From assembly GCA_022824945.1 (NCBI GenBank), contig JAJDYX010000012.1, forward strand, positions 1 through 64,000: DNA of 64,000 bases, in the 5' to 3' direction. Within the stretch, counting starts at the first letter, position 1, and every line of letters starts with the position of its first letter. Both the position numbers and the translations under genes were made by a program. Positions 1 to 64,000 of the stretch are shown here, one piece after another. Under the pieces are notes generated by a model, which was given only the letters and a program-made list of their open reading frames with translations, was not told the origin of the DNA and ran no database searches. This DNA is from Candidatus Latescibacterota bacterium (lineage in GTDB: Bacteria > Latescibacterota > UBA2968).

Positions 1-144
1 CTGACGTTTCCATTGGGAGAGACTCACCGGATGCACATCGTAAGCACGAGCGATCTCTGCATCCTCTTTGTCCGAGGTCAATGCCTCTAACACGATCTGG
101 AACTTGAGTTTAGCGGAGTAGGACTTCTTGGTTTTCTTACCCAT
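1..144 (-). CDS. IS3-family transposase OrfA, N-terminal part (runs off window)
   Basis: Read on the minus strand, the first 48 codons begin MGKKTKKSYSAKLKFQIVLE and continue with a helix-turn-helix segment (EIARAYDVHPVSLSQWK) of the HTH_Tnp_1/IS3 OrfA type. This protein binds the terminal repeats of its element. The start is supported by AGGAGG six bases upstream. The gene runs off the left edge, so the catalytic OrfB is not visible. Family assignment is from motif recognition; the IS subgroup cannot be told. Confidence 0.8.
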   Translation of the reverse strand, partial: MGKKTKKSYSAKLKFQIVLEALTSDKEDAEIARAYDVHPVSLSQWKRQ

Positions 145-233
145 GGTATCTCCTCCTGTTGGTGAGAAAATACCACGCTGATACTCAATGTCAATTAGCC
201 TTTATACTGGGTCAACTTTTGGGGCGCACCTCA
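1..233 (-). mobile_element. IS3-like insertion sequence, one end only
   Basis: About 90 bp upstream of the OrfA start the sequence ends in TGAGGTGCGCCCCAAAAGTT (minus strand, from position 233 down). It has the TG start and GCCCC-AAAGTT character of IS3-family terminal inverted repeats. The other end lies outside the window, so the target duplication and intactness cannot be judged. The boundary at 233 is inferred from the TG terminus. Confidence 0.65.
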
Positions 234-247
234 TTACCTTTGTGTTG

Positions 248-922
248 ATGTTCTGTATTGGATTAGGTAGTCGTTGGCCCTCTTTAAAAGACCCAGAGTC
301 CTTAAAAAACTACGCCTTTTCTTACGTGAAGTTATCACTAAAAGACAACAAGTACGTTTTTACATTTGGTTCAAAAGATAAAATACTCTACTGGTACGAT
401 ATAGATAAAAACGTCTTACACGAGAAGCCAAATCCATCTATTAACGACACGTTTTTAGAATCAGATCTAATGGACCAGCTTTTAAAACCAGGTCCGATCC
501 ATGCAGCATCATTACTGGTTGCCCAAGAAATTCTCGGTACGCTGAAAGCCAAGGCTTTAAATCCTGCTAAAACGTTCATAGCCAGTGTTCTAGGTGGCAT
601 ATCAGGTTATAGCCTTGGTCGTTGGGTTGCTGTCAGGGTCTTTCTACCCAGCTTTGATTCACCTCAAATTATAGATATAGTCAAGTCTAAAGATACATGG
701 ATTGGCTGGAAGAAATATGTATTAGAAAACATCTTCCGTGAGATAGACGATATGATCAGCGACATTGAAAATGATGGTGAGCAAAAGATATATAATGAGG
801 CTTTGGATCGGGTGTTGATGTCCATGAAAGACGAGCAAGATGATTCTTGGACATCTAATTTAAATTTGATGTTAAGGGTCTATACCATAATGAAATATAA
901 TCAAAGAGATTTTGATTTTTAA
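248..922 (+). CDS. Hypothetical protein, possibly 5'-truncated by the IS element
   Basis: I do not recognise this protein. The open frame begins inside the IS end (an ATG at 188) and continues unbroken, so the first codons before about 233 belong to the element. ATG 248 is the first start outside it, giving about 224 residues with no clear ribosome site. The product is lysine- and acid-rich, with a weakly hydrophobic glycine-containing stretch (FIASVLGGISGYSLG) near its middle and an acidic C-terminal half. The DNA is clearly more AT-rich than the genes from 1341 on, which suggests recent acquisition. It may be an intact small gene or the 3' part of a gene cut by the transposon. Confidence 0.5.
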   Translation: MFCIGLGSRWPSLKDPESLKNYAFSYVKLSLKDNKYVFTFGSKDKILYWYDIDKNVLHEKPNPSINDTFLESDLMDQLLKPGPIHAASLLVAQEILGTLKAKALNPAKTFIASVLGGISGYSLGRWVAVRVFLPSFDSPQIIDIVKSKDTWIGWKKYVLENIFREIDDMISDIENDGEQKIYNEALDRVLMSMKDEQDDSWTSNLNLMLRVYTIMKYNQRDFDF

Positions 923-1074
923 TTTGGAGTTACCCTATTTTGGCGGGGTATTTAAGGCTTGTTGTGTTTCAAGCCTGTGATTGATGTAGCTTTTCATAAG
1001 CCATCGGCGCGTGGTAGGCGATTGACATTTCCAGCATGGTGTTCATCTGAGCACCATTACCATAACTACCTTCC

Positions 1075-1105
1075 AAAATGCCCTGTATTCTTCAGGGCAT
1101 TTTTT
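1075..1105 (+). terminator. Rho-independent terminator
   Basis: A 10-bp perfect stem (AAATGCCCTG pairing with CAGGGCATTT) closes a 7-base loop and is followed by a T run. A matching A run on the other side could let it work in both directions. It separates the IS-associated AT-rich gene from the recombinase operon. Confidence 0.8.
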
Positions 1106-1149
1106 GTGTGATTTCCCTCTGTAATCCCCCTGTTTTATTCCTATCCCAA

Positions 1150-1190
1150 CTGTTTCATTTGAAACACTTACTGTTTCGTTTGAAACAGTT
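1150..1190 (+). promoter_or_regulatory. Pair of parS-like palindromes, probable operator
   Basis: Two near-identical palindromes stand side by side: TGTTTCATTTGAAACA (1151-1166) and ACTGTTTCGTTTGAAACAGT (1170-1189). Their centres are 21 bp apart, two turns of B-DNA, so both would face the same side of the helix, as expected for cooperative binding. The arms match the arms of the ParB site parS (TGTTTCACGTGAAACA), but the central CG is missing. A ParB/Noc relative or a dedicated repressor of the operon at 1341 are both possible. Nothing else is seen between 923 and 1340 apart from the terminator and a weak promoter. Confidence 0.6.
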
Positions 1191-1261
1191 GGCAGCATGT
1201 CCATTTTTCGGCATTTTCTAAAAACACGCTCTCCTGCAAGCAGTTACGGGTTTTTTGCAAT

Positions 1262-1289
1262 TTTTGGCACGGTTTTTGCACTGTATAAA
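1262..1289 (+). promoter_or_regulatory. Possible sigma-70 promoter for the recombinase operon
   Basis: TATAAA preceded by TG (an extended -10, at 1284-1289) lies about 50 bp before the first start codon. A poor -35 match (TTTTGG, 1262-1267) lies 16 bp upstream. The extended -10 is the main support. The palindrome pair lies about 70 bp further upstream. Confidence 0.4.
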
Positions 1290-1340
1290 GGGCACGAGAT
1301 CAAAAATTTGCAGTTTTAACCCATACAGGAGGGCAGTCTC

Positions 1341-1709
1341 ATGATTCACCAGTCACTCACCACCCGTCCAGCAGTACCATCCTCTACAGTCCCACCAAAA
1401 TCCCATCCTGAACCCGACGTCCTCGATGTCTTCGGTTCCAGATACAATGCGGTTCGGGAGCACTTTCAGCGCGTTCTCAGTCTCTCTGCGCCAGCGATGA
1501 TTGTCATTTTCGCGGTCTATGCGACGCTCGTGGATATGGCTCTATCATTCATGCTCGAGGCCATGCCGTTTTACTCGATTGCCGATGATGAGGCCGCGAA
1601 AGCCATCGACCCGAGGGCGATGATTGCCGACAAAGGATTATGGGTAACATTTATCGCGGCGATCTTCCTGGCGCCACTTCTCGAAACCCTGATAAAAAAG
1701 AATGTGTAA
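1341..1709 (+). CDS. Truncated CPBP-like membrane protein leading the recombinase operon
   Basis: This is a 122-residue protein with a proline-rich N-terminal tail and two hydrophobic helices (about residues 50-72 and 99-117). The second ends in FLAPLLETLI, which resembles the first glutamate motif of CPBP/Abi-type intramembrane proteases. The reading frame stops eight residues after that glutamate, where the family would normally carry more than 100 further residues with the remaining metal ligands. A good ribosome site (AGGAGG, nine bases upstream) suggests it is translated. It overlaps the next gene by 8 bp. It is either a decayed CPBP gene whose 3' part was replaced by the recombinase, or a small membrane partner. 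The protease family link rests on one motif. Confidence 0.5.
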   Translation: MIHQSLTTRPAVPSSTVPPKSHPEPDVLDVFGSRYNAVREHFQRVLSLSAPAMIVIFAVYATLVDMALSFMLEAMPFYSIADDEAAKAIDPRAMIADKGLWVTFIAAIFLAPLLETLIKKNV

Positions 1710-3285
1710 ACCTCTCAACCCCAGAGATATGCTTATGACACCACGATCATCCATACAGAAACTCCCAAAAGCTCTCGCGCAAGACGAGCTTGAAGCACTC
1801 AAATCCGTACGTATGAACCCGCGCGATCACGCGCTCATCACCGTCCTCGCGCGGTGTGGGTTGCGCGTATCCGAAGCGTGTTCGCTCATGGTTGACAATA
1901 TCTACTGGTCAACGGACACGCCGAGCCTTCGCTTAACGGGCAAGCGCGGCAAAGAGCGCGTTGTTCCGATGAACCAGGAGGTGCAGGACGTCCTCCGCGC
2001 GTGGCTGGAGTCCCGTCATTTTTCGGATTCTCCTTATGTCTTCTGCAATCTCCGTAACGGGCAGCAACTCAGCCGCAAGACGGTGTGGGCGGCCATGAAG
2101 ACCTACGCGCAGCGCGCGGGGATCCGCCACGTTCATCCGCACATGCTCAGGCACACCTTCGGCACGGACTTGGCAGATCGGGATGTGCCGGTCGAGCGCA
2201 TCAAAGACCTGATGGGGCATTCGTCTATTGATACGGCGTCCATCTACATTTCTGTGAGTGACGAGCAAAAGCGACGTTCTGTTGATCGCATTGACCGCAG
2301 GTCGCGGTTGTCGCGGTGGTGGTCGCGCCTGAAGAATCGCGATTACAGATTTTCCGCGCGGCCGAAAAAGCAGTTGCGTATCGGGATGGGGGAGACTGTG
2401 GGACGCGATGAAGAATTGTGCCAGCTAAAAGACAACTTGAGTAAGGGTATTGATACACTATTGCTCGGCCCGATCGGCGTGGGCAAAAGTTATTTGCTCG
2501 CGTTGCTCAACGCAGAAAACGCGCTCAAAGTGAAGACGTTGACGCCAGCGAAAGAGAGCCTGATAAATATTGCGAAGGAGCTTCACAAAATAGGAAGGCT
2601 TTGCCCGAATGGTCCGGAAAGTGCCAAATCCAATAATCCGTGCCATCCGCGTAATCTGTCTCATCCGCGATCAGATTTTGAAACGTTCAAAAAGCAACAC
2701 ACTCGCACGACCATTCAGAGCTGGACCGATATGGTGCTCAACTCGGTGGAGAAAGACGAGTTCGTTTTAATTGTGGATGATCTGTCGGATATGACCGCCT
2801 CCATCGGGCGACTGATCGACAAACTCAACAGCAAGTTCACTATTATCGCGGCCCTGCCTGAAGTGCGGAAGCCTTATGAGAAGCACTTCTGGAAGTTCGA
2901 CCGTGTAGAAATAGAGCGCTTATCTACCGCGGACTCGAAAAAACTCATCCGCCAGTGTACTGCTGGCGCCAATATAGAAGACTATCGAATGACCGAGACG
3001 AATATTTTGCAACAGAGTGCTGGCAATCCGCGTGCCATCATTGAGATTGTGGAACGGTTTCGGAAAGAACCGGCGGTGACTCGGTCCGTGGTGCGAGATG
3101 TGTTGCACACGGGCGCGCGAAACCAGATCGATCTTACGTTCGCCGTGGTGCTGCTTTTGCTGGCCGTGGTCGCAGCGCGATTCTTCATGCGCGGTATCGG
3201 AAGTATGGAGGGTTATGTGCTGGCTGGCATCGGCAGCGCGCTTCTGGTGGGCATTCGATTCTTTATGTACAGGTTCAAACGATGA
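1702..3285 (+). CDS. Tyrosine recombinase catalytic domain fused to AAA ATPase and C-terminal membrane anchor
   Basis: This 527-residue fusion has three parts. Residues about 20-195 are an XerC/D-type catalytic domain with all expected residues: Arg55 (GLRVSE), Lys81, His147-x-x-Arg150 (HMLRH), His173 (MGHSS) and nucleophile Tyr182. The usual N-terminal core-binding domain is missing. Residues about 230-460 form a P-loop ATPase with Walker A LLGPIGVGKS (254-263) and Walker B FVLIVDD (354-360). Residues 477-496 and 503-522 are two hydrophobic helices. Residues 309-324 are encoded by a 9-bp repeat family. The first ATG (1702) overlaps the previous gene; ATG 1735 is an alternative start. It overlaps the next gene by ATGA. 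The combination implies DNA strand exchange controlled at the membrane by ATP; that role is inferred. Confidence 0.8.
   Translation: MCKPLNPRDMLMTPRSSIQKLPKALAQDELEALKSVRMNPRDHALITVLARCGLRVSEACSLMVDNIYWSTDTPSLRLTGKRGKERVVPMNQEVQDVLRAWLESRHFSDSPYVFCNLRNGQQLSRKTVWAAMKTYAQRAGIRHVHPHMLRHTFGTDLADRDVPVERIKDLMGHSSIDTASIYISVSDEQKRRSVDRIDRRSRLSRWWSRLKNRDYRFSARPKKQLRIGMGETVGRDEELCQLKDNLSKGIDTLLLGPIGVGKSYLLALLNAENALKVKTLTPAKESLINIAKELHKIGRLCPNGPESAKSNNPCHPRNLSHPRSDFETFKKQHTRTTIQSWTDMVLNSVEKDEFVLIVDDLSDMTASIGRLIDKLNSKFTIIAALPEVRKPYEKHFWKFDRVEIERLSTADSKKLIRQCTAGANIEDYRMTETNILQQSAGNPRAIIEIVERFRKEPAVTRSVVRDVLHTGARNQIDLTFAVVLLLLAVVAARFFMRGIGSMEGYVLAGIGSALLVGIRFFMYRFKR
2633..2675 (+). repeat. Degenerate 9-bp tandem repeat inside a coding sequence
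   Basis: Four units resembling TCATCCGCG (one reads CCATCCGCG, the last TCATCCGCG) lie in frame inside the ATPase domain and encode the stretch NPCHPRNLSHPRSDF. The same family occurs between genes at 52991-53034. Because the unit is 9 bp, insertion does not shift the frame. Confidence 0.65.
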
Positions 3286-4475
3286 CTGCACCGACTCACA
3301 TTGCATTTGGGCTGCTCACGGTGGCGAGTTCCTTCTCGCTCTTTTCCATGTCCATTCACCGCAATCTTCCCGCGGTCGCAGGCGCGATCATAGGGAGCCT
3401 GCTTCCGGATGTAGATTCGCCGAGAAGTTATATTGGCCGGGTGATGCCCTTTGCTTCCATTCCGATTGAGCGGCGATGGGGGCATCGCACGATTACGCAT
3501 TCGCTGCTCTGTATGTTCGCTCTATCAGTTGTCACCTTGCCCTTGCTTGCCTATCAAACCGCGTGTTATGCGGCCATACTATTGGGGTATATGAGCCACC
3601 TGATCGCCGATAGTGCGACCAAAAGCGGCGTGCCTTTGTTTTATCCCCATACTGCGGTTTGTGTTTTTCCCGGTAGTGCGAGGTACAGGGTCAAAACCGG
3701 ATCCCTCCTGGGGGAGGGTACTGTATTGGCCGTGGTTGTCATACTGCTCCTATTGTTCATGCCCATATCGAACATGGGCGGTATCTGGCGATCGTTCAGA
3801 TATCTGATGGCGACGCCTTCGGCCGCTTATGCAGATTATCGGAGGGCCAATACAGAAACCTATTTGAATTTTGAAGGACAATGGCGACACACGCGGGAGA
3901 AGGTGTGGGGAAAAGCTCTGATCCTCGATGCCAGGCCCGCCTGGTTCTGGATCTTTTTCGATGGGCGGGTTCTGACGTGTGGAGAACACGGTGCCATTTT
4001 GCCGGATAAGGTGCGCGTGGAGGAGACGGATCGACCCGTGGAAATACAGATGATCCGGTTGAAAGACGAGACCTATCAGGAACTGGTAGAGCGGATCCCG
4101 AAAAATAGTTTTGTGTCTGGACTGCTCGAGGCAGATGCTTCTTTCGAAGTTGAGGAGGAAGATTTTCCGAGCAGTGCTGTCAGTTTCACTACCCGGAAAA
4201 TTGAATTCAATTTTGCCCAAAAAAAGGAGATTTTGCGGTTTCAGCCCGTTTTGAGAGGTCTCTCTGAGCGTGTAAAAGATTTGTTAAGGCAGAAGCAAGA
4301 GGTTTTTGAGAAATTGGAAATCTTAAAAATGGCTTATCCGCCCGTTCACTACCTGAAACTGGAACAAGTTGAGAGAGAACAGGCGGAAAAGGAGAAAGAG
4401 ATCGAGGCTCTGAAACGCAAAAACGTGCGATTCAGGGGTATGTTGCGTATTCGTCTGACAGGAGATCAACTATGA
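3282..4475 (+). CDS. YdjM-like inner-membrane metal-dependent hydrolase with coiled-coil tail
   Basis: The first 190 residues match the YdjM/DUF457 family (PF04307): an N-terminal THIAFGLL, then GSLLPDVDSP, GHRTITHSL and YMSHLIADSATKSGVP, which carry the family's conserved His and Asp residues between hydrophobic helices. YdjM-type proteins are membrane-bound and predicted to be metal-dependent hydrolases of unknown substrate. The roughly 200-residue C-terminal extension is unusual: a mixed region followed by a charged, heptad-like segment (about 310-385) likely to form a coiled coil. Its ATG overlaps the recombinase stop codon and its own stop overlaps the next start, so translation is probably coupled along the operon. 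Confidence 0.75.
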   Translation: MTAPTHIAFGLLTVASSFSLFSMSIHRNLPAVAGAIIGSLLPDVDSPRSYIGRVMPFASIPIERRWGHRTITHSLLCMFALSVVTLPLLAYQTACYAAILLGYMSHLIADSATKSGVPLFYPHTAVCVFPGSARYRVKTGSLLGEGTVLAVVVILLLLFMPISNMGGIWRSFRYLMATPSAAYADYRRANTETYLNFEGQWRHTREKVWGKALILDARPAWFWIFFDGRVLTCGEHGAILPDKVRVEETDRPVEIQMIRLKDETYQELVERIPKNSFVSGLLEADASFEVEEEDFPSSAVSFTTRKIEFNFAQKKEILRFQPVLRGLSERVKDLLRQKQEVFEKLEILKMAYPPVHYLKLEQVEREQAEKEKEIEALKRKNVRFRGMLRIRLTGDQL

Positions 4476-5200
4476 TATACAACGCGATGTTTCTGTGCGG
4501 CCTGTTCCTCATGCTCGTTGCCGCAAGGGCCAGCGCAGAAGAACTGATGTTGCGGGCGCCTTTAGTACCTGCGCGATCGGCGACGGTCTATGCCGGGATG
4601 AACGCGCGGATGCAGCGGGTCAATTTCGAGGTGGGAGACCGGGTGGTCAAAGGGGATACCCTCATGGTATTATCCCGCCGAGATCTGCGCGTGAAGGAAG
4701 CCGCGGCTCGAATTACACTGAAGAAAGCCCAGACCTTGCAAGCGCGATTGGAAATATTGCACAATAAGAAACTGATCAGTGACCAGCAGTTCGAAAATGT
4801 CCGCTTCGATGCCGAGGTCGCACACTACAACTGGGTTGCCGCGCGTATGGAACTGGACAGAACCGCAATCATCGCACCCCAGGACGGGTTGGTGGTTGAG
4901 GTCAATGTAAAGGCAGGTGACTGGATACTGGCCTACTCCGCGGTCGCGCGGATCATCGACCCCATGGATCTTCAGGTGTTTATGTTTGTGTCCGAGGGCA
5001 GGCTGAACGCGATCCATAAGAATATGCCGCTGTCTGCCGTGCTGACCGCTGGCGGAAAGCGCACGTTGCCCGGGCGCATTGTCGGGATCAGTCCTGTTAT
5101 TGATCCGGAAAATGGGACGTGCAAAGTAACAGGTCTTTTTTTGAATGCGGGAAAATACGTCCGCCCCGGTGCCCTGGTCAATGTGACCATCGGAAGGTGA
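4472..5200 (+). CDS. HlyD/RND-type periplasmic adaptor protein
   Basis: This is a 242-residue protein with an N-terminal signal peptide (cleavage near ARASA). It continues with a biotinyl-lipoyl-like beta segment (VNFEVGDRVVKGDTLMVL), a short alpha-helical hairpin (about 80-125), the second lipoyl half (TAIIAPQDGLVVEVNVKAGDWI) and a beta-barrel region ending in VRPGALVNVTI. This is the order of membrane-fusion proteins that link inner-membrane exporters to outer-membrane channels. It is shorter than usual and no transporter gene lies beside it. Its start overlaps the YdjM-like gene by 4 bp, so it is the last member of the recombinase operon. Confidence 0.8.
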   Translation: MIYNAMFLCGLFLMLVAARASAEELMLRAPLVPARSATVYAGMNARMQRVNFEVGDRVVKGDTLMVLSRRDLRVKEAAARITLKKAQTLQARLEILHNKKLISDQQFENVRFDAEVAHYNWVAARMELDRTAIIAPQDGLVVEVNVKAGDWILAYSAVARIIDPMDLQVFMFVSEGRLNAIHKNMPLSAVLTAGGKRTLPGRIVGISPVIDPENGTCKVTGLFLNAGKYVRPGALVNVTIGR

Positions 5201-5282
5201 AAAATATGTTTCTCATATATAAGAAGTTGCCTTATTTTTTATGTGATGAGCATTCACAGGTAATAATGACAGGAGATATATC

Positions 5283-6074
5283 ATGCAGAGAGTAATCAAA
5301 AGTGTTTTCGTTGTAATCTTATTGGGATTTTTCACGGGTACATCCGCTCAAGTTTCACAGGAGAAGACGGCTGCTTTTAAGTCGCCGGAGATGGTGGTGA
5401 TTCCTGCGGGAAGTTTTAAGATGGGGTGCGTGTCGGGGAGAAGTTGTAATAATAGCGAGAGGCCGGTGCATGAGGTGACGATTGCATCGTTCGCGCTGTC
5501 CAAGTACGAGGTGACATTTGAGGAATATGATGTCTTCACGGATGCGACGGGACGCGAACGGACAGATGACAGGGGTTTTGGTCGAGGACGGCGTCCCGTG
5601 ATCAATATCACATGGGATGATGCGGTGGCGTACACAGCGTGGTTATCGGAGCAGACGGGAAAGAACTATCGTTTGCCGAGCGAGGCGGAATGGGAGTATG
5701 CGGCGCGCGCGGGAACGGTGACGAGGTATAGCTGGGGGAATAATCTCGGTCACAACCGCGCCAATTGCAATGGGTGCGGCAGTCAGTGGGATAATGAGAT
5801 GTCAGCACCTGTGGGATCGTTCGAGGCCAATGCCTGGGGACTTCACGATATGCACGGCAACGTGTGGGAATGGACTCAGGATCGTTTTAATAATAGATAT
5901 GTGGGAGCGCCCAATGACGGGTCTGCATGGGAGGTCGGCGACTCTACTGCGCGCGTGGTGCGCGGTGGTGCATGGTACCTGGAAGGATATTTTCTTCGCT
6001 CGCCTGTTCGCGACCAACACAGAACCTTTGCAGGGAGCCTTTATGTGGGGTTTCGGGTGGCGCAGAGTTTGTAA
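5283..6074 (+). CDS. Formylglycine-generating-enzyme-like (SUMF1) secreted protein
   Basis: A signal peptide (residues 1-22, ending TSAQ) is followed by a complete FGE/SUMF1 fold. Landmarks are VVIPAGSFKMG, the segment FALSKYEVTFEEYDVF, RLPSEAEWEYAARAG, DMHGNVWEWTQDRF, RVVRGGAWY and the C-terminal GFRVA. Authentic FGE oxidises a sulfatase cysteine with an active-site cysteine pair near the C-terminus. Here the final third contains no cysteine, so it is probably not a sulfatase activator. It is more likely a binding or structural relative, common in this family. The start has the site AGGAG 8 bases upstream. No sulfatase is nearby. Confidence 0.85.
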   Translation: MQRVIKSVFVVILLGFFTGTSAQVSQEKTAAFKSPEMVVIPAGSFKMGCVSGRSCNNSERPVHEVTIASFALSKYEVTFEEYDVFTDATGRERTDDRGFGRGRRPVINITWDDAVAYTAWLSEQTGKNYRLPSEAEWEYAARAGTVTRYSWGNNLGHNRANCNGCGSQWDNEMSAPVGSFEANAWGLHDMHGNVWEWTQDRFNNRYVGAPNDGSAWEVGDSTARVVRGGAWYLEGYFLRSPVRDQHRTFAGSLYVGFRVAQSL

Positions 6075-6098
6075 CTGCGATTTTTTTATCAAAAAACA

Positions 6099-6133
6099 AA
6101 AAGGGTGTGAACTTTTAGCGTTCACACCCTTTT
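6099..6133 (+). terminator. Strong bidirectional terminator
   Basis: A 14-bp perfect stem (AAAAGGGTGTGAAC with GTTCACACCCTTTT) encloses a 7-base loop. It lies between the converging FGE-like gene and the tRNA and has A and T runs on opposite sides, so it can serve both. Confidence 0.9.
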
Positions 6134-6185
6134 CTTATTGGAACTTGTACGAGAAATTTTCGTCTGTATATGGTTAATAAAAAAA

Positions 6186-6261
<76 letters not shown>

Positions 6262-6394
6262 ATCATATTTCCCGATAAGACGACCAAATTTAACAAAACG
6301 ACTAATTGGTGTCAAGGTTCTTGCGTACGTTTTTTTTCAAACAGAAATGATGTTGCGCTATGTGCAGGATTACAATTATAAACATATAAACTAT

Positions 6395-6424
6395 TTGACA
6401 AATGCAAGGGGCGAGGGTTAATTA
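6395..6424 (+). promoter_or_regulatory. Possible promoter of the OPT/peptidase cassette
   Basis: A perfect -35 box, TTGACA (6395-6400), is followed after 17-18 bp by a weak -10 (TAATTA, 6419-6424). A second candidate -10, TATAAC with preceding TG (6457-6462), sits only 14 bp before the first ATG and would give an almost leaderless mRNA. No Shine-Dalgarno site precedes the ATG at 6476. Confidence 0.4.
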
Positions 6425-6475
6425 TTCCCGCACATTTTTTAAGGGATTTTACCTTGTATAACAAAAATCGCGCCA

Positions 6476-8467
6476 ATGGCTCTTGATATACAAAATATTC
6501 AGACAGAAGCAGATGATGCGAGTTCACAACCCGCAGTAACATTGCGTGCTGTGGGATTGGGAGTATTTCTCGTCATTGCCCTCGATCTGCTGGCTATGTA
6601 TGTGCGCTATATCTTGCACGCTTCGCTGATGACGTATAGCCACATCCCAATGGCTATGTTGATCATTTTGATGATTCTGATGATTGGACTCGCCATTGTT
6701 GCCAAAATGACCGGCTGGGTGCTCTCAAAAGGCGAATGGCATGCAATTCTGGCGATGGGTCTTGTGGGCGCAGCACTGCCGTGTTTTGGCCTGACGGGCT
6801 ATGTTATCGGCTATATCACGGCACCTTATTATTTTGCGACAGAAGAAAATCAGTGGGCTGAGCACTTGCACCCGCATTTGCCCAACTGGCTCTTGCCGAG
6901 CCACGAGGGCAATGCCGTTGCGTGGTTTTACGAAGGCTTGCCGGGTGGTGCAGAGATTCCATGGGGCGTGTGGATATTGCCCCTGTTCTGGTGGACGACG
7001 GTTATAGCTGCGGCTTTTTTGATGCTGGCCTGTGTGGCCACTGTTTTTAGAAAACAATGGGTACAAAACGAACGCCTTGTTTTTCCCGCAATGGCGCCGT
7101 TGATCGATATGACTTCTGAACCGGGCGATGGAGAGGGGTGGTTGCCCGAGTTTATGCGCAATCGCTTGTTCTGGATCGGATTTGCCATTGCGTTTGGTGT
7201 GCTGGCCTGGAATTGTATCAATTACTTTTTGCCGGGCTTTCCGCGTTTTCCCATTTATCGGTCGCGCTGGTACTGGATTGATCGCCAACTGCCGCCTATC
7301 AGGGGATACTTTGGCATTTTTACTATACTTTTTTCCTATTTTGCCAGCCTGGATGTTCTGTTTTCAATCTGGTTTTTTGATCTGGTGTTCATCTTTGAGG
7401 GCGGCCAGCTCAGCAAGTGGGGCTATAAAGCCACCACGCCTTATTATCGCACGGGTGTTTATTACTGGCAGACTTTTGGGGCTTTTGTCGTTTTTGTGGG
7501 ATCGACATTCTGGGTAGCGAGAAAACATTTGCGCGATGTGTTGATGAAGGCACTCGGAAGGGATCCCACAGTGGATGACTCCGAGGAATTGATGTCTTAT
7601 CGCGCCGCTTGTATCGGTCTGCTGTGCAGCATAGCGTATTTGTTTATCTGGCTGACGCAGATGAATTTCGATCCGTTTAAAGGGTTTTTATATATTCTGG
7701 CAGCGATTTTTGTCTATACGGGTATGGCGAAGATCCTCGCCGATACCGGCATGCCATTTGCGAGCAAACCCATTGGTTCCTGGAGTATGGTCGCCTCGTT
7801 TTACGGCAGGCGCAATATCTCGCTTTCCACCCTTGTCGCTTTTCGCTTTTCCGCGCTGATTAACGAGAATTTTAAGGGCTTGTTTATGCCCGCGCTTTCC
7901 CATGCCGGGCGCGTTTCCGAGGGCGTTCCCGGCAATCAGCGGCGGCGGTTGATGGGGGCACTTGGGCTGGTATTTATGGTCAGTTTGTTGTTCAATATGC
8001 TGTTTACCGTGTGGTTGGGGTACGATCAAGGGGCTTATAATTTCAACAGTTGGGAGATCACACGGGCAGCGGAACGCCATTTTCAGAGCACGGTTGACGC
8101 ACTCAAAAAACCCGATGAACCGCCATTTTACGAGGAACATCCCGAACAAGCGGTGTTTTTGGGTATTGGTGGCCTTTTGATGGCCGGGTTGATCTATATG
8201 CGCTATCGCTTTGTGTGGTGGCCGCTGCATCCCGTGGGGCTGGCGATTTCGGGTTCTTATCTGGCTCGACGCACCAGCTTTACAACTTTTCTCGCCTGGT
8301 TGATTAAGTTTGTTATCATAAAAGTGGGCGGGCCAACGGTTTATCGCAAATCGAGACCTCTGTTCATCGGTTTGCTCGTCGGATATATTCTCGGCGTGGC
8401 TTTGTCACTGGGAATCGACATGATCTGGTTCCCGGAACGCGGGCATTGGGTACATCGCTATGGATAA
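6476..8467 (+). CDS. OPT-like polytopic membrane protein (DUF6785/DUF6784 type)
   Basis: This is a 663-residue integral membrane protein with about 13 hydrophobic helices and a short polar N-terminus. Features such as LKADTGMPF-like segments (KILADTGMPFASKPIGSW), NENFKGLFMPALSHAGRV and the C-terminal HPVGLAISGSY-WPLHP region resemble the DUF6785/DUF6784 group related to oligopeptide transporters. The transported substrate is unknown. The gene is first in a three-gene set: its end overlaps the start of the peptidase-permease fusion by 8 bp, and a second OPT-like gene closes the cassette. The start codon lacks a ribosome site, so ATG 6476 is chosen because it gives the full first helix. Confidence 0.6.
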   Translation: MALDIQNIQTEADDASSQPAVTLRAVGLGVFLVIALDLLAMYVRYILHASLMTYSHIPMAMLIILMILMIGLAIVAKMTGWVLSKGEWHAILAMGLVGAALPCFGLTGYVIGYITAPYYFATEENQWAEHLHPHLPNWLLPSHEGNAVAWFYEGLPGGAEIPWGVWILPLFWWTTVIAAAFLMLACVATVFRKQWVQNERLVFPAMAPLIDMTSEPGDGEGWLPEFMRNRLFWIGFAIAFGVLAWNCINYFLPGFPRFPIYRSRWYWIDRQLPPIRGYFGIFTILFSYFASLDVLFSIWFFDLVFIFEGGQLSKWGYKATTPYYRTGVYYWQTFGAFVVFVGSTFWVARKHLRDVLMKALGRDPTVDDSEELMSYRAACIGLLCSIAYLFIWLTQMNFDPFKGFLYILAAIFVYTGMAKILADTGMPFASKPIGSWSMVASFYGRRNISLSTLVAFRFSALINENFKGLFMPALSHAGRVSEGVPGNQRRRLMGALGLVFMVSLLFNMLFTVWLGYDQGAYNFNSWEITRAAERHFQSTVDALKKPDEPPFYEEHPEQAVFLGIGGLLMAGLIYMRYRFVWWPLHPVGLAISGSYLARRTSFTTFLAWLIKFVIIKVGGPTVYRKSRPLFIGLLVGYILGVALSLGIDMIWFPERGHWVHRYG

Positions 8468-11400
8468 ATATTACAAGCTCATTGTGTGGAGTCTTATCGG
8501 TCTGGGGATTTTTGTCACCGCGCTCCTGATTGCCGGTCCCTATCGCGTAAATCCCCGTATAGCTACTTTGTTGGGATTGGAAACGCCCGGCGAGGTTCCT
8601 CCTGTGCCCGTTCCTCGCGCAGAAGAAGTGGGGACACGGGTTTTGGATGCCGTGCGCGAAGATGGGATTCGCACGTTGATGGAGCAATTCACGCAACACG
8701 AATCGCGCGTGGTGGGTTATGAGGGGCACGAAAAAACCGCGGATTTTATAGAATCTGAATTCCGGCGTTTTGGCATGGAAGACGTAGAAGCCGAGACCTA
8801 TGGCGTGGCCGTGCCCATAGACCAGGGCGGCAGCTTAATGGTGGAAGATACCGGCGAGGTTTTTACCATTCACGGCTTGTGGCCCAATCTGGTCAAGACG
8901 ACCACCTTGCCCACAGGTGGTGTGCGGGGGCATCTCTTGTGGGGAGGCACTGGCGATGTGTCGGAATTTAATGGGCGCGATATAGAGGGCGCGGTGCTGT
9001 TGATGGAATTTAATTCGTGGAACAACTGGCTCAACGCCGCCATGCTCGGCGCGCAGCAGATTGTATTTATCGAACCCGATTCCACGTTTACCGCGCAGGC
9101 AGAGACCAAATTTTTGCAGGTACCCAATAGTGTTGAGCGTTTCTGGATTGATAGGCAGAGCGGCGAACGGCTCAAGGCTTTGCTCGCGCAAAAGGATGAG
9201 GTCAATGTCACTTTGAAGGCGCGAATGGATTGGGAAAAGAAAGAGACCCGGAATATTCTGGGCTGGATTCGCGGAACCGATCCCGTATTGAGCGAAAAAA
9301 TCGTGGTGATCAATACGTATTACGATGCGATGTCCGTAGTGCCAGCACTCGCGCCAGGCGCAGAGATGGCGTGTGGGATTGTGGGCTTGATGAAGTTGGT
9401 CGAATATTTCAGCAAGTACCCGCCCAAACACACGCTTTTATTTCTCGCATCTTCTGGGCATCATCTCGGCTTCAGAGGTATTTGCGATTTTTTGAGCAGG
9501 CATTCGCGCAAAGAAAAGCATTTTGCAGCATTGATGACAGAACCTCTCGAGTTGCCGCTGTTGATTTCTCTGGATTTGACGAGCCAGACAGATGAAATCG
9601 GGGTCTGGAACAGTACGCGCAATTATTATTACAAGCGTTTCTTTACGCCATTTGGCAAGTCGCTTGTGCATTATTCAGAGGCGATAGCCGAGCGATTTGA
9701 ACTGGATCCCGCCGATGCTCTCATCGATGGGATCAATCCAAAAGGCGGCATGAACTGGGATATGTATATTCCGGGGAAAGTTCTGAAAACAGATGGCGAG
9801 GTCGTTTTGGAAGCGGGTACGCCAGCGCTATCGCTCATTACGGTCAACGACGCGCGTTTTAGAGTAGATACGCCGCTGGATAAATCCGAACATGTAAATT
9901 TCAAAAATCTCACCGGACAGGTACGCCTGCTTGCCGGTGTGCTCGATCTCGGGTTAAATTCAGAAGATTTTTTGCCCGATTACAAGTTGGATCCCGACGA
10001 TCGTATGCGCGGTTTACAGGGGTTTGTACGCACATTTCCCCGCCTGAGCATTACACCTGATCGTCCCCGTCCCGGTGCTGTGGCTTCGCTGCGAATGGGC
10101 AATGACAAATCGATTAAAGGCGTACGCCGCGTCTATTACGACATTGCCGATGAAAATGGCGAATTTTACATGCCGGGCATTGCAGAACGCCGCGTGGATG
10201 TGAAGGCCTTTTATATGGATCCGGAAAGTGGGGAGATTACGTACGCGCCCAATCACGGTCGCCAGGCGCGCATATACCGGGGTGAGTTTAATATGGACTG
10301 GTGGATATCCAAGCGCACGCGGATATTGTTCCCGTGTGTTGCAACGGATTTTTACGATACAGTCGATCCCCGTTATCTCACCAAGTTGTCGAGCATCAGT
10401 GTGCTCGGTCCCGGCAATACTGCGCCACAGGAATACGGCTATGCCATTGGTTTTGGTCCAGAAGAACCGGTGGGAACCATTTTTACAACGCCGGGTGAAC
10501 GAATCAAAATTGTGATGCGGGAGCGAGAGATCGGCGTACGCTATTTGTTGTTGAACTCAAAGAGCGCGGAAAGTGTGGAAGTCGCGCGCGGTGATGGGTT
10601 TCAGATTTTGCAACACGGGGGGGCGTTTATTCGCTCTTCGTTCCAGGCCGCAAAAGATATGTGGACGCTGAATGAGGCGCGGATGCGCGAATTGGAGAAG
10701 TATTCGATTGAGAACCAGCGGATGACCAATTTGCACGACCAGGCCAAATACCATCTGGATTTGGCTGAAGAAGCGATGCAAGACAAGAAATGGGATTTGT
10801 TTGTCAAACACACACGCGCGGCGATGGGCCTCGAATCGCGTGCCTATCCAGACGTAAAATCAACGCAAAACGATGTAATTCGAGGCGTGATTTTCTTTAT
10901 GATACTGGTTATTCCGTGTGCGTTTTTTGTCGAGCGGTTGCTTTTTACCTTTTCCGATATCCGGGTACAAATCGGCGGTTTTAGCGCGGCTTTTGTGGTG
11001 ATCTGGATCGTTCTTTCGCAGGTGCATCCCGCTTTTGATCTCTCCAATCCGTTTGTGATTTTGCTGGCTTTTGTGATTTTGGCACTGGCGATTTTTGTGA
11101 TTTCCATTGTGTCGGGGCGGTTTCACGACAATATCCGCCAACTGCGCACAGAAGAGGTGTTGTTGCACGATACGGATGTGGGGCGGATCAGCGCGTCCGT
11201 AGCAGCATTTCAGTTGGGCATTGCGAATATGAAAAAGCGCAAAATGCGTACCAGCCTGACATTTGCTACGCTGGTTTTGTTGACATTTACCGTGTTGTCC
11301 TTTACGTCGATCAAGACGACGCTCGATTTTCATCAACTTCCGCTGGATGATACCGAAGGCAAGTATCCGGGGCTGTTGATCCGCAGCCAATTCTGGGGGC

Positions 11401-12977
11401 CGCTGGAGGATACGGCTTATGATTATGCCCGAATCAATTTTTTTGATCAGGGTGAGATCGCGCCGCGCAGTTGGTATGTTACGCGGGACCTGAAAAAGAC
11501 GCCTATTGAAACGCCGGAAAAATCGACCAAAGTGCTGGGGATAGTGGGACTATCGGTTAATGAACCCGCGGTCACGGGGATCGATACCTTGTTGAGCCAT
11601 GGGCGTTGGTTTGAAGAGGGTGAGATCGCGTGTATTTTGCCTGGTAAAATAGCCGGATTGCTCCAGGTGGAACCTGAAGATGTCGGCAAAAAGAGCGTGC
11701 GCTTATTTGGCAAACAATTGAAAGTCGTGGGGTTGATCGATGCGGAAAAAATGCGCGATCTCAAGGACCTGGATGGCGAAATTTTAAGCCCGGCAGATTT
11801 TAAGCTGACGGATGATGAGATCATCTCGCAGATGACCCAGTCAGAGAGTCGCGAAAAACAGGGTCTGGAACAGCCTCAACTCGAGAATATGCCATTCGAG
11901 CATATAGATCCGGACGATATTGCCATTATTCCCTATAAGATATTGCGCGAAGTGGGCAGCCCTCTGCAATCTGTGGCAATTCGTTTGCGCGAAGATATAA
12001 ATGTTGAAGAACAGGTCAAAGAATATGTGTCGCGGTTATCGGTGGTTGTGTACGCGGGCATTCCTGGGGAAGATGGCAAAATCCATGTGTCAATTTACAG
12101 TTCGCTGGGATGGGGTCCATTGCCTGGCCTTGCCAATTTGTTTGTTCCCATTCTGGTGGCTGCGTTGATTGTGCTCAATACGATGATGGGGTCGGTGTAC
12201 GAGCGTTTCCGCGAGATTGGTATTTATTCTGCTGTGGGATTGGCACCTGTACACATCTCTTTTTTGTTTATTGCCGAGGCGTGCGTTTATGCTGTGTTGG
12301 GGACTGTATCGGGGTATTTGCTCGGTCAAGGCGTGATCAAAATTTTGTTGTGGCAGGAGTTGTTGCAAGGGCTTAATGTGAATTATTCGGCATTGTCAAC
12401 GGTGATTTCTTCGGCACTGGTAATGGTCGTGGTTTTGATTTCGTCGCTCTATCCCGCGCGTCAGGCGGCACTTATGGCTGTGCCCGATGTGACGCGCCGC
12501 TGGAAGTTGCCCGATCCGGAAGGCGATCACTGGCATTTTGAGTTTCCATTTACTGTGGGCGGTAAAGACGTGTTTGGGCTGTCGGTATTTCTGGTGGATT
12601 ATTTCGAGTCGCACATGGGCGAGTCCATGGGCGCGTTTTACACAGATGGCGCGCGGTTCGGTTCAGTAGAAGCAGCAACCGGCGCGGGATATACGATTGA
12701 TACGACAATCTGGTTGGCGCCTTATGATTTGGGTGTGAGTCAACAGGTGCATTTTGAAGCCGTGCCCACAGGCGAGCACAATATTTTTTCGATGACTCTG
12801 ACAATAGATCGGCTTTCGGGCGATGTGGCATCGTGGCGGCGGGGCAATCAGGGCTTTATGAACGCGCTTCGCAAACAGTTCTTGATCTGGCGAACAGTTG
12901 ATCCAACGAATCGCGCCAAATATACAGATAAAGGACGGGAATTGCTCTCTGCTTCCACAGCAGCGGTCAACGCATAG
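8460..12977 (+). CDS. Giant fusion: degenerate M28-type peptidase domain plus FtsX/MacB-like permease
   Basis: This protein has 1505 residues. Helix 1 (about 7-27) anchors an extracytoplasmic N-terminal half resembling M28 aminopeptidases with a PA-type insert. The expected zinc and catalytic residues are replaced: the family's H-x-D is YYD (287-289), the bridging Asp region is GAEMACG (300-306) and the catalytic Glu pair is SGHHLG (332-337). Three helices follow near 865-940, then a permease module starting KKRKMRTSLTFATLVLLTF, an extracytoplasmic loop, and a FtsX-type C-terminal bundle with SVYERFREIGIYSAVGL and the exit motif LYPARQAA. A C-terminal beta-rich domain ends the protein. No ABC ATPase gene is adjacent. 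It probably binds rather than cleaves peptides; that is inferred from the lost residues. Confidence 0.7.
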   Translation: MDKYYKLIVWSLIGLGIFVTALLIAGPYRVNPRIATLLGLETPGEVPPVPVPRAEEVGTRVLDAVREDGIRTLMEQFTQHESRVVGYEGHEKTADFIESEFRRFGMEDVEAETYGVAVPIDQGGSLMVEDTGEVFTIHGLWPNLVKTTTLPTGGVRGHLLWGGTGDVSEFNGRDIEGAVLLMEFNSWNNWLNAAMLGAQQIVFIEPDSTFTAQAETKFLQVPNSVERFWIDRQSGERLKALLAQKDEVNVTLKARMDWEKKETRNILGWIRGTDPVLSEKIVVINTYYDAMSVVPALAPGAEMACGIVGLMKLVEYFSKYPPKHTLLFLASSGHHLGFRGICDFLSRHSRKEKHFAALMTEPLELPLLISLDLTSQTDEIGVWNSTRNYYYKRFFTPFGKSLVHYSEAIAERFELDPADALIDGINPKGGMNWDMYIPGKVLKTDGEVVLEAGTPALSLITVNDARFRVDTPLDKSEHVNFKNLTGQVRLLAGVLDLGLNSEDFLPDYKLDPDDRMRGLQGFVRTFPRLSITPDRPRPGAVASLRMGNDKSIKGVRRVYYDIADENGEFYMPGIAERRVDVKAFYMDPESGEITYAPNHGRQARIYRGEFNMDWWISKRTRILFPCVATDFYDTVDPRYLTKLSSISVLGPGNTAPQEYGYAIGFGPEEPVGTIFTTPGERIKIVMREREIGVRYLLLNSKSAESVEVARGDGFQILQHGGAFIRSSFQAAKDMWTLNEARMRELEKYSIENQRMTNLHDQAKYHLDLAEEAMQDKKWDLFVKHTRAAMGLESRAYPDVKSTQNDVIRGVIFFMILVIPCAFFVERLLFTFSDIRVQIGGFSAAFVVIWIVLSQVHPAFDLSNPFVILLAFVILALAIFVISIVSGRFHDNIRQLRTEEVLLHDTDVGRISASVAAFQLGIANMKKRKMRTSLTFATLVLLTFTVLSFTSIKTTLDFHQLPLDDTEGKYPGLLIRSQFWGPLEDTAYDYARINFFDQGEIAPRSWYVTRDLKKTPIETPEKSTKVLGIVGLSVNEPAVTGIDTLLSHGRWFEEGEIACILPGKIAGLLQVEPEDVGKKSVRLFGKQLKVVGLIDAEKMRDLKDLDGEILSPADFKLTDDEIISQMTQSESREKQGLEQPQLENMPFEHIDPDDIAIIPYKILREVGSPLQSVAIRLREDINVEEQVKEYVSRLSVVVYAGIPGEDGKIHVSIYSSLGWGPLPGLANLFVPILVAALIVLNTMMGSVYERFREIGIYSAVGLAPVHISFLFIAEACVYAVLGTVSGYLLGQGVIKILLWQELLQGLNVNYSALSTVISSALVMVVVLISSLYPARQAALMAVPDVTRRWKLPDPEGDHWHFEFPFTVGGKDVFGLSVFLVDYFESHMGESMGAFYTDGARFGSVEAATGAGYTIDTTIWLAPYDLGVSQQVHFEAVPTGEHNIFSMTLTIDRLSGDVASWRRGNQGFMNALRKQFLIWRTVDPTNRAKYTDKGRELLSASTAAVNA

Positions 12978-12998
12978 TATCTATACACGGGACAATCT

Positions 12999-15443
12999 AT
13001 GGCTTTAGGCAATCTTTTAAGACGCAACAAAGACAAACCAAAAAGAAAAAATACGCAGTTTGAAGAGATCGAAGAATATCGCGATCTGCTCCAAACGCCC
13101 GATGAATTTGTCGATGGCTTTAATGCAAAGACCATTGTGGGTGCGTTATTTGTGTCGATTGTGATGGTGCCTGGCAATATTTATCTGGAACTGATGATCG
13201 GCGGCTCTATTGGCGCGGCGGCGCAGTGGGTCACGATTATTTTGTTCATCGAATTGGCAAAGCGCTCGTTTACCATACTCAAGCGACAGGAAATTTATCT
13301 GTTGTATTATGTGACGATTGCGCTGGTCAACCGGGAGTCCAATGCGTTTGAAGGTCTGCTGAAGCATCAGTACTTTGTTCAGTCGCCCGCAGTCGTACAA
13401 TTTGGCATACAAAATGCATTGGGCGAATTGTGGTGGTACGCGCCGAAGGCAAATTCCGAGGCGCTGATCGAGCGCACGTTTTTACACGTCGATTGGTTTT
13501 GGCCCATTGCATTGCTGATACTCGGCACGATTATGGGGCGCATTGCCTGGTTTTCCGCCAGTTATGTGTTGTTCCGCATCACATCCGATTACGAGAAATT
13601 GCCTTTTCCATTTGCACCCATTGCTGCACAAGGGGCTATGGCATTGGCAGAAGAAAGCAGCGGAGATATCACGTGGCGCTGGCGCATGTTTTCTGTTGGT
13701 GCGGTGATTGGCCTGGTGTGGGGGATGCTCTACGTGGCTGTACCGGCTATTTCGGGTGCGTTTATGGAACAGCCCGTGCAACTCATCCCGATCCCCTTTG
13801 TCGATTTCACGCAATATACGGGATATTTTTTGCCCGCGACGCCACTGGGTTTCACCCTGCATCTGGCACCTATTTTTGCGGGTTTTCTCGCCCCATTCTG
13901 GGCTGTGATGGGGGCCTTTATTGGGGTGGTCATCCATACAATTGCAAGCCCCATTTTACACGCTTATGGATTTATGCCCCACTGGTTTATGGGGATGGAT
14001 ACTATCCAGACGCACTTTGTGACGGGTATTGATTTCTGGATGAGCTTTGGTATTGGCATTACATTTGCCATTACTGTCATTGGGTTTTATCAGGTGTGGC
14101 GGGGCGTGCGAACCGCCCGGATTGAAAAGACCGAGACGGGATCGTGGGAGACGCCGCCCGGGCGGGGTGATTTCAGAATTTGGATTTGCGTGGTGTTGTT
14201 TTGTATAGCGAGTTTGTACACCATTATTCTGTCAAAAATTCTTTTTCCGCAACTGGTCACCATCACCCTGCTTATCTTTTTCTTTATTTTTGCATTTGTG
14301 TACACGCCCCTCATTTCATTTGTCAACGCCCGTTTAGATGGTATGGTGGGGCAAAATGTGAGCATCCCGTACATTAAACAAGCTACCATTTTTCTCAGTG
14401 GTTTTCGGGGGATTGAGATCTGGTTTGTGGATTTTGGTCTGGACAACTATGGCGCGGCAGCGCAGCGTTTTCGAGAGATTGAGTTGACGGGTACCAGCTT
14501 CAGGAGCATTTTGAAGGCCGAGATCTTCATGGTGCCACTGGTTTTTCTGACCAGTTTTATGTACTGGTCCTATATCTGGAAACTCGCGCCCATTCCGTCC
14601 GATGCGTATCCCTATGTGCAATTGTTCTGGCCGTTGGACGCCCTCCAGCGGTGTGTGTGGATTACCAGTACTATGCGCGGGGAAGTTGACTATTCTGAAG
14701 AGGGCACTGTAACGTGGACGCCAGCGAATTTGACGGATAATGCGTGGTGGTACTGGCGGGTGCGGGCAACGCCTGATGACCCAGAGAGTGTGTCCCCAGA
14801 CCAGGTCAGGTATGGCCCGTGGTCTAAAACTGCCTATTTTTACACCAATTTTAATGATGCACACCCTCCGCCATACTCGCCCTCAACACTGAGTCGCGCT
14901 CCGCCCGATATTTCCGATGCGCTGGCACAGGGATTGCCTTCTGCGCCAGAAATACGCAGCGCGGACGATGGCGCGCACCTGAATACGCCAAATCCAGAAA
15001 TGATCATTTCCAGGGCGATGGATCCTCAGGGCCGAGAATTGTTCTATCAATACGAGGTTGATCAGGTGCCTTCTTTTGATGGGGCATTCTTGCAGTCGTC
15101 AGATGATAAGCCCATTTTGTTCGAGGCTCTGAAACCCTGGGTTATTGGCACCGGATTTGCCGTTGGGCTTGTGTTCTTTGTTGTTTTGTCCCTGTTTGGG
15201 TTGCCCATTTTGCTCATCTTTGGTTATATACGCAGTTTGACCAGTATTCCGCATTTTATGATTACTGAGATCATTGGTGCGTTGATTGCTCGCTACTATT
15301 TTTGGAAGCGTTTTGGCAAGCAACAATGGCGCATTTATGCAGCGGTGTTGATGGTCGGCTTTTCCGTAGGTATGGCCCTCGTGGGTATGGCATCGGTGTC
15401 CATTGCCATGATCCAGAAGTCGGTATCGGTCTTGTTGTTCTAA
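12999..15443 (+). CDS. OPT-like transporter with embedded beta-sandwich domain
   Basis: This is an 814-residue membrane protein. A charged cytosolic N-terminus (about 1-35) precedes about ten helices with OPT-like patterns (GFNAKTIVGALFVSIVMVPG, FASYVLFRITSDYEKLPFPFAPIAAQ-like loop, MPHWFMGMDTIQTHFVTGID). A soluble insertion at about 560-700 contains WWYWRVRATPDD and YGPWSKTAYFYT, the signature of fibronectin-III-like folds. At least three further helices follow. The gene starts 21 bp after the peptidase-permease fusion and ends just before a strong terminator, so it closes the cassette. A substrate cannot be named; an oligopeptide is the family-based guess. Confidence 0.6.
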   Translation: MALGNLLRRNKDKPKRKNTQFEEIEEYRDLLQTPDEFVDGFNAKTIVGALFVSIVMVPGNIYLELMIGGSIGAAAQWVTIILFIELAKRSFTILKRQEIYLLYYVTIALVNRESNAFEGLLKHQYFVQSPAVVQFGIQNALGELWWYAPKANSEALIERTFLHVDWFWPIALLILGTIMGRIAWFSASYVLFRITSDYEKLPFPFAPIAAQGAMALAEESSGDITWRWRMFSVGAVIGLVWGMLYVAVPAISGAFMEQPVQLIPIPFVDFTQYTGYFLPATPLGFTLHLAPIFAGFLAPFWAVMGAFIGVVIHTIASPILHAYGFMPHWFMGMDTIQTHFVTGIDFWMSFGIGITFAITVIGFYQVWRGVRTARIEKTETGSWETPPGRGDFRIWICVVLFCIASLYTIILSKILFPQLVTITLLIFFFIFAFVYTPLISFVNARLDGMVGQNVSIPYIKQATIFLSGFRGIEIWFVDFGLDNYGAAAQRFREIELTGTSFRSILKAEIFMVPLVFLTSFMYWSYIWKLAPIPSDAYPYVQLFWPLDALQRCVWITSTMRGEVDYSEEGTVTWTPANLTDNAWWYWRVRATPDDPESVSPDQVRYGPWSKTAYFYTNFNDAHPPPYSPSTLSRAPPDISDALAQGLPSAPEIRSADDGAHLNTPNPEMIISRAMDPQGRELFYQYEVDQVPSFDGAFLQSSDDKPILFEALKPWVIGTGFAVGLVFFVVLSLFGLPILLIFGYIRSLTSIPHFMITEIIGALIARYYFWKRFGKQQWRIYAAVLMVGFSVGMALVGMASVSIAMIQKSVSVLLF

Positions 15444-15468
15444 TCGCAAAGGGTGTATTTTAATAGCG

Positions 15469-15507
15469 AAAATCCGTTGGTGATTGTATATGCCAACGGA
15501 TTTTTTT
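15469..15507 (+). terminator. Rho-independent terminator of the OPT cassette
   Basis: A 12-bp stem (AAAATCCGTTGG with CCAACGGATTTT) encloses a 12-base loop and is followed by seven Ts. It sits 26 bp after the last gene of the cassette and 11 bp before the next start codon. Confidence 0.9.
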
Positions 15508-15517
15508 AGAGGGAATT

Positions 15518-16516
15518 ATGGCTGACGAGCGTTTTTTAGTTACGGGTGCATTGGGGTGTATTGGCGCATGGACTGTACACAATCTGGTGCGCGAAGGGGT
15601 GCCAGTCACGGTATTTGATCTGGCAACAGAGCCTCAGCGGTTGCAATTGTTGCTGTCGGATGACGAATTGGCACAGGTAAATTTTGTGGCTGGTGATATT
15701 GCGGATTTGCCCGCTTTTGAACGGGCGTTGGATGATGATGAGATTACGCATGTCATTCATCTGGCTGGGCTTCAAGTGCCGTTTTGCAAAGCCGATCCTC
15801 CGCTCGGCGCGCGCGTCAATGTGGTGGGTACTGCAAATGTTTTTGAAGCTGTGAAACGCCGGCAAGAGCGCATTGGCAAAGTGGTCTATGCAAGCTCTGT
15901 TGCTGTTTTTGGCGCGCCCGAAGACTACGAACCGGGTGCTGTGATGCAAGATGATTCCTCGCTAATGCCCCATACGCATTACGGCGTGTACAAACAGGCA
16001 AATGAGGGAACCGCGCATGTGTATTGGCTCGATGAAGGGGTGTCTTCTATCGGTTTTCGGCCCTATGTGGTCTATGGCGTGGGGCGCGATCAGGGGATTA
16101 CTTCAACGCCGACGACGGCCATGCTTGCAGCAGCGGCCAACTTGCCCTATCATATTTCTTATGGCGGACGCACGGTTTTTCAGTATGCCAATGATACGGC
16201 GCGTGCGTTTATTCAAGCTGCACGGGCTGATTACGCGGGTGCCGGGGCATTTAATTTAGGTGGATTTGCTCCCGATATGCAGGATGTAAAGGATGCGATT
16301 GATCGGGCAGCACCCGAGGCGGCAGATAAAATTACGTTTGAAGATATCCAGTTGCCGTTTCCCCAGGAAGTCGATGGGCGTGGATTAGAGGCTGCGATTG
16401 GCACGGTGGTGCACAAGCCGCTGACAGAAGGCGTGGCTGAAACTGTAGCGCTGTTTCGCGATTTGATTGTTGCGGGAAAAATCGATGCTGAAACGTATAT
16501 TGCAGAGCGATCGTGA
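15518..16516 (+). CDS. NAD-dependent epimerase/dehydratase (extended SDR)
   Basis: This 332-residue Rossmann protein has the N-terminal nucleotide site FLVTGALGCIG, the strand FDLATEP accepting the adenosine ribose, the VIHLAGLQVP segment and the catalytic YGVYK motif (Tyr and Lys) preceded by VYASSVAVFG. These define extended short-chain dehydrogenases such as UDP-glucose 4-epimerase relatives. The substrate is probably a sugar or a sugar nucleotide; the protein is not close enough to a named enzyme to say which. The start follows GAGGGA. It overlaps the next open frame by 4 bp and probably leads the catabolic operon 15518-21586. Confidence 0.85.
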   Translation: MADERFLVTGALGCIGAWTVHNLVREGVPVTVFDLATEPQRLQLLLSDDELAQVNFVAGDIADLPAFERALDDDEITHVIHLAGLQVPFCKADPPLGARVNVVGTANVFEAVKRRQERIGKVVYASSVAVFGAPEDYEPGAVMQDDSSLMPHTHYGVYKQANEGTAHVYWLDEGVSSIGFRPYVVYGVGRDQGITSTPTTAMLAAAANLPYHISYGGRTVFQYANDTARAFIQAARADYAGAGAFNLGGFAPDMQDVKDAIDRAAPEAADKITFEDIQLPFPQEVDGRGLEAAIGTVVHKPLTEGVAETVALFRDLIVAGKIDAETYIAERS

Positions 16517-16524
16517 GGAGATAC

Positions 16525-17658
16525 ATGGCTGATCAATACGATGTGTTGATAACTGGTGGTACGGTGATAGATCCGGCCAATGGCGTGCAGGGCGCATTGG
16601 ATGTGGCGTTGAAAGATGGCGTGGTGGCAGCTATTGGGCGCGATTTAGGTGAGGCCGATTCCGTAATCGATGCAAGCGGATGTCTCGTGACGCCGGGACT
16701 GATCGATTTGCATACCCATGTGTACAAAGATGTGTCGAGTTTTGGTATAGAGGCCGATGACTTGTGCCCGCGCACGGGTGTGACAACGAGTGTGGATACG
16801 GGGACAGCGGGATGGATTAATTATCGCGGATTGGAGCGCTATGTGATCGAGCCGTCTTCAACGCGCATTTTGGCCTATGTCAATCTGTCGGGTGTTGGAT
16901 TGCCCTGGCGGCGCGGCGAGATGGTGTATGAGGGTTATGTGTCGGCCAGCGAGTGCGCGCAGGTGGTTTTGAATCACCCGAAAACAGCACTGGGTGTTAA
17001 GGTGCGTTTGTACAAAGGTGTGGGCGGTGATGCGGATATTCGCGATTTGTTGCAAATTGCTCTGGAAGCTGCCAATCGGTGTGAAAAACCATTGATGGTT
17101 CATATCAGCAATGCCGATGTGCCTTTGCGGGACCTGATTCAGCCTTTGCGTCCGGGCGATATTGTGACCCATTGTTTTCACGGTACACAGCCCGCGTCGA
17201 TTATCGACAATCGGGGAAAGGTGATTTCTGAGGCGTGGGATGCGCGCGACCGCGGGGTGATTTTTGATATCGGTCACGGGTTGGGCAGTTTTAGTTATGA
17301 CGTTGGGCGTGCAGCTATGGAAGATGGTTTTCCGCCCGATACCATCAGCAGTGATATCCATTCGTATAATATCGATGGTCCCGTTTACGATTTGCCGACG
17401 ACGATGTCCAAGTTTCTAAATTTGGGCATGTCGCTCGAGGAAGTGATTCAACGCTCAACCATTGAACCAGCGCAGGTGGTTGATCGAGAGGATGATCTCG
17501 GGCACCTGGGTATTGGTGCTGCGGGTGATGTCGCTGTATTTGAATTGGAAAAGGGGTCATTTGAGTTGACCGATGCGACGCAGCAGGTTTTGATGGGCGA
17601 GCAGCGATTGGTTTGCCGCGCATCTGTTCGAGATGGAAAGGTCTGGTGGCAGGGATAA
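16525..17658 (+). CDS. Amidohydrolase / deacetylase-type metalloenzyme
   Basis: Amidohydrolase-superfamily signs are the N-terminal beta sandwich (DVLITGGTVIDPANGVQG), the metal motif GLIDLHTHVYKD, the carboxylated-lysine candidate in ALGVKVRLYKG, MVHISNAD, VTHCFHGT and the C-terminal SSDIHSYN metal Asp. The pattern is that of the EF_0837/AHA_3915 group of predicted deacetylases or dihydroorotase-like enzymes. A GTG at 16513 is open, but ATG 16525 is preferred because GAGGAG lies just upstream. The neighbours suggest work on a sugar- or lactone-like substrate. Confidence 0.8.
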   Translation: MADQYDVLITGGTVIDPANGVQGALDVALKDGVVAAIGRDLGEADSVIDASGCLVTPGLIDLHTHVYKDVSSFGIEADDLCPRTGVTTSVDTGTAGWINYRGLERYVIEPSSTRILAYVNLSGVGLPWRRGEMVYEGYVSASECAQVVLNHPKTALGVKVRLYKGVGGDADIRDLLQIALEAANRCEKPLMVHISNADVPLRDLIQPLRPGDIVTHCFHGTQPASIIDNRGKVISEAWDARDRGVIFDIGHGLGSFSYDVGRAAMEDGFPPDTISSDIHSYNIDGPVYDLPTTMSKFLNLGMSLEEVIQRSTIEPAQVVDREDDLGHLGIGAAGDVAVFELEKGSFELTDATQQVLMGEQRLVCRASVRDGKVWWQG

Positions 17659-17681
17659 AAAATAACACAAAGGAGTTTGAT

Positions 17682-18617
17682 ATGTCCGAGGAAAATGGGT
17701 TGGTAAATCCGTTTGTTTTATCTCATGACGATGGTTATATGTGGCTGAAGGGCAATTTGCACAGCCATTCGACAAATTCGGATGGGCGGGTCTCGCCGCA
17801 AGAACGCGTGGATGGGTATGTCAATCATGGTTACGATTATTTGTGTGTGTCCGATCATAATAATATCACATTTGTCGAAACACTGACCTGTCCGGAAAGT
17901 TTTACGCTTATTCAGGGCGCTGAATTGCATCCCGATAATCCCTTTGGCGGTGACCGCCACCACTTTGTGGCACTCAATATTTCAGAGGATATGGATGCGC
18001 GGGCGATGCCCCCGCAACATGTGATTGATGAAGTAAAAAAACAGGGTGGCTCGATCTGGCTCGCACATCCTCACTGGAGTGGGATCAATATTTTGCGCGA
18101 TACAATGCCGCTGACGGGTTTGGCGGGGATAGAAGTTTTTAATACGACATGTCGGTGCGCTGGACGCGGTGAGTCTTCTGTACACTGGGACGATTGGATG
18201 GATTTGTCCGGACAATTGCTCCCTGCCCTGGGCAATGACGATTCCCACGCGGCTGATTCAGAAGCGCGCGATACGTATCAGGGCTGGACTATGGTGCGCG
18301 TGAAGGAACGGTCACCCGAAGCCATTGTCGAAGCACTGGAATCTGGCGCTGGTTATTCGTCAACGGGTCCACAGATTTTCGACATTCAGTTGCATAGTGG
18401 GGAAGGTCGCACGGTTGAGGCCACGGTAAAATGTTCACCTGCACAGCGTATTGCTGCGGTGTTAGATTCGAGGGGGACTGAATACCACGAGGGCGGTAAG
18501 CTGTTTGAGACCGCCACTTTTGTGCTGCGGCCCGGATCAAAACACGTGCGTTTTGAGATTATTGCGCCAAATGGCGACAAGGCGTGGTCCAATCCCTTTG
18601 ATCTCACCTCGCTTTAG
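17682..18617 (+). CDS. PHP-domain metal-dependent phosphoesterase/hydrolase
   Basis: PHP motifs appear in order: NLHSHSTNSDG (metal site 1), CVSDHNNI, the glutamate in GAELHPDNP, IWLAHPHWSG and GNDDSHAAD. PHP proteins use two or three metals to hydrolyse phosphoesters. Stand-alone ones of this length (311 residues) often act on nucleotides or sugars. The C-terminal quarter is a beta-rich addition. AAGGAG eight bases before ATG 17682 decides the start; an upstream open stretch is ignored. It sits in the catabolic operon. Confidence 0.8.
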   Translation: MSEENGLVNPFVLSHDDGYMWLKGNLHSHSTNSDGRVSPQERVDGYVNHGYDYLCVSDHNNITFVETLTCPESFTLIQGAELHPDNPFGGDRHHFVALNISEDMDARAMPPQHVIDEVKKQGGSIWLAHPHWSGINILRDTMPLTGLAGIEVFNTTCRCAGRGESSVHWDDWMDLSGQLLPALGNDDSHAADSEARDTYQGWTMVRVKERSPEAIVEALESGAGYSSTGPQIFDIQLHSGEGRTVEATVKCSPAQRIAAVLDSRGTEYHEGGKLFETATFVLRPGSKHVRFEIIAPNGDKAWSNPFDLTSL

Positions 18618-18671
18618 GTCGTGGGGATGTATCGGAACTGGTAGAGAATTTTTGAGAACTGGAGCGTGTTA

Positions 18672-20579
18672 ATGCTCACGCAATTGGAAATTACGTCTCG
18701 GAAAACCGTGCTCGATGGCAAGTTATACGGCGCTGTGGGAGCTTATGAAGCACTGTGTGGCAGTGCGTGGTTTGCGCTTGATCCCAACCACAAACAAAAC
18801 AAAGCGATTGTCGATTTAAATCTCGCGCCCGTTGATGAGAATGGGCGGGTGATTTTTCGAGCGGATGTGCATTTGCTCAAGCCAGTTGATGTCGCGCGGG
18901 GTAATGGCACGGTGTTTTACAATGTGGTCAATCGCGGGCGCAAAAATATTTTGCCGATGTTTAATCTGGCAATGGGGGCGAATATGCCAGAGACTGCCGC
19001 GCATTTTGGCGATGGCTTTTTGATGCGGCAGGGTTATACGATTGCCGCGTGTGGTTGGCAGGCCGATGTGCCGTCTGAAGCAGAGGGCGCTACCAATTTG
19101 ATGACGCTGGACGCGCCCGTGGTCGATGTTACTGGTCCCGTGTCGTGTGAGATTGTCGTTGATGCAAAGACGGATTTGCATTCTCTGGGGAGTCGCTATC
19201 ACGATCCCTATGAACCTGTGGAAGATGGCGATGCGGAGCTCTCTGTGCGGGCATATCCTTATGATGAAGCCGAAGAAATTGGGCGCGATCAGTGGTCGTT
19301 TGATCGGTTGAAAGATGGGCGTGCCGCGATCCGATTTCCACAGGGATTTGAACCGGGACGCGTTTACAATCTGGTTTATACGGGCAAAAATCCAACTGTG
19401 ATGGGAACGGGGTTTGCCGCGACCCGAGATTTTATATCGTTTTTGAAATACGGAACAGATGGCAATCCACTGGGTAATGCGATTGAGCGGGCTTATGCTT
19501 TTGGGTCGTCGCAAAGCGGACGTTTTTTGCGGCACATGTTGTATGAGGGCTTTAATGGAGATGAGGCTGGTCAAAAGGTTTTCGATGGGGTGTTTGCCAA
19601 TGTTGCAGGTGGTGCGCGGGGATCGTTTAACCATCGGTTTGCACAGCCTTCGCGGCATGCCAGCGCGCATTTTGATGCGTTGTATCCCACGGAGATGTTT
19701 CCGTTTACGGATTTGCCGCAGATAGATCCCGAAACTGGGGAGAAGGGTGGTTTGCTGGATCGCTGTGACGCCGCGGGGGTGACGCCTCACATTTTTTATA
19801 CCAATACGTCAACTGAATACTGGAATCGCAGCGCGTCTTTGGTTCACACAGATGTAAACGGACAAGAGGATGTCGAGGTTCATCCTTTGGTTCGCGTTTA
19901 TCACTTTGCAAGTACAAAACACGGTCCGGGTGATGTGCCCCAAAAACCGCGTCAAACAGTGCCGCCAAATCCCGTGAATTTTCGCTATGCAGAGCGCGCG
20001 CTTCTCGTTGCGTTAGACCGCTGGGTGCGCGAGGGCGTTGCGCCACCTGAGAGCAGGTATGGTCGTATTGCGGATGGTTCCCTGGTGGATGCGGGCGATT
20101 TGAAATTTCCCGCGATTCCAGATTTGCAAAGTCCCGTTCGCATGCGGCGGCCTTTGCGGCTGAATTGGGGAAATAGATGGAATGAGGGAATCATCGATTG
20201 CGAGCCGCCTGAAAAAGGGCGTCCTTTTGGGGTACGCGTGCCCCAGGTCGATCGAGATGGCAATGAAATCGCGGGTATTCGCATGCCAGAGGTGGTTGCG
20301 CCTTTGGGGACGTTTACGGGATGGCGGTATCGACAACGCGGCGCGACCGATGCGCTCGTTGGTCTCGATGGGATGTGGGTGCCATTTGCGCGCGATGAGG
20401 ATGATCGCGGGGATGATTCGCGACTGTCGATTGCTCAACGCTATGGTAGCCGCGAAGCGTATCTGGACTGTGTGGCGCGAGCGGCTCAAAAATTGGTGGA
20501 GGAGCGGTTGATGTTGCGAGAAGATGTAGAGCGAGTTGTGGAGCGCGCTGGAGAGATGTACGATTGGGTGATGAGATAA
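18672..20579 (+). CDS. Alpha/beta hydrolase domain-containing protein (Abhydrolase_10 type)
   Basis: This protein has about 635 residues. A beta-rich N-terminal half (LEITSRKTVLDGKLYGAVGA) precedes a hydrolase region containing the nucleophile elbow GSSQSGRFLRHMLYEGFN. The downstream segments FDGVFANVAGGARG and YHFASTKHGPGD carry candidate acid and histidine residues. This is the arrangement of the alpha/beta hydrolase domain family PF20091, whose substrates are mostly unknown. ATG 18672 has GGAG seven bases upstream. The gene follows the PHP gene after a 54-bp gap and is probably co-transcribed. Confidence 0.75.
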   Translation: MLTQLEITSRKTVLDGKLYGAVGAYEALCGSAWFALDPNHKQNKAIVDLNLAPVDENGRVIFRADVHLLKPVDVARGNGTVFYNVVNRGRKNILPMFNLAMGANMPETAAHFGDGFLMRQGYTIAACGWQADVPSEAEGATNLMTLDAPVVDVTGPVSCEIVVDAKTDLHSLGSRYHDPYEPVEDGDAELSVRAYPYDEAEEIGRDQWSFDRLKDGRAAIRFPQGFEPGRVYNLVYTGKNPTVMGTGFAATRDFISFLKYGTDGNPLGNAIERAYAFGSSQSGRFLRHMLYEGFNGDEAGQKVFDGVFANVAGGARGSFNHRFAQPSRHASAHFDALYPTEMFPFTDLPQIDPETGEKGGLLDRCDAAGVTPHIFYTNTSTEYWNRSASLVHTDVNGQEDVEVHPLVRVYHFASTKHGPGDVPQKPRQTVPPNPVNFRYAERALLVALDRWVREGVAPPESRYGRIADGSLVDAGDLKFPAIPDLQSPVRMRRPLRLNWGNRWNEGIIDCEPPEKGRPFGVRVPQVDRDGNEIAGIRMPEVVAPLGTFTGWRYRQRGATDALVGLDGMWVPFARDEDDRGDDSRLSIAQRYGSREAYLDCVARAAQKLVEERLMLREDVERVVERAGEMYDWVMR

Positions 20580-20620
20580 GGCGGGGACTGGTACAAACCA
20601 ATACCATCGGGAGGTGTTTC

Positions 20621-21586
20621 ATGAAGCGCGTGATTAAACCCGAAGGCGCCTATCAGGTCGAGATCGAAGATGTGCCTTTGCCGGAAATTCGGCAGACAGA
20701 GGTGCTTATCAGAACAGAACGCACGCTGATTAGCAGGGGGTCTGAGATCTGGCGGCGGTATGTGCGAGAAGAAGCGATTGATCACCAGATTATGGGGTAT
20801 TCGCTCGCTGGTACGATTGTGCAGGTGGGGGCGCAGGTCGATGATTTTTCGATGGGGGAACGGGTGGCGGCTCTGGCTCCGCACGCCGAGTACGTGGCTG
20901 TTGAGGTCGTCAATTCGCGCCATAAACCATCCGTGGTTTCGCTGCCCGATGCGGTTACATCCGAAGCGGCGACTTTTTGGCCCCTGACTACGAGTTCGGT
21001 GCTGTGGATGCGGGATACTGGGGCTGGGCCAGACGATACCATGGTGATTTTAGGACAAGGTCTGGTGGGGAGTTGTTGCATGCAGGTTGCGCGGCATTTG
21101 CAAAATTGCCGGGTAATCGCGGTCGATGCGTTGTCCCTGCGTTGTGATCTGGCGGAACAGTTGGGTGCTAATGATGTGGTGAATGCGGGCGAGACCGATC
21201 CGATTGCAGCGGTGAAAGAGCTTACCGATGGTCGGGGTGCAGATGTTGTGGTTGAAGCGGTGGGCGGACGGGCGGGCGCACAGGCTTTTGCGCAGGCGCA
21301 AGATATGGTGCGGGGGGGTGGGTTGTTGCAGGTTGTGGGATTGTATGAGGGCGAGCCGTTGCCTCTGGATTCGTCAAAAATTCAGGGTAAACGCCTTATT
21401 GGAGGATATCTGGACAGCACATACCGGCCACAGGGGTCGGATACGGCGATCCAATTGTTGATGGAAGATAAAATTCAAACTGAGGCGATGGTGACGCATC
21501 GTTTTGATTTTGAGGATGCCGCAGAGGCATTTGATTTGTTGTACACGCGCCTTGATGAGGCAATGGCTGTGGTGATGGTCTGGTAG
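20621..21586 (+). CDS. Medium-chain dehydrogenase/reductase (zinc-type alcohol dehydrogenase family)
   Basis: This 321-residue MDR protein has an N-terminal GroES-like domain (EVLIRTERTLISRGSE, YSLAGTIVQVGAQV, GERVAAL) and a Rossmann domain with VILGQGLVGSCCMQVA. It lacks the four-cysteine structural zinc loop, and the usual catalytic Cys is replaced in ISRGSE, as in sugar dehydrogenase-like or bacteriochlorophyllide-type MDR relatives. The substrate is unknown. GGGAGG before ATG 20621 decides the start. It is the last gene of the 15518-21586 run. Confidence 0.8.
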   Translation: MKRVIKPEGAYQVEIEDVPLPEIRQTEVLIRTERTLISRGSEIWRRYVREEAIDHQIMGYSLAGTIVQVGAQVDDFSMGERVAALAPHAEYVAVEVVNSRHKPSVVSLPDAVTSEAATFWPLTTSSVLWMRDTGAGPDDTMVILGQGLVGSCCMQVARHLQNCRVIAVDALSLRCDLAEQLGANDVVNAGETDPIAAVKELTDGRGADVVVEAVGGRAGAQAFAQAQDMVRGGGLLQVVGLYEGEPLPLDSSKIQGKRLIGGYLDSTYRPQGSDTAIQLLMEDKIQTEAMVTHRFDFEDAAEAFDLLYTRLDEAMAVVMVW

Positions 21587-21611
21587 GATTGATGTATCCG
21601 GGAGGATTTCC

Positions 21612-21857
21612 TTGAAAGATAACCACAAAGACAAAGTTAGTCGCCTTGTCGAGTATCTGACCCAGATTGCATCGCTACATACCAGGACCACAAGGGACGT
21701 TGACGAGTATCAAAATGTGCTTTGGTTAAAGGACATTCCAAGACTCAATAGGAGGATGCACTGCGAAGACAGGAGGAACGGAGAAAAGCCGAGTTGGTGT
21801 GAGAAGATAGAGCAGGCTATGAAAAAACAGGTAAAGGAGTCTGGTTTTATACCGTCA
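21612..21857 (+). pseudogene. 5' fragment of a large AAA/superfamily-I helicase-like gene
   Basis: A TTG start with a good ribosome site (GGGAGGA) opens DKVSRLVEYLTQIASLHTRT and continues with DVDEYQNVLWLKDIPRL. This resembles the extreme N-terminus of very large AAA/UvrD-like helicase proteins found in defence contexts. After about 80 residues it runs into a 41-bp repeat copied from the start of the methyltransferase gene at 22432 and then out of any family. The rest of the helicase is absent. It is read here as a truncated remnant; the family assignment is from memory of that motif. Confidence 0.45.
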
Positions 21858-21898
21858 CCCAATCTGGAATATCCGCACGCAAGCACAGGACGAGCAAG
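21858..21898 (+). repeat. 41-bp direct repeat, copy 1 (decayed methyltransferase 5' end)
   Basis: This is identical over 41 bp to 22442-22482 (starting CCCAATCTGGAATATCCGCA). Weaker similarity extends upstream through AAAGGAGTC (21833-21841 against 22416-22424), the ribosome site of the methyltransferase. The copy therefore represents a duplicated start of that gene without a usable start codon. Confidence 0.9.
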
Positions 21899-21936
21899 GC
21901 CGATTTCGACCTTATACGATTATCAAAGGGGTATAT

Positions 21937-22158
21937 ATGAGCCAAATTACTGCACGAGTGCCCGACGCGCTTGTTGAGGCATTGGATGCAGCAGCCACAG
22001 AACTCAAGCAGAGTCGCGCCGATATCATCCGCCACGCTTTGGAACGATATTTAGAGGACTTCGAAGACTTCACTGTAGCCATGGAAAGGCTACGCGATCC
22101 TGCCGACCCGATACTGGAGTGGAAACAGGTCAGGAATGAGCTACTCGGTTCGGATTAA
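21937..22158 (+). CDS. Ribbon-helix-helix antitoxin (ParD/CopG type)
   Basis: This 73-residue protein begins SQITARVPDALVEALDAAAT and continues with KQSRADIIRHALERYL, the beta-strand plus two helices of CopG/ParD DNA-binding antitoxins. Its acidic C-terminus (DFEDFTVAMERL, ILEWKQV) would wrap the toxin. Proteins like this neutralise RelE/ParE toxins and repress their own promoter. It overlaps the toxin gene by 23 bp. AAAGGGG precedes the ATG. The module lies between two copies of a 41-bp repeat. Confidence 0.9.
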   Translation: MSQITARVPDALVEALDAAATELKQSRADIIRHALERYLEDFEDFTVAMERLRDPADPILEWKQVRNELLGSD

Positions 22159-22396
22159 ACAGAGTGCGACTAAAGAATTGGCTCGTATTCCGCACCGCGA
22201 TAGGATTCGCATCGTGCGTGCAATTGATCGTTTGGGCGAGCATCCGCTCACAGGGCGCATCCTGAAAGGAGAGTACCAGGGACTGCGACGTGTGCGCGTT
22301 GGTAATTATCGCATTGTATATGAGGTGATCCAAAGCGCGCTCACCGTCCTCGTGGTGCGAGTTGGGCATCGGAGGGAAGTGTACCGCCGCCGGTGA
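22136..22396 (+). CDS. RelE/ParE-family toxin
   Basis: This 86-residue basic protein has the RelE/ParE order: YSVRIKQSATKELARIP, RIVRAIDRLGEHPLTGRILKG, GLRRVRVGNYRIVYEV and VLVVRVGHRREVYRR. RelE members cleave mRNA on the ribosome; ParE members poison gyrase. The conserved LR-VRVGNYRIVYEV and RVGHRREVY pattern favours the RelE side. It is coupled to the upstream antitoxin by overlap. All conserved residues seem present, so it is probably functional. Confidence 0.9.
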   Translation: MSYSVRIKQSATKELARIPHRDRIRIVRAIDRLGEHPLTGRILKGEYQGLRRVRVGNYRIVYEVIQSALTVLVVRVGHRREVYRRR

Positions 22397-22431
22397 GTTA
22401 GGGCTGATGGCGAAAAAAGGAGTCCAATCTC

Positions 22432-23331
22432 ATGTCTTCACCCCAATCTGGAATATCCGCACGCAAGCACAGGACGAGCAAGACGGCGGTACTCGCGGCA
22501 AGTGTACGTGCGTATCATCAACAGCAGAGCAAATCCCCGGTTTTTGCCGATGATTATGCGGTTGACATGGTGCCGTTTATCTGGCGTGTGATCGCTAAGA
22601 ACAAGCTGCTTGGCTGGTTCGTTGTTCACAAGGTGTTCCATTTGTTCCGTCCCGTACACACCGAGGTGCTCCTGCGGGCCAGATATGCCGAAGACCGTCT
22701 CATGGAGGCAATATCGGAGGGCGTCGGACAGTATGTGATCCTCGGTGCGGGTCTCGATACGTTTTCCATGCGCCACAAGGAGCTTGCGGATAGCGTGCGG
22801 ATATTTGAGTTGGATCACCCCGCGACCCAAGCGACAAAAGAGAAACAGGTGCGCGCGGTCAACGGCGATGTTCCGTCCAATCTGGTATTTGTTCCCATTG
22901 ATTTTGAGACTGATCAACTGAACGAGGTGCTTATCCGGGCTGGTTTCGATTCACAGAAGCCTGCCTTTTTTTCATGGTTGGGAACGACTTATTACCTCAC
23001 AAAGGATGCGATAAGGGAGACACTTGGTCGTGTTGCAGATGTCGCCGCGCCGGGCAGCCGCATTGTTTTCGATTATAAGCTCGCAAGGCATCTTATTCCC
23101 GAAGAGAGCTTGCCTTTCGCCGACAGGTTGGACCGATTTGTAGCCCGCCGCGGGGAGCCGATGTTGTCCGTGTTTACGCCCGAGGACTTGAATGACGAGA
23201 TGTCGCAAATTGGCTTTGTGGAGATAGAGACCATTCCGGCTGAGGAGCAAAAACGCCGTTATCTAAAAGACAGAAGCGATCTGGTCGATCCTGCACCGAA
23301 TTTTTCTTTCGCACTGTTCGGAGTGCAGTAG
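22432..23331 (+). CDS. Class I SAM-dependent methyltransferase (leucine carboxyl methyltransferase / TIGR00027 type)
   Basis: This 299-residue protein has the SAM-binding motif QYVILGAGLDTFSMR and the acidic strand end VRIFELDHPATQATK. It also has the family motif FVPIDFETDQL, followed by FFSWLGTTYYLTKDAI and GSRIVFDYK. These are diagnostic of the LCM/PPM1-like family, which transfers methyl groups to carboxylates or small O-nucleophiles; the substrate here is unknown. AAGGAG nine bases upstream supports ATG 22432. Its first codons lie within the 41-bp repeat shared with 21858-21898. Confidence 0.85.
   Translation: MSSPQSGISARKHRTSKTAVLAASVRAYHQQQSKSPVFADDYAVDMVPFIWRVIAKNKLLGWFVVHKVFHLFRPVHTEVLLRARYAEDRLMEAISEGVGQYVILGAGLDTFSMRHKELADSVRIFELDHPATQATKEKQVRAVNGDVPSNLVFVPIDFETDQLNEVLIRAGFDSQKPAFFSWLGTTYYLTKDAIRETLGRVADVAAPGSRIVFDYKLARHLIPEESLPFADRLDRFVARRGEPMLSVFTPEDLNDEMSQIGFVEIETIPAEEQKRRYLKDRSDLVDPAPNFSFALFGVQ
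22442..22482 (+). repeat. 41-bp direct repeat, copy 2 (functional methyltransferase start)
   Basis: This copy forms codons 4-17 of the methyltransferase. The copies are 584 bp apart and bracket the RHH/RelE toxin-antitoxin module. This is the layout left when a cassette enters by recombination that duplicates part of the target. Confidence 0.9.
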
Positions 23332-23351
23332 GCGGCGTATGGAGGACCTTG

Positions 23352-23426
23352 ATGTTCAATGAACTCGCTCCGGGAATTTTTAGCGTTGATAGCCGTTTTG
23401 TGGATGGCAGGAGTTCGATAGGATGA
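23352..23426 (+). pseudogene. 24-codon remnant resembling an MBL-fold hydrolase N-terminus
   Basis: With a fine ribosome site (GGAGG, six bases before ATG), the frame encodes MFNELAPGIFSVDSRFVDGR and stops four residues later. The opening resembles the first strand pair of metallo-beta-lactamase-fold hydrolases (LAPGIF-VD-RFVDGRNG). The stop codon overlaps the start of the oxidoreductase at 23423 (ATGA). It may be a deletion scar that now acts as a leader peptide coupling translation to the next gene. Confidence 0.4.
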
Positions 23427-24463
23427 GCGATATTGTTCGAATGGCTGTCGTGGGCGTTGGATGGGCGGGGAGCCATCATGTGGAGGGCGCACGAGAGCTT
23501 GGGCGGAAGGTTGAAGTGACGTGTCTGGTGGATCGGGATTCGGATCATCTGAAAGCCGTGGCGGAGACATTTGGGATTGAGAAGACGTACACGGATATCG
23601 ACGATGCGCTGATGGATCCCGAGATCGATGCAGTTGCGCTCTGTACGCCTCATTCCAATCATTGTCAGGAGGCAATCGCGGCTGCCGATGCGGGCAAGCA
23701 TGTGCTGGTGGAAAAGCCAATGGCGCTGACGGTGGCGGATGCGACCCGGATGATTGATGCGGCCGATCGCGCGGGTGTGCGTCTCTATGTCGCAGAGAGC
23801 ATGTCCTACCATCCCATGGCGCGTTTTTTGAAACAGGTGGTGGATACAGGACTTTATATCGGCGAAGTGGTATCGGCGTCGGTGTCGTCGGGATTTCGAG
23901 CGCGGCCTACCTACGCCTATCCAGGGCGACGCGAGTGGCTTTCTAACCCACAGCAAGGTGGAACGGGCACATGGATGCTTCACGGCATTCATACGATGGC
24001 GATGCTCCGATACGTTTTTGGAGAGGTCGCTTCGGTCTATATGAAAGAGCATCACGCTCGCAGTTTCCAGCGGGATGATGTCGAGGGAACCATGACGGGG
24101 CTTCTGACGATGGAAACGGGATTTCAGACAACAGTGCTGCAAAGTTGCGAGGTGAAGTTTCCAAATCCGCCGGGTGGCTATGTGATTTGCGGGGATAAAG
24201 GGCTGTTGCAGGCGACTCAGGCGTCGTGTGAAGTATGGTGCGAGGCCAATGACGATCAGCGGGCGGAAATTTCCTATCCCGAAAGTGCTCTCTCGGCATT
24301 TGCGGAAGAAATTGAGGACTTCGCGGACTATGTACTGGAAGAAACCGAAGGACCGACATCGGGGTGGAGCGAGCGGAAGAGCCTTGCCATCGTGCAGGCG
24401 GGATACGAGTCAGCGAAAAGCGGCGAGGTCATTAATCTGCGAGAGAGATTTGGAGAGTTGTAA
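23423..24463 (+). CDS. Gfo/Idh/MocA-family NAD(P)-dependent oxidoreductase
   Basis: This 346-residue protein has the Rossmann site MAVVGVGWAGSHHVEGA, the strand end VTCLVDRD, DAVALCTPHSNH and the conserved EKP triad HVLVEKPMALT, whose lysine is catalytic in this family. A C-terminal alpha/beta sheet with GTGTWMLHGIHTM supplies the second catalytic histidine region. Members oxidise sugars, inositols or related polyols. The substrate is not evident. A second, diverged paralogue lies at 51905. Confidence 0.9.
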   Translation: MSDIVRMAVVGVGWAGSHHVEGARELGRKVEVTCLVDRDSDHLKAVAETFGIEKTYTDIDDALMDPEIDAVALCTPHSNHCQEAIAAADAGKHVLVEKPMALTVADATRMIDAADRAGVRLYVAESMSYHPMARFLKQVVDTGLYIGEVVSASVSSGFRARPTYAYPGRREWLSNPQQGGTGTWMLHGIHTMAMLRYVFGEVASVYMKEHHARSFQRDDVEGTMTGLLTMETGFQTTVLQSCEVKFPNPPGGYVICGDKGLLQATQASCEVWCEANDDQRAEISYPESALSAFAEEIEDFADYVLEETEGPTSGWSERKSLAIVQAGYESAKSGEVINLRERFGEL

Positions 24464-24507
24464 CTTGACTTATAGAATCTCATGTCTTCTTTTTATGAGG
24501 CGAAGTA

Positions 24508-24828
24508 ATGAAAAAGGAACGGATGGTAAGTATCAGGCTCCCTCTGGATTTAGTGCGTGAATTGGAACTCATCGAGGATGTCGAGCAGTTTGATCGTTCA
24601 ACCACTGTGAGACGCCTGTTGTCAAAAGCGATCCAGCAATGGAAGCTGGAGCACTACGCCCGTCTATATGGGGATGGAAAGCTCACACTTGCACGCGCTG
24701 CTCGCGATGCTGGTGTTTCCTTGTGGGAGATGATGGACTATGCCCGTGTCAGAAAAGTGCCGACCCAATACGATCTCGAAGATCTCAATCGAGACTTGGG
24801 AACCATTCAGAAAAGCTTGAACCAATAG
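24508..24828 (+). CDS. RHH plus UPF0175-type antitoxin, no toxin beside it
   Basis: Residues 5-50 (ERMVSIRLPLDLVRELELIE, TTVRRLLSKAIQQWKLE) form a ribbon-helix-helix. Residues 52-90 (YGDGKLTLARAARDAGVSLW followed by EMMDYARVRKVP) match UPF0175, a DNA-binding antitoxin domain usually paired with a PIN toxin. No PIN gene follows; the next gene is a HigA-like antitoxin 33 bp downstream. Its toxin may be lost or remote. Confidence 0.75.
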   Translation: MKKERMVSIRLPLDLVRELELIEDVEQFDRSTTVRRLLSKAIQQWKLEHYARLYGDGKLTLARAARDAGVSLWEMMDYARVRKVPTQYDLEDLNRDLGTIQKSLNQ

Positions 24829-24861
24829 TGAATATCCATTGAAGGGCGATCAGAGATACCG

Positions 24862-25158
24862 ATGGCTATGAAGAATCCACCACATCCCGGCCTCAGCATT
24901 AAAAAGAACTGTTTAGAACCTCTCGATCTGAATATTACCGAAGCGGCGAAGGTGTTGGGTGTAGCCCGTCATACGCTTTCACGTGTACTGAATGGGCATG
25001 CGGCTATTTCACCGGAGATGGCTATTCGGTTGGAGAAGGCCGGATGGTCCAACGCCGAGTTCTGGCTACGCCGTCAGACCGCTTATAATCTGGTGCAAGC
25101 GCGTAAGAGAGAAGACCAAAATAAGGCCAAACGTTATGATCTACAGCCGACGATTTGA
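24862..25158 (+). CDS. higA: HigA-type antitoxin, orphan
   Basis: This 98-residue protein starts with the typical [20 protein letters not shown]. An HTH_3 helix-turn-helix follows ([20 protein letters not shown], then [16 protein letters not shown]) and a C-terminal [13 protein letters not shown], all diagnostic of HigA antitoxins. HigB normally precedes HigA, but the preceding gene is another antitoxin. Such solitary HigA proteins may act only as repressors. GAGATACCG before the ATG is a weak ribosome site. Confidence 0.85.
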
Positions 25159-25224
25159 TAAAGTGATGAGCAATGGGATTTCTCATTGACCGATATGCAG
25201 GCTACCGCATAGGGAGAATATGCG

Positions 25225-26376
25225 ATGAATAAAACAACCTTCATAGATCAGGTCCGTATTCAGGGGTTCCGGTCATTAGCTGATGTCGAGCTTTCGGAGA
25301 TTCCCAAAGCGGCGGTCTTAATTGGTGCCAATGGGTCGGGCAAGTCCAATTTTATTCGCTTTTTTCAAATGCTGAACAGGATGCTTGGGCCTCGTAGGCT
25401 CGGTGAGTTCGTCGCAATGCAAGGCGGAGCCGATGATCAGTTGTTTGGCGGTAGCAAGCGTAGCCCGCAACTGAGTGCCACAGTAACTATGCGAACAACA
25501 GCTATCGATACGGTAATCATGCAACCCACTGAAGCCCAGTATGATTATCATATCTCACTCGCTTATGCTCAGCCTGACCGTCTTATATTCGCGGAAGAGG
25601 CTTTTCGCGGCTCTACGGATGAAGACTGGCAATATCTCGGAAGCGGTCACACTGAGGCCAAGATAGTCGATGATATACCACCCCACGCGCCTCTGGCGAA
25701 CTATCGCTTTACCACCCAGTTCATCGTCAATCTGCTGCGAAACTGCTCGGTATATCAGTTTCACGATACTTCCGGTGCCTCGAACTTCAAAAAGAGATGG
25801 GATGTGGAGGACAACAATCATCTCCTCAGCCATGGTGGCAACTTGGCGGCCGTGCTGCACCGGTTGGAGCGGGAAGACATCAAGCGCTTTGAGCTGATCT
25901 GTAAGCATATTGGTCGGATCCTGCCTGGCTTTGATCGTTTTGTGATTGAGGAGAGCTATGGAAAAGTGTTGTTGCGTTGGAAGGCCAGGGGAATGGATAA
26001 AACTTTTGGCGCACATCTCACATCCGATGGCTCACTGCGGTTCTTTGCCCTGGTGACACTCCTCAATCTTCCACTGGAGATGTTGCCCGATGTTCTTCTG
26101 TTAGATGAGCCAGAACTGGGTCTGCATCCGGCAGCCATCGCCTTGATTGGGGGTATGATAAAGGCCCTGTCTAGGGAAAGGCAGGTCATTGTAGCAACAC
26201 AGGCGCCCTTACTTGTTGATGCGTTTGATCTCGACGAGATCTTTGTGTTGGATTTGGTGGATGGTTGCACTGAGTTTCGCAAAAGACTGACACAGCAGGA
26301 CTATCGCGTATGGCTCGACGAAAACTTCACCTCGGGTGAACTTTGGCAGAAGAACCTGCTCGGAGGACGCCCGTGA
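25225..26376 (+). CDS. ABC/OLD-like AAA ATPase of a two-gene defence-type module
   Basis: This 383-residue protein begins IDQVRIQGFRSLADVELSEI, the classic entry to the RecF/SMC-like ABC ATPase fold. It has Walker A GANGSGKS (34-41), a signature-like HLTSDGSLRFFAL (about 263-275), Walker B VLLLDEPELGLHP (288-300) and the H-loop region IVATQAPLLVDAF. Such AAA_21 ATPases form complexes with nucleases in phage defence. It overlaps the following DUF4276-like gene by four bases (GTGA), so the two are translated together. GGGAG precedes the ATG. The role is inferred from the pairing. Confidence 0.85.
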   Translation: MNKTTFIDQVRIQGFRSLADVELSEIPKAAVLIGANGSGKSNFIRFFQMLNRMLGPRRLGEFVAMQGGADDQLFGGSKRSPQLSATVTMRTTAIDTVIMQPTEAQYDYHISLAYAQPDRLIFAEEAFRGSTDEDWQYLGSGHTEAKIVDDIPPHAPLANYRFTTQFIVNLLRNCSVYQFHDTSGASNFKKRWDVEDNNHLLSHGGNLAAVLHRLEREDIKRFELICKHIGRILPGFDRFVIEESYGKVLLRWKARGMDKTFGAHLTSDGSLRFFALVTLLNLPLEMLPDVLLLDEPELGLHPAAIALIGGMIKALSRERQVIVATQAPLLVDAFDLDEIFVLDLVDGCTEFRKRLTQQDYRVWLDENFTSGELWQKNLLGGRP

Positions 26377-27017
26377 TACGACTCGCCATATCAGTGGAGG
26401 GGCCAACCGAAGAGGAGTTCGTCAAAAATGTGCTTGCAGACTATCTATGGGGAATTGGAGTTTATCCGACACCGATTCTGCTTGGCCGCGCTCGTGGCAG
26501 GGCTGACGGCGGAAATGTTTCGATGGATCGACTCGTGGCAGAAATGGCCTATTTACTCCGCTCCTTCGATGCTGTAACGTCGTTTGTCGATTTCTATGGG
26601 TTTAGTGGCAAAGGCGATAAGACGGTTGATGATTTAGAAAAAGATATGACTCGACAAATGCGCAAGAAACTCGGTCGCCGCTGGTATCCAGAAAAGGTGT
26701 TTCCCTATGTCCAACAATATGAATTTGAGGGTCTGTTATTCTCGAATGTAGATGCTTTTGTAAATGCGATTGATGCGTCGGAAGATTCTGTGGAAGAATT
26801 GCGGAGTATCCGTGTAAGGTTTCCGACTCCTGAGGATATTAACGACAACAGCGAAACGGCACCGAGTAAACGGATTGTGAAGATTATAACTCAGTACGAT
26901 AAGAGGCTTTATGGCCCTCTTATAGCAATGGAAATAGGGTTGGAAACAATTCGAACTGAATGCCCTCGGTTTAGTGGCTGGATGACGCGCTTGGAGTCGC
27001 TGACGAGTAAAGATTGA
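26373..27017 (+). CDS. DUF4276-like, TOPRIM-type putative nuclease partner
   Basis: This protein has about 214 residues, starting at GTG 26373 (GGAGG seven bases upstream) within the ATPase stop codon. Visible acidic motifs are SVEGPTEEEF (Glu9, as in TOPRIM), VTSFVDFYGFSG and YVQQYEFEGLLFS, with a lysine-rich C-terminal half. These suit DUF4276 proteins, commonly found beside AAA ATPases and related to TOPRIM nucleases of OLD/PARIS-like systems. Nuclease activity is inferred from the motif spacing. Confidence 0.75.
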   Translation: MIRLAISVEGPTEEEFVKNVLADYLWGIGVYPTPILLGRARGRADGGNVSMDRLVAEMAYLLRSFDAVTSFVDFYGFSGKGDKTVDDLEKDMTRQMRKKLGRRWYPEKVFPYVQQYEFEGLLFSNVDAFVNAIDASEDSVEELRSIRVRFPTPEDINDNSETAPSKRIVKIITQYDKRLYGPLIAMEIGLETIRTECPRFSGWMTRLESLTSKD

Positions 27018-27039
27018 ACCGCTGCGTGGAGAAGAATGA

Positions 27040-27255
27040 ATGATATATAAGTATGAAATCATTCTCTATTGGAGCAATGCGGATGATGCTTTCGTGGCTG
27101 AAGTACCCGAACTGCCCGGATGTATGGCTCATGGCGACACACAAGAAATTGCCCTCAAGAACGTCAATCAAGCGATAGCTCTCTGGATTGATACTGCGAA
27201 AGAGTTCGGCGATCCAATACCTGAACCCAAGGGCGAGCGTCTGATGCTGGCATGA
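27040..27255 (+). CDS. hicB: HicB-family antitoxin, no HicA beside it
   Basis: This 71-residue protein has YEIILYWSNADDAFVAEVPE followed by LPGCMAHGDTQEIALKNVNQ, then AIALWIDTAKEFGDPIPEP: the HicB partial RNase H fold. It lacks a C-terminal DNA-binding domain. HicA (a small RNA-binding toxin) would usually precede it; here the ATPase/DUF4276 pair does. It may be an orphan or part of the defence module. Confidence 0.85.
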   Translation: MIYKYEIILYWSNADDAFVAEVPELPGCMAHGDTQEIALKNVNQAIALWIDTAKEFGDPIPEPKGERLMLA

Positions 27256-27272
27256 GAAAAGAGGTAGCGATT

Positions 27273-28568
27273 ATGCACAAAAACACCACAGAACAAGGTT
27301 TATTCGAACTCTATCAGAGCAATCCCGATAAGGCTGATTACTTATTATTTGGCCGGGAGACGCATCCCGATAGGCGTGGATTTTTGAAGAAGGCCGGGCT
27401 GGCGATGATGGGGGCAATGGTTGGGGCAGCGATTCCGTTTCATCGAAATATTCCTGCTCATTTTATTCCTGTCGCTCTCGCTGCGGAGGATATGATTCAG
27501 GGCAAGGATGGCTTGACTGTGCTCAATGAGCGGCCATTGAATGCGGAAACGCCACCGCACTTGCTCGATGATGCTATTACTCCGACAGAGAGGCATTTTA
27601 TCCGCAACAATGGCATTCCGCCGGAGAATACGGACGCGGTGGGCTGGAAACTGACGGTCGATGGCCTGGTGGATAATCCCATGACACTCAGTATCGACGA
27701 TCTCAAACAGCGGTTTGAGGTCGTTACCAGAGCAGTGACACTGGAATGTGGCGGCAATGGACGCGCCTTTTTTGATCCTCCTGCGGACGGTAGTCAATGG
27801 ACCTATGGCGCTGTGGCATGCTCGGAGTGGACCGGCGTTCGCCTATCCGATGTTCTCAAGGCTGCTGGAGTGAAAGACAATGTGGTCTATACCGCACATG
27901 TGAGTGCCGATACCCACGTTTCTGGTGAGGAAGGCCAGCTTCCTCTCTCGCGCGGGGTGCCGATTGAGAAGGCGATGGACGAGCACAATCTCATTGCTTT
28001 TGCTCAGAACGGTAAACTGATCCATCCCATGAATGGTGCGCCGTTGCGTCTGATTATTCCCGGTTGGTCGGGATCGTGCTCACAGAAATGGTTGACTCGC
28101 ATCTGGTTGCGAGATCGGATTCATGATGGTCCGAAGATGACGGGAATGGATTATCGGGTACCCAATCGGATGATAGCGCCCGGGGAAAAGGTAGATGAGA
28201 AGGACTTCCATATTATCCACGGGATGAAGGTCAAGTCGTTAATTACGAATCCTGCTACCGGTCACAAGATGGGTGGGAGGACTTTGGAAGTGCGCGGGCA
28301 CGCCTGGGCGGGAGACCGGAAGGTCGATTCTGTCCGTCTGTCCATTGACTTTGGGGCAACATGGATTGATACGAAGCTCGATGAGCCAGTGAATGAATAC
28401 GCCTGGCAGAATTGGCGGGCGGAAATCGCGTTTCCCAAAGCGGGATATTACGAGATCTGGGCGAGGGCGACCGATTCGCAAGGGATAAGCCAACCGCATG
28501 CCATTGTCTGGAATCCAAAGGGGTATCTCAATAATTCGATGCATCGGGTCTCGGTGATTGTTAGTTAG
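27273..28568 (+). CDS. Sulfite-oxidase-like molybdopterin enzyme, Tat-exported
   Basis: This protein has 431 residues from ATG 27273 (GAGG eight bases upstream; an ATG at 27252 overlapping hicB lacks a site). It has a Tat-type signal, DRRGFLKKAGLAMMGAMVGA (residues 33-52), so it is exported folded with its cofactor. The Moco domain contains the ligand cysteine in TLECGGNGRAFF (Cys159) and HMNGAPLRL-like IHPMNGAPLRLIIPGWSG. A C-terminal dimerisation domain follows (about 305-420). This is the sulfite oxidase / SorA / YedY superfamily. No cytochrome subunit follows, so the electron acceptor is unknown. Confidence 0.85.
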   Translation: MHKNTTEQGLFELYQSNPDKADYLLFGRETHPDRRGFLKKAGLAMMGAMVGAAIPFHRNIPAHFIPVALAAEDMIQGKDGLTVLNERPLNAETPPHLLDDAITPTERHFIRNNGIPPENTDAVGWKLTVDGLVDNPMTLSIDDLKQRFEVVTRAVTLECGGNGRAFFDPPADGSQWTYGAVACSEWTGVRLSDVLKAAGVKDNVVYTAHVSADTHVSGEEGQLPLSRGVPIEKAMDEHNLIAFAQNGKLIHPMNGAPLRLIIPGWSGSCSQKWLTRIWLRDRIHDGPKMTGMDYRVPNRMIAPGEKVDEKDFHIIHGMKVKSLITNPATGHKMGGRTLEVRGHAWAGDRKVDSVRLSIDFGATWIDTKLDEPVNEYAWQNWRAEIAFPKAGYYEIWARATDSQGISQPHAIVWNPKGYLNNSMHRVSVIVS

Positions 28569-28595
28569 GGTTTTAGATAAAAAACAGGAGCGATT

Positions 28596-29468
28596 ATGGA
28601 GAACGGATTTTTTAAGGGTCATGGATTGGGCAATGATTATCTGGTGATGGATCCAAAGGAGTTGACGTTTGAATTGACGCCAGAGCGTATTGAGAAAATC
28701 TGTGATCGCAATTGGGGGGTGGGGAGTGATGGTATTTTGACATTGGAAGCGTCTGACCGCGCGGATTTTGGGTTGCGGATATGGAATCCAGATGGCAGCG
28801 AGGCGGAGAAATCAGGCAATGGGCTGAGGATTTTTGCGCGGTATTTGCATGCCACTGGTAAGGTAGATAAAACGTCATTCTCAGTCGATACGCCGGGGGG
28901 ACTGGTTCATATTGATTTGCATATCGACGAATGGGGCGATGCGAGTGCGGCGACTGTGGAGATGGGGGAGGCGACGTTTGAACCAGGGGCACTGCCCTGT
29001 TCGCTTGAGGTGGAAGAACTGATTGAAGAGCCGATTACCGCTGCGGGCGAAGATATGGTTTTTACGGGTGTGAGCGTGGGGAATCCCCATTGTGTGGTGT
29101 TTAAGCCGAGGGGCGAGGTGTGGTCGCGCGATGATTTGTTGCGGCTGGGACCTGAGTTGGAGAACCACGAGATTTTTCCGAGGCGAACCAATGTGCAGTT
29201 GGTCGTGCCCACGGGTGACCAGAAAATTTTCATTTTGATCTGGGAACGCGGCGCAGGTGAAACGCAGGCGTCGGGGTCTTCGTCATGTGCCGCGGCAAGT
29301 GCTGCGGTGCGTTTGGGTCTGGTCGCATCGCCTGTGACGGTGGAAGCCCCCGGAGGCACGTTGATGATCGATGTGGATGATGCGTTTAATCTGACAATGG
29401 CGGGACCTGTGGCAGAGGTGGCACGCGGTACGCTGAGTCCGTCTTTTTTGCGCGAGATCGGCGTCTGA
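28596..29468 (+). CDS. dapF: Diaminopimelate-epimerase-like protein lacking both catalytic cysteines
   Basis: This 290-residue protein has the full DapF fold: KGHGLGNDYLVMD, GVGSDGIL, NPDGSEAEKSGNGLRIFARY, VGNPHCVVF, FPRRTNVQLV and WERGAGETQASGSSS. In true DapF the two catalytic cysteines lie in CGNG and ACGTG. Here they are Ser73 (SGNG) and Ser226 (ASGS), checked at codon level (TCA and TCG). Cys231 is the non-catalytic cysteine further on. Cys-dependent epimerisation is therefore unlikely. It may catalyse another racemisation or isomerisation, or use serine weakly. The gene symbol marks homology only. Confidence 0.8.
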   Translation: MENGFFKGHGLGNDYLVMDPKELTFELTPERIEKICDRNWGVGSDGILTLEASDRADFGLRIWNPDGSEAEKSGNGLRIFARYLHATGKVDKTSFSVDTPGGLVHIDLHIDEWGDASAATVEMGEATFEPGALPCSLEVEELIEEPITAAGEDMVFTGVSVGNPHCVVFKPRGEVWSRDDLLRLGPELENHEIFPRRTNVQLVVPTGDQKIFILIWERGAGETQASGSSSCAAASAAVRLGLVASPVTVEAPGGTLMIDVDDAFNLTMAGPVAEVARGTLSPSFLREIGV

Positions 29469-29646
29469 TACAGGTGATAAAACGGTTGAAAGCCGGTTTG
29501 ATATGCGAATACTGCGCGGGGTAAGCTCCGTGTGGTATCGCTTTTGAACCGGTTCTTTTTTAAGCAATTTGGAAAACGGGTTGCGAATTTGGGATATTCC
29601 TCATAGTTTATATGCAACTCACCATTGCTCACGAAAGGAACGCATC

Positions 29647-30405
29647 ATGCCTTTGGATTCTATGGTCGAAACTTACGAGACGCAGGGATTTTTGACAGAA
29701 GTCGATGTGTTTTCAGAACGCGAGATCGGTCAATTTCGCGCATTATTTGACGATTTGGAAGCGCGTGAAGGCAAGGAGAAGTGCCAAATCGGTTTGCAGG
29801 GGCGACATTTTGACGAGGTGTTTATCTGGCAACTGGCAACGGATGAGCGGATCTTAGACGTGATGCAGGCTGTGATGGGCGATAATGTGATGCTGCTATC
29901 CACCCACTTTTTTTGCAAATATCCCGATCCAGAGGCAAAGATATTTGTGGCGTGGCATCAAGATATTACGTACTGGGGCCTGAAACCGCCCATTGCACAC
30001 ACGGCCTGGATTGCCATTGACGATGCGGATGTGGAGAATGGGTGTATGCGTTTTATCCCGGGATCGCACAAAAATGGGATTGCAGCACATGGCAAATCCG
30101 CGCAGGAAGGCAATTTGCTGAGTATTAACCAGGAGATTCCAGATGAATATGTCGATGATAGCGCGGCGGTCGATATTGTGTTGAGAGCCGGGCAGATGTC
30201 GGTTCACGACGGGCAATTATTTCACGCGAGCAATCCCAATCGGTCAAATCGACGGCGGTGCGGGCTGACGGTTCGATTTATTCCCCCGCATGTCAAACAG
30301 ACGACGCTCAACTCACACAAGCAGGCATGGGAACCTATTGTATTGCGCGGTGAAGATCAATTTGGACATTTTCCAAAGGTCGGGATGCCGTTTCCATTGG
30401 CATGA
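29647..30405 (+). CDS. Phytanoyl-CoA dioxygenase (PhyH) family oxygenase
   Basis: This is a 252-residue Fe(II)/2-oxoglutarate oxygenase. The iron triad is His104-x-Asp106 (AWHQDITYW) and His193 (GQLFHASNPN), with an arginine in RRCGLTVRF for 2-oxoglutarate. The segment ENGCMRFIPGSHKNG is typical of PhyH proteins. They hydroxylate acyl-CoAs, ectoine-like compounds or halogenated natural products; the substrate here is unknown. GAAAGGAA before ATG 29647 decides the start, against an upstream open frame. Confidence 0.9.
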   Translation: MPLDSMVETYETQGFLTEVDVFSEREIGQFRALFDDLEAREGKEKCQIGLQGRHFDEVFIWQLATDERILDVMQAVMGDNVMLLSTHFFCKYPDPEAKIFVAWHQDITYWGLKPPIAHTAWIAIDDADVENGCMRFIPGSHKNGIAAHGKSAQEGNLLSINQEIPDEYVDDSAAVDIVLRAGQMSVHDGQLFHASNPNRSNRRRCGLTVRFIPPHVKQTTLNSHKQAWEPIVLRGEDQFGHFPKVGMPFPLA

Positions 30406-30428
30406 TGATTGCAAATACAGGAAAAGCT

Positions 30429-30478
30429 ATCCGCAGATGACGCAGATGACGCAGATGGACGCAGATGGACGCAGATGA
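30429..30478 (+). repeat. 9-bp tandem repeat GACGCAGAT
   Basis: Five units of (GACGCAGAT), the first incomplete, follow the PhyH gene. The reverse-complement sense is TCATCTGCG, close to TCATCCGCG found at 2633 and 52991. The rest of the gap between genes (30406-30586) shows nothing further. Confidence 0.9.
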
Positions 30479-30586
30479 AAATCCCCTCAAGCTCTCTGGC
30501 AAGGGGCGGGAAGCAAGATGGGAAGAAGCTAATCGCTGAAAGCAACCACATGAGATGGCATGAGAACACCGATAAGGAATTAGAAG

Positions 30587-31912
30587 ATGCAGCGGACAGA
30601 AAAAAAAGATCAGAATAAGGGTATCACTGCAATTTCGGTACAGGGATTCAAGTCGCTTGCGAATGAGAGCAGTATTGAAATTCGTCCACTGACGATCCTG
30701 TCGGGTGCAAATAGCTCTGGCAAATCGAGTATCATGCAACCCCTGTTGCTGATGAAACAGACCCTTGAAGCAAGTTATGACCCCGGGCCGCTTTTGTTGA
30801 ATGGCCCAAATGCGAAATTTACGTCTGTCAATCAATTCATTTCGCGTATGCAGAAAAATTCTGATCGCCAGGCATTCAGTGTCAAAATAAACCACGCGAC
30901 ATATCCGACGCTTAAAATTACGTTTTCTCTTAACGAAGATCAAAGGCTTGAAATCCGAGAGATGATTATTAGAGGAGGCAATAATTCTTTTTCTTTAAGT
31001 CCAAACCAAAGTTCCGGGGAGTTAGAAAAGGTTATATCAATAGTACAAAAAAAATTACCTGAAGGCATGAGGTTGTCGGTTTTCAGAAATCGGTGTTTTC
31101 TCAATGTCGCGTATGAGGCCCTCAACGATGAGGCTAAAGTTAAGTTCTCACCAGTGCTTCAAATTTATGAGTCAGGAATATTTTCTTTTTTTGTTTTTCA
31201 GGAAGAACTGCACGACATAATTCATGTGCCCGGTTTGCGTGATAATTCTGAATACGCTTATAAAGTAACTGCCACTGGCCCTGATTTCCTAGGTACATTT
31301 GAAAATTATGTCGCCACGATTATTGCAGACTGGCAGGAAAAAGACGATGATCGTCTAAAACGCCTTGAAAATATGCTTATAGACCTTGGTCTAACATGGA
31401 AAATTTTTGCCAAAGTTGTTAATGATACGCAAATTGAGTTGCTGGTCGGACGATTACCAAAAGCAGGACGTGGTGGAGAAGACCTCGTAAGTATCTCAGG
31501 TGTTGGTCTTGGGGTCCCGCAAGTCTTGCCTGTGCTCGTCGCGCTTTTGGTTGCTAAGCCAGGACAACTCGTGTATATCGACCAACCAGAGTTGCATTTG
31601 CACCCGCGAGCGCAATATGCACTGGCAAAAATTTTGGCAGAGGCAGCGAAGCGCGGCGTGAAGTTGGTCGTAGAGACACACAGCGCGTTGTTGTTATTAC
31701 AAGTGCAAACATTGGTGGCGAAGGGTGATCTCGATCCCAATTTGGTGAAGCTACACTGGTTCTCGCGTAGCGATGAAGATGGAATGACGTCAATCGAAAG
31801 TGCTGATCTGGATCAAAATGGTGCTTTTGGGGATTGGCCAGAGGACTTTGGCGATGTCGAGTGGAAGGCTGAGGGCGCATATCTGGATGCGGTGGAAGGG
31901 CGGAACAAATAA
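30587..31912 (+). CDS. AAA_21/DUF3696-type ATPase paired with a PIN-like protein
   Basis: This 441-residue ABC-type ATPase starts ISVQGFKSLANESSIEIRPL. It has Walker A SGANSSGKSS (39-48), a signature SISGVGLGVPQVLPVL (about 304-320), Walker B LVYIDQPELHLHP (328-340) and ETHSALLLL as the H-loop. A non-conserved middle (about 100-270) fills the usual coiled-coil site. It overlaps the next gene by one base (TAATG). A defence or stress role is inferred from the pairing. Its DNA is more AT-rich than that of neighbouring metabolic genes. Confidence 0.85.
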   Translation: MQRTEKKDQNKGITAISVQGFKSLANESSIEIRPLTILSGANSSGKSSIMQPLLLMKQTLEASYDPGPLLLNGPNAKFTSVNQFISRMQKNSDRQAFSVKINHATYPTLKITFSLNEDQRLEIREMIIRGGNNSFSLSPNQSSGELEKVISIVQKKLPEGMRLSVFRNRCFLNVAYEALNDEAKVKFSPVLQIYESGIFSFFVFQEELHDIIHVPGLRDNSEYAYKVTATGPDFLGTFENYVATIIADWQEKDDDRLKRLENMLIDLGLTWKIFAKVVNDTQIELLVGRLPKAGRGGEDLVSISGVGLGVPQVLPVLVALLVAKPGQLVYIDQPELHLHPRAQYALAKILAEAAKRGVKLVVETHSALLLLQVQTLVAKGDLDPNLVKLHWFSRSDEDGMTSIESADLDQNGAFGDWPEDFGDVEWKAEGAYLDAVEGRNK

Positions 31913-32445
31913 TGGCAAATCAGGGTTCTCGGCGATTGGTGATTGATGCCGATGTTGTACATTCTGCAGGTGAAACGGAGCATCCGATTTCAAGCGCGTG
32001 TCGGAAATTTTTAGAGACTGTATTGGATGCTAGACACTGTGTTGTGATGACGGATGCGATACTGGAGGAATGGCGTCGCCACATGTCCAGATATTCGAGA
32101 AGATGGCGTAGGCGAATGTACGGGCGAAGGTTGGTTATACAGATTGAGGTCAATGAAGATGAAATCTTGCGAGGACGCATTGGTGCGGCCGTGCATAGGG
32201 ATCAGAAGGCGATTGTTGCCAAAGATGTTCATCTCATTGAAGCGGCGATTGCGACGGATCGGCTGGTTACTTCTAAGGATGAAAGCGCACGCAAGGCATT
32301 TAATGATGCATCGGATGGAGTAGTAGAATTGAAGCAAATCGTTTGGATAAATCCGATATGTGTTGATGTGGAGCCTATTAAATGGTTAAAAAACGGCGCA
32401 CCGGACGAAAAGCATCGTAGGTTAGGCGCGTTATTCAACTATTGA
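31912..32445 (+). CDS. PIN-like nuclease partner of the ATPase
   Basis: This 177-residue protein has the strand LVIDADVVHSAG, whose Asp12/Asp14 resemble the first PIN acid, and a second acidic site in TDAILEEWRRHMSRYSRRW. The later IEAAIATDRLVTSKDESARK resembles the PIN motif with acidic Asp in strand 4. No family name is certain. It is arginine-rich in the middle, fitting nucleic-acid contact, and it is coupled to the ATPase by a one-base overlap. Confidence 0.65.
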   Translation: MANQGSRRLVIDADVVHSAGETEHPISSACRKFLETVLDARHCVVMTDAILEEWRRHMSRYSRRWRRRMYGRRLVIQIEVNEDEILRGRIGAAVHRDQKAIVAKDVHLIEAAIATDRLVTSKDESARKAFNDASDGVVELKQIVWINPICVDVEPIKWLKNGAPDEKHRRLGALFNY

Positions 32446-32460
32446 TTTTGAGGAGCAGAT

Positions 32461-33309
32461 ATGTCAAAGAGAAAAGTGCTCATTACAGGGGGAACGGGTT
32501 ATGTGGCTGGGCGGATGTTGCCTGTCTTGCGCGAGCTGTATGACCTGACGATTTTAGATGTGAAGACGACCAATCGCGAAGGCGAAGAAGTGGGCGATGT
32601 GGTGATTGCGGATTTGACGAATCGAGATCGGGATGCGTATCGGGAGTATTTCAGGGGGCAGGATGCGATTATCCACTGCGGATTTGTGCGGACAAAAGAC
32701 GATGCGGATCGCTTCTGGGCGGAGATGACGAACATCGATATGGCGCACAATGTGTATCAGACGTGTGTGGAGGAAAATGTTCGACGCGCAGTGATCATCA
32801 GTTCAAATCACGCGGCGGATTATTACGAGAATCTGATCTGGGCTGGCAAGCAGGAATTTGTAACGCCAGAGATGTACCCGCTTTCCGACAATTATTATGG
32901 CTGGGCAAAGGCGCAATACGAATTGTTGGGCTTTACCTTTGCAACGGGATTGATGAATGATGGCAAGAAATTGGAAAATGTGCAGATTCGGATAGGTGGA
33001 CCGCGCGAGACCGATATGGATCGCGCAAAATCCACGAATTTGAAAAGCATGCATCGGGGATTGGGCGCGTATTTGAGTATTCGGGATCAGGTGCAGTTGA
33101 TAGTGAAGAGCATTGAGGCGGAAAATATCGAAGATGAATATGGCATTCCATTTCAAATTTTTTACGGTATTAGTGGCAATTCACACAATTTCTGGACGAT
33201 CTCCAATGCGCGAAAGAAAATTGGCTATGAACCCGAGGACAATAGTCAGGTGAAATTTGCAGAACAATTGTCAAAAGTATTGTTAGAGGCGCGAGAAACG
33301 TCGGGATGA
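32461..33309 (+). CDS. NAD-dependent epimerase/dehydratase
   Basis: This 282-residue extended SDR has VLITGGTGYVAGRMLPVL as its nucleotide site, ADLTNRD, DAIIHCGFVRT, AVIISSNHAADYY and the catalytic YYGWAKAQYE (Tyr and Lys). It resembles the uronate dehydrogenase or UDP-sugar epimerase side of the family. The ribosome site is GAGGAG. It overlaps dusB by four bases and may be co-transcribed with it, though the functions look unrelated. Confidence 0.85.
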   Translation: MSKRKVLITGGTGYVAGRMLPVLRELYDLTILDVKTTNREGEEVGDVVIADLTNRDRDAYREYFRGQDAIIHCGFVRTKDDADRFWAEMTNIDMAHNVYQTCVEENVRRAVIISSNHAADYYENLIWAGKQEFVTPEMYPLSDNYYGWAKAQYELLGFTFATGLMNDGKKLENVQIRIGGPRETDMDRAKSTNLKSMHRGLGAYLSIRDQVQLIVKSIEAENIEDEYGIPFQIFYGISGNSHNFWTISNARKKIGYEPEDNSQVKFAEQLSKVLLEARETSG

Positions 33310-34289
33310 GTGATGATATGGGCGTACAAATCGGCAATGTAAATATTCCCGGGCGGACAGCGTTGGCGCCATTGGCTGGTATTACAGACCGGTCGTTTCG
33401 CATGCTGTGCAGGCAACAGGGGGCGAGTTTTGCGGTCACGGAGATGGTCAGTGCCAAGGGACTGGCAGAGGGCAGCGAGAAGTCGAATCAATATCTCGAT
33501 TTTGAAGCCGATGAGTTTCCGATTTCCGCGCAGTTGTTCGGCTCAGAACCCGAGGTCATGGCCGAAGGCGCTCGGGTTGTGGCGGAGCGCAATCCGGATA
33601 TTATCGACATCAATTGCGGGTGCCCGGTTAAAAAAATCGTGACAAAAAACGCGGGTGCGGCTCTGCTCAATACACCTGACCGACTGGGACAGATCATTGC
33701 GTCAATGGTGCGTGCTGTGGATATTCCCGTGACGCTAAAAATTAGAAGTGGATGGGCGGAAGCCAATCAGGCAGTTGCAGTTGCGCGGATTGCTGAAGAT
33801 TCTGGTGCAGCGGCAATTGCCGTGCATGGGCGCACGCGCGAGGCGAAATTTTCGGGCAGAGCAGACTGGGATATTATCGCGGAAGTCAAAAACGCGGTTT
33901 CGATTCCCGTAATCGGCAATGGCGATGTGCGCGGGCCAGAGGCTGCAAAGGAAATGATGCAAAAAACGGGTTGTGATCTGGTGATGGTAGGGCGATGGGC
34001 TATTGGCAATCCCTGGCTTTTCAAGCGTATGGAAGTCTTTCTGAATACGGGAGAATTATTGCCAGAACCGACGGATAGGGATCGTCTGGAAATGGCTGTT
34101 CACCATCTCAAGGCGTCTATCGCGTTTAAGGGGTTGCGCTATGGCGTCCTGGAAATGCGTCGGCATCTCGCGGCATATATCAAGGGTGTGCCCGGCGCGG
34201 CGCGTTATCGCCGTACGTTGATGACAGAAGACGATCCCAATCATCTCATGAATTTGCTGGGACAGATCAAAGCGGAGGTGGCAGCGTGA
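33306..34289 (+). CDS. dusB: tRNA-dihydrouridine synthase B
   Basis: This 327-residue FMN-dependent TIM-barrel protein has [20 protein letters not shown], the active-site cysteine in [46 protein letters not shown] and [13 protein letters not shown]. The length and motifs fit DusB, which reduces uridine in the tRNA D loop. Its ATG overlaps the epimerase stop and its end overlaps larB (GTGA), so the three genes are translationally linked. Confidence 0.93.
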
Positions 34290-35044
34290 CACCAGAACGC
34301 ATACGCGCGTTGTTAGAGGCTGTTGCACAGGGGCAAACAGATGTGGATGAGGCGTTTGCAAACCTCGCACACTTACCCTTTGAAGAGCTTGGTTTTGCGC
34401 GCATTGACCACCACCGCACGCTGAGGCAGGGGTTTCCCGAAGTTATTTTTTGTGAGGGAAAGACGGTTGAGCAGGTGGTCGCCATCGCAGACCGCATTGT
34501 GTCATCGGGCGCGGCACTGTTGGCGACGCGTACAAATGCAGAGATGCGGGATGCTCTGGTCGCAAAATATCCCGGTGCAAATGTCAACGCGCTCGCTCGC
34601 ACAGTAGTTGTCGCAGGAGAGATTCCCGTTGCGGAAACCATCGGCAAAATTCTGGTTGTGTCCGCGGGCACATCCGATTTGCCCGTGGCAGAAGAGGCTG
34701 TGGAAACCGCGCGGGTGATGGGCAATGAAGTCGAAACACTTTACGATGTGGGGGTTGCGGGGATTCACCGGTTGCTGGCATGTCGAGAACGCCTATCGGA
34801 TGCGAGTGTGATTATCGTGGTGGCCGGTATGGAAGGGGCGCTGCCCAGTGTGGTTGGTGGTTTGGTCGATGTACCGCTTATTGCCGTGCCGACCAGCGTG
34901 GGATATGGGGCGAGTTTTAAGGGGTTGGCAGCGTTGCTGGGTATGTTGAACAGTTGCGCGTCGGGCGTGACTGTGGTCAATATCGACAATGGATTTGGCG
35001 CGGGTGTCGCAGCGAGCAAGATCAATCGGATTCGGGTGGGGTGA
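34286..35044 (+). CDS. larB: LarB, nickel pincer cofactor biosynthesis (P2CMN carboxylase/hydrolase)
   Basis: This 252-residue protein has an AIR-carboxylase-like C-terminal half: [57 protein letters not shown] and [19 protein letters not shown]. LarB carboxylates nicotinic acid adenine dinucleotide in synthesis of the nickel cofactor of LarA lactate racemase. The start is GTG 34286 overlapping dusB. LarC, LarE and LarA are not in view, so they must lie elsewhere if the pathway is complete. Confidence 0.9.
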
Positions 35045-35093
35045 TTACGGAGAAACGAACTTGTGTCCGCCGATTTTTTATGAGGATTTTGTT

Positions 35094-35318
35094 ATGACAA
35101 CATTAGATCATATTTCTCAACATTTGCAGACTCTACCAGAGCCTGTACTGCGGGAAGTTCTCGATTTTGTCGAATTTCTTAAATCGCGGCACAAAATATC
35201 GAAAGCTTGTGAAGAAGATACGATGTGGACCGACTTATCTCTTACATCGGCGATGCGTGGTATGGAAGATGAAGAATCACCTTATACACTGACAGATATC
35301 AAGGAATCTTTTAGATGA
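35094..35318 (+). CDS. DUF2281-like antitoxin
   Basis: This 74-residue protein begins MTTLDHISQHLQTLPEPVLR, then EVLDFVEFLKSRHK, a pattern of DUF2281 antitoxins, followed by an acidic tail with a short SPYTLTDIKESFR. The start is ATG 35094 with GAGG eight bases upstream. It overlaps the toxin gene by four bases. Confidence 0.75.
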   Translation: MTTLDHISQHLQTLPEPVLREVLDFVEFLKSRHKISKACEEDTMWTDLSLTSAMRGMEDEESPYTLTDIKESFR

Positions 35319-35710
35319 TTCAGGAAGGTCAGATCACGCTCTTTGCTTTTCCTCAAACGGACCAGGTAGCTGGCAATCTTCGACCTGCACTTGTTTTGCG
35401 GTCTTTACCCGGTCCATACAAGGATTGGCTTATTTGTATGATTTCTTCCCAACTCCATCACGAAGTACTTGAACTTGACGAGACAATTCGCGATACAGAC
35501 TCAGATTTTACACAGACAGGACTCAAAACTACCAGCCTCATTCGCGTAACTCGTCTGGCCGTAGTTTCTGCAGATATTCTCCACGGCGCGATTGGCAATT
35601 TATCCGAAGAGCGTCTCAAACGAATCCATTCGCGCTTGGCTAACTGGATTCTTGGGACTCAAGTTTCCTCCAAATCCGATGAAAAAGAAATAACACAAGA
35701 GGATGAGTAA
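35315..35710 (+). CDS. MazF/PemK-type toxin
   Basis: This 131-residue protein has the MazF fold order: GQITLFAFPQTD, NLRPALVLRSLPG, LICMISSQ, LKTTSLIRVTRLAVVSADILH and IGNLSEERLKRIHSRL. MazF toxins cut RNA at short sequences. The expected proline-arginine start segment RPALVL is present. It forms an ATGA-overlapped pair with the upstream DUF2281 protein. The C-terminal extension (QVSSKSDEKEITQEDE) is acidic and unusual. Confidence 0.85.
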   Translation: MIQEGQITLFAFPQTDQVAGNLRPALVLRSLPGPYKDWLICMISSQLHHEVLELDETIRDTDSDFTQTGLKTTSLIRVTRLAVVSADILHGAIGNLSEERLKRIHSRLANWILGTQVSSKSDEKEITQEDE

Positions 35711-35749
35711 CACAATATCGTACTTCATCAGCCCAAACGGTTCTTTAAA

Positions 35750-36001
35750 TCACCGACGAACTCCTTTACGGAAATAGGTTTCAGAACCGACTCGTTGAAA
35801 AAAAAGAACAGAATTCAATCCTTCAGTATTTCTTTGGAGGACAATATCTCTAATCGAAGAACCAAACCAAATGCGCTTACTTTTTGGATCAATACCCGCT
35901 GTTTGTCCAATTCGATCCGAGAGATTATGCTGCTTTTGATATTCCTCCCAGACCTGTTTGGCTTCGCGTGAATCATCTTGTGTCCAATCTGGATGTTTCA
36001 T
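35750..36001 (-). CDS. Hypothetical small protein downstream of the DUF433 gene
   Basis: I do not recognise this 83-residue protein (start MKHPDWTQDDSREAKQVWEE). It is charged, with a C-terminal strand-rich part (LNSVLFFQRVGSETYFRKGV). AGAGG eight bases before ATG 36001 supports translation; a TTG two codons earlier is less likely. It lies 98 bp downstream of the DUF433-type gene on the same strand, so it could be its partner. Confidence 0.6.
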   Translation of the reverse strand: MKHPDWTQDDSREAKQVWEEYQKQHNLSDRIGQTAGIDPKSKRIWFGSSIRDIVLQRNTEGLNSVLFFQRVGSETYFRKGVRR

Positions 36002-36099
36002 CGTCAAAACCTCTTTATTCGTATCTCAATTGAAGTCGCTTTCAATGACTCCTCACAAGTTTACTGATTGAGATTTATTCCACAAAAACGAGTGGAAGA

Positions 36100-36804
36100 T
36101 CAAGCGACTTTTCTGCTTCTATCCGATTCATACCTGATAGCCTCTTCAATCTCCCATCTCTTACGCCCATAATCTTCAGCCAGTGTATCTATTAACTCAC
36201 CTGCGTTAAACCGCCCAAAGACCAATTCGGTCGGTACGCCTCTTCCCGCGAGCACAGGACGACCAAAGGAAATGTAGGGATTTATCAAGACGGCTCTTAG
36301 CTGATCATATTTCTGGAGTGGGTCTCGTGTAAAGGGGTACAAGATAATAGGACCACTTGTATCATATTCAATACGATGAAGATACATGTCGATAACTTCT
36401 TCCATTTCCAGTTGTCCGCGCCTGGAGAGATTGATAAGCTGCCCGATATGTTTTAAGAACAGATCTTTTCCATCCGTTGCGAAAGTCTCAAAAGCCAGAG
36501 GATGAGGTTGTCTGGGAAACTGTTTTTCAAGCGTGTCCAGTGCTACCTGGATATCCTGCAAACGGACCTTGTGGACTCTGCGAAGAGCCACCAGGACATG
36601 GGCCTCCACTAAGTTGACAAAGGATAGTTGCACGATTTCCGCTGGAGGTACACTAATAACGGGTTCAAAGTTGCTTCGGGCAGAGTGATACCTAACCCCT
36701 GATATCCAGGACCTGAGCGTAGAAGGCGGAATATTTAGATAGCGAGCCGCTTCTGAGACGCCATAAGCAGGCGCAAAGCGCGCATCGAATTTTTCGTTGT
36801 TCAT
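36100..36804 (-). CDS. DUF433-type antitoxin with MerR-like helix-turn-helix
   Basis: This 234-residue protein has an N-terminal MerR-type helix-turn-helix (YGVSEAARYLNIPPSTLRSW), a helical middle and a C-terminal DUF433 domain (ISFGRPVLAGRGVPTELVFG followed by RFNAGELIDTLAEDYG, then RRWEIEEAIRYE-like KRWEIEEAI). DUF433 antitoxins normally pair with a DUF5615 PIN toxin. None is visible; the downstream gene on this strand is the unassigned 83-residue protein. The promoter-like boxes lie about 90-117 bp upstream. Confidence 0.8.
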   Translation of the reverse strand: MNNEKFDARFAPAYGVSEAARYLNIPPSTLRSWISGVRYHSARSNFEPVISVPPAEIVQLSFVNLVEAHVLVALRRVHKVRLQDIQVALDTLEKQFPRQPHPLAFETFATDGKDLFLKHIGQLINLSRRGQLEMEEVIDMYLHRIEYDTSGPIILYPFTRDPLQKYDQLRAVLINPYISFGRPVLAGRGVPTELVFGRFNAGELIDTLAEDYGRKRWEIEEAIRYESDRSRKVA

Positions 36805-36891
36805 AAAAAATCACCTCCCAGTGGCGTTATTCCGATTTTGTAGCCTCTGTAAACAAAAAGATCTGCGGTGGCATTTCTCAGCCATGGCTAA

Positions 36892-36921
36892 ATAAAAAGG
36901 GCAACCTAATTGTTCTGTCAA
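36892..36921 (-). promoter_or_regulatory. Possible promoter of the DUF433 gene
   Basis: On the minus strand TTGACA (36921-36916) is followed after 18 bp by TTTTAT (36897-36892). The -35 is perfect, the -10 moderate. The leader would be about 85 nt. The rest of 36805-37037 shows no further structure. Confidence 0.45.
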
Positions 36922-37037
36922 GATTTTTTTGGAAATTCACTCTTACCACTGTTCTCGCTCCGACGGCAAGAGGAAAACAAGTTATTGTGCATAAGTTATC
37001 TTTTTTCAGAAGCAACTCCGTTTTTGCAACCGTGAAT

Positions 37038-38513
37038 CTACTGGTCGGATAAACCTCGAAGTGGATTTAGAGCACCCAGACGATTCTCATAAGCGAGTGG
37101 GGTTCCTTCCGTATTGCTCAAGGGTAAGGGTGGATCTATTTTTGCAGTCGCTTTGGTGATGATGATAAGCGCGAGAAGCCCGATTGGTACCGCGAGGAGG
37201 TCAGCGGGTTGGTCGGGTGCGATTTGAAGCAGGATGAGATAGGCGATAGCCCCTGAAATCATCGACCAGAGTGCGCCAGAGCGATTGGCGTTGCGCCACC
37301 AGATGCCCGCGGTGAGAGGCACAAAAAGAGTCGCCAGCAAGATGGACCAGGAATCGACCATCAGCGTGTAAACCGTATCGTGCGAAAGGGCGAGATAAAG
37401 CGCGATGATGCCGAGGACAGGGACGCTCAGGCGGCACAGGCGCAGTTGGGTTCGCGCGTCAATATCGGGGCGTAAGTAGCGAATCAGGTCGTTTCCGATC
37501 ACGCTGGCGGGAGCGAGCAAGGCACTGTCGGCACTGCTCATCAATGCGGAGATCAAAGCACCGATAAAGATAGCCATGCCGAGTGGGGGAAGATAGGTTT
37601 CGGCGAGCTTCATCATCACCTGTTCGGGGTCGGCCAGATTGGGAAATGTGAGGGTGGCTGCAATACCCAGGAAAACGGGCAAGAGTCCAACGGTTAAATA
37701 AATAATACCGGAGAGATACGCACTGTTTTGGGCGACGGATTCGTTTCGGCTGGACAGGCTGCGCTGTAAGAGATCCTGCCCTGCGAGATTGCCCAGGCCA
37801 ATTACCAACCAGGCGCGCGCATAATTAAACCAGGTGGTCATGTCTGCATCGCGGGGATAGAGATAAAATTGGTCATCGGGTAGTTGTGCTCGAATGGCGG
37901 CCCATCCCCCCATGTCGCTCAGGAGAACGGGCGTCATAAAGATCAGACCCAGGGTTAAGACGGCCACCTGAATGAAGTCTGTCAGTGTCACTGCCCACAT
38001 GCCGCCTATTGTTGTATAGATCAGCACGATAGCAGCACCCAAGCAGGTGCCTAACACCGCATCCAATCCCGTGAGCGCGTGGATAATTTTCCCAAATCCC
38101 ACCATCAGCGACGCGACCCAGCCCAGATAGGCGGGAATCGTACACGCAGCAGCGACCACACCGACTGTTTTGCCAAATCTCCGTTCAAAAAATTCGGCAA
38201 TGGTTGAAACGCCCATGCGGCGCATCATCCGCACGTAAAACAAGCCAGCGAGAAACAGACACAGGGCTGCGCCAAAGGGATCGGCTATAATGGCTAAAAA
38301 ACCACCTTTGTAAGCCGCGCCCGCTGCGCCGAGCACAGTGCCTGTGCCAAACCAGGTGGCGGAAAGCGTGCCCGTGGCCAGCAAGATGCCCAGACGCCGA
38401 CCCGCAACGACAAAATCGGCAGAATCTTTGACGCGTCTGCCAGCATAGACGCCGACCAGTAGGGTGAGAAAAACATAGGCGCAAAGGCCAATGATGACGG
38501 GTAGTTGAGACAT
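37038..38513 (-). CDS. Sodium:solute symporter (SSS family)
   Basis: This 491-residue protein has about 13 hydrophobic helices. Family landmarks are YAGRRVKDSADFVVAGRRLG, TWFGTGTVLGAAGAAYKGG, GGMWAVTLTDFIQVAVLTLG and LMSSADSALLAPASVIGNDL, the sodium-site segment. SSS proteins import sugars, carboxylates, urea or proline with sodium; this one cannot be assigned a substrate. CGGAGG precedes the ATG by eight bases. The gene is transcribed away from the lipoprotein at 38651, so 38514-38650 holds divergent promoters. Confidence 0.9.
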   Translation of the reverse strand: MSQLPVIIGLCAYVFLTLLVGVYAGRRVKDSADFVVAGRRLGILLATGTLSATWFGTGTVLGAAGAAYKGGFLAIIADPFGAALCLFLAGLFYVRMMRRMGVSTIAEFFERRFGKTVGVVAAACTIPAYLGWVASLMVGFGKIIHALTGLDAVLGTCLGAAIVLIYTTIGGMWAVTLTDFIQVAVLTLGLIFMTPVLLSDMGGWAAIRAQLPDDQFYLYPRDADMTTWFNYARAWLVIGLGNLAGQDLLQRSLSSRNESVAQNSAYLSGIIYLTVGLLPVFLGIAATLTFPNLADPEQVMMKLAETYLPPLGMAIFIGALISALMSSADSALLAPASVIGNDLIRYLRPDIDARTQLRLCRLSVPVLGIIALYLALSHDTVYTLMVDSWSILLATLFVPLTAGIWWRNANRSGALWSMISGAIAYLILLQIAPDQPADLLAVPIGLLALIIITKATAKIDPPLPLSNTEGTPLAYENRLGALNPLRGLSDQ

Positions 38514-38540
38514 ATCTGGTCCTCCGGTATTTTCTCAGAA

Positions 38541-38576
38541 TTTCTCGACGCGCGAGAAAGTTCAGAAGAAACTTTC
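38541..38576 (+). other. Overlapping inverted repeats between divergent genes
   Basis: TTTCTCG-ACGCG-CGAGAAA (38541-38559) forms one hairpin. GAAAGTT-CAGAAG-AAACTTTC, sharing its GAAA, forms another, so only one of them can form at a time. No T run follows, so neither is a terminator. An operator or leader structure in the divergent promoter region is possible. Confidence 0.4.
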
Positions 38577-38650
38577 CCTGCGCCTTGTGCGTTCTAATAC
38601 CAATCGTATGAATTGATTTGCATGTTATTGCAGCTCATTTGGAGGTAATG

Positions 38651-39490
38651 ATGAACGTCAGACGCCATATTGCAAGATCAGGGGCACTATTGATTCTCGG
38701 ACTCACGGTTGCCTGTGGCATTGATCCATCACCTACTTTCCCGGATGCCTCGGAAATGGCGTGTGGGGTTACAGAGGCTTACTCGAACGACTACCTCATG
38801 GCGGTGATTGGCAAAGATGCCGTGCCCACGTCGGTTGACGCCATTAACACTGGTAGTTGTGAGTTTGACGGGACCATTATCGCAGTGCGCGTCCAGCTAA
38901 CCGGCAACGGGGGATCGCAGACAACGGTTATAGATCTACCTGAACCAACGCGCACGCTGCCCGTGCCTTTTCACAGAATTGTCGATATGCCGCTGATTGA
39001 CGTAGATTTGCCTGCGGGCAGGTACGCCCGCACTGTAACCGGCATCACCGCTGGCGGCAGGGAGATCGACATACCGATCTTCGAGGATGTCCTTCTCGTG
39101 CGCGATCCCGGCTCCCTACAGGCAGACTTGCTCCGTCATCAGGGGCGGTGGGAGCGAAGAAGGGTTGCGAACTACGTTTATACAGGCGCGTGGAACTGCT
39201 TCTGCCCGATCGACTATACCGCTGACGCGGCGGTAACCGTGCGCGGCGGTATAGTCGTGAGCATCGCCTCTGCCGATCCGGCGGTGCCCAATATCCCCGA
39301 TCCTGAGCGGTTCGTTTCGGTCGTGGCTCTGTTCGTCCTGTTGCAGACCGCACTGGACGAGAACGCAGCCCGCATCGACGTCACGTACAACAAGGAGTTC
39401 GGCTATCCGGAGCAGTTCTTTGTAGATTACCACGAGAATATGGCTGACGAGGAAAGGGGATTCGTCATTCGAAGCCTCACGCATCAATAG
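38651..39490 (+). CDS. Lipoprotein with DUF6174-like C-terminal domain
   Basis: The start follows GGAGG; ATG 38651 is chosen, with ATG 38648 equally open. The signal peptide ends in a lipobox, LTVAC, so the protein should be lipid-anchored. After a beta-rich middle, residues from about 165 (WERRRVANYVYTGAWNCFCP, then VTVRGGIVVSIAS, IDVTYNKEFGYPEQFFVDYH, DEERGFVI) match DUF6174, a small domain with a conserved W-Y-C-C pattern and unknown role. It is convergent with the peptidase gene, and their stop codons touch. Confidence 0.75.
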   Translation: MNVRRHIARSGALLILGLTVACGIDPSPTFPDASEMACGVTEAYSNDYLMAVIGKDAVPTSVDAINTGSCEFDGTIIAVRVQLTGNGGSQTTVIDLPEPTRTLPVPFHRIVDMPLIDVDLPAGRYARTVTGITAGGREIDIPIFEDVLLVRDPGSLQADLLRHQGRWERRRVANYVYTGAWNCFCPIDYTADAAVTVRGGIVVSIASADPAVPNIPDPERFVSVVALFVLLQTALDENAARIDVTYNKEFGYPEQFFVDYHENMADEERGFVIRSLTHQ

Positions 39491-40621
39491 CTATTCCTGA
39501 GCTTGTCTCCGACCGTATTTTTGCATCACCTCGATTAATTTATCATGCGGCAAAGCGGGCATTGTGCGATTGTCTCGGCCCGTCATGGGTTCTGCCACGC
39601 ACATGGCGTTGACAATGGCTTCTTCGGTTGCTTCAATGGTGGCCTGGAAGATAGCGTTTAGCCGGTTATCGCGCAGTGTGGTAATTGTATCGCGGTCAGC
39701 GCGGGTGCGAGGTAGGCGATAGGCGGTTGAAAAGGCAAGTGCGAAATCGCCGCTGCTGGTGCGGGAAACAGTGCCCGTGCGACCAATGCCTATGGCGGCG
39801 CGTTTGCACAGGCGGCGCAATTGATGTGGCACCAGAGGTGCGTCGGTGGCAATGACCACTATGATCGAGCCATCGCGCGTTGGCGAAGCCTGTACGGGTA
39901 TTTCGCGTCCCACGGGAACGCCGGCAATGAGGAGTCCCCGCCTGCGCCCACAGTTGGCATTGACGAGCACGCCTACAGTATGTCCATCTGGTACAACGCG
40001 CGATGCCGTGCCGATGCCTGCTTTGAATCCATACGCGCGCATCCCCGTGCCCGCGCCAATCGACCCTTCGGGCACCGCGCCGCCTGTGGCGATTTCAATG
40101 GCTTCGACAACGTGATCGACTGTGACGTGTCGCCCGGCAATATCGTTGAGACCGCCGTCGTAACATTCGGCTACTACGGGTAGGGGAACCCGCCCCGTGC
40201 CCTGTTTGAGCATGTATGCGACCACACCGCTGTAGCCTTCGCCCACAGAGAGCGTATTCGTAAGTACAACGGGCACTTCGAGTTGCCCGCGTTCGTTAAC
40301 CCATGCCATACCCGTCATTTCACCGTTGCCATTGAGGGCTTCGGCTGCGGCGAATACATTGTTTCGATAGATATCCTCACCGTGCGGGACGATGGCTGTA
40401 ACACCTGTCCGCACGGGACCTTTACCCACGACGAGTTCGCCACTGCCTTCGATTAAGGTGACGTGACCGACGAGAACGCCTTCAACATCGGTGATGGCGT
40501 TGTATGTGCCCGTGGGCAATGTGCCTATTTGAATGCCTAGATCCCGAGCGCGCGGGCGTTGTGCATGGGACGGTATGGCGAGCAGCAGACTGAGGAGAAA
40601 GAAAAGGATTTTAGCGATCAT
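39491..40621 (-). CDS. P1/S58-family peptidase (DmpA type), secreted
   Basis: This protein has 376 residues from ATG 40621 (GAGG six bases upstream; an ATG four codons earlier has none). A signal peptide (MIAKILFFLLSLLLAIPSHA) precedes the Ntn-hydrolase fold: ITDVEGVLVGHVTL, TGVTAIVPHGEDIYRN, SIGAGTGMRAYGFKAGIGTA and the cleavage/nucleophile segment DGSIIVVIATDAPLVPHQL. Self-cleavage before the Ser of GSII exposes it as the nucleophile. DmpA removes N-terminal amino acids or acts on beta-peptides. No signs of damage. Confidence 0.9.
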   Translation of the reverse strand: MIAKILFFLLSLLLAIPSHAQRPRARDLGIQIGTLPTGTYNAITDVEGVLVGHVTLIEGSGELVVGKGPVRTGVTAIVPHGEDIYRNNVFAAAEALNGNGEMTGMAWVNERGQLEVPVVLTNTLSVGEGYSGVVAYMLKQGTGRVPLPVVAECYDGGLNDIAGRHVTVDHVVEAIEIATGGAVPEGSIGAGTGMRAYGFKAGIGTASRVVPDGHTVGVLVNANCGRRRGLLIAGVPVGREIPVQASPTRDGSIIVVIATDAPLVPHQLRRLCKRAAIGIGRTGTVSRTSSGDFALAFSTAYRLPRTRADRDTITTLRDNRLNAIFQATIEATEEAIVNAMCVAEPMTGRDNRTMPALPHDKLIEVMQKYGRRQAQE

Positions 40622-40676
40622 GGAGTACCTCATAGGGTAAAATAGTCTTTAGGCAGCAACCAGTTATACATAGTAT

Positions 40677-40698
40677 CACACTTCTTCCTTCACACTTC
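40677..40698 (+). repeat. Inverted repeat flanking GT2 gene, left copy
   Basis: CACACTTCTTCCTTCACACTTC is the reverse complement of motifs at 41816-41850 (GAAGTGTGAAG and GAAGAAGTGTGAAG). The pair brackets the glycosyltransferase gene almost exactly. It may be short dispersed repeats rather than transposon ends, since no transposase is present. Confidence 0.55.
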
Positions 40699-41812
40699 AA
40701 TGATCTCGATCTTTCCATGTAAATCCACGTAGGGTTCCCGCGAGGCCGATGAGAATGGTGTAGGGGATTTGCACGATCTCCCAGAAAGGAAACATGATGA
40801 GTAGATCCGCGCGTTTGAAGGTATGAACACCTTTTCCCGCTACAAGCAGATCTACCAGTACTTTCACGCCCCAGCAGATCAAGGGCAGTGTGTATGTGCC
40901 GTCTGTTATTGAGATGAGAAAAGCTGCGGGAATGAGCGCGTTGGTCAAAAAGACCACTGCAATATAAGAAAAAAAAACGGGATTGAGACGCAGTTGATAC
41001 GCGGCGTTAGATGCCCATCGCTTGCGTTGCTGCCACAGCGATGATGGGGTTTCTGGGCGATGGGTAGTTGCATAAGTGTCAGGATCAGCGGCAAACGCGA
41101 TGCGCCCATCCCATGCCTGACGCAGCAATTGGAGTAATAGCACGTCATCGCCAGACGGGCGGTGTGCGATGTCGCGGAAACCGCCGACTTTTTTAAAAAG
41201 ACATTTGCGATAGGCAAAATTTTGTCCCGAAGCAGCCAGGGGAATGCCCATCCCAATAGCGCCGGCAGCTGCGGCCATGAGGGTGAGAAAATCATAAGCC
41301 TGCAATCGGTCGAAAAATGAGCGCGATGTGAGTTGTGAAAATCCGATGACAACACCAATATCAGCCGCCATATAAGACGCTATGCTGGCGATCCAGGTGG
41401 GTGGTACTGTGCAATCGGCATCGGTGGTGAGGATCCATTCGCCCCGCGCGCGATGAATGCCGACGGACATCGGGCGTTTTTTTGCCGCCATTTCTGGAAA
41501 GTTATTATCGACTGACAAAAGGCGGAGATTGTCCAGGCGCGTGGTGGCGACAATTTGGGATGTATTATCTGTCGAGTCGTCGTCAACGACGAGGATTTCA
41601 AATCGGTCAGGTGGATAGGTCTGTTGTTTCAGGGAATCGAGGCATTTGCCGATATAATCCGCTTCATTGCGTGCGGCAATAACGATGGATATAAATGGCT
41701 TTTCATCAGTGCGTGGCTGATTGTTCAGGCGAAATAATCCGAAAAAAAAACACAATGCGACGAGGGCGTAGAGGACTGTAGAGAGCAGCAATAAGTGAAG
41801 GATGATATCCAT
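40697..41812 (-). CDS. Membrane glycosyltransferase family 2
   Basis: This 371-residue protein has an N-terminal helix (5-27), a GT-A domain with ISIVIAARNEADYIGKCLDS, ILVVDDDSTDNT, TTDADCTVPP (the metal-binding DxD), FRDIAHRPSGDDVLL and QQRKRWASNAAYQL (Q/RxxRW-like acceptor motif), and three C-terminal helices (about 270-355). It probably adds sugars to a lipid or polysaccharide at the inner membrane. A related gene lies at 42948 with a radical SAM gene between. Confidence 0.85.
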   Translation of the reverse strand: MDIILHLLLLSTVLYALVALCFFFGLFRLNNQPRTDEKPFISIVIAARNEADYIGKCLDSLKQQTYPPDRFEILVVDDDSTDNTSQIVATTRLDNLRLLSVDNNFPEMAAKKRPMSVGIHRARGEWILTTDADCTVPPTWIASIASYMAADIGVVIGFSQLTSRSFFDRLQAYDFLTLMAAAAGAIGMGIPLAASGQNFAYRKCLFKKVGGFRDIAHRPSGDDVLLLQLLRQAWDGRIAFAADPDTYATTHRPETPSSLWQQRKRWASNAAYQLRLNPVFFSYIAVVFLTNALIPAAFLISITDGTYTLPLICWGVKVLVDLLVAGKGVHTFKRADLLIMFPFWEIVQIPYTILIGLAGTLRGFTWKDRDH

Positions 41813-41815
41813 TTA

Positions 41816-41850
41816 GAAGTGTGAAGTGAGATGGAAGAAGTGTGAAGGGA
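41816..41850 (+). repeat. Inverted repeat flanking GT2 gene, right copy
   Basis: GAAGTGTGAAG occurs twice here, the second time as GAAGAAGTGTGAAG, in the opposite orientation to the copy at 40677. The rest of the gap to 41887 is AT-rich (TTTTTAATTTTTAATTCC) without a gene. Confidence 0.55.
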
Positions 41851-41887
41851 TTATACTGCTAACACTCGATTTTTAATTTTTAATTCC

Positions 41888-42946
41888 TCATTGCTCGACT
41901 TTTTCTATGTCGTAAAACATGCCCTTCACGCCTTCTGAGCAGTTGTTGCATATTGGGACAGACTTGCGGTCTTTGAGGATGGCGTTGCGGAAGTCCGTGT
42001 ATTTTTGACCGGTCCAGATCTGGTCGAAGTCCGATTCGCTGAGGGCGTCGCCAAGGCCGTAGTGAACATCTTTGTCAAAACAGCAGGGCGATACAGCACC
42101 GTCCCAATTGATGACGGTGCTGTACCACAGGTGACGGCAGGTGTTGCTGATTTTGCTTTTGGTCGAGAGGTGTTCGGCAGTGTAATCGTAGCGGCTGAAT
42201 TGCTCGTCAGAAGGCAAGAAGGTCTCTGCATCGGATTCGGTATAAACCTGGGCTGTTTTGAGTGAGAGGCGATCCACGCCTAACTCCCGAGCGAATTTGC
42301 GTGCGGCTTCAATTTCGTGTTCGTTGTGTTTCATGATGATAAATTGCAGGTGGATCAGGGGGTGGTTGCTTTGTAGATCGCGTTTTGCCTGAACGAGCAG
42401 GCGGATGCCGTCGAGCACGCGGTCAAAATTGCCTCCCACGCGGTATTTGACATAGCTTTCGGGTGTGACGCCGTCCAGAGAGACCACGAGTTCGGAAAGG
42501 CCGGAATCGGCGATGTCCCGGGCGGTTTCCCGGTTTTTGATGTAGTGTACATTGGTGCTGGTCAGTGTGGGGACATTGTGCGCGGAGGCCAATCGGATCA
42601 TGTCCGTGAGGTGCTTGTTGATAAAGGGTTCGCCCTGATTCCACAACATGAGGAGTAGAAGGTGATCCGCCTGTTGTTCGAAGACATGTTTGAAGTGTTC
42701 AAATGGCATAATGCCGCGCTCGCGGGTCATATCGCCATTGCCAGAGGGACAGAGCGGGCATTTGAGGTTGCAGAAATTGGTGGGTTCGACCATAAGCACA
42801 AAGGGTTTGCCCATGCGGATATCCCGCCGAAACAGATTGGAGAGGGCGTAGGACGCGACCACTTTTGAGGCATTCCATATCCGCCGGGGTGTGATTGCGC
42901 GATGGTATCGCATGAAGGTTTCGGGCAGGAGTTTGATTGACAACAT
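41888..42946 (-). CDS. Radical SAM protein with SPASM-like C-terminus
   Basis: This protein has 352 residues from ATG 42946, two bases after the stop of the upstream glycosyltransferase. The radical SAM cluster motif is EPTNFCNLKCPLCPSG (CxxxCxxC). It is followed by LWNQGEPFINKHL, SLDGVTPESYVKYRVGGNFD and a C-terminal set of cysteines (SPCCFDKDVHYGLGD, PICNNC) that bind an extra cluster in SPASM/Twitch proteins. Such enzymes modify peptides or sugar derivatives. The setting between two glycosyltransferases suggests lipid or glycan modification. The substrate cannot be told. Confidence 0.88.
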   Translation of the reverse strand: MLSIKLLPETFMRYHRAITPRRIWNASKVVASYALSNLFRRDIRMGKPFVLMVEPTNFCNLKCPLCPSGNGDMTRERGIMPFEHFKHVFEQQADHLLLLMLWNQGEPFINKHLTDMIRLASAHNVPTLTSTNVHYIKNRETARDIADSGLSELVVSLDGVTPESYVKYRVGGNFDRVLDGIRLLVQAKRDLQSNHPLIHLQFIIMKHNEHEIEAARKFARELGVDRLSLKTAQVYTESDAETFLPSDEQFSRYDYTAEHLSTKSKISNTCRHLWYSTVINWDGAVSPCCFDKDVHYGLGDALSESDFDQIWTGQKYTDFRNAILKDRKSVPICNNCSEGVKGMFYDIEKVEQ

Positions 42947-42947
42947 A

Positions 42948-44045
42948 TTATTTCCATTTGAATGGTGAAAATGTGCCGAGCGCGCAGATGATGACAATAT
43001 AGGGAATGATCAGGATTTCGAGAACAGGAAACCACAGGAGCAATTTCGGGCTTTTGAACCGGATGCTGCCCAGGAGCAAAAAAACGGCATCGGCGATTAT
43101 TTTTATTCCCAGGCAAGAGCCGACCACATAAAATAATTCAGCGTCGGTCCAGAACAAAATGGGTAGTGCCGCCAGAATGACATGGAATATATATACCGCA
43201 AGAGCCAGAATCAAGGTGGGAATGCCGTAGTGGATGGTTTTGGATTGGTAGCGTACCTGTCGATTGATGAGGTTGTCGGGATGTGATGCCGAGGGGACGA
43301 ATGCATCGGCGTCTGCGTTGAACCGAATTTTCCACGCGCTTTTTTGTGCGACCTGCCGCATGAGCAATACATCGTCGCCGCCGATGATATGCCCGATGTC
43401 GCTAAAGCCGTTGACCTCATCAAAGGCTTTTCTGCGATAGGCCATGTTGCGCCCCGAACAGGTGAGCGGAAATCCAATGCCCGCGCTGCCCGCTGCGAGC
43501 GTTGAGACTATGAGTGCCTGGAGAGATAGCAGACCCGATAGTGCTTTTTTGTTTTGTAGCAGGGGCGCATGGCCGATGACCATGCCGACTTCGGGCGCAA
43601 AGTGCGCGAGGGTTGAGATTATCCAATTGGGACCGGGCCGACAATCGGCGTCCGTTGTAAAAATAATATCTCCACGCGCGTGTTTGATGCCCTGCCACAG
43701 GGCGTTTTTTTTGGGGCAATCGTAGTCCTGCTGTGTGACAGATACGCGACTCAGGTTGGGTAAACAGCGCGCCCATTTGTCGATTCGAGCAGCGGTATCA
43801 TCGGTGGAGCGGTCATCTACAACGATAATTTCCAGATGGTTGGCAGGGTAGGTCTGTGAGGATAGTGCCCGTAAACACGCATCGATGTTGGTGGCTTCAT
43901 TGCGAGCAGGTACAATAACGGAAACGGATAGATGGCGTCCATTTACTCGCCGCGATCTGCGAAAAAGGCCAAATAAAAAAATGGCGATCAAAATGAAGTA
44001 AACAGCGCAAAGGCTTGTAGCAGAATAGATTACAATATCATTCAT
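42948..44045 (-). CDS. Membrane glycosyltransferase family 2 (paralogue)
   Basis: This 365-residue protein has the same architecture as the gene at 40697: N-terminal helix, GT-A domain (SVSVIVPARNEATNIDACLR, IIVVDDRSTDDTAARI, TTDADCRPGPNW, IGHIIGGDDVLLM, NRQVRYQSKTIHYG) and C-terminal helices. The acceptor motif is altered compared with the paralogue (QVRYQSK for QQRKRWA), so substrates probably differ. It is the first gene of the minus-strand GT2 / radical SAM / GT2 operon. Confidence 0.85.
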   Translation of the reverse strand: MNDIVIYSATSLCAVYFILIAIFLFGLFRRSRRVNGRHLSVSVIVPARNEATNIDACLRALSSQTYPANHLEIIVVDDRSTDDTAARIDKWARCLPNLSRVSVTQQDYDCPKKNALWQGIKHARGDIIFTTDADCRPGPNWIISTLAHFAPEVGMVIGHAPLLQNKKALSGLLSLQALIVSTLAAGSAGIGFPLTCSGRNMAYRRKAFDEVNGFSDIGHIIGGDDVLLMRQVAQKSAWKIRFNADADAFVPSASHPDNLINRQVRYQSKTIHYGIPTLILALAVYIFHVILAALPILFWTDAELFYVVGSCLGIKIIADAVFLLLGSIRFKSPKLLLWFPVLEILIIPYIVIICALGTFSPFKWK

Positions 44046-44335
44046 GAGGCGAGTAGTCAGTAGTCAATGGTCAGTCTGCTCAACCCATCAGTTTCTTGTC
44101 TAAATTATCACTTTTGAAGAGATGTGCAAAGTGCAAACTTCCATTAAAAAAGAAAAGAGTGCAACCCCAATGAGCTATTTTCAGTTAGAAGAAAGGACAC
44201 CATAAGGTCTTTAAGGCTTTATAGCGTCCGGAAGATATAAAATTCGACTTGAATTTCTTTTTAAAAAAAATAATATCTTATAGGTACAGTTTTGCCGATG
44301 TCATTTTTCATACCGCTTGACCGAAGGAGAATGTC
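44046..44335 (+). other. Intergenic region with heptamer repeat
   Basis: Between the divergent GT2 operon and the TlpA-like gene, 44052-44075 carries a 7-bp repeat (AGTAGTC twice, then AATGGTC). Downstream the DNA is AT-rich (a T/A tract near 44255-44275), compatible with promoters. No terminator or RNA structure is convincing. Confidence 0.5.
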
Positions 44336-44908
44336 ATGAAATATCTATCCGTCGGCCTTATGCTGGCGTTTTTTGTCATCGCCTGTGGCAAGGACGAGAA
44401 ACCGATACAGTCATCCGACCTATCTTCTGACGGCCAATTTGCTCCATCCCCCGGTCAGGAAACAACGGCTACATCCATTCCTATTGGCATTCAAGTTGGG
44501 CAAAGAGCGCCGGACTTCGCCCTTGAAACTATCACTGGTGAGCCTTTCAAACTTTCTGAACAACGCGGCAAACCCGTGTTTCTCAACTTTTGGGCAACAT
44601 GGTGTGGGCCTTGTCGTGTCGAAATGCCCGACATGGAAAAGCTGCAACAGGCTATGGGTGATCGTATCCTGATCGTTGGTATTGATATTAGAGAATCGCT
44701 TTCCACTGTGCAGAATTTTCTCCGAGATCGCGGATTCTCCTGGACATTTGTTCTCGATTCAAACGGAGCTGTTGCCAGGGAATACGAGGTTGCGGCCATT
44801 CCCACCTCTATTTTTATTGATGCCAAAGGTGTGATTGTCCGAAAGTTCCGCGGTACACGAAGCTATGCGACTTTCCTGGAAGCTGCACAACAGGCAATTG
44901 ACAATTGA
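44336..44908 (+). CDS. TlpA/ResA-like thioredoxin lipoprotein
   Basis: This 190-residue protein has a short signal peptide with lipobox FVIAC (Cys17), then a low-complexity linker. The redoxin domain shows GQRAPDFALETITGEPFKLS, NFWATWCGPCRVEMPDM (active-site Cys90 and Cys93), the cis-proline region AIPTSIFIDAKG and a C-terminal helix. TlpA/ResA proteins reduce apocytochromes or metal-site thiols outside the membrane. AAGGAG eight bases upstream. Fully intact. Confidence 0.9.
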   Translation: MKYLSVGLMLAFFVIACGKDEKPIQSSDLSSDGQFAPSPGQETTATSIPIGIQVGQRAPDFALETITGEPFKLSEQRGKPVFLNFWATWCGPCRVEMPDMEKLQQAMGDRILIVGIDIRESLSTVQNFLRDRGFSWTFVLDSNGAVAREYEVAAIPTSIFIDAKGVIVRKFRGTRSYATFLEAAQQAIDN

Positions 44909-44961
44909 GCGGTGTTATTGAAGGCGCGCACGAGGTTTGATTTTTATTTAGCAAAGTCGCC

Positions 44962-45429
44962 TTAATACTCAATGCGATCCACCTTTTCCTGCCATTCCCT
45001 GAATACTACTAATGCCTGATCGCGCAACAATCGCTGGGAGGGGATTTGGCGCTCGGCCCTCGGCAGTTGCAATTCCTGGTAAAAGAATTGGTCGTCGAAG
45101 CCGATATTCCTGGCGTCTTCAGCAGTATTGGCGAAATAAATTTTCTCGATCCTGGCCCAGTAGATAGCGGCGAGACACATGGGGCAGGGTTCGCAACTGG
45201 TGTAGATTTCGCATCCCACGAGGTGGAAGGTGTTGAGCTTGAATGTTGCCTTTCTGATGGCCATGATCTCCGCATGGGCTGTGGGATCTTTGCTGGAGAG
45301 CACCTCATTATACCCCTCCGAAATAATTCTTCCGTCCTTGACGATGATCGCACCGAATGGGCCGCCTTCTCCCGCCCTCATATGAATCTGCGAGAGCTCT
45401 ATGGCTCTGCCCATGAATTTCTGCTGCAT
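44962..45429 (-). CDS. Cytidine/deoxycytidylate-type nucleoside deaminase (guanine-deaminase-like)
   Basis: This 155-residue zinc deaminase has the ligands in TAHAEIMAI (His52, catalytic Glu54) and CEPCPMCLAAIYWARI (Cys82, Cys85). The tail DDQFFYQELQLP resembles the bacterial guanine deaminase GuaD / adenosine deaminase group, rather than tRNA-specific TadA with its RNA-contacting C-terminus. AAGGAG seven bases upstream. Confidence 0.88.
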   Translation of the reverse strand: MQQKFMGRAIELSQIHMRAGEGGPFGAIIVKDGRIISEGYNEVLSSKDPTAHAEIMAIRKATFKLNTFHLVGCEIYTSCEPCPMCLAAIYWARIEKIYFANTAEDARNIGFDDQFFYQELQLPRAERQIPSQRLLRDQALVVFREWQEKVDRIEY

Positions 45430-45493
45430 CCCAATATCTCCTTTTCTCTTGATATTTTGTTAAACTAAAAGACAAAATATAGTCTAAAAAATG

Positions 45494-45534
45494 AAAAAGC
45501 GGCACTGAGAATTTTTTCAGTGTCGTCTTTTTTT
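45494..45534 (+). terminator. Terminator-like hairpin upstream of the deaminase
   Basis: GCGGCACTGA (45499-45508) pairs with TCAGTGTCGT (45517-45526) with two G-U pairs and is followed by seven Ts; an A run lies on the other side. No plus-strand gene ends immediately upstream, so it may end read-through from the TlpA gene or an unseen transcript. Confidence 0.6.
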
Positions 45535-45598
45535 AATTGAACGGATTAAAAATAACCAATGGAATGAGATATTCCCACACCTCATTGACACAAATCGG

Positions 45599-45626
45599 TT
45601 GACAGGTGTTTTCAGGCGGGTATAAT
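45599..45626 (+). promoter_or_regulatory. Near-consensus sigma-70 promoter
   Basis: TTGACA (45599-45604) and TATAAT (45621-45626), both perfect, are separated by 16 bp. It faces the DNA methyltransferase start at 45772 with a leader of about 140 nt. A second TTGACA at 45585 has no partner. Confidence 0.9.
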
Positions 45627-45771
45627 AGAGTTGAATTCAGGCGAACAGGTGTGTATAGATGCGATATGTGTTTTCAATGGCGAAATGAATCCGTACTCAG
45701 TATCTGATTACGTTGGAGAAAATTCATCAGATGATTGACATAACTGATTGCACTGGAATGGGTTGAAAAGA

Positions 45772-47247
45772 ATGTCTGTAAACAATTCACACAGTGTTGA
45801 GATCGGGCAGATTTTTACTCCGATTAAGTGGGCAGAATGGCTTATTGAGCGATGGGGTATTTTCGATGCGTGGATTGAAGGGGCTTCTATTTGTGACCCG
45901 ACTGCGGGACAGGGCGCTTTCGCACTCGCACTATTCCGTCTCGCCAGATCGAGAGGTATTCGGATTGCGCCGGAACTTCTATCCCGGCTGACTTTGATCG
46001 AGGTCCGCGCATCACATCTTCAGGCATTTCAACGTAAAGCACGTCAGAAATTTGAGATTGATTTCCCCCCGTCTCAGCTTCTCGCTTTAGATGTGATTAC
46101 AAATCCTCCGAATACCAATCACGACATCCTGTTTGGCAACCCGCCGTGGGCAAATTTTACGGATTTGTCCGATTCATATAAGGAGATACTCAAGCTCCAT
46201 TTTGTATCAGAAGGGCTGGTGCCCGATAAAAAACAGGTCTTACTCGGTTCCTCGCGTACCGATATAGCGGCTCTGGTATTGAAAGTCGTTCTGGGTAAAT
46301 TATTGCACGAGAATGGGATAGGGTGTTTCTTTGTGCCACTTTCTCTCTTCTCAGGTGACGCTCACAGGGGATTCCGTGACTATATTGCCAGTGGTCGAAG
46401 ATTTGCGGTGGATGAGGTACTTGAATTTACCGCGACAAAGGTGTTTGAGAGTATTGGCACATCTTACTGCTGCGCCAGGTTTCGCATGGATGTGCCTCAT
46501 AAATTTCCCGTCAAGTATTTCAGAGAGCGCAGTGGGAACTGGATTGAACACCGGGCGGTTCCTCTCAAGGCATCTGACGATCAATGGCGCGTTCTTCAAC
46601 GCGGGGATACTGCGGATCTCGATAGCTCCATCAAAGTTGAACTGTCGCCTGACCAGAAACCGCGCCAGGGCGTGAATACTTGCGGCGCGAATGCGATTTT
46701 CATGTTCGAGGATAAGCCAAAGTATTTGCCCGGAGAATTTCTCTTTCCGCTTGCAACAAAGGAGATATGGAAAAATGGGGATATGGTCCCGCATAAATGG
46801 ATTCTGCTTCCATACAATAGAAATACAGGACGACCGCTTTCATGGGACTGTATTGAGCAATATGCCGATCTCAAACAATATCTCACTGAGGGCAGAGGTA
46901 AACTCGCTGGTCGGAGAGGTACCTTGATCCAGTCTGCTATTGCCAAAGGCGTCTGGTGGTCGCTGCTCGGCGTTGGTCCGTATTCTTTTGCGCCCTACAA
47001 GGTTATCTGGGAGGCTTATGGTAAGCGTGACTTCCATCCCTTCATATTAAGCAGTGAGAAGGGGCAAGTGTGGCAAGCAAACCAGGCCATGCAGGCGTTT
47101 ATCCCTTGTTGGAACGAGGCCGATGCAGAGCGGATTTGCTCTGCGCTTCAACATCCTGGTATTCCCGCTTTATTGAGACAACTCAACGGTGAAGGGAAAT
47201 GCAACTGGGCACAGCCGGGGAAGATCAGAAAGATTCTTTCATTGTGA
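45772..47247 (+). CDS. N6-adenine-type DNA methyltransferase, orphan
   Basis: This 491-residue protein has SAM motif I DPTAGQGAF (42-50), the acidic LIEVRASHL and catalytic motif IV LFGNPPWANF (NPPW, 123-126), as in gamma-type adenine methyltransferases of the Eco57I/PglX kind. A target-recognition-like region follows motif VIII (about 200-460). The start is ATG 45772; a TTG eight codons earlier lacks support. No restriction gene lies nearby. It could be an orphan epigenetic methylase or a defence-system remnant. Driven by an unusually strong promoter. Confidence 0.8.
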   Translation: MSVNNSHSVEIGQIFTPIKWAEWLIERWGIFDAWIEGASICDPTAGQGAFALALFRLARSRGIRIAPELLSRLTLIEVRASHLQAFQRKARQKFEIDFPPSQLLALDVITNPPNTNHDILFGNPPWANFTDLSDSYKEILKLHFVSEGLVPDKKQVLLGSSRTDIAALVLKVVLGKLLHENGIGCFFVPLSLFSGDAHRGFRDYIASGRRFAVDEVLEFTATKVFESIGTSYCCARFRMDVPHKFPVKYFRERSGNWIEHRAVPLKASDDQWRVLQRGDTADLDSSIKVELSPDQKPRQGVNTCGANAIFMFEDKPKYLPGEFLFPLATKEIWKNGDMVPHKWILLPYNRNTGRPLSWDCIEQYADLKQYLTEGRGKLAGRRGTLIQSAIAKGVWWSLLGVGPYSFAPYKVIWEAYGKRDFHPFILSSEKGQVWQANQAMQAFIPCWNEADAERICSALQHPGIPALLRQLNGEGKCNWAQPGKIRKILSL

Positions 47248-47277
47248 TGTTCGTTATGTAATATAGAGGAGAGTTTT

Positions 47278-47850
47278 ATGAAGAAAATAATCTGGATCGC
47301 GTTGCTGGTGGTATTTGGTACTTTTGGATGGGGACACGCGCAATTGCCCGATGCGCCGAATAAGGTGCATCCCCTGATGGTTGGCGATGAAGTCCCCGCG
47401 CTGACGCTCGCTGATGCGAATGGACGGGAGTTTGATCTGGGCGCGCACAAAAAACCGACAATTTTGATTTTTTATCGCGGATACTGGTGACCGCATTGCC
47501 GACGGCAGTTGGGACAACTGCAGGAACTGAAGTCACAGTTGGATGGTTTGGGGTTTGAAATTATTGCTATTGCGCCCGATCCGCCTGAAAAATTGGCTGA
47601 GGTGCGCGATCGCGTGGGGCTCGAGTTTTCACTGTTATCGGATGTAGAATTTGAGGCAGCAAAGGCTTATGGCGTTGCGTTTACGAATAATAGAAACCGC
47701 TCTTTGCCCGTGCCGTCGGTCTTTGTGATTGCGCCCAATCGCAAGATCCAATTTCAATATATTAATCCCAATTATCGCGAGCGCATCGACAACGATGTGC
47801 TCGTGGCGATGGTAAAGGCTGTGGTGCGCGATTTTGAAATTGGGCGGTAG
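47278..47850 (+). CDS. Peroxiredoxin-like selenoprotein (UGA as selenocysteine at codon 71)
   Basis: A single reading frame of 190 residues carries one in-frame TGA (47488-47490). Before it: a signal peptide (to HAQ), then EVPALTLADANGREFDLGAH and the redoxin motif LIFYRGYW. After it, without a frame change: PHCRRQLGQLQELKSQLDGL, DPPEKLAEVRDRVGLEFSLL and VPSVFVIAPNRKIQFQYINP. The family motif is YRGxWCPxC, so the TGA stands exactly at the peroxidatic cysteine, giving W-Sec-P-H-C. A hairpin follows at 47505-47521. Known selenoproteins of this family show the same replacement. A chance nonsense mutation is the alternative but would not explain the position and hairpin. Confidence 0.82.
47488..47521 (+). 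promoter_or_regulatory. Candidate bacterial SECIS element
   Basis: The TGA is followed 14 bases later by a stem GCAGTTG (47505-47511) / CAACTGC (47515-47521) with loop GGA, placing the loop 22-24 bases after the UGA. This is within the spacing usual for bacterial SECIS hairpins. The loop is small, so a search with a covariance model is advisable before accepting it. Confidence 0.6.
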
Positions 47851-47905
47851 CCATCGCGACAGGTTATATCATTTGAGCTCTGAAGATTGGATTTGAAACT
47901 CGGCC

Positions 47906-49195
47906 ATGCGCATCAGAAGAATGGGAAAATTTGCCATTTCCTTTCGCGGGTCCCTTACACCCTTAGGCAACCCCGGCTTTCGCTACCTGATCCTGAGCAA
48001 TATGCTCTGGTGGCAGGCCATGTGGATGGAAATGATTGTCGCGGGATGGCTTGTGTTTGAGATTACCCATTCCGCGTTTGCCGTTGCACTGATTGGCTTT
48101 TACCGATCTATTCCCCTGTTGCTCATCGGTTTTATCGCCGGGCCATTGATCAATAGCGTTGGGCGCGTTCGCATCGTGATTCTCTCGCAGTGGCTCAGCG
48201 TACTGGTCCTCGCAACGATTGGCATGCTGATCTGGGCCAATCGACTGGCGTTCTGGCATCTTGCGGTTGCCGCAGTGCTATTTGGCCTCTCGTGGTCTCT
48301 CAACTGGACTGCTCGCCGCGCTCTGGTGCCCGATTTGGTAGGCAAGCAGCGCACGGTTGAAGCGATGATGCTCGAAAGCTTTACCCAGAATATCGCTCGC
48401 GTGATCGGCCCTTTTTTGAGCGGATATATTTACGCTCTATTTGGCGTACAGGACTGTTATATCGCTATTTTTTTTATTTCTCTTATCTCATTCCTGATCA
48501 TGCTGCGCGTCAAAGTGCCGCGTCACCCCGCGATTCTCAAGACTTCTCCGTGGACACTGATGCGCGAGGGCTTGCAATACATACGCACGAGTCAGCCGAT
48601 TATGGGTACGCTGCTCATTACTGTGATCATGAATTTTCTGGCGTTTCCCTACCAGACCATACTGCCCATTTTTACACACGATATTCTCCACAAAGGCCCG
48701 CTCGAATTCGGCATATTGGGCGCATGCAATGGCATTGGTGCGCTTTTTGGCCTCTACGCGGTCAGTGTGTTGCGCTCTCGCCTCAGCCGTGGCTGGATAT
48801 TTTCCATTGGATCGATTTTTCAGGCCTTCGCGCTGTTTGTTTTTGCCTTTGGCACGTCCTGGGTGGGTGCGTTCACTCTGTTCGGCACGTCGGTTGCCTT
48901 TCCACTGGCCATCTTTCTCCTCATACTTGCTGGCCTGGGACATGCATTTTTTACTGTGATGCAAAGCTCTATTATGCTTATCGCTGCTCGCGATGATATG
49001 AGAGATCGCGCAATGGGTACACTCGTCCTCGCCATTGGCGCAGGACCGCTTGGTAGTCTGCAAATTGGCAAACTCACCGAAGTCTATGGCGCGCCTTTCG
49101 CCCTCGGTTTACACACCAGTGTCGCCATGGTTGCAACGGCTCTGGTCACTGCTCTTCTGCCCGGGTTCCGAGCGCGTTTGGATGAGATAAAATAA
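47906..49195 (+). CDS. MFS transporter (EntS-like group)
   Basis: This 429-residue protein has 11-12 hydrophobic helices. Landmarks are NPGFRYLILSNMLWWQAMWM, WLVFEITHSAFAVALIGFYR, GRVRIVILSQ (loop between helices 2 and 3) and RALVPDLVGKQRTVEAMMLE. These match the MFS_3/EntS-like exporters of small molecules. No obvious ribosome site precedes ATG 47906. It is followed by a heparinase-like gene after one base, perhaps co-transcribed. Confidence 0.85.
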   Translation: MRIRRMGKFAISFRGSLTPLGNPGFRYLILSNMLWWQAMWMEMIVAGWLVFEITHSAFAVALIGFYRSIPLLLIGFIAGPLINSVGRVRIVILSQWLSVLVLATIGMLIWANRLAFWHLAVAAVLFGLSWSLNWTARRALVPDLVGKQRTVEAMMLESFTQNIARVIGPFLSGYIYALFGVQDCYIAIFFISLISFLIMLRVKVPRHPAILKTSPWTLMREGLQYIRTSQPIMGTLLITVIMNFLAFPYQTILPIFTHDILHKGPLEFGILGACNGIGALFGLYAVSVLRSRLSRGWIFSIGSIFQAFALFVFAFGTSWVGAFTLFGTSVAFPLAIFLLILAGLGHAFFTVMQSSIMLIAARDDMRDRAMGTLVLAIGAGPLGSLQIGKLTEVYGAPFALGLHTSVAMVATALVTALLPGFRARLDEIK

Positions 49196-49196
49196 A

Positions 49197-51890
49197 ATGT
49201 CAATACGCATTCTTTTTATCACAATACAAATTCTTACAGGAGTATTGGCTATGCAAGCCAGTGAACGCCCGGTTTATCAGGTAAATTTAACTGAAAAGGA
49301 AATCGCGCGTCTGAAACGGCGCGTGCGGCCAGTGATGGCTTTTTCCGAAGCGGAGATGGTGGCGTTGATCCCCGATAAGACGGGGTTTCGGTTTGTGGGG
49401 TGCCCCGATTGCGATGCAGGTGCTCAGGAAGGGCAGTTGCGGTGGTCCATTAAAGATCCGCATCGCGTGCAGTGCCGCTATTGTGAGATGGTGTTTCCCA
49501 ATGAGGCGTATCCCGATGATCAGGTGCTGACGGTCGTCAACCCGGTGGGGGAGACGGTGACATATCCGTTTTGGGAAGATGAGACGGGTTATCGGTATCA
49601 TTTCCGGGCAAAGGCGTGGCGGGAAGCGCGTGTGTATTTTGCGGCGATTGCAGAAGATTTGGGGCAGTTGTACCAGGCAACAGGAGATGCGACGTATGCG
49701 CGACGCGCGGCGCTGATTCTGGACGCATTCGCGCGGTATTATCCAGGTTTTCTGGTGAGTTATGATCGGCCACATGAACAAAAGGGTTTTGTGTTTGAAC
49801 CACCCTATCCAAATAATGGGGGAAAGTGGGGGCGGTGGCGACACGATGAAATGCCGACCAATCTGGTTATGGCCTATGATGCGATTTATACGAGTGGTGA
49901 GTTGGAGCGATTGTCCGATGCGATTGGGGTTGATGTCAAGCAGCGAATTGAGGACGATTTCTTTCGCGGGGCCATTCAACAGGATAGATATCATGGGATT
50001 CTCTATACCAATGCGAGCCCCCATATCTATCGCGGGTATGCGGTGATGGGACGCGTTTTGGGTGATCCCGAATTGGTGCATGAAGCGGTTCGACGCAGTA
50101 TCGGACTGTTTGAGAGTCAATTTTATGCGGATGGGTTTTGGCATGAAGGCAGTTTGGGGTACCACCGAATGACAATGGCGGGTATGCAAGTGGTATTTGA
50201 TGCGCTGAAAGGGCATTCCGATCCATTGGGTTATGTATCGGATGATGGCGTGCGGTACGACAATCTCGATTTGGAACGAGATATTGGTATTGTAAAAAAG
50301 GCAAGCCAGCATCTGGATATTTGCAGATATCCAGATGGACGATGGATTCCCATGCACGATGCATGGGCATATCGAGATAGTCGGCGGGTTGATCCCAATG
50401 TCAAGCCGCTTGAACAGTCGCATTCAACACTATTGCCAGGGGTGGGGCATGCGTGGTTGGGAAGGGGCAAGGGCGAACATCAAGTGCAGGTGCATCTGCA
50501 TTTTTCGGGAGCTTATGGGCATGCCCATGCGGATAATTTGAATCTGATGCTTTTTGCAAAGGGGCAAGAATTGCTCTCCGATGTGGGTTATACCCACACC
50601 CAATACCGAAGCTGGACGGTCAGTACCTTATGCCACAATACTGTGTTGATCGATGAAGAAGAACAGGAACGCTCCAACCGCAAAGGTATTATAGATGGCT
50701 CCCTGCTGGCGTTTGAATCCGCTTATGATCCGGTGCAATGGGTGGAAGCGAGTGGGGAGGGTGTGTATCCCGGACTTGCCGAAGAATATCGGCGATTGGT
50801 CATGCTCGTAAATGTGGGAGGAGATGATCACTATGTGGTTGACGTATTTCGCGTTCGAGGCGGCGATCAGCGCGATTGGGTTATGCACGGAAGCGCAGAT
50901 GGCGATATGCAGACAGAGGTCAATGTGCCGTTGCAGCACTATGGTGAAAATTTGCTACCGGGTGTGAAGGTGCGATTTCCAGAACACGAACGCGATCAGG
51001 GGGATGCAGAGGGGCGAAATGTCGCGCTTGCATTTTTTCAAAATGTACTGCATAGCGAGCGTGTACAGGATGCGCGTGTCACTTTTCAAGGAGATGATGC
51101 TGTTGCCGTGCGTATTCATCTTATGGGGTTGAAGGATAGCGAACTTTTTGTGGGTGATGCGCCTTCTGTGCGGCGCGCAGATGAAGATGAAACACTGATT
51201 GATCGCTTTCGGATGCCCATGTTGATGGTTCGGCAAAAAGGTAGAGCGCCGAGTCGGTTCCTCGCTATTCACGAACCGTTTCAAGGCCAGGCATTTGTCG
51301 ATTCTGTTGAGGTAGAGGATATTGGCGGGCACGGCGTGTACCTGAAAGTGCGCCACCGAGGGGTTACAGATCATATTGTTCTGCAACCCGGGACAGAAGT
51401 CTTTCACAGGGGCGATCTTATATTTCAAGGCGAAGTTGGTTTTGTGCGCGAACAGGATGGTGAAGCGCGAGTTCTGGGTTTATGGGGTGGGGAGAAGATA
51501 CAATGGCAGACAGCGCAATTAACGGGTGAAGGTATCTATACGGAGCAGGTTACAGATGTATTGCGAATACAGGATGGTGCGCCGTATCATGCATTGGTCG
51601 TGAATGGTACGCCTGAAATGGGTGACATAGATGGTGCTGTTGCCGTGGTGACATTTGGCGATGGTACAACGCGCGGGTTGCACGTTCAACGCATGGAGGG
51701 TGAGCATGTTATTCTCGAAGACGATCCCGGTTTTCGCATTACAAATACGGGGGCGGCGCATTGCTTTTTTCCGCTTCGGGAGATTGAGGGCACAGTGCAG
51801 TTGCAGATTCGGACATCGGCGTTTGTGACCATTCGAGAGGGGAGTGTAGAACGACACGCGGTTGGTTCGGGGGATTTTGAGATGAGATAA
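49197..51890 (+). CDS. Heparinase II/III-like polysaccharide lyase
   Basis: This is an 897-residue protein. ATG 49197 gives a hydrophobic N-terminus like a signal peptide (to AMQA). ATG 49251 with AGGAG is the alternative and would make it cytosolic. A cysteine-pair segment (CPDC, CRYC, residues about 64-100) precedes an alpha/alpha toroid (about 130-420) and the lyase beta domain with HLHFSGAYGHAHADNLNLML and SDVGYTHTQYRSWTVSTLCHNTVLID. The conserved histidines of heparinase II/III are present. It probably breaks uronic-acid polysaccharides by beta-elimination; the substrate is unknown. Confidence 0.82.
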   Translation: MSIRILFITIQILTGVLAMQASERPVYQVNLTEKEIARLKRRVRPVMAFSEAEMVALIPDKTGFRFVGCPDCDAGAQEGQLRWSIKDPHRVQCRYCEMVFPNEAYPDDQVLTVVNPVGETVTYPFWEDETGYRYHFRAKAWREARVYFAAIAEDLGQLYQATGDATYARRAALILDAFARYYPGFLVSYDRPHEQKGFVFEPPYPNNGGKWGRWRHDEMPTNLVMAYDAIYTSGELERLSDAIGVDVKQRIEDDFFRGAIQQDRYHGILYTNASPHIYRGYAVMGRVLGDPELVHEAVRRSIGLFESQFYADGFWHEGSLGYHRMTMAGMQVVFDALKGHSDPLGYVSDDGVRYDNLDLERDIGIVKKASQHLDICRYPDGRWIPMHDAWAYRDSRRVDPNVKPLEQSHSTLLPGVGHAWLGRGKGEHQVQVHLHFSGAYGHAHADNLNLMLFAKGQELLSDVGYTHTQYRSWTVSTLCHNTVLIDEEEQERSNRKGIIDGSLLAFESAYDPVQWVEASGEGVYPGLAEEYRRLVMLVNVGGDDHYVVDVFRVRGGDQRDWVMHGSADGDMQTEVNVPLQHYGENLLPGVKVRFPEHERDQGDAEGRNVALAFFQNVLHSERVQDARVTFQGDDAVAVRIHLMGLKDSELFVGDAPSVRRADEDETLIDRFRMPMLMVRQKGRAPSRFLAIHEPFQGQAFVDSVEVEDIGGHGVYLKVRHRGVTDHIVLQPGTEVFHRGDLIFQGEVGFVREQDGEARVLGLWGGEKIQWQTAQLTGEGIYTEQVTDVLRIQDGAPYHALVVNGTPEMGDIDGAVAVVTFGDGTTRGLHVQRMEGEHVILEDDPGFRITNTGAAHCFFPLREIEGTVQLQIRTSAFVTIREGSVERHAVGSGDFEMR

Positions 51891-51904
51891 TAAAGGAGTT
51901 TTCA

Positions 51905-52936
51905 ATGGCATTAAAAATTGCGTTCTTAGGTTGTTGGCACAGTCACACGGGTATGCACTTGCGCGAAGCTGCGCGATCACCCGATGAGGTTGCGTTCATT
52001 GGCATGTACGATCCAGATCCCTCAGTGATTGCAATTCGACGGGAAAAGAGTGCGGAAGAGGGGCTGGATATTCCCGTTTTCGATTCGGTTGACGCGGTGT
52101 TAAACAGTGAGATCGATGCTGTTATTGTAGAAGGGCATGTCTATCAGAACCTGGATTATGCCGAACGTGCACTCACCGCAGGCAAGCATGTGTTGCTGGA
52201 AAAGCCCGCGGGTGTCAATCTGGACCAGTTTAAGCGCATCCAAAAATTGGCGTCGGACAAACAATTGGTCCTCAATTTGGCCTATATGTGGCGTTATAAT
52301 CCGGCTGTTCACGAGATTATTCGATTGGCAAAGTTGGGTGTATTGGGTGATATTTACGCTTACCGCGGGCATATCCCAAAGCCCCACAGTTGGCGCACGG
52401 AGTTGGAAGAGGAGAACGGTATTTATCACGGAGGGATTTATTTTGAGATGGCGGGGCACCTCGTAGATATTATGGTAGCTCTGATGGGGCGCCCGACAGA
52501 TGTACATCCGATTCTCCGAAAACATTATGGCAAACGAACTGTCGTTGACAATGCGATTGTAGTACACGATTTTGAACGCGGTCTCGGCACGATTGATATG
52601 GCCGCCATGCAGGTGGGTATGGCACGGCGGATTGAGGTACACGGGACGGCAGGGACAGCGATTCACGCGCCCATTGGCTCCAATAATCTGAGTTTGTGCT
52701 TAGAAGAGGGAGCAGAAGGATATCAGAGCGGTTGGCAAGAATTGGAGATTGAACCTCCCGATAGTTTTCCTACGCTGTTGAGGGAGTTGAGGGCGTGTAT
52801 GAATGGCGAGAAAGAACCGGATTATTCCCAGGCACACGATTTGACCGTGCAAGAAGTGTTGTTGGCCGGGTGCCAGGTGACAGATGGAAATGCTCTGTCT
52901 TCTGATCCGCAGATAGACGCAGATGGACGCAGATGA
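51905..52936 (+). CDS. Gfo/Idh/MocA-family oxidoreductase
   Basis: This 343-residue protein has LKIAFLGCWHSHTGMHLREA as its Rossmann start, AVIVEGHVYQN, HVLLEKPAGVNLDQ (EKP lysine) and a C-terminal sheet domain with GIYFEMAGHLVDI. The final ten codons (DPQIDADGRR) come from the 9-bp repeat family at 52906, so the true family C-terminus has probably been extended by the repeat. AAGGAG precedes the start. It follows the lyase by 14 bp, which suggests sugar breakdown downstream of it. Confidence 0.88.
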   Translation: MALKIAFLGCWHSHTGMHLREAARSPDEVAFIGMYDPDPSVIAIRREKSAEEGLDIPVFDSVDAVLNSEIDAVIVEGHVYQNLDYAERALTAGKHVLLEKPAGVNLDQFKRIQKLASDKQLVLNLAYMWRYNPAVHEIIRLAKLGVLGDIYAYRGHIPKPHSWRTELEEENGIYHGGIYFEMAGHLVDIMVALMGRPTDVHPILRKHYGKRTVVDNAIVVHDFERGLGTIDMAAMQVGMARRIEVHGTAGTAIHAPIGSNNLSLCLEEGAEGYQSGWQELEIEPPDSFPTLLRELRACMNGEKEPDYSQAHDLTVQEVLLAGCQVTDGNALSSDPQIDADGRR

Positions 52937-53034
52937 ATGCAGTTTAATTCACTCAACGCGGTTCTGTATCAAAATACGCGCTAAACCGCCGAATCATCCG
53001 CGTCATCCGCGTCATCCGTTTCATCCGCGATTAT
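52906..53034 (+). repeat. Inverted pair of 9-bp tandem repeats
   Basis: The left arm (52908-52935) has units of GACGCAGAT type. After about 55 bp the right arm (52993-53031) has four units of TCATCCGCG type (the third TCATCCGTT), roughly the reverse complement with G-U tolerance. The left arm is coding (end of the oxidoreductase) and the right arm leads to the next ribosome site. A long imperfect hairpin could form in RNA. Confidence 0.7.
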
Positions 53035-53048
53035 CAATGGAGGGAAAT

Positions 53049-53951
53049 ATGGCAGACTATTCACATACTGACTTACACCATGTCAGCACATGCATTAAAA
53101 AGCCCGATTTGGGCTATTGCTATGAGTTTGAGACAGATGAACTCGATGCTATGTCTGAATGCCTGGAGGCGCATGGGTTTGCGATTATTAAAGATGTGTT
53201 GCCGGATGAGATTGTTGAGAATCTCAAACAGGCAGTGTATGATGGCACAGATCCAGACGGGACGTTAGAGTGCGGGCAAAGTCGCACGCGACATGCGTGG
53301 ATCGAATCTGGACCAGGTGCCTGGGAGCTTTTGGAATACGAACCATTTATGGCTATTCACCGGCATTTGATTGGTACGGATGATATGACCGTCCATCGCT
53401 CTGCTGCGATTATTCGCATGTCGGGGTCTCAGCCCGTGGGGTGGCATACCGATTGGTGTGGATATTCCGATAAAATTTTGAACTCGGGCGATGTGTTGAA
53501 TCGCGGACTCTGGCCGTCGGGCAAGTGGTTTTATCTGACGGGATCGCGCCCGGTTCACGGCGGTCTGTGCGTGATCGAAGATTCTCATGTGGAGGGATGG
53601 GAAGGTCCCAGAGGATTTAAGATGACGGCAGATCGACGTTCGTTTTATCCCGAAGGCGAGGAAGAACATCGCTACGCGGGATTTGATATTCCGGGGTTGG
53701 TGCCTCTGTTCACAAATGGGGGAGATATGATTGTGTTTGCCCACCGCACGTACCACGGGGCATTTCCCAATCGGTTGGAGGAGACGCGCCTTTCGTGCGC
53801 GATTGGGTTTAGAGATCGCAACCACAGGATCGATATTCCGTGGGAGATACCGGAATCAGGCCAGTGGTTTTTAAAGAATATACCAGATCATTTGAAGCGA
53901 TATACGAATGGGTACACAAGTATTGATATCGGTTGGCGGGGGTCGCAATGA
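53049..53951 (+). CDS. Phytanoyl-CoA dioxygenase (PhyH) family oxygenase
   Basis: This protein has 300 residues. The iron site is His133-x-Asp135 (GWHTDWCGYSD), with a distal histidine in FAHRTYHGAFPN (about 245) and Arg in EETRLSCAIGFRD. GGAGGG before ATG 53049 decides the start; upstream in-frame codons are repeat DNA. It overlaps the metallophosphoesterase by four bases. Substrate unknown; it groups with the sugar-catabolic neighbours rather than lipid genes. Confidence 0.88.
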   Translation: MADYSHTDLHHVSTCIKKPDLGYCYEFETDELDAMSECLEAHGFAIIKDVLPDEIVENLKQAVYDGTDPDGTLECGQSRTRHAWIESGPGAWELLEYEPFMAIHRHLIGTDDMTVHRSAAIIRMSGSQPVGWHTDWCGYSDKILNSGDVLNRGLWPSGKWFYLTGSRPVHGGLCVIEDSHVEGWEGPRGFKMTADRRSFYPEGEEEHRYAGFDIPGLVPLFTNGGDMIVFAHRTYHGAFPNRLEETRLSCAIGFRDRNHRIDIPWEIPESGQWFLKNIPDHLKRYTNGYTSIDIGWRGSQ

Positions 53952-54967
53952 GCGCATTCACACTCTGGGCTGGTGGGGACGCGCATGTGGGAACGGATCT
54001 GCGGCGGGGGCGAAAGAGCTTGGAAACAGCCATTTTACAGGCAGAGCGGGATTTTAAATGGGATGTGATGCTCGATATTGGCGATCTATCCGGGGCACAG
54101 GAACCGCCCGATGATGAAGAAGGCGAGGAAGTGGTTCGGCAATACAGTGTATCGACTAAACATCCGCGGTCGCATTTTTACAATATCGTGGGCAATCACG
54201 ATGCGAGTGGTCCTGATGAAGAGACGCAGTGGTGGTTTCAAAAGTGGGTGGATCCGATGGGTATGAGCGCCGAATATTCGGGTGTTTATGCCGACCAACG
54301 ACCATATCCCGTAACCGGACAGTGGGATCGGTATTCTTTTGAAGTGGGCAATATTCTGTTTTTGTGTATGGGAGATCGGAATGACGGTGGGCCACCTGTG
54401 GGACGGGGGAAAAGGGGCGGTTATCCCGCGGGCGCGGTCACGCAGGAGACATTTGAATGGTGGCGCGATATGGTGCTTTCCCATCGGGATAGAATTATCA
54501 TTTCCGCACATCACCATATGTTAAAAGAGACGACGGTTGCTTCGCTCGATTGGGTGGGGGTAGATGAAGGCTATCACGGTCGTTTTGACGATGGCGCGCC
54601 TATTGGAGCTTCGTATCTCTACTGGGTGGGTGGCAAGCCAGATAGCGGACAATTTGAAGGCGTTCTGGCAGATAATCCCGGTGTTTGTGATATCTGGCTG
54701 GGCGGACACACGCACACAAATCCCGAAGATACGACCGGCGGGCGTTCGCATGTGGAACAGAAGTGGGGCGCGACATTTATCAACGTCGCTGCAATTTCAA
54801 AATTTCACGGGCAAAAGAACGTGCCGATGAGTCGGATTTTGACCTTTACCGAGGGGCGTGATCAGGTAGATGTAAAATGCTATTTGCATTCCGATCACTT
54901 TGCTCCTCAGGGATGGTACGAACCTGCACGGCGAACCGTGCCTCTGAAGATGCCCTTTTCTTTTTAG
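53948..54967 (+). CDS. Calcineurin-like metallophosphoesterase
   Basis: This 339-residue protein has the metal motifs WAGGDAHVG, LDIGDLSG, YNIVGNHDASG, IISAHHHMLK and WLGGHTHTNPE in the usual order for binuclear metallophosphoesterases. There is no signal peptide. ATG 53948 overlaps the dioxygenase stop. The C-terminal tail is a beta-strand pair. Likely hydrolyses a phosphate ester of the pathway; not assignable further. Confidence 0.88.
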   Translation: MSAFTLWAGGDAHVGTDLRRGRKSLETAILQAERDFKWDVMLDIGDLSGAQEPPDDEEGEEVVRQYSVSTKHPRSHFYNIVGNHDASGPDEETQWWFQKWVDPMGMSAEYSGVYADQRPYPVTGQWDRYSFEVGNILFLCMGDRNDGGPPVGRGKRGGYPAGAVTQETFEWWRDMVLSHRDRIIISAHHHMLKETTVASLDWVGVDEGYHGRFDDGAPIGASYLYWVGGKPDSGQFEGVLADNPGVCDIWLGGHTHTNPEDTTGGRSHVEQKWGATFINVAAISKFHGQKNVPMSRILTFTEGRDQVDVKCYLHSDHFAPQGWYEPARRTVPLKMPFSF

Positions 54968-54977
54968 GTGCTCGACC

Positions 54978-55697
54978 ATGCCCGATCCTCTGTTCATCCT
55001 GACAGCGACGGCTTATGAGCAACAGTGTTTGCGCGACAGCCTTCAACAGGTGACAACGCAGCGCATAGGTCATCGCGCCTGGGTTCGCGGTATGATTGGC
55101 ATCAACCCCGTTGTCCTGATTGAAACGGGTATTGGCGCGGTCAATACGGCACAGGCTCTGACTGTTGCACTGCAAGAAATCAGTCCTGAGTTCGTCCTGC
55201 AAATCGGCATTGGAGGTGCTTATCTCAGCAGTGGTCTGAACAAAGGCGACCTCGCACTTGCGACCGAAGAAAATTATGGCGATTTAGGCGTTATCACATC
55301 TGCTGGATGGTCTCCTGCCGATGAGATCGGTATTCCCATCCTGTCAGCAGAACGCGATTATTACAATACATATCCTCTTGAACCTGCACTTGTCGCCAGA
55401 GCGCAACACATACTTGAACAATCGGGTGAATGCGCTATGCAGGGTCCTTTTGTTACGGTGCAACAATGTACGGGGCGCGAGGATATCGGAAATGAACTGG
55501 CAGCGCGTTTTAATGCGATATGCGAAAACATGGAGGGCGCGGCTGCAGCGCATGTCTGCACGCTTTATACGGTTCCATTTCTCGAATTGCGCGCTATCAG
55601 CAATCGCGTGGAAGACCGCAACAAAGACGCCTGGGATATTCCACGCGCTGTTCAGAGTGTGCAAATTGCAGCGCGAAAATTCATTGAGGCCCTATGA
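54978..55697 (+). CDS. mqnB: Futalosine hydrolase
   Basis: This 239-residue nucleosidase of the MTA/SAH family has IETGIGAVNTAQAL, LQIGIGGAYLSSGLNKGDLA and the conserved purine site NMEGAAAAHVCTLY. The presence of MqnD immediately downstream identifies it as MqnB, which removes hypoxanthine from futalosine in menaquinone synthesis. The start at ATG 54978 follows GGTGCTCGACC, a poor ribosome site, 10 bp after the phosphoesterase. Confidence 0.88.
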   Translation: MPDPLFILTATAYEQQCLRDSLQQVTTQRIGHRAWVRGMIGINPVVLIETGIGAVNTAQALTVALQEISPEFVLQIGIGGAYLSSGLNKGDLALATEENYGDLGVITSAGWSPADEIGIPILSAERDYYNTYPLEPALVARAQHILEQSGECAMQGPFVTVQQCTGREDIGNELAARFNAICENMEGAAAAHVCTLYTVPFLELRAISNRVEDRNKDAWDIPRAVQSVQIAARKFIEAL

Positions 55698-55710
55698 CAC
55701 GAGGTTCACC

Positions 55711-56541
55711 ATGTCCCACATTTCTCTCGGTTATTCCCCGTGTCCAAATGACACGTATATTTTCTACGGTCTGGTTCACGGGAAAATAGATGGCGCGCCC
55801 AGATGCCGCGAGATTCTCGAAGATATCGAAACCTTGAATCTCATGGCTATGGCGGGTAAATTGGATATGACCAAAATATCATTCCATGCGTTTGCACTTA
55901 TGCGAGACCGGTATTGCCTGTTGCATTCAGGGGGGGCATTGGGGCGCGGATGTGGCCCACTCGTTATCGCTTCCGATGCCCTTGATCCGCGCGATCTGTT
56001 GGGAAAACGCATTGCCATTCCCGGCAAACTCACCACGGCCGCGCTCTTGTTGCGTCTCTTTAATCCCGCGCTTGACAACCTCGTCGCGATGCCTTTTCAC
56101 GAGATTATGGAGGCCACGCAAAAAGGCGATGTCGATGCGGGCGTGATCATCCACGAATCGCGATTTACCTATCCCGATTATGGTTTGCACAAAGTCATTG
56201 ATCTCGGCGAATGGTGGGAGGAATCTACGGGATATCCCATTCCGCTCGGCGGTATTCTTGCCCGACGCGATCTGGGCGTAGAAAAAATTCAACAGATTGA
56301 TGTATCTCTTTGTGCCAGTGTGGAATATGCACATTCAAATCCCGATGGAGTTAAAAATTATATTCGCCAGCACGCGCAGGAGATGGACGAAGCCGTGATG
56401 CAGCAGCACATCGATCTCTACGTCAATGACTACACGTTGGATTATGGCGCAGATGGTGAGGCTGCACTGGTCGATCTTTTTGCGCGTGCAGAAGAAGCGG
56501 GTATTGTACCGCGATCCAATCAGCCGTTATTTGTTGATTGA
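55711..56541 (+). CDS. mqnD: 1,4-dihydroxy-6-naphthoate synthase
   Basis: This protein has 276 residues and begins ISLGYSPCPNDTYIFYGLVH, the signature N-terminus of MqnD. It continues with DMTKISFHAFALM, LGRGCGPLVI and GKRIAIPGKLTTAALLL, a periplasmic-binding-protein-like fold. MqnD opens cyclic DHFL to dihydroxynaphthoate in the futalosine route. GAGG eight bases before ATG 55711 supports the start. It lies 13 bp after mqnB, one operon. Confidence 0.92.
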   Translation: MSHISLGYSPCPNDTYIFYGLVHGKIDGAPRCREILEDIETLNLMAMAGKLDMTKISFHAFALMRDRYCLLHSGGALGRGCGPLVIASDALDPRDLLGKRIAIPGKLTTAALLLRLFNPALDNLVAMPFHEIMEATQKGDVDAGVIIHESRFTYPDYGLHKVIDLGEWWEESTGYPIPLGGILARRDLGVEKIQQIDVSLCASVEYAHSNPDGVKNYIRQHAQEMDEAVMQQHIDLYVNDYTLDYGADGEAALVDLFARAEEAGIVPRSNQPLFVD

Positions 56542-56556
56542 ATGAGGAAAATATCT

Positions 56557-57480
56557 ATGAGTGCATTAGAAAAGAGTCTGTGGGTAAGCCAGCGGATTAT
56601 GGGTGTGGTTTTTCTGGTGGCTGGTCTGACTAAGATATGGGATCCCGTGCTCTTTTTTTGGGAGGCTGTGATGCCTGCCCAGATTTTTGTTGGGCACGAG
56701 ACAGTGGAAACGGTCGCCAGGTTCGCTCTGTTGCTCGGTCCGCTGGAATGCCTGGTGGGTGTTGCACTTTTGGTCGATTGGAAGCCGCGTCTCGTTTTAC
56801 CCATAGGATCGGTGATGATGATTTTTTTTATCGCGATTACCGCCCATGCTTTACAGCGGGGAATGGGAGAGAGTTGCGGATGTTTTGGCACTCTAATCGA
56901 GCGATCGCCAGTTGAGGCGATGGTGGAAAATGTTCTCATGCTGGGGTTGTTGGTCTTTTCCTGGTGGGGGCTGCGTCGGCGGGCTGTTGCGCTATGGGCA
57001 TGGGGGCGATGGGTGGTTCTGATCGGTGGATTGGTTTCTCTGACTGTACTGGGTTTTCGATATATGCCCGAGCGCGACCGCATAGCCGACTCAGACCTGC
57101 AAGTGGGTGATTATCTGAAAGGTTTATCCCTGTTAGATACGGATATCGATTTGATGCAGGGTGCCTACCTGATCGAGTTGTTCAGTCCAAATTGCAGCTA
57201 TTGCCAGACCGCCGTGCCCAAGCTCAATGTCTGGGCTGCTGATCCAGAAGTGCCGAGATTGATTGCTTTGAGCCAGTATCCCAAAGACCATCCGGTGACC
57301 ACGCAGTTCAAAATACAGTTCCGACCGCGTTTTACCATAGCAACTATTTCTTTTGCCGATTTCAAGCGGTTGACCCATGCACATGGGTATCCGAGACTGG
57401 CATATATCGTGGATGGGGTGGTCGTTCGGGTGTGGGAGCGGCATGCCTTTCCATCACTTGCAGAGTTGAGGAAGTTGTAG
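56557..57480 (+). CDS. MauE/DoxX-like membrane protein fused to a thioredoxin domain
   Basis: This protein has 307 residues from ATG 56557 (GAGGA seven bases upstream; ATG 56542 has none). Four to five helices with the MauE cysteine pair GESCGCFG (Cys107, Cys109) are followed by a periplasmic thioredoxin domain with SPNCSYCQTAVPKL and the late AHGYPRLAYIVDG cis-proline region. MauE-type proteins pass electrons or make disulfides. It follows mqnD closely, so it may serve a quinone-linked redox chain. Confidence 0.75.
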   Translation: MSALEKSLWVSQRIMGVVFLVAGLTKIWDPVLFFWEAVMPAQIFVGHETVETVARFALLLGPLECLVGVALLVDWKPRLVLPIGSVMMIFFIAITAHALQRGMGESCGCFGTLIERSPVEAMVENVLMLGLLVFSWWGLRRRAVALWAWGRWVVLIGGLVSLTVLGFRYMPERDRIADSDLQVGDYLKGLSLLDTDIDLMQGAYLIELFSPNCSYCQTAVPKLNVWAADPEVPRLIALSQYPKDHPVTTQFKIQFRPRFTIATISFADFKRLTHAHGYPRLAYIVDGVVVRVWERHAFPSLAELRKL

Positions 57481-57529
57481 AAATCCTTGTTTTGACAAAT
57501 TATATTTTTCGTTGAAAGGAGTTCAATAC

Positions 57530-58426
57530 ATGTCGAAGCCAAAAATTGGGTTTATCGGTCTCGGGATCATGGGCAAGCCAATGGCCGGGCATTTAATAGA
57601 TGCTGGATATGAACTCGTCGTACACAACCGCAATCGAGATGCAGTTGATGAACTCGTCGGTAAAGGAGCGGCAGAAGCGTATTCTGGTAAAGAGGTGGCT
57701 GAACAAAGCGATATCGTTATCACTATGTTGCCCGATTCGCCCGATGTTGAGAGTGTTGCTTTGGGCGAGGGCGGCATTATTGAAGGGGCGCCCGAGGGGC
57801 TGATTTTCGTTGATATGAGCACTATTGCGCCCAGTGTCACCACGCAGGTGGGGGAGGTGCTCGCGGAAAAAGGCGTTCAAAGCCTTGATGCACCCGTCAG
57901 CGGTGGCGACATCGGCGCTCAAAACGCCACCCTTTCCATTATGGTTGGTGGCGATGAAGATACGTTTAACGCGGTCAAACCGCTCTTTGACGTTATGGGC
58001 CAAAGTGCGATTTTATGTGGACCTCTCGGTGCGGGGCAAACTGTGAAAGCGTGCAATCAGATCCTCGTTGCCGTCACTATTGCCGGCGTATCTGAAGCCC
58101 TCACAATGGGCACCAAAGCTGGCGTTGATCCAATCAAAATCGTTCAGGTACTCAGCGGGGGCCTCGCCCGCTGTGGGGTTCTTGAAAACAGGGGTGAGCG
58201 CATGGTTAACGGCGACTTCGATCCCGGTTTTCGCATTCGACTGCACTACAAAGATCTCAATATCATCCAGAAAACGAGCAATGATTTTGGCGTGCCTTTG
58301 CCCGTTACAAGCGAGGTTTTTGAGCTTTTCAAGACTGCAATGGTCAAAGGCCGTGGAGAACTCGACCACTCGGGTTTGCTCACGATTATTGAAGATATGT
58401 CGAATATTCAAGCGCGTACGGGATAG
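57530..58426 (+). CDS. 2-hydroxy-3-oxopropionate reductase-like (beta-hydroxyacid dehydrogenase)
   Basis: This 298-residue NAD(P)-dependent enzyme has IGFIGLGIMGKPMAGHLIDAG, VDMSTIAPSV, the substrate site DAPVSGGDIGAQNATLSIM and the catalytic lysine in AGQTVKACNQIL. All are diagnostic of the 3-hydroxyisobutyrate / tartronate semialdehyde reductase family (GarR/GlxR). AAGGAG eight bases upstream decides ATG 57530. Convergent with dsrC. Confidence 0.9.
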   Translation: MSKPKIGFIGLGIMGKPMAGHLIDAGYELVVHNRNRDAVDELVGKGAAEAYSGKEVAEQSDIVITMLPDSPDVESVALGEGGIIEGAPEGLIFVDMSTIAPSVTTQVGEVLAEKGVQSLDAPVSGGDIGAQNATLSIMVGGDEDTFNAVKPLFDVMGQSAILCGPLGAGQTVKACNQILVAVTIAGVSEALTMGTKAGVDPIKIVQVLSGGLARCGVLENRGERMVNGDFDPGFRIRLHYKDLNIIQKTSNDFGVPLPVTSEVFELFKTAMVKGRGELDHSGLLTIIEDMSNIQARTG

Positions 58427-58432
58427 AGTTGG

Positions 58433-58756
58433 TCACGTACACCCCGTAGGCGTTGGCAAACCCGCGATTTTACACGCGCCATCTGCAGGACCTGCCGTAA
58501 ACAGATCGTAAATTGTATCGATATCTTTCTCTGTCTCTTTGCATAAACGGCGGATCAATGGGGCGATTTCAAATTTCAACCAGTAATTGCGGATGTAGTA
58601 CACGACCTGCCAGTGATCTGCGGTCATCTCTTCAATGCCATCTTGTTGGGCCAGATCGCGCGCTACATCTTCGTCCCAAAGTTCGGGCTGTTGGATAAAT
58701 CCATCTTCATCCACCTCAATATCTTTGCCACCCAGCGTCACAATTTCATAGGCCAT
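58433..58756 (-). CDS. dsrC: DsrC, sulfur-carrier protein with both C-terminal cysteines
   Basis: This 107-residue TusE/DsrC/DsvC protein has EVDEDGFIQQPELWDEDVAR and the helix DHWQVVYYIRNYWLKFEIAP. The C-terminal arm ends GPADGACKIAGLPTPTGCT with Cys95 and the penultimate Cys106, ten residues between, as in true DsrC. TusE keeps only the last cysteine. DsrC carries sulfur as a trisulfide that DsrMK reduces with quinol electrons. Its start overlaps the end of the desulfurase gene by 11 bp, so the two are coupled. Confidence 0.9.
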   Translation of the reverse strand: MAYEIVTLGGKDIEVDEDGFIQQPELWDEDVARDLAQQDGIEEMTADHWQVVYYIRNYWLKFEIAPLIRRLCKETEKDIDTIYDLFTAGPADGACKIAGLPTPTGCT

Positions 58757-59939
58757 TCCACACCTGACCTTTTATTCGTCCGTGCCGTTTGGAAATATCG
58801 CTTAAGCCCTCGATCACAGTTTCAATATGCGCTTCGGTATTGAAGGGACCCAACGAAAGTCGCACAGTGCCCTTCATCGCTTTCGTGCCCAGGGTTTCAT
58901 GTACCTTTGGCGCGCATTGCAATCCCGTGCGTGTTGCTACATTGAACTTTACATCCAGCAATGTACCCACATTGTTTGCAGTCATCCCTTCGATATTGAC
59001 CGATAGTACAGGTACGTGTTGATCGTGATTTTCAGCGCAGTACAAAATGGTCCCATCGACTTCGCGCAGGCCATTGACGAGTTGTTTGAACAACGCCATC
59101 TCGCGTGCATGAATATTTTTCACGCCTTCGCGTTGCATCCATTTCTGCGCGTACAATAGCCCTGCAATGCCCATCAGATTGCCCGTGCCACACTCCAATC
59201 GCCAGGGATACTCATCCAGGTGGTCGGGATACTCCGACCGCACGCCCGTTCCACCGTATCGCAACGGTGCAATTGTCACCCCTTCGCGCACGTACATCCC
59301 ACCAGTACCCGTTGGTCCCATGAGTGACTTGTGTCCAGTAAAACACAGAATATCGGCCTGCATCGCCTCCATATCAATAGGCAACATGCCCGCTGTTTGT
59401 GCCACATCAACACAGAAAATTACACCGCGTGCGCGGCAGATTGCGCCCACCTCTGCTACGGGTTGCACAGTGCCCAGTACATTGGATGCATGGGTCATTA
59501 CCACGAGTTTTGTATTTGGCCTGATCGCCCTTTCAATATCCTCGGGGTCAATAAAGCCACCTGTCCCAAAGCCCACATAAGTTGCCTCAATGCCCTCGTA
59601 TTTTGAGAGATGGTAAATCGGGCGCAAGACCGAATTGTGATCCAGGAGCGTTGTAATTACGTGATCGCCGGATTTCAACGTGCCTTGAATCGCAATATTC
59701 AATGCATCCGAGGCATTGTGTGTAAACACAAGCCGGTCGGGACTACCCATAGCTCCAAAAAACGACGCGAGCGATGCACGCACCTCGGCGACCATAGCCT
59801 CAGCCTCTTGCGCCAGATCTGTGCCACTGCGCCCGGGATTTACCCCGTATTTGCGGTAAAACGCCAGCGCGTCTTCCAGCACATTGGGGGGCTTTGGAAA
59901 CGTGGTCGCCGCGTTGTCCATGTAAATTAAATGAGACAT
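58746..59939 (-). CDS. Cysteine desulfurase family aminotransferase (class V)
   Basis: This 397-residue PLP enzyme has YMDNAATTFPKPPNV, HNASDALNIAI, HNSVLRPIYHL, CFTGHKSLMGP (PLP lysine 204) and the persulfide cysteine in RTGLQCAPKVHETLG (Cys342). It resembles the IscS/SufS side group often annotated as an aminotransferase class V with desulfurase function. It would supply sulfane sulfur. It lies between dsrK-like and dsrC genes, so a sulfur hand-over to DsrC is the likely role. Confidence 0.85.
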   Translation of the reverse strand: MSHLIYMDNAATTFPKPPNVLEDALAFYRKYGVNPGRSGTDLAQEAEAMVAEVRASLASFFGAMGSPDRLVFTHNASDALNIAIQGTLKSGDHVITTLLDHNSVLRPIYHLSKYEGIEATYVGFGTGGFIDPEDIERAIRPNTKLVVMTHASNVLGTVQPVAEVGAICRARGVIFCVDVAQTAGMLPIDMEAMQADILCFTGHKSLMGPTGTGGMYVREGVTIAPLRYGGTGVRSEYPDHLDEYPWRLECGTGNLMGIAGLLYAQKWMQREGVKNIHAREMALFKQLVNGLREVDGTILYCAENHDQHVPVLSVNIEGMTANNVGTLLDVKFNVATRTGLQCAPKVHETLGTKAMKGTVRLSLGPFNTEAHIETVIEGLSDISKRHGRIKGQVWNGL

Positions 59940-59949
59940 GAGCTATTGG

Positions 59950-61317
59950 CTATTCCATTACAATCGCATTGTTTACCAACTCGTGTACACCGGTAATTTT
60001 TAGTGGCATTTTGTGATGGCGCGCAATTTCTTTGAGTTGTGTGCGGCACTGCAAACACGAAGTTGATACGATCTTCGCATCGGTCTCGCGCATTTGCTCT
60101 GCTTTCTTTTTGCCCGAGACCTCCATCCGAAACGCACGCACCGAGCGCAGTGCCGATAACCCACCGCCACCACCGCAACACCACTGCGTGTACCCGCCAT
60201 CGGGCATTTCGCGGTAATCGGCACAGGCCGCTTTCAAAATCTCTCTGGGTTCCTCGACAATCCCACATCCGGCAGCAAATTGGCAGGCGTCGTGATAGGT
60301 TACGGCATCCGGGTTTTTGCCCGGGTCCAATTTTAGTTTGCCCGTGCGAATAAGTTGTGCCGTATATTCAAAGCCACTGGTAATCTCAAAGGGCAATGCA
60401 CCCCACCAGCGTCCTTCGCTGGCCATAAATTTCATCACCCGATACGCGTGTCCGCATTCACCCATCACCATGAGTTTACATCCCAATTTTTCGCATGTGT
60501 CGATGTAGTGTTTGTTCTCGTACTTCATCGAAAAGTTATTGCCGGTCGTAAATCCGAAATTCGATCCGTCAAATGCCCGCGAACTCATTGTCCAATCGGC
60601 GCCGATGGCGTGAAAAATTTTCGCCATGCCCATTAAATTTTCAGCATAAACCAGCACATCACCCGACGGCGGCAAAAAGAAAATTTCTGCACCTTCACGG
60701 TCTAAAGGAATTGAAATATCCCGTCCTGTTTCTTCTTTGAGTTCTTCTTCGATAAATTGAATCGCATCCAAAAATGCCTCGGCTGACGCGCCTTCCAAAT
60801 TGCCCGTTTCAAATGAATTGTGCGTACCCTGCGCAAGAGATGGCGGCGTCAAACCCATTAAATCGACAAGCGAACGCCCAACGCGCGAGATCACCGAATG
60901 ATCGATTCCCACAGGACAAAATGCCGCACACCGCCGACACGTCAGACACTCATACATGCGCTCGGCAAATAACTCGGCATCGTTATCTTCAAAATCTGGC
61001 TTTGGAAAAATGGCGTTCCAAAATCGTCCCCAAAATGTCGTGTACTTTTTGTATAAACGAAGCACTTGCCGCGAGCGTTCCACCGGATGCATGCGCTTAT
61101 CGGGTTGCCCGTAATACACCGGGCATTCCTGCGCGCATACCCCGCATTTGGTACACGTATCCATGTACAAACGCAATGCCGATGGTTCATCCTGGATCTC
61201 GCGAACAAACGGGTCCGATTCGGCAATGCGCCGCATATACGTGCCCGCCAGACCAGGTGGAATATATTTTTTTTCTCGTTCTGTTTTATCTGGCTTTTCC
61301 AATTTTCTGATTCTCAA
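59950..61317 (-). CDS. dsrK: DsrK-like heterodisulfide-reductase-type Fe-S protein
   Basis: This 455-residue protein has two ferredoxin-like [4Fe-4S] motifs (TCTKCGVCAQECP, Cys55/58/61/65; ECLTCRRCAAFCP, Cys124/127/130/134). CCG-domain cysteines follow in YHDACQFAAGCG, WCCGGGGG and STSCLQCRTQL, as in HdrD/DsrK, which reduce disulfides or trisulfides. The start is a TTG (61317) or later; no ribosome site is visible because the spacer is heptamer repeat DNA. The dsrM-like gene lies 18 bp upstream. Confidence 0.88.
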   Translation of the reverse strand: MRIRKLEKPDKTEREKKYIPPGLAGTYMRRIAESDPFVREIQDEPSALRLYMDTCTKCGVCAQECPVYYGQPDKRMHPVERSRQVLRLYKKYTTFWGRFWNAIFPKPDFEDNDAELFAERMYECLTCRRCAAFCPVGIDHSVISRVGRSLVDLMGLTPPSLAQGTHNSFETGNLEGASAEAFLDAIQFIEEELKEETGRDISIPLDREGAEIFFLPPSGDVLVYAENLMGMAKIFHAIGADWTMSSRAFDGSNFGFTTGNNFSMKYENKHYIDTCEKLGCKLMVMGECGHAYRVMKFMASEGRWWGALPFEITSGFEYTAQLIRTGKLKLDPGKNPDAVTYHDACQFAAGCGIVEEPREILKAACADYREMPDGGYTQWCCGGGGGLSALRSVRAFRMEVSGKKKAEQMRETDAKIVSTSCLQCRTQLKEIARHHKMPLKITGVHELVNNAIVME

Positions 61318-61318
61318 G

Positions 61319-61342
61319 CGGTTAGGGGTTAGGGGTTAGGGG
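61319..61342 (+). repeat. TTAGGGG heptamer repeat between dsrM and dsrK
   Basis: Three tandem TTAGGGG units preceded by GG give GGTTAGGGGTTAGGGG and one more copy. The G runs could form a G-quadruplex on the plus strand; the mRNA strand carries CCCCTAA. The dsrM stop codon lies in the repeat. Confidence 0.9.
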
Positions 61343-62139
61343 CTTTCATCCTGTCCATCCTTTAATCCTGAAAATCCTGATCCAAATTCCCCCGCAAATG
61401 TATCGGATGTGCCCAGAAATTCGCGGCTCAAAAAAATCCCGCCCAGATGTAATAGATGGGAGAATGGGATCACAATCAACAAGAGCTGTACAGCGAGCAT
61501 GTGCAACACAAAAATGTGTGGCACTTCAATGACTGCCGCTGTGCCCGTCGATAGGCCAGATACATAGTGGCGCAAGGTTTCGGATGACACGCCACCGTCT
61601 AATACGACGAGAAATGCTGTCGCAGAAAAAAACAGGAGGATGAACTCCGCCAGATAGTCCCGGAAGTCCGTAATTTCCCGCACGCGCTGAACAATTATGC
61701 GACGCAGCAACAAATAAGTACCCGACACAGTCATCAATCCACTGCCGATCAATGCGATGTGCAGACAGATCGGATCCAGGTCGGGCGGCAAAATTACGCG
61801 GACGTGGGCAGCAATTACCAGGAGCAGCCCCAAATGGAGCGACCAGGAACCCAGCCATAGCACTTTGTCGCGCTTATAGAGACCGGTAAAAAAAACAAAG
61901 CCCTTTATCGCGCGCTTCCATTCTGTACTTTGTGAGCGCGATCCGGGAAAAATATGAATGGTTGGACGGTACTGCTGCTTCCACACGCCATATACAGATC
62001 CTCTGGCTCGTGGCAATAGCTTGAGCGCGGGGTTGTAAAACCGCATCCATACCCATATTCGCACGCTCAACATGATGAGATAGAAGGGGACTGCGAGATA
62101 GGGCAGGCGATACAGGACAAAAAATTCAAAACCATTCAT
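61336..62139 (-). CDS. dsrM: DsrM-like respiratory membrane subunit (nitrate reductase gamma family)
   Basis: This protein has 267 residues from ATG 62139; a TTG eight codons earlier is open. It has five to six helices with histidines suited to haem b (SWSLHLGLLLVIAAHVRVIL, IFVLHMLAVQLLLIVIPFSHLLHLGG), as in NarI/DsrM/HmeC quinol-oxidising subunits. The last residues (SGFSGLKDGQDESP) derive from a repeat at 61347. It begins 12 bp after the nitroreductase stop and is followed by dsrK. It should feed quinol electrons to the Fe-S subunit. Confidence 0.82.
   Translation of the reverse strand: MNGFEFFVLYRLPYLAVPFYLIMLSVRIWVWMRFYNPALKLLPRARGSVYGVWKQQYRPTIHIFPGSRSQSTEWKRAIKGFVFFTGLYKRDKVLWLGSWSLHLGLLLVIAAHVRVILPPDLDPICLHIALIGSGLMTVSGTYLLLRRIIVQRVREITDFRDYLAEFILLFFSATAFLVVLDGGVSSETLRHYVSGLSTGTAAVIEVPHIFVLHMLAVQLLLIVIPFSHLLHLGGIFLSREFLGTSDTFAGEFGSGFSGLKDGQDESP
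61347..61384 (+). repeat. 9-bp repeat TCATCCTGT/AATCCTGAA inside the dsrM 3' end
   Basis: Four consecutive 9-bp units (TCATCCTGT, CCATCCTTT, AATCCTGAA, AATCCTGAT) encode the C-terminal residues of the DsrM-like protein on the other strand. They are related in period and ATCC core to the TCATCCGCG family. Confidence 0.7.
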
Positions 62140-62150
62140 GGTTAGCGGAG

Positions 62151-62720
62151 TCAATCTGTCCAACTCAGCACTTCTTCGAGGGGTTTTCGCCTCGGTTCTG
62201 GAATTTCATCGGGATATCCGGTGTAGAAAAATCCGATGATGTATTCGTTCTCGGTATCTACACCCAACAATTTGTAGGTGTTTTCTTCCAGTGTAATCGG
62301 CCCTGTGCTCCACTGCATGCCAACCCCTTCTGCCCAGGCAGCCAACTGAACATTTTGCATGGCGCAACACGCGGCTGCATAATCTTCTCGGTTCTTGATT
62401 TCATCACCATCTTGCAAACACGCCACCGCAATAATTGTGGGCTTTGACATGAACTTGGCATAACCGGCTTCTTTTAATATTCGCCTGGCCTCATCACTCG
62501 CACCTTCAGCCGCTTTATCCTCCTGAATTTCGCTGTAGCGTTGCGCCAGTATTTCTTTGGTCTCTTCTCCCAGAACTACAAATCGCCAGGGTTCTGTCAA
62601 ATGGTGATTGGGTGCCCAAAGGCCGGCTTCAAAAATTTTTTCAATCACATCTTTGGGCACACCACCCGGTTTGAACTTAAAAATTGTGCGCCGCGTGTGA
62701 ATAGCTTCCAAAACGTCCAT
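62151..62720 (-). CDS. Nitroreductase family FMN oxidoreductase
   Basis: This 189-residue protein begins MDVLEAIHTRRTIFKFKPGG, the FMN phosphate-binding R-R start, followed by FEAGLWAPNHHLTEPWRFVV and the late YKLLGVDTENEYIIGFFYTG. It reduces nitro compounds, quinones or flavins with NAD(P)H, depending on the member. AGGAGG eight bases before ATG 62720 decides the start. First gene of the minus-strand operon with dsrM, dsrK, a desulfurase and dsrC. Promoter-like TTGATT/TATACA (62792-62766) is weak. Confidence 0.88.
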   Translation of the reverse strand: MDVLEAIHTRRTIFKFKPGGVPKDVIEKIFEAGLWAPNHHLTEPWRFVVLGEETKEILAQRYSEIQEDKAAEGASDEARRILKEAGYAKFMSKPTIIAVACLQDGDEIKNREDYAAACCAMQNVQLAAWAEGVGMQWSTGPITLEENTYKLLGVDTENEYIIGFFYTGYPDEIPEPRRKPLEEVLSWTD

Positions 62721-62808
62721 TGTTTTCCTCCTGTTGGGTTTCGGTAAAAATGAAATGTACATCAATGTATATAACAATTTCAGACAAATCAAGTTTTGGC
62801 ATCATAAA

Positions 62809-62843
62809 AAAAGCCTCTGAAGCGCGTGTCTTCAGAGGCTTTT
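62809..62843 (-). terminator. Terminator of the sigma-factor gene
   Basis: A 14-bp perfect stem (AAAAGCCTCTGAAG with CTTCAGAGGCTTTT) and 7-base loop lies 21 bp after the sigma stop. On the minus strand it is followed by seven Ts. Confidence 0.92.
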
Positions 62844-62864
62844 CATTTTTTATCAGATAATACG

Positions 62865-63713
62865 TTAGCCAGCTTCTGCATACGCGATGAGTTTGCGCCC
62901 TCGAGAGGGGTGACGCAATTTGCGGAGGGCTTTTTCTTTAATTTGGCGCACGCGCTCGCGCGTGAGGTTATATTTATTGGCTATGGCCTGAAGTGTCCAA
63001 CTGGAGCCATCGAGGCCGAAATAGAGACGAATGACATCGGCTTCACGATTATCCAGGGTATGGAGCAGATCGTTGACTTCATCTCGCAGGGCATTCTGAA
63101 ACATTGCAGCATCTGGTGGGGCCTGGTCTTTGTCGGGCATCAAATCGATGAGGGTTGTATCTTCGTCATGAATTGGTTTGTCCAAAGAAAATACGATCGG
63201 GCTGTGAGACAGTATATCGCTGACCTGATCTTCGGTGATGTGAAATTCATTGGCGATTTCTGTCTCTGTGGGCATGCGGCCTTCATTGCATTGATACTGG
63301 TCGCTGAAATTTTTAATCCGACGTAGCAGATCCAGTCGGTTGATGGGCAAACGGATCATACGCCCTTGCTCGGCGAGCGTTTGTAAAATAGATTGGCGAA
63401 TCCACCAGACGGCATAAGAAATAAATTTAAAACCGCGCGTTTCATCAAAGCGTTCGGTAGCTGTGATGAGTCCCACATTGCCAGCGCTGATCAAATCGGC
63501 CAGGGCTACGCCTTGATTGCGGTATTTCAGAGCCACGTTGACCACAAAACGCAAGTTGGCGTTGATCAGACGATTGCGTGCTTTGAGGTCACCGCGCTTC
63601 ATTTTGACGGCGAGATCAAATTCTTCTGCTGCAGAGAGGGGATGAGAATGGGAGAGTTCTTTGAGATAGTGTTCGAGGCTGGTATCTGATTGTTTGGATG
63701 AGGTATTGACCAT
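62865..63713 (-). CDS. Sigma-70 family RNA polymerase sigma factor (group 1/2-like)
   Basis: This 282-residue protein has region 1.2 SLEHYLKELSHSHPLSAAEE, region 2 with NLRFVVNVALKYRNQGVAL and FDETRGFKFISYAVWWIRQS, region 3 with RRIKNFSDQYQCNEG, and region 4 ending WTLQAIANKYNLTRERVRQI. The 2.4 helix FISYAVWWIRQSI matches housekeeping recognition of -10 TATAAT. No large non-conserved insert, so it resembles a short RpoD/RpoS. AAGGAG seven bases upstream. Confidence 0.92.
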   Translation of the reverse strand: MVNTSSKQSDTSLEHYLKELSHSHPLSAAEEFDLAVKMKRGDLKARNRLINANLRFVVNVALKYRNQGVALADLISAGNVGLITATERFDETRGFKFISYAVWWIRQSILQTLAEQGRMIRLPINRLDLLRRIKNFSDQYQCNEGRMPTETEIANEFHITEDQVSDILSHSPIVFSLDKPIHDEDTTLIDLMPDKDQAPPDAAMFQNALRDEVNDLLHTLDNREADVIRLYFGLDGSSWTLQAIANKYNLTRERVRQIKEKALRKLRHPSRGRKLIAYAEAG

Positions 63714-63812
63714 AACCCAACTCCTTGATGAACGGGACGTAAAATAATAACACCGGAAAATAAGGTATTATTGTTTCTTATGTATTAAGTGCGAGTGAAG
63801 ATTGGGTTACAA

Positions 63813-64000
63813 TCAAATGGAGAAAGAAAAAATAAAAAAAATTGATTTGGGTGTCTTTAATTGCTGCGGCAAAAGTCGAATTTTCGGCTCGCCATCGGCA
63901 TTACCACGTCCAAATCGAAATGTTCGGGCACGTTCCACCGACATCAGCCCATCTAAAAATCCGACGGAAGCTCCAACCGTTCCGCCCAATAGAGTACCGA
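63813..64000 (-). CDS. Partial hypothetical protein, C-terminal part (runs off window)
   Basis: The minus strand is open from the right edge to TGA 63813-63815, about 62 codons. The start of the visible part, GTLLGGTVGASVGFLDGLMS, is a small-residue helix of glycine-zipper style, then a basic region (RARTFRFGRG). Product unknown; the beginning lies outside the window. Upstream of the sigma gene, the gap 63714-63812 is AT-rich and holds its promoter region. Confidence 0.5.
   Translation of the reverse strand, partial: GTLLGGTVGASVGFLDGLMSVERARTFRFGRGNADGEPKIRLLPQQLKTPKSIFFIFSFSI

Follow-up and report, generated by a model that had tools for sequence, protein, structure and literature searches.

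The locus lies on the forward strand of a 64,000-nucleotide stretch of Latescibacterota DNA (hereafter the window), where four genes run in tandem. Gene 1 (1341-1709) is a decayed gene for a CPBP (Rce1-like) membrane protease whose 3' part is deleted. Gene 2 (1702-3285) fuses a tyrosine recombinase to an ATPase and two transmembrane segments, gene 3 (3282-4475) encodes a YdjM-family membrane metal-dependent hydrolase with a C-terminal extension of ~230 aa, and gene 4 (4472-5200) encodes an HlyD/RND-type periplasmic adaptor. The sequence itself shows, at 3282-3285 and 4472-4475, the ATGA overlaps that the first-pass annotation placed between the fusion, YdjM and HlyD genes. For gene 2, position 1702 is probably not the true start, since 1729 or 1735 agrees with the orthologues. 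Since the gene order is kept in orthologues within the genus and in another family, and dN/dS is low, the operon is not a chance arrangement. In eight pairs within the genus, dN/dS was 0.12-0.27 in the recombinase and 0.10-0.16 in the ATPase, which indicates that the recombinase is under purifying selection in this genus. Gene 1 itself matched no family in the Pfam scan. It is 90% identical over 120 aa to an intact 212-aa copy in a sister genome (L034:7612-8250) that matches Rce1-like/CPBP at 1.5e-8, and the earlier view of gene 1 as a truncated CPBP-like fragment is thereby upheld.

The recombinase part of gene 2 is a catalytic domain (1774-2265, residues 25-188; Pfam Phage_integrase PF00589, 2.2e-39) that aligns to XerD (1a0p) and is FimB/FimE-like in size. 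All of the catalytic residues R, K, H, R, H and Y are kept, so the domain is intact as first described, with one correction: the N-terminal core-binding (SAM-like) domain is absent, with no Pfam match there and an XerD alignment that begins at XerD residue 97. XerC, XerD and XerA thus share with gene 2 the catalytic domain and its residue set, and differ from it in that gene 2 lacks the core-binding domain and is fused to a membrane ATPase. The full set is present in 9/11 other Latescibacterota fused copies, among which L033 keeps the catalytic lysine in its sequence; the exceptions are L037, where the first arginine motif is missing in frame, and L044, where the HxxR motif is missing. Five aligned plasmid copies carry it as well, save that Spirosoma has a Q where the lysine aligns. 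The P-loop ATPase domain that follows (2395-3130; AAA_16/AAA_22/STAND-like) shows G-x-GK, DD (Walker B) and GNP motifs and is weakly matched in Pfam (AAA_16 0.0012, under the cut-off). The linker between its P-loop and Walker B holds an in-frame insert (2635-2675), a dispersed genomic repeat with further copies in the same genome. L034 has this insert and L036 a shorter form of it; L029, L031 and L041-L043 lack it. A C-terminal transmembrane hairpin (3133-3267) is predicted by hydropathy as two helices, at residues 478-496 and 504-522; most of 11 aligned rows share an R-(Y/F)...G...Y pattern in it, and the Flavobacterium, Thermococcus and Desulfocapsa ATPases have one C-terminal segment at the same threshold. 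Pfam, motifs and hydropathy therefore confirm the proposed union of recombinase, P-loop ATPase and two membrane helices in a single frame. The predicted structure of gene 2 was too poor for use (pLDDT 43).

Genes 3 and 4 also proved to be what they had been taken for. The YdjM domain (PF04307, 3.4e-27; 95.5 bits against a gathering score of 29) forms the N-terminal 164 aa of gene 3, and its residues H6, D43, D45, H68, R69, H73, D110 and E145 are invariant in 14 rows that include an archaeon. Gene 3 thus shares with PF04307 hydrolases the domain and its conserved H/D/E residues, and differs by the extension, which is predicted to be beta-rich, followed by a helical hairpin and a strand (three-row model; pLDDT about 40-79). 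A Foldseek search with the YdjM model returned nothing at E <= 0.001. Gene 4 matches HlyD_D23 in Pfam (8.7e-16) and RND_mfp in NCBIfam (1.4e-35, above the cut-off) and starts with a hydrophobic N-terminal segment, a candidate signal peptide by hydropathy.

The fusion is not unique to this genome, since 11 further loci occur in 7 Latescibacterota genomes; the operon is chromosomal in this genus. HlyD is absent from the paralogous loci L041 and L043, and the copy L047 has an ATPase without YdjM in its 18-kb stretch. The recombinase has been lost repeatedly while ATPase and YdjM remain, and in two genomes (G004 and G005) HlyD is kept as well. We therefore regard the recombinase as an accessory head, dispensable as judged from these gene contents, with ATPase and YdjM as the usual pair. 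The annotation had proposed strand exchange coupled to the membrane; the fusion is real, yet the system does not centre on the recombinase. One origin for the fused recombinase is the reading towards which the ATPase tree leans (94/92, a little short of its star); its five changes can be read as one gain and four losses. The recombinase tree leaves the matter undecided (two changes; one change in 10% of bootstraps). In G031 and G039, 5 whole contigs had no exact terminal overlap of at least 15 nt that would mark them as circular.

Upstream of gene 1 are two 16-bp palindromes of the form TGTTTC-N4-GAAACA, 21 bp apart (1151-1187), which are probable enhancer (activator) sites, and a sigma54 (-24/-12) promoter, TGGCACG-N4-TTGCA (1265-1280), the sole exact match in the window; both are on the forward strand. 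The window-wide chance at <=1 mismatch is 0.22. Across the genus, tandem arrays (<=2 mismatches) occur at 20 loci in 9/11 genomes, 19 of them before module genes or their remnants, and the reversed-pattern control gave 0 loci. The promoter stands at -68 to -76 from the start in all 13 genus loci and in 0/7 loci outside the genus, where some starts are approximate. CPBP, recombinase-ATPase, YdjM and HlyD thus share one predicted sigma54 regulon, and a gene for an NtrC-type regulator adjoins several loci. Judging from these elements, an NtrC-type activator and sigma54 probably switch the module on in this genus. We rejected the DNA-inversion phase switch that had been suggested earlier, because the inverted repeats upstream are palindromes of the activator type, which remain at loci that have lost the recombinase, and because neither L029 nor L030 has retained the 18-nt inverted repeat within gene 2.

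An HlyD/RND adaptor and a CPBP protease in one sigma54 regulon, together with the adjoining regulators and the repeated recombinase losses, would fit a host operon for envelope export or repair, acting on a peptide, lipid or solute, in which the recombinase is a dispensable passenger from a plasmid past. Neither an RND nor an ABC permease was found within the module; an FtsX-like ABC permease domain (4.8e-16) occurs in a large ORF (8460-12977) about 3.3 kb downstream, in a flank conserved at the window locus across the genus. However, FGE, tRNA-Phe and DUF6785 genes separate it from HlyD, and neither the second-site copy L034 nor the copies outside the genus have the FtsX gene around them. The purifying selection on the recombinase in the genus, its retention across phyla and the presence of the core pair on plasmids far outside the genus also speak against such an operon, which we consider improbable.

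These plasmids bear out the suspected tie to a mobile element, as an association with plasmids. The fused recombinase-ATPase is also found on Bacteroidota and Spirochaetota plasmids. YdjM lies within 5 kb in 62/69 plasmid records of the ATPase, across five bacterial phyla and one Thermococcus plasmid, and within 350 nt of match ends in 41 of them. A Desulfocapsa plasmid adds one more phylum and carries an unfused recombinase, a small ORF, the ATPase and YdjM in one overlapping run. With the genes together in several phyla and an archaeon, and the fusion conserved, the module reading of the annotation holds in distant genomes. In a spread of 40 of the 163 plasmid records with YdjM matches, those outside module hosts span no more than roughly a third of the query. 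Well-studied carriers include Synechocystis PCC 6803 (pSYSX), Thermus thermophilus and Picosynechococcus PCC 7002. By PLSDB's own typing, under which cyanobacterial plasmids may be under-typed, the ATPase records are non-mobilizable in 10/10, 22/22, 46/48 and 24/24 cases (overlapping sets), in sum 102/104 with 2 conjugative (records overlap), compared with 251/784 in a search dominated by ordinary recombinases. We rejected a viral origin, as no relative of the ATPase turned up in IMG/VR (600 pattern matches checked) or in the phage collection.

The association of ATPase and YdjM with plasmids could reflect membrane-anchored plasmid maintenance, in which the pair tethers the plasmid to the inner membrane while the Xer head resolves multimers on the spot, much as FtsK helps XerCD but within a single polypeptide. 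The recombinase is fused to or beside the ATPase with its catalytic residues intact in most copies, two Thermus plasmids have ParA running divergently from the ATPase, and rep genes lie no more than about 5 kb away on plasmids of Flavobacterium, Haliscomenobacter (pHALHY01) and Flammeovirga. Yet HlyD, TolC-like or secreted partners are unneeded for segregation, ParA is already present on several plasmids, and the chromosomal copies that keep ATPase and YdjM after recombinase loss have no plasmid to segregate. On balance, maintenance seems unlikely.

The envelope partners vary among hosts, with HlyD in the window and TolC-like proteins on two Thermus plasmids (OEP/TolC domain, 1.7e-9 and 3.6e-13). 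Picosynechococcus pAQ5 likewise has an OEP/TolC domain (8.2e-6), encoded some 5 kb away from YdjM. A DUF87/VirB4/HerA-like ATPase gene (TrwB_AAD_bind 1.5e-10; CedD 2.1e-12, far under its cut-off) adjoins YdjM in two Synechocystis plasmids and one from S. elongatus and was not seen near the genus loci. KfrA_N lies upstream in Anabaena (2.1e-7), and pSYSX carries a weakly lipoyl-like protein, which showed no significant similarity to the Latescibacterota HlyD (hhalign 4.5%). A gamma-proteobacterial upstream ORF is TolC-like by eye only, with no OEP match and an hhalign probability of 1.9% against the Thermus OEP. In Bacteroidota, no adaptor or TolC gene was annotated in the stretches read, and two scanned neighbours were negative. 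The link to export put forward in the annotation is thus plausible, yet it has to accommodate partners that differ between hosts.

Another possible role is a plasmid-borne defence or exclusion system, in which a STAND-like ATPase would detect DNA or phage entering the cell and free a membrane-damaging YdjM hydrolase. The weak STAND-like matches of the ATPase (nSTAND, NACHT, NB-ARC) are consistent with such a role, as are weak PADLOC mad8 matches in four plasmid ATPases (1.6e-7 to 2.7e-4), PDC-S matches in the Thermococcus copy, the metal-site-like residues of YdjM with its weak Zn-PLC match, and restriction-modification genes near the module on several plasmids. Set against this, PADLOC has no model for gene 2 or gene 4, and its match to gene 3, at just 0.0072, involves an unrelated model. 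Defence systems seldom include adaptors or VirB4/HerA-like pumps, and a single sigma54 regulon suggests regulated envelope work. The defence role raised in the annotation therefore finds little support, and we think it rather doubtful.

We propose instead, at a probability of roughly 40%, that the window operon derives from a plasmid-borne envelope module that acts on DNA and was captured by the chromosome. This proposal builds on the observed anatomy, conservation, plasmid association, promoter and palindromes, and repeated recombinase loss; complex formation, the direction of action, DNA as substrate and the identity of the binding activator we infer. ATPase, YdjM and partners very probably form one co-conserved module. 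Its core would pair a P-loop ATPase anchored in the membrane with a membrane metal hydrolase of the YdjM type, to which the window copy adds the periplasmic adaptor. The hairpin might hold the ATPase in the inner membrane with a DNA-engaging head facing the cytoplasm, here the Xer catalytic domain without its core-binding part and elsewhere perhaps a separate recombinase or KfrA-like gene. ATP could power the assembly or the working of a complex with YdjM, which the adaptor, or on other plasmids a TolC-like protein or VirB4/HerA-like pump, would extend through the envelope. That the module builds such an envelope-spanning complex is reasonably likely, and the chances that DNA is its substrate are evenly balanced. 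At the envelope, the complex might chiefly move plasmid DNA out of or between cells, or, less likely, anchor and resolve it; transfer rather than anchoring, the boldest of the readings, is put forward tentatively and at less than even odds. The genus copy would be switched on by the NtrC-type activator and sigma54, with no need for the recombinase head. Several points count against this proposal. We know of no transfer or stability phenotype for the module, and the fact that the chromosome has kept it under sigma54 control points to a use for the cell. The copies that lack YdjM or HlyD, the damaged recombinases of L037 and L044, and the missing or insignificant envelope partners in Bacteroidota and gamma-proteobacteria weigh on the same side; neither the damaged recombinases nor the downstream FtsX-domain gene alters our estimates. 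Speculative as a whole is a trans-domain machine for DNA transfer, or vesicle/DNA export, on plasmids now classed as non-mobilizable. In it, an ATPase in the membrane, whose DNA head could be exchanged (an Xer catalytic domain, a separate recombinase or a KfrA-like protein), would work with the YdjM hydrolase and with envelope proteins of the lipoyl/TolC type, joined in cyanobacteria by a VirB4/HerA-like pump. The Latescibacterota locus would be a domesticated, sigma54-controlled descendant of this machine.

Known systems resemble the module in part. Tripartite RND/HlyD-TolC export shares the adaptor of the window and the OEP protein of Thermus, whereas the module has YdjM and a different ATPase, with a permease only in the flank. 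Plasmid copies of the ATPase are weakly similar to the XrtA/PEP-CTERM-associated ATPase and to ExeA/GspA-like (AAA_22) and initiator-type AAA+ ATPases; the module ATPase differs from all of these in its C-terminal hairpin and YdjM partner. The matches, all far under the family cut-offs, are TIGR03015 for the pSYSX (2e-4) and Thermococcus (4.6e-5) copies and Hda for the Thermococcus copy (2.4e-10). The core of the archaeal plasmid pT26-2 likewise unites membrane proteins with a VirB4/HerA-like ATPase, for which its authors propose DNA secretion or transfer, and includes, by their account, 12 proteins without similarity outside that family; neither YdjM nor a recombinase fusion figures in the portion of its description drawn on here, by which we set it apart (PMC6972569). 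As the annotation had supposed, no description of this composition was found in the full-text literature, a body that leaves most subscription journals beyond its coverage, and the recombinase-ATPase-YdjM module is apparently undescribed.

Collectively, our data suggest that a module of bacterial plasmids and one archaeal plasmid works on plasmid DNA at the cell envelope. Many plasmids spread although they lack recognised transfer genes. A single-chain fusion of an Xer domain, an ATPase and membrane helices would be a new way to couple site-specific recombination to the membrane. Moreover, a conserved membrane module on plasmids typed as non-mobilizable, including those of well-studied strains, makes its part in plasmid upkeep or movement directly testable.

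The gene cluster is real and conserved. All four ORFs lie where the first-pass annotation had placed them, and direct reading of the sequence confirms both ATGA overlaps. Gene 1 (1341-1709, forward strand like the rest) is a decayed CPBP gene without a Pfam match; its counterpart in the sister copy at a second site (L034) encodes 212 aa with an Rce1-like match and shows 90% identity to it across the first 120 residues. The 3' part of gene 1 is missing from the window copy. Gene 2 (1702-3285; the true start is probably 1729 or 1735) carries a Phage_integrase domain at residues 25-188 (Pfam, 2.2e-39), a P-loop ATPase that Pfam matches weakly (AAA_16, 0.0012) and, on hydropathy, two C-terminal helices. 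Gene 3 (3282-4475) is YdjM (Pfam, 3.4e-27) with about 230 further residues, and gene 4 (4472-5200) is an RND/HlyD adaptor (NCBIfam, 1.4e-35). The composition had been read correctly, as had its rarity. As far as literature searches show, the module, an ATPase-YdjM core with varying partners, is undescribed. The ATPase gene contains, in frame, a dispersed repeat (ATCCGCGTAATCTGT..TCATCCGCGA type; 2635-2675), which adds residues to the linker that separates the P-loop from Walker B; the repeat is also present in L034, shorter in L036 and absent from L029 and L031, and further copies lie at L002-L007.

Within the phylum, the ATPase was found in 13 of 64 genomes and 3 of 24 genera. Recombinase and ATPase occur together at 11 loci in seven genomes besides the window: one each in G001, G002, G009 and G010, two in G003, three in G031 and two in G039. 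Identity is 84-87% for five fused loci and 88-89% for two pieces of G003:C38; in G031 and G039 it is 48-52% for four, with 49 and 59% for two pieces of G031:C48. YdjM lies 3' of the ATPase in 19 among the window and 20 fetched ATPase stretches (L047 has no YdjM, and the L040 contig ends first), and HlyD is next in most fused loci (truncated in L032; the L030 and L040 contigs end too early). The G031 and G039 copies, which lie outside the genus of the window (L035, L039, L044, L046), have IstB/DnaC-like ATPase genes and HTH-like ORFs after the module and PilZ-domain or sigma54-activator genes nearby; each of these genomes has several copies, on short contigs. The window operon is followed downstream by an FGE gene, tRNA-Phe, a DUF6785 gene and a 1505-aa ORF (8460-12977) with an FtsX-like permease domain (4.8e-16) and an N-terminal part that is peptidase-like by eye. 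This ORF is part of the conserved flank of the window locus; the flank comparison did not find it near L034 or near the copies outside the genus.

The recombinase is an optional component of the module. It had been proposed as the centre of the system, a view that is wrong. Flanked by the same FGE and downstream genes at the same chromosomal site, ATPase, YdjM and HlyD stand without it in G004 and G005. At this site G007 keeps HlyD intact and genes 2 and 3 as fragments only. The leader MxHQSxxTRPAVPS (MTHPSPAPRPAVPS in L038) is kept, with an in-frame junction that varies: in L029-L033, where the CPBP body is gone, it leads into the recombinase, and in L036 and L038 into the ATPase. Paralogous loci L041-L043 have a shorter MxHQ leader ahead of the ATPase, and HlyD was not seen there (L042 stops inside YdjM). 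In the ATPase-domain tree (30 rows) the fused state changes five times, consistent with one gain and four losses, and fused Bacteroidota and all Latescibacterota rows group at 94/92; the recombinase tree (19 rows) was not resolved enough to show a single origin. The window copy and 9 of the 11 further fused copies in Latescibacterota have a full set of catalytic motifs (HxxR is lacking in L044, and the first arginine motif is not in frame in L037), and dN/dS in eight within-genus pairs is 0.12-0.27 for the recombinase and 0.10-0.16 for the ATPase.

CPBP, Rec-ATPase, YdjM and HlyD appear to form a single regulon, to judge by the promoter and palindrome arrays shared ahead of module genes. All 13 genus loci have a sigma54 promoter 68-76 bp upstream of the start codon; the same pattern gave none at seven loci outside the genus. 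Scanning found 16-bp palindromes at 11 of the 13, spaced 21 bp where there are at least two; L029 and L042 have degenerate copies. Searching 11 genus genomes for palindrome pairs at this spacing, with up to two mismatches, returned 20 loci in nine genomes (reversed-pattern control, 0). Nineteen precede module genes or remnants (Rec-ATPase, ATPase, CPBP, HlyD or HlyD-YdjM), and the sole exception, in G010:C123, lies ahead of a response-regulator-like ORF. Allowing three mismatches in the window's own genome added one site, with no module gene nearby. No array was found in G008, which has no module, or, at up to two mismatches, in G009, which has one. Separate copies of HlyD-YdjM (G010:C113; L114 6475-8506), HlyD only (G006:C147; L115) and CPBP (G001:C68; L116) have the same promoter and palindromes upstream. 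A response regulator of the NtrC type, with 78-81% identity to the one in L033, adjoins L029, L041, L043 and L117, with a piece in L030; none adjoins the window copy in its immediate neighbourhood. Its position in sister loci is occupied here by a possible IS remnant read by eye (1-190; 32-base match elsewhere in the genome) and a 244-aa ORF (188-922) with no Pfam match above cut-off and no NCBIfam family.

A phase switch had also been suggested. An 18-nt inverted repeat (2324-2341 and 3176-3193) does flank the ATPase part of gene 2, matched at 17/18, a level reached by 0 of 200 codon shuffles and also found in L031. It is probably not a DNA switch, because only 13/18 are kept in L029 and L030. 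A switch was likewise wrongly placed at the centre of the system.

A connection to plasmids goes beyond what the sequence-alone reading could reveal. The ATPase domain alone as tblastn query returned 10 plasmid records, all typed non-mobilizable. Among these, the plasmids of Flavobacterium, Haliscomenobacter (two) and Spirosoma have the fusion with an adjoining YdjM gene, and a further search yielded a Flammeovirga plasmid with the fusion and a short annotated YdjM 1.4 kb away. On the Thiospirochaeta plasmid, at full extent, the gene spans the record start and YdjM is about 4.5 kb off, with an IS110 gene between. Unfused ATPase genes have YdjM adjacent or within about 650 bp on Allochromatium, Methylobacter and Nitrosococcus plasmids; on a Desulfocapsa plasmid, Xer (unfused), a small ORF, ATPase and YdjM form a single series of overlapping genes. 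Two Thermus plasmids carry ATPase, TolC-like and YdjM genes in a single run, cyanobacterial plasmids ATPase then YdjM (on pAQ5 the ATPase match falls in a hypothetical ORF), and Thermococcus barophilus pTBMP1 ATPase, YdjM and a NEW3-domain protein. Taking the union of ATPase rows from several searches, Desulfocapsa not counted, YdjM is matched or annotated within 5 kb in 62 of 69 plasmid records (within 350 nt in 41); it is 74 kb away in four with fragmentary ATPase, and none is listed in three. The number of independent plasmids is far below 69, because many records are near-copies within Synechocystis, Thermus or S. elongatus. The module occurs in eight phyla, Latescibacterota and Desulfocapsa included. 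On Anabaena sp. 90 pANA02 (L091 8142-11825), a diversity-generating retroelement (RT, Avd) and formylglycine-generating-enzyme genes directly follow it.

The module usually pairs a membrane ATPase with a YdjM protein. The presumed YdjM metal ligands (H6, D43, D45, H68, H73, D110, E145) do not vary across 14 aligned rows, which range from Latescibacterota to Thermococcus. The C-terminal extension is predicted to be beta-rich with a helical hairpin (three-row alignment) and by eye may be adaptor-like; a Foldseek search with the YdjM model gave no match. Partners vary. OEP/TolC domains occur on the two Thermus plasmids and, about 5 kb from YdjM, on pAQ5. On pSYSX a lipoyl-like protein is next in line (RnfC_N 7.6e-4, Biotin_lipoyl_2 0.0029, below cut-off), and Thermus YdjM ends in lipoyl-like pieces (0.002, below cut-off). 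A DUF87 ATPase is annotated at three cyanobacterial loci; that of S. elongatus matches TrwB_AAD_bind (1.5e-10) and DUF87 above cut-off, and that of pSYSX matches CedD (2.1e-12), HerA and CedB far below cut-offs. A KfrA_N gene lies upstream of the module in Anabaena. Annotated thermonuclease or DNA/RNA non-specific endonuclease genes, of secreted type, lie near the module in 7 of 19 plasmid stretches of unequal length, with no background count (L078, L082, L085, L086, L087, L090, L092).

Three features suggest that DNA is the module's substrate: its location on plasmids, the recombinase or DNA-binding partners, and a pump of VirB4/HerA type. Transfer is a bolder reading than anchoring or resolution, and the evidence favours neither. 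Passages on pTBMP1 in PMC3543421 and PMC5126054 do not describe the gene set; a comparable published case is the archaeal core module of pT26-2, whose proposed role in PMC6972569 is DNA secretion or vesicle spread. ATPase and YdjM would form one inner-membrane complex, which envelope partners would join in diderm hosts.
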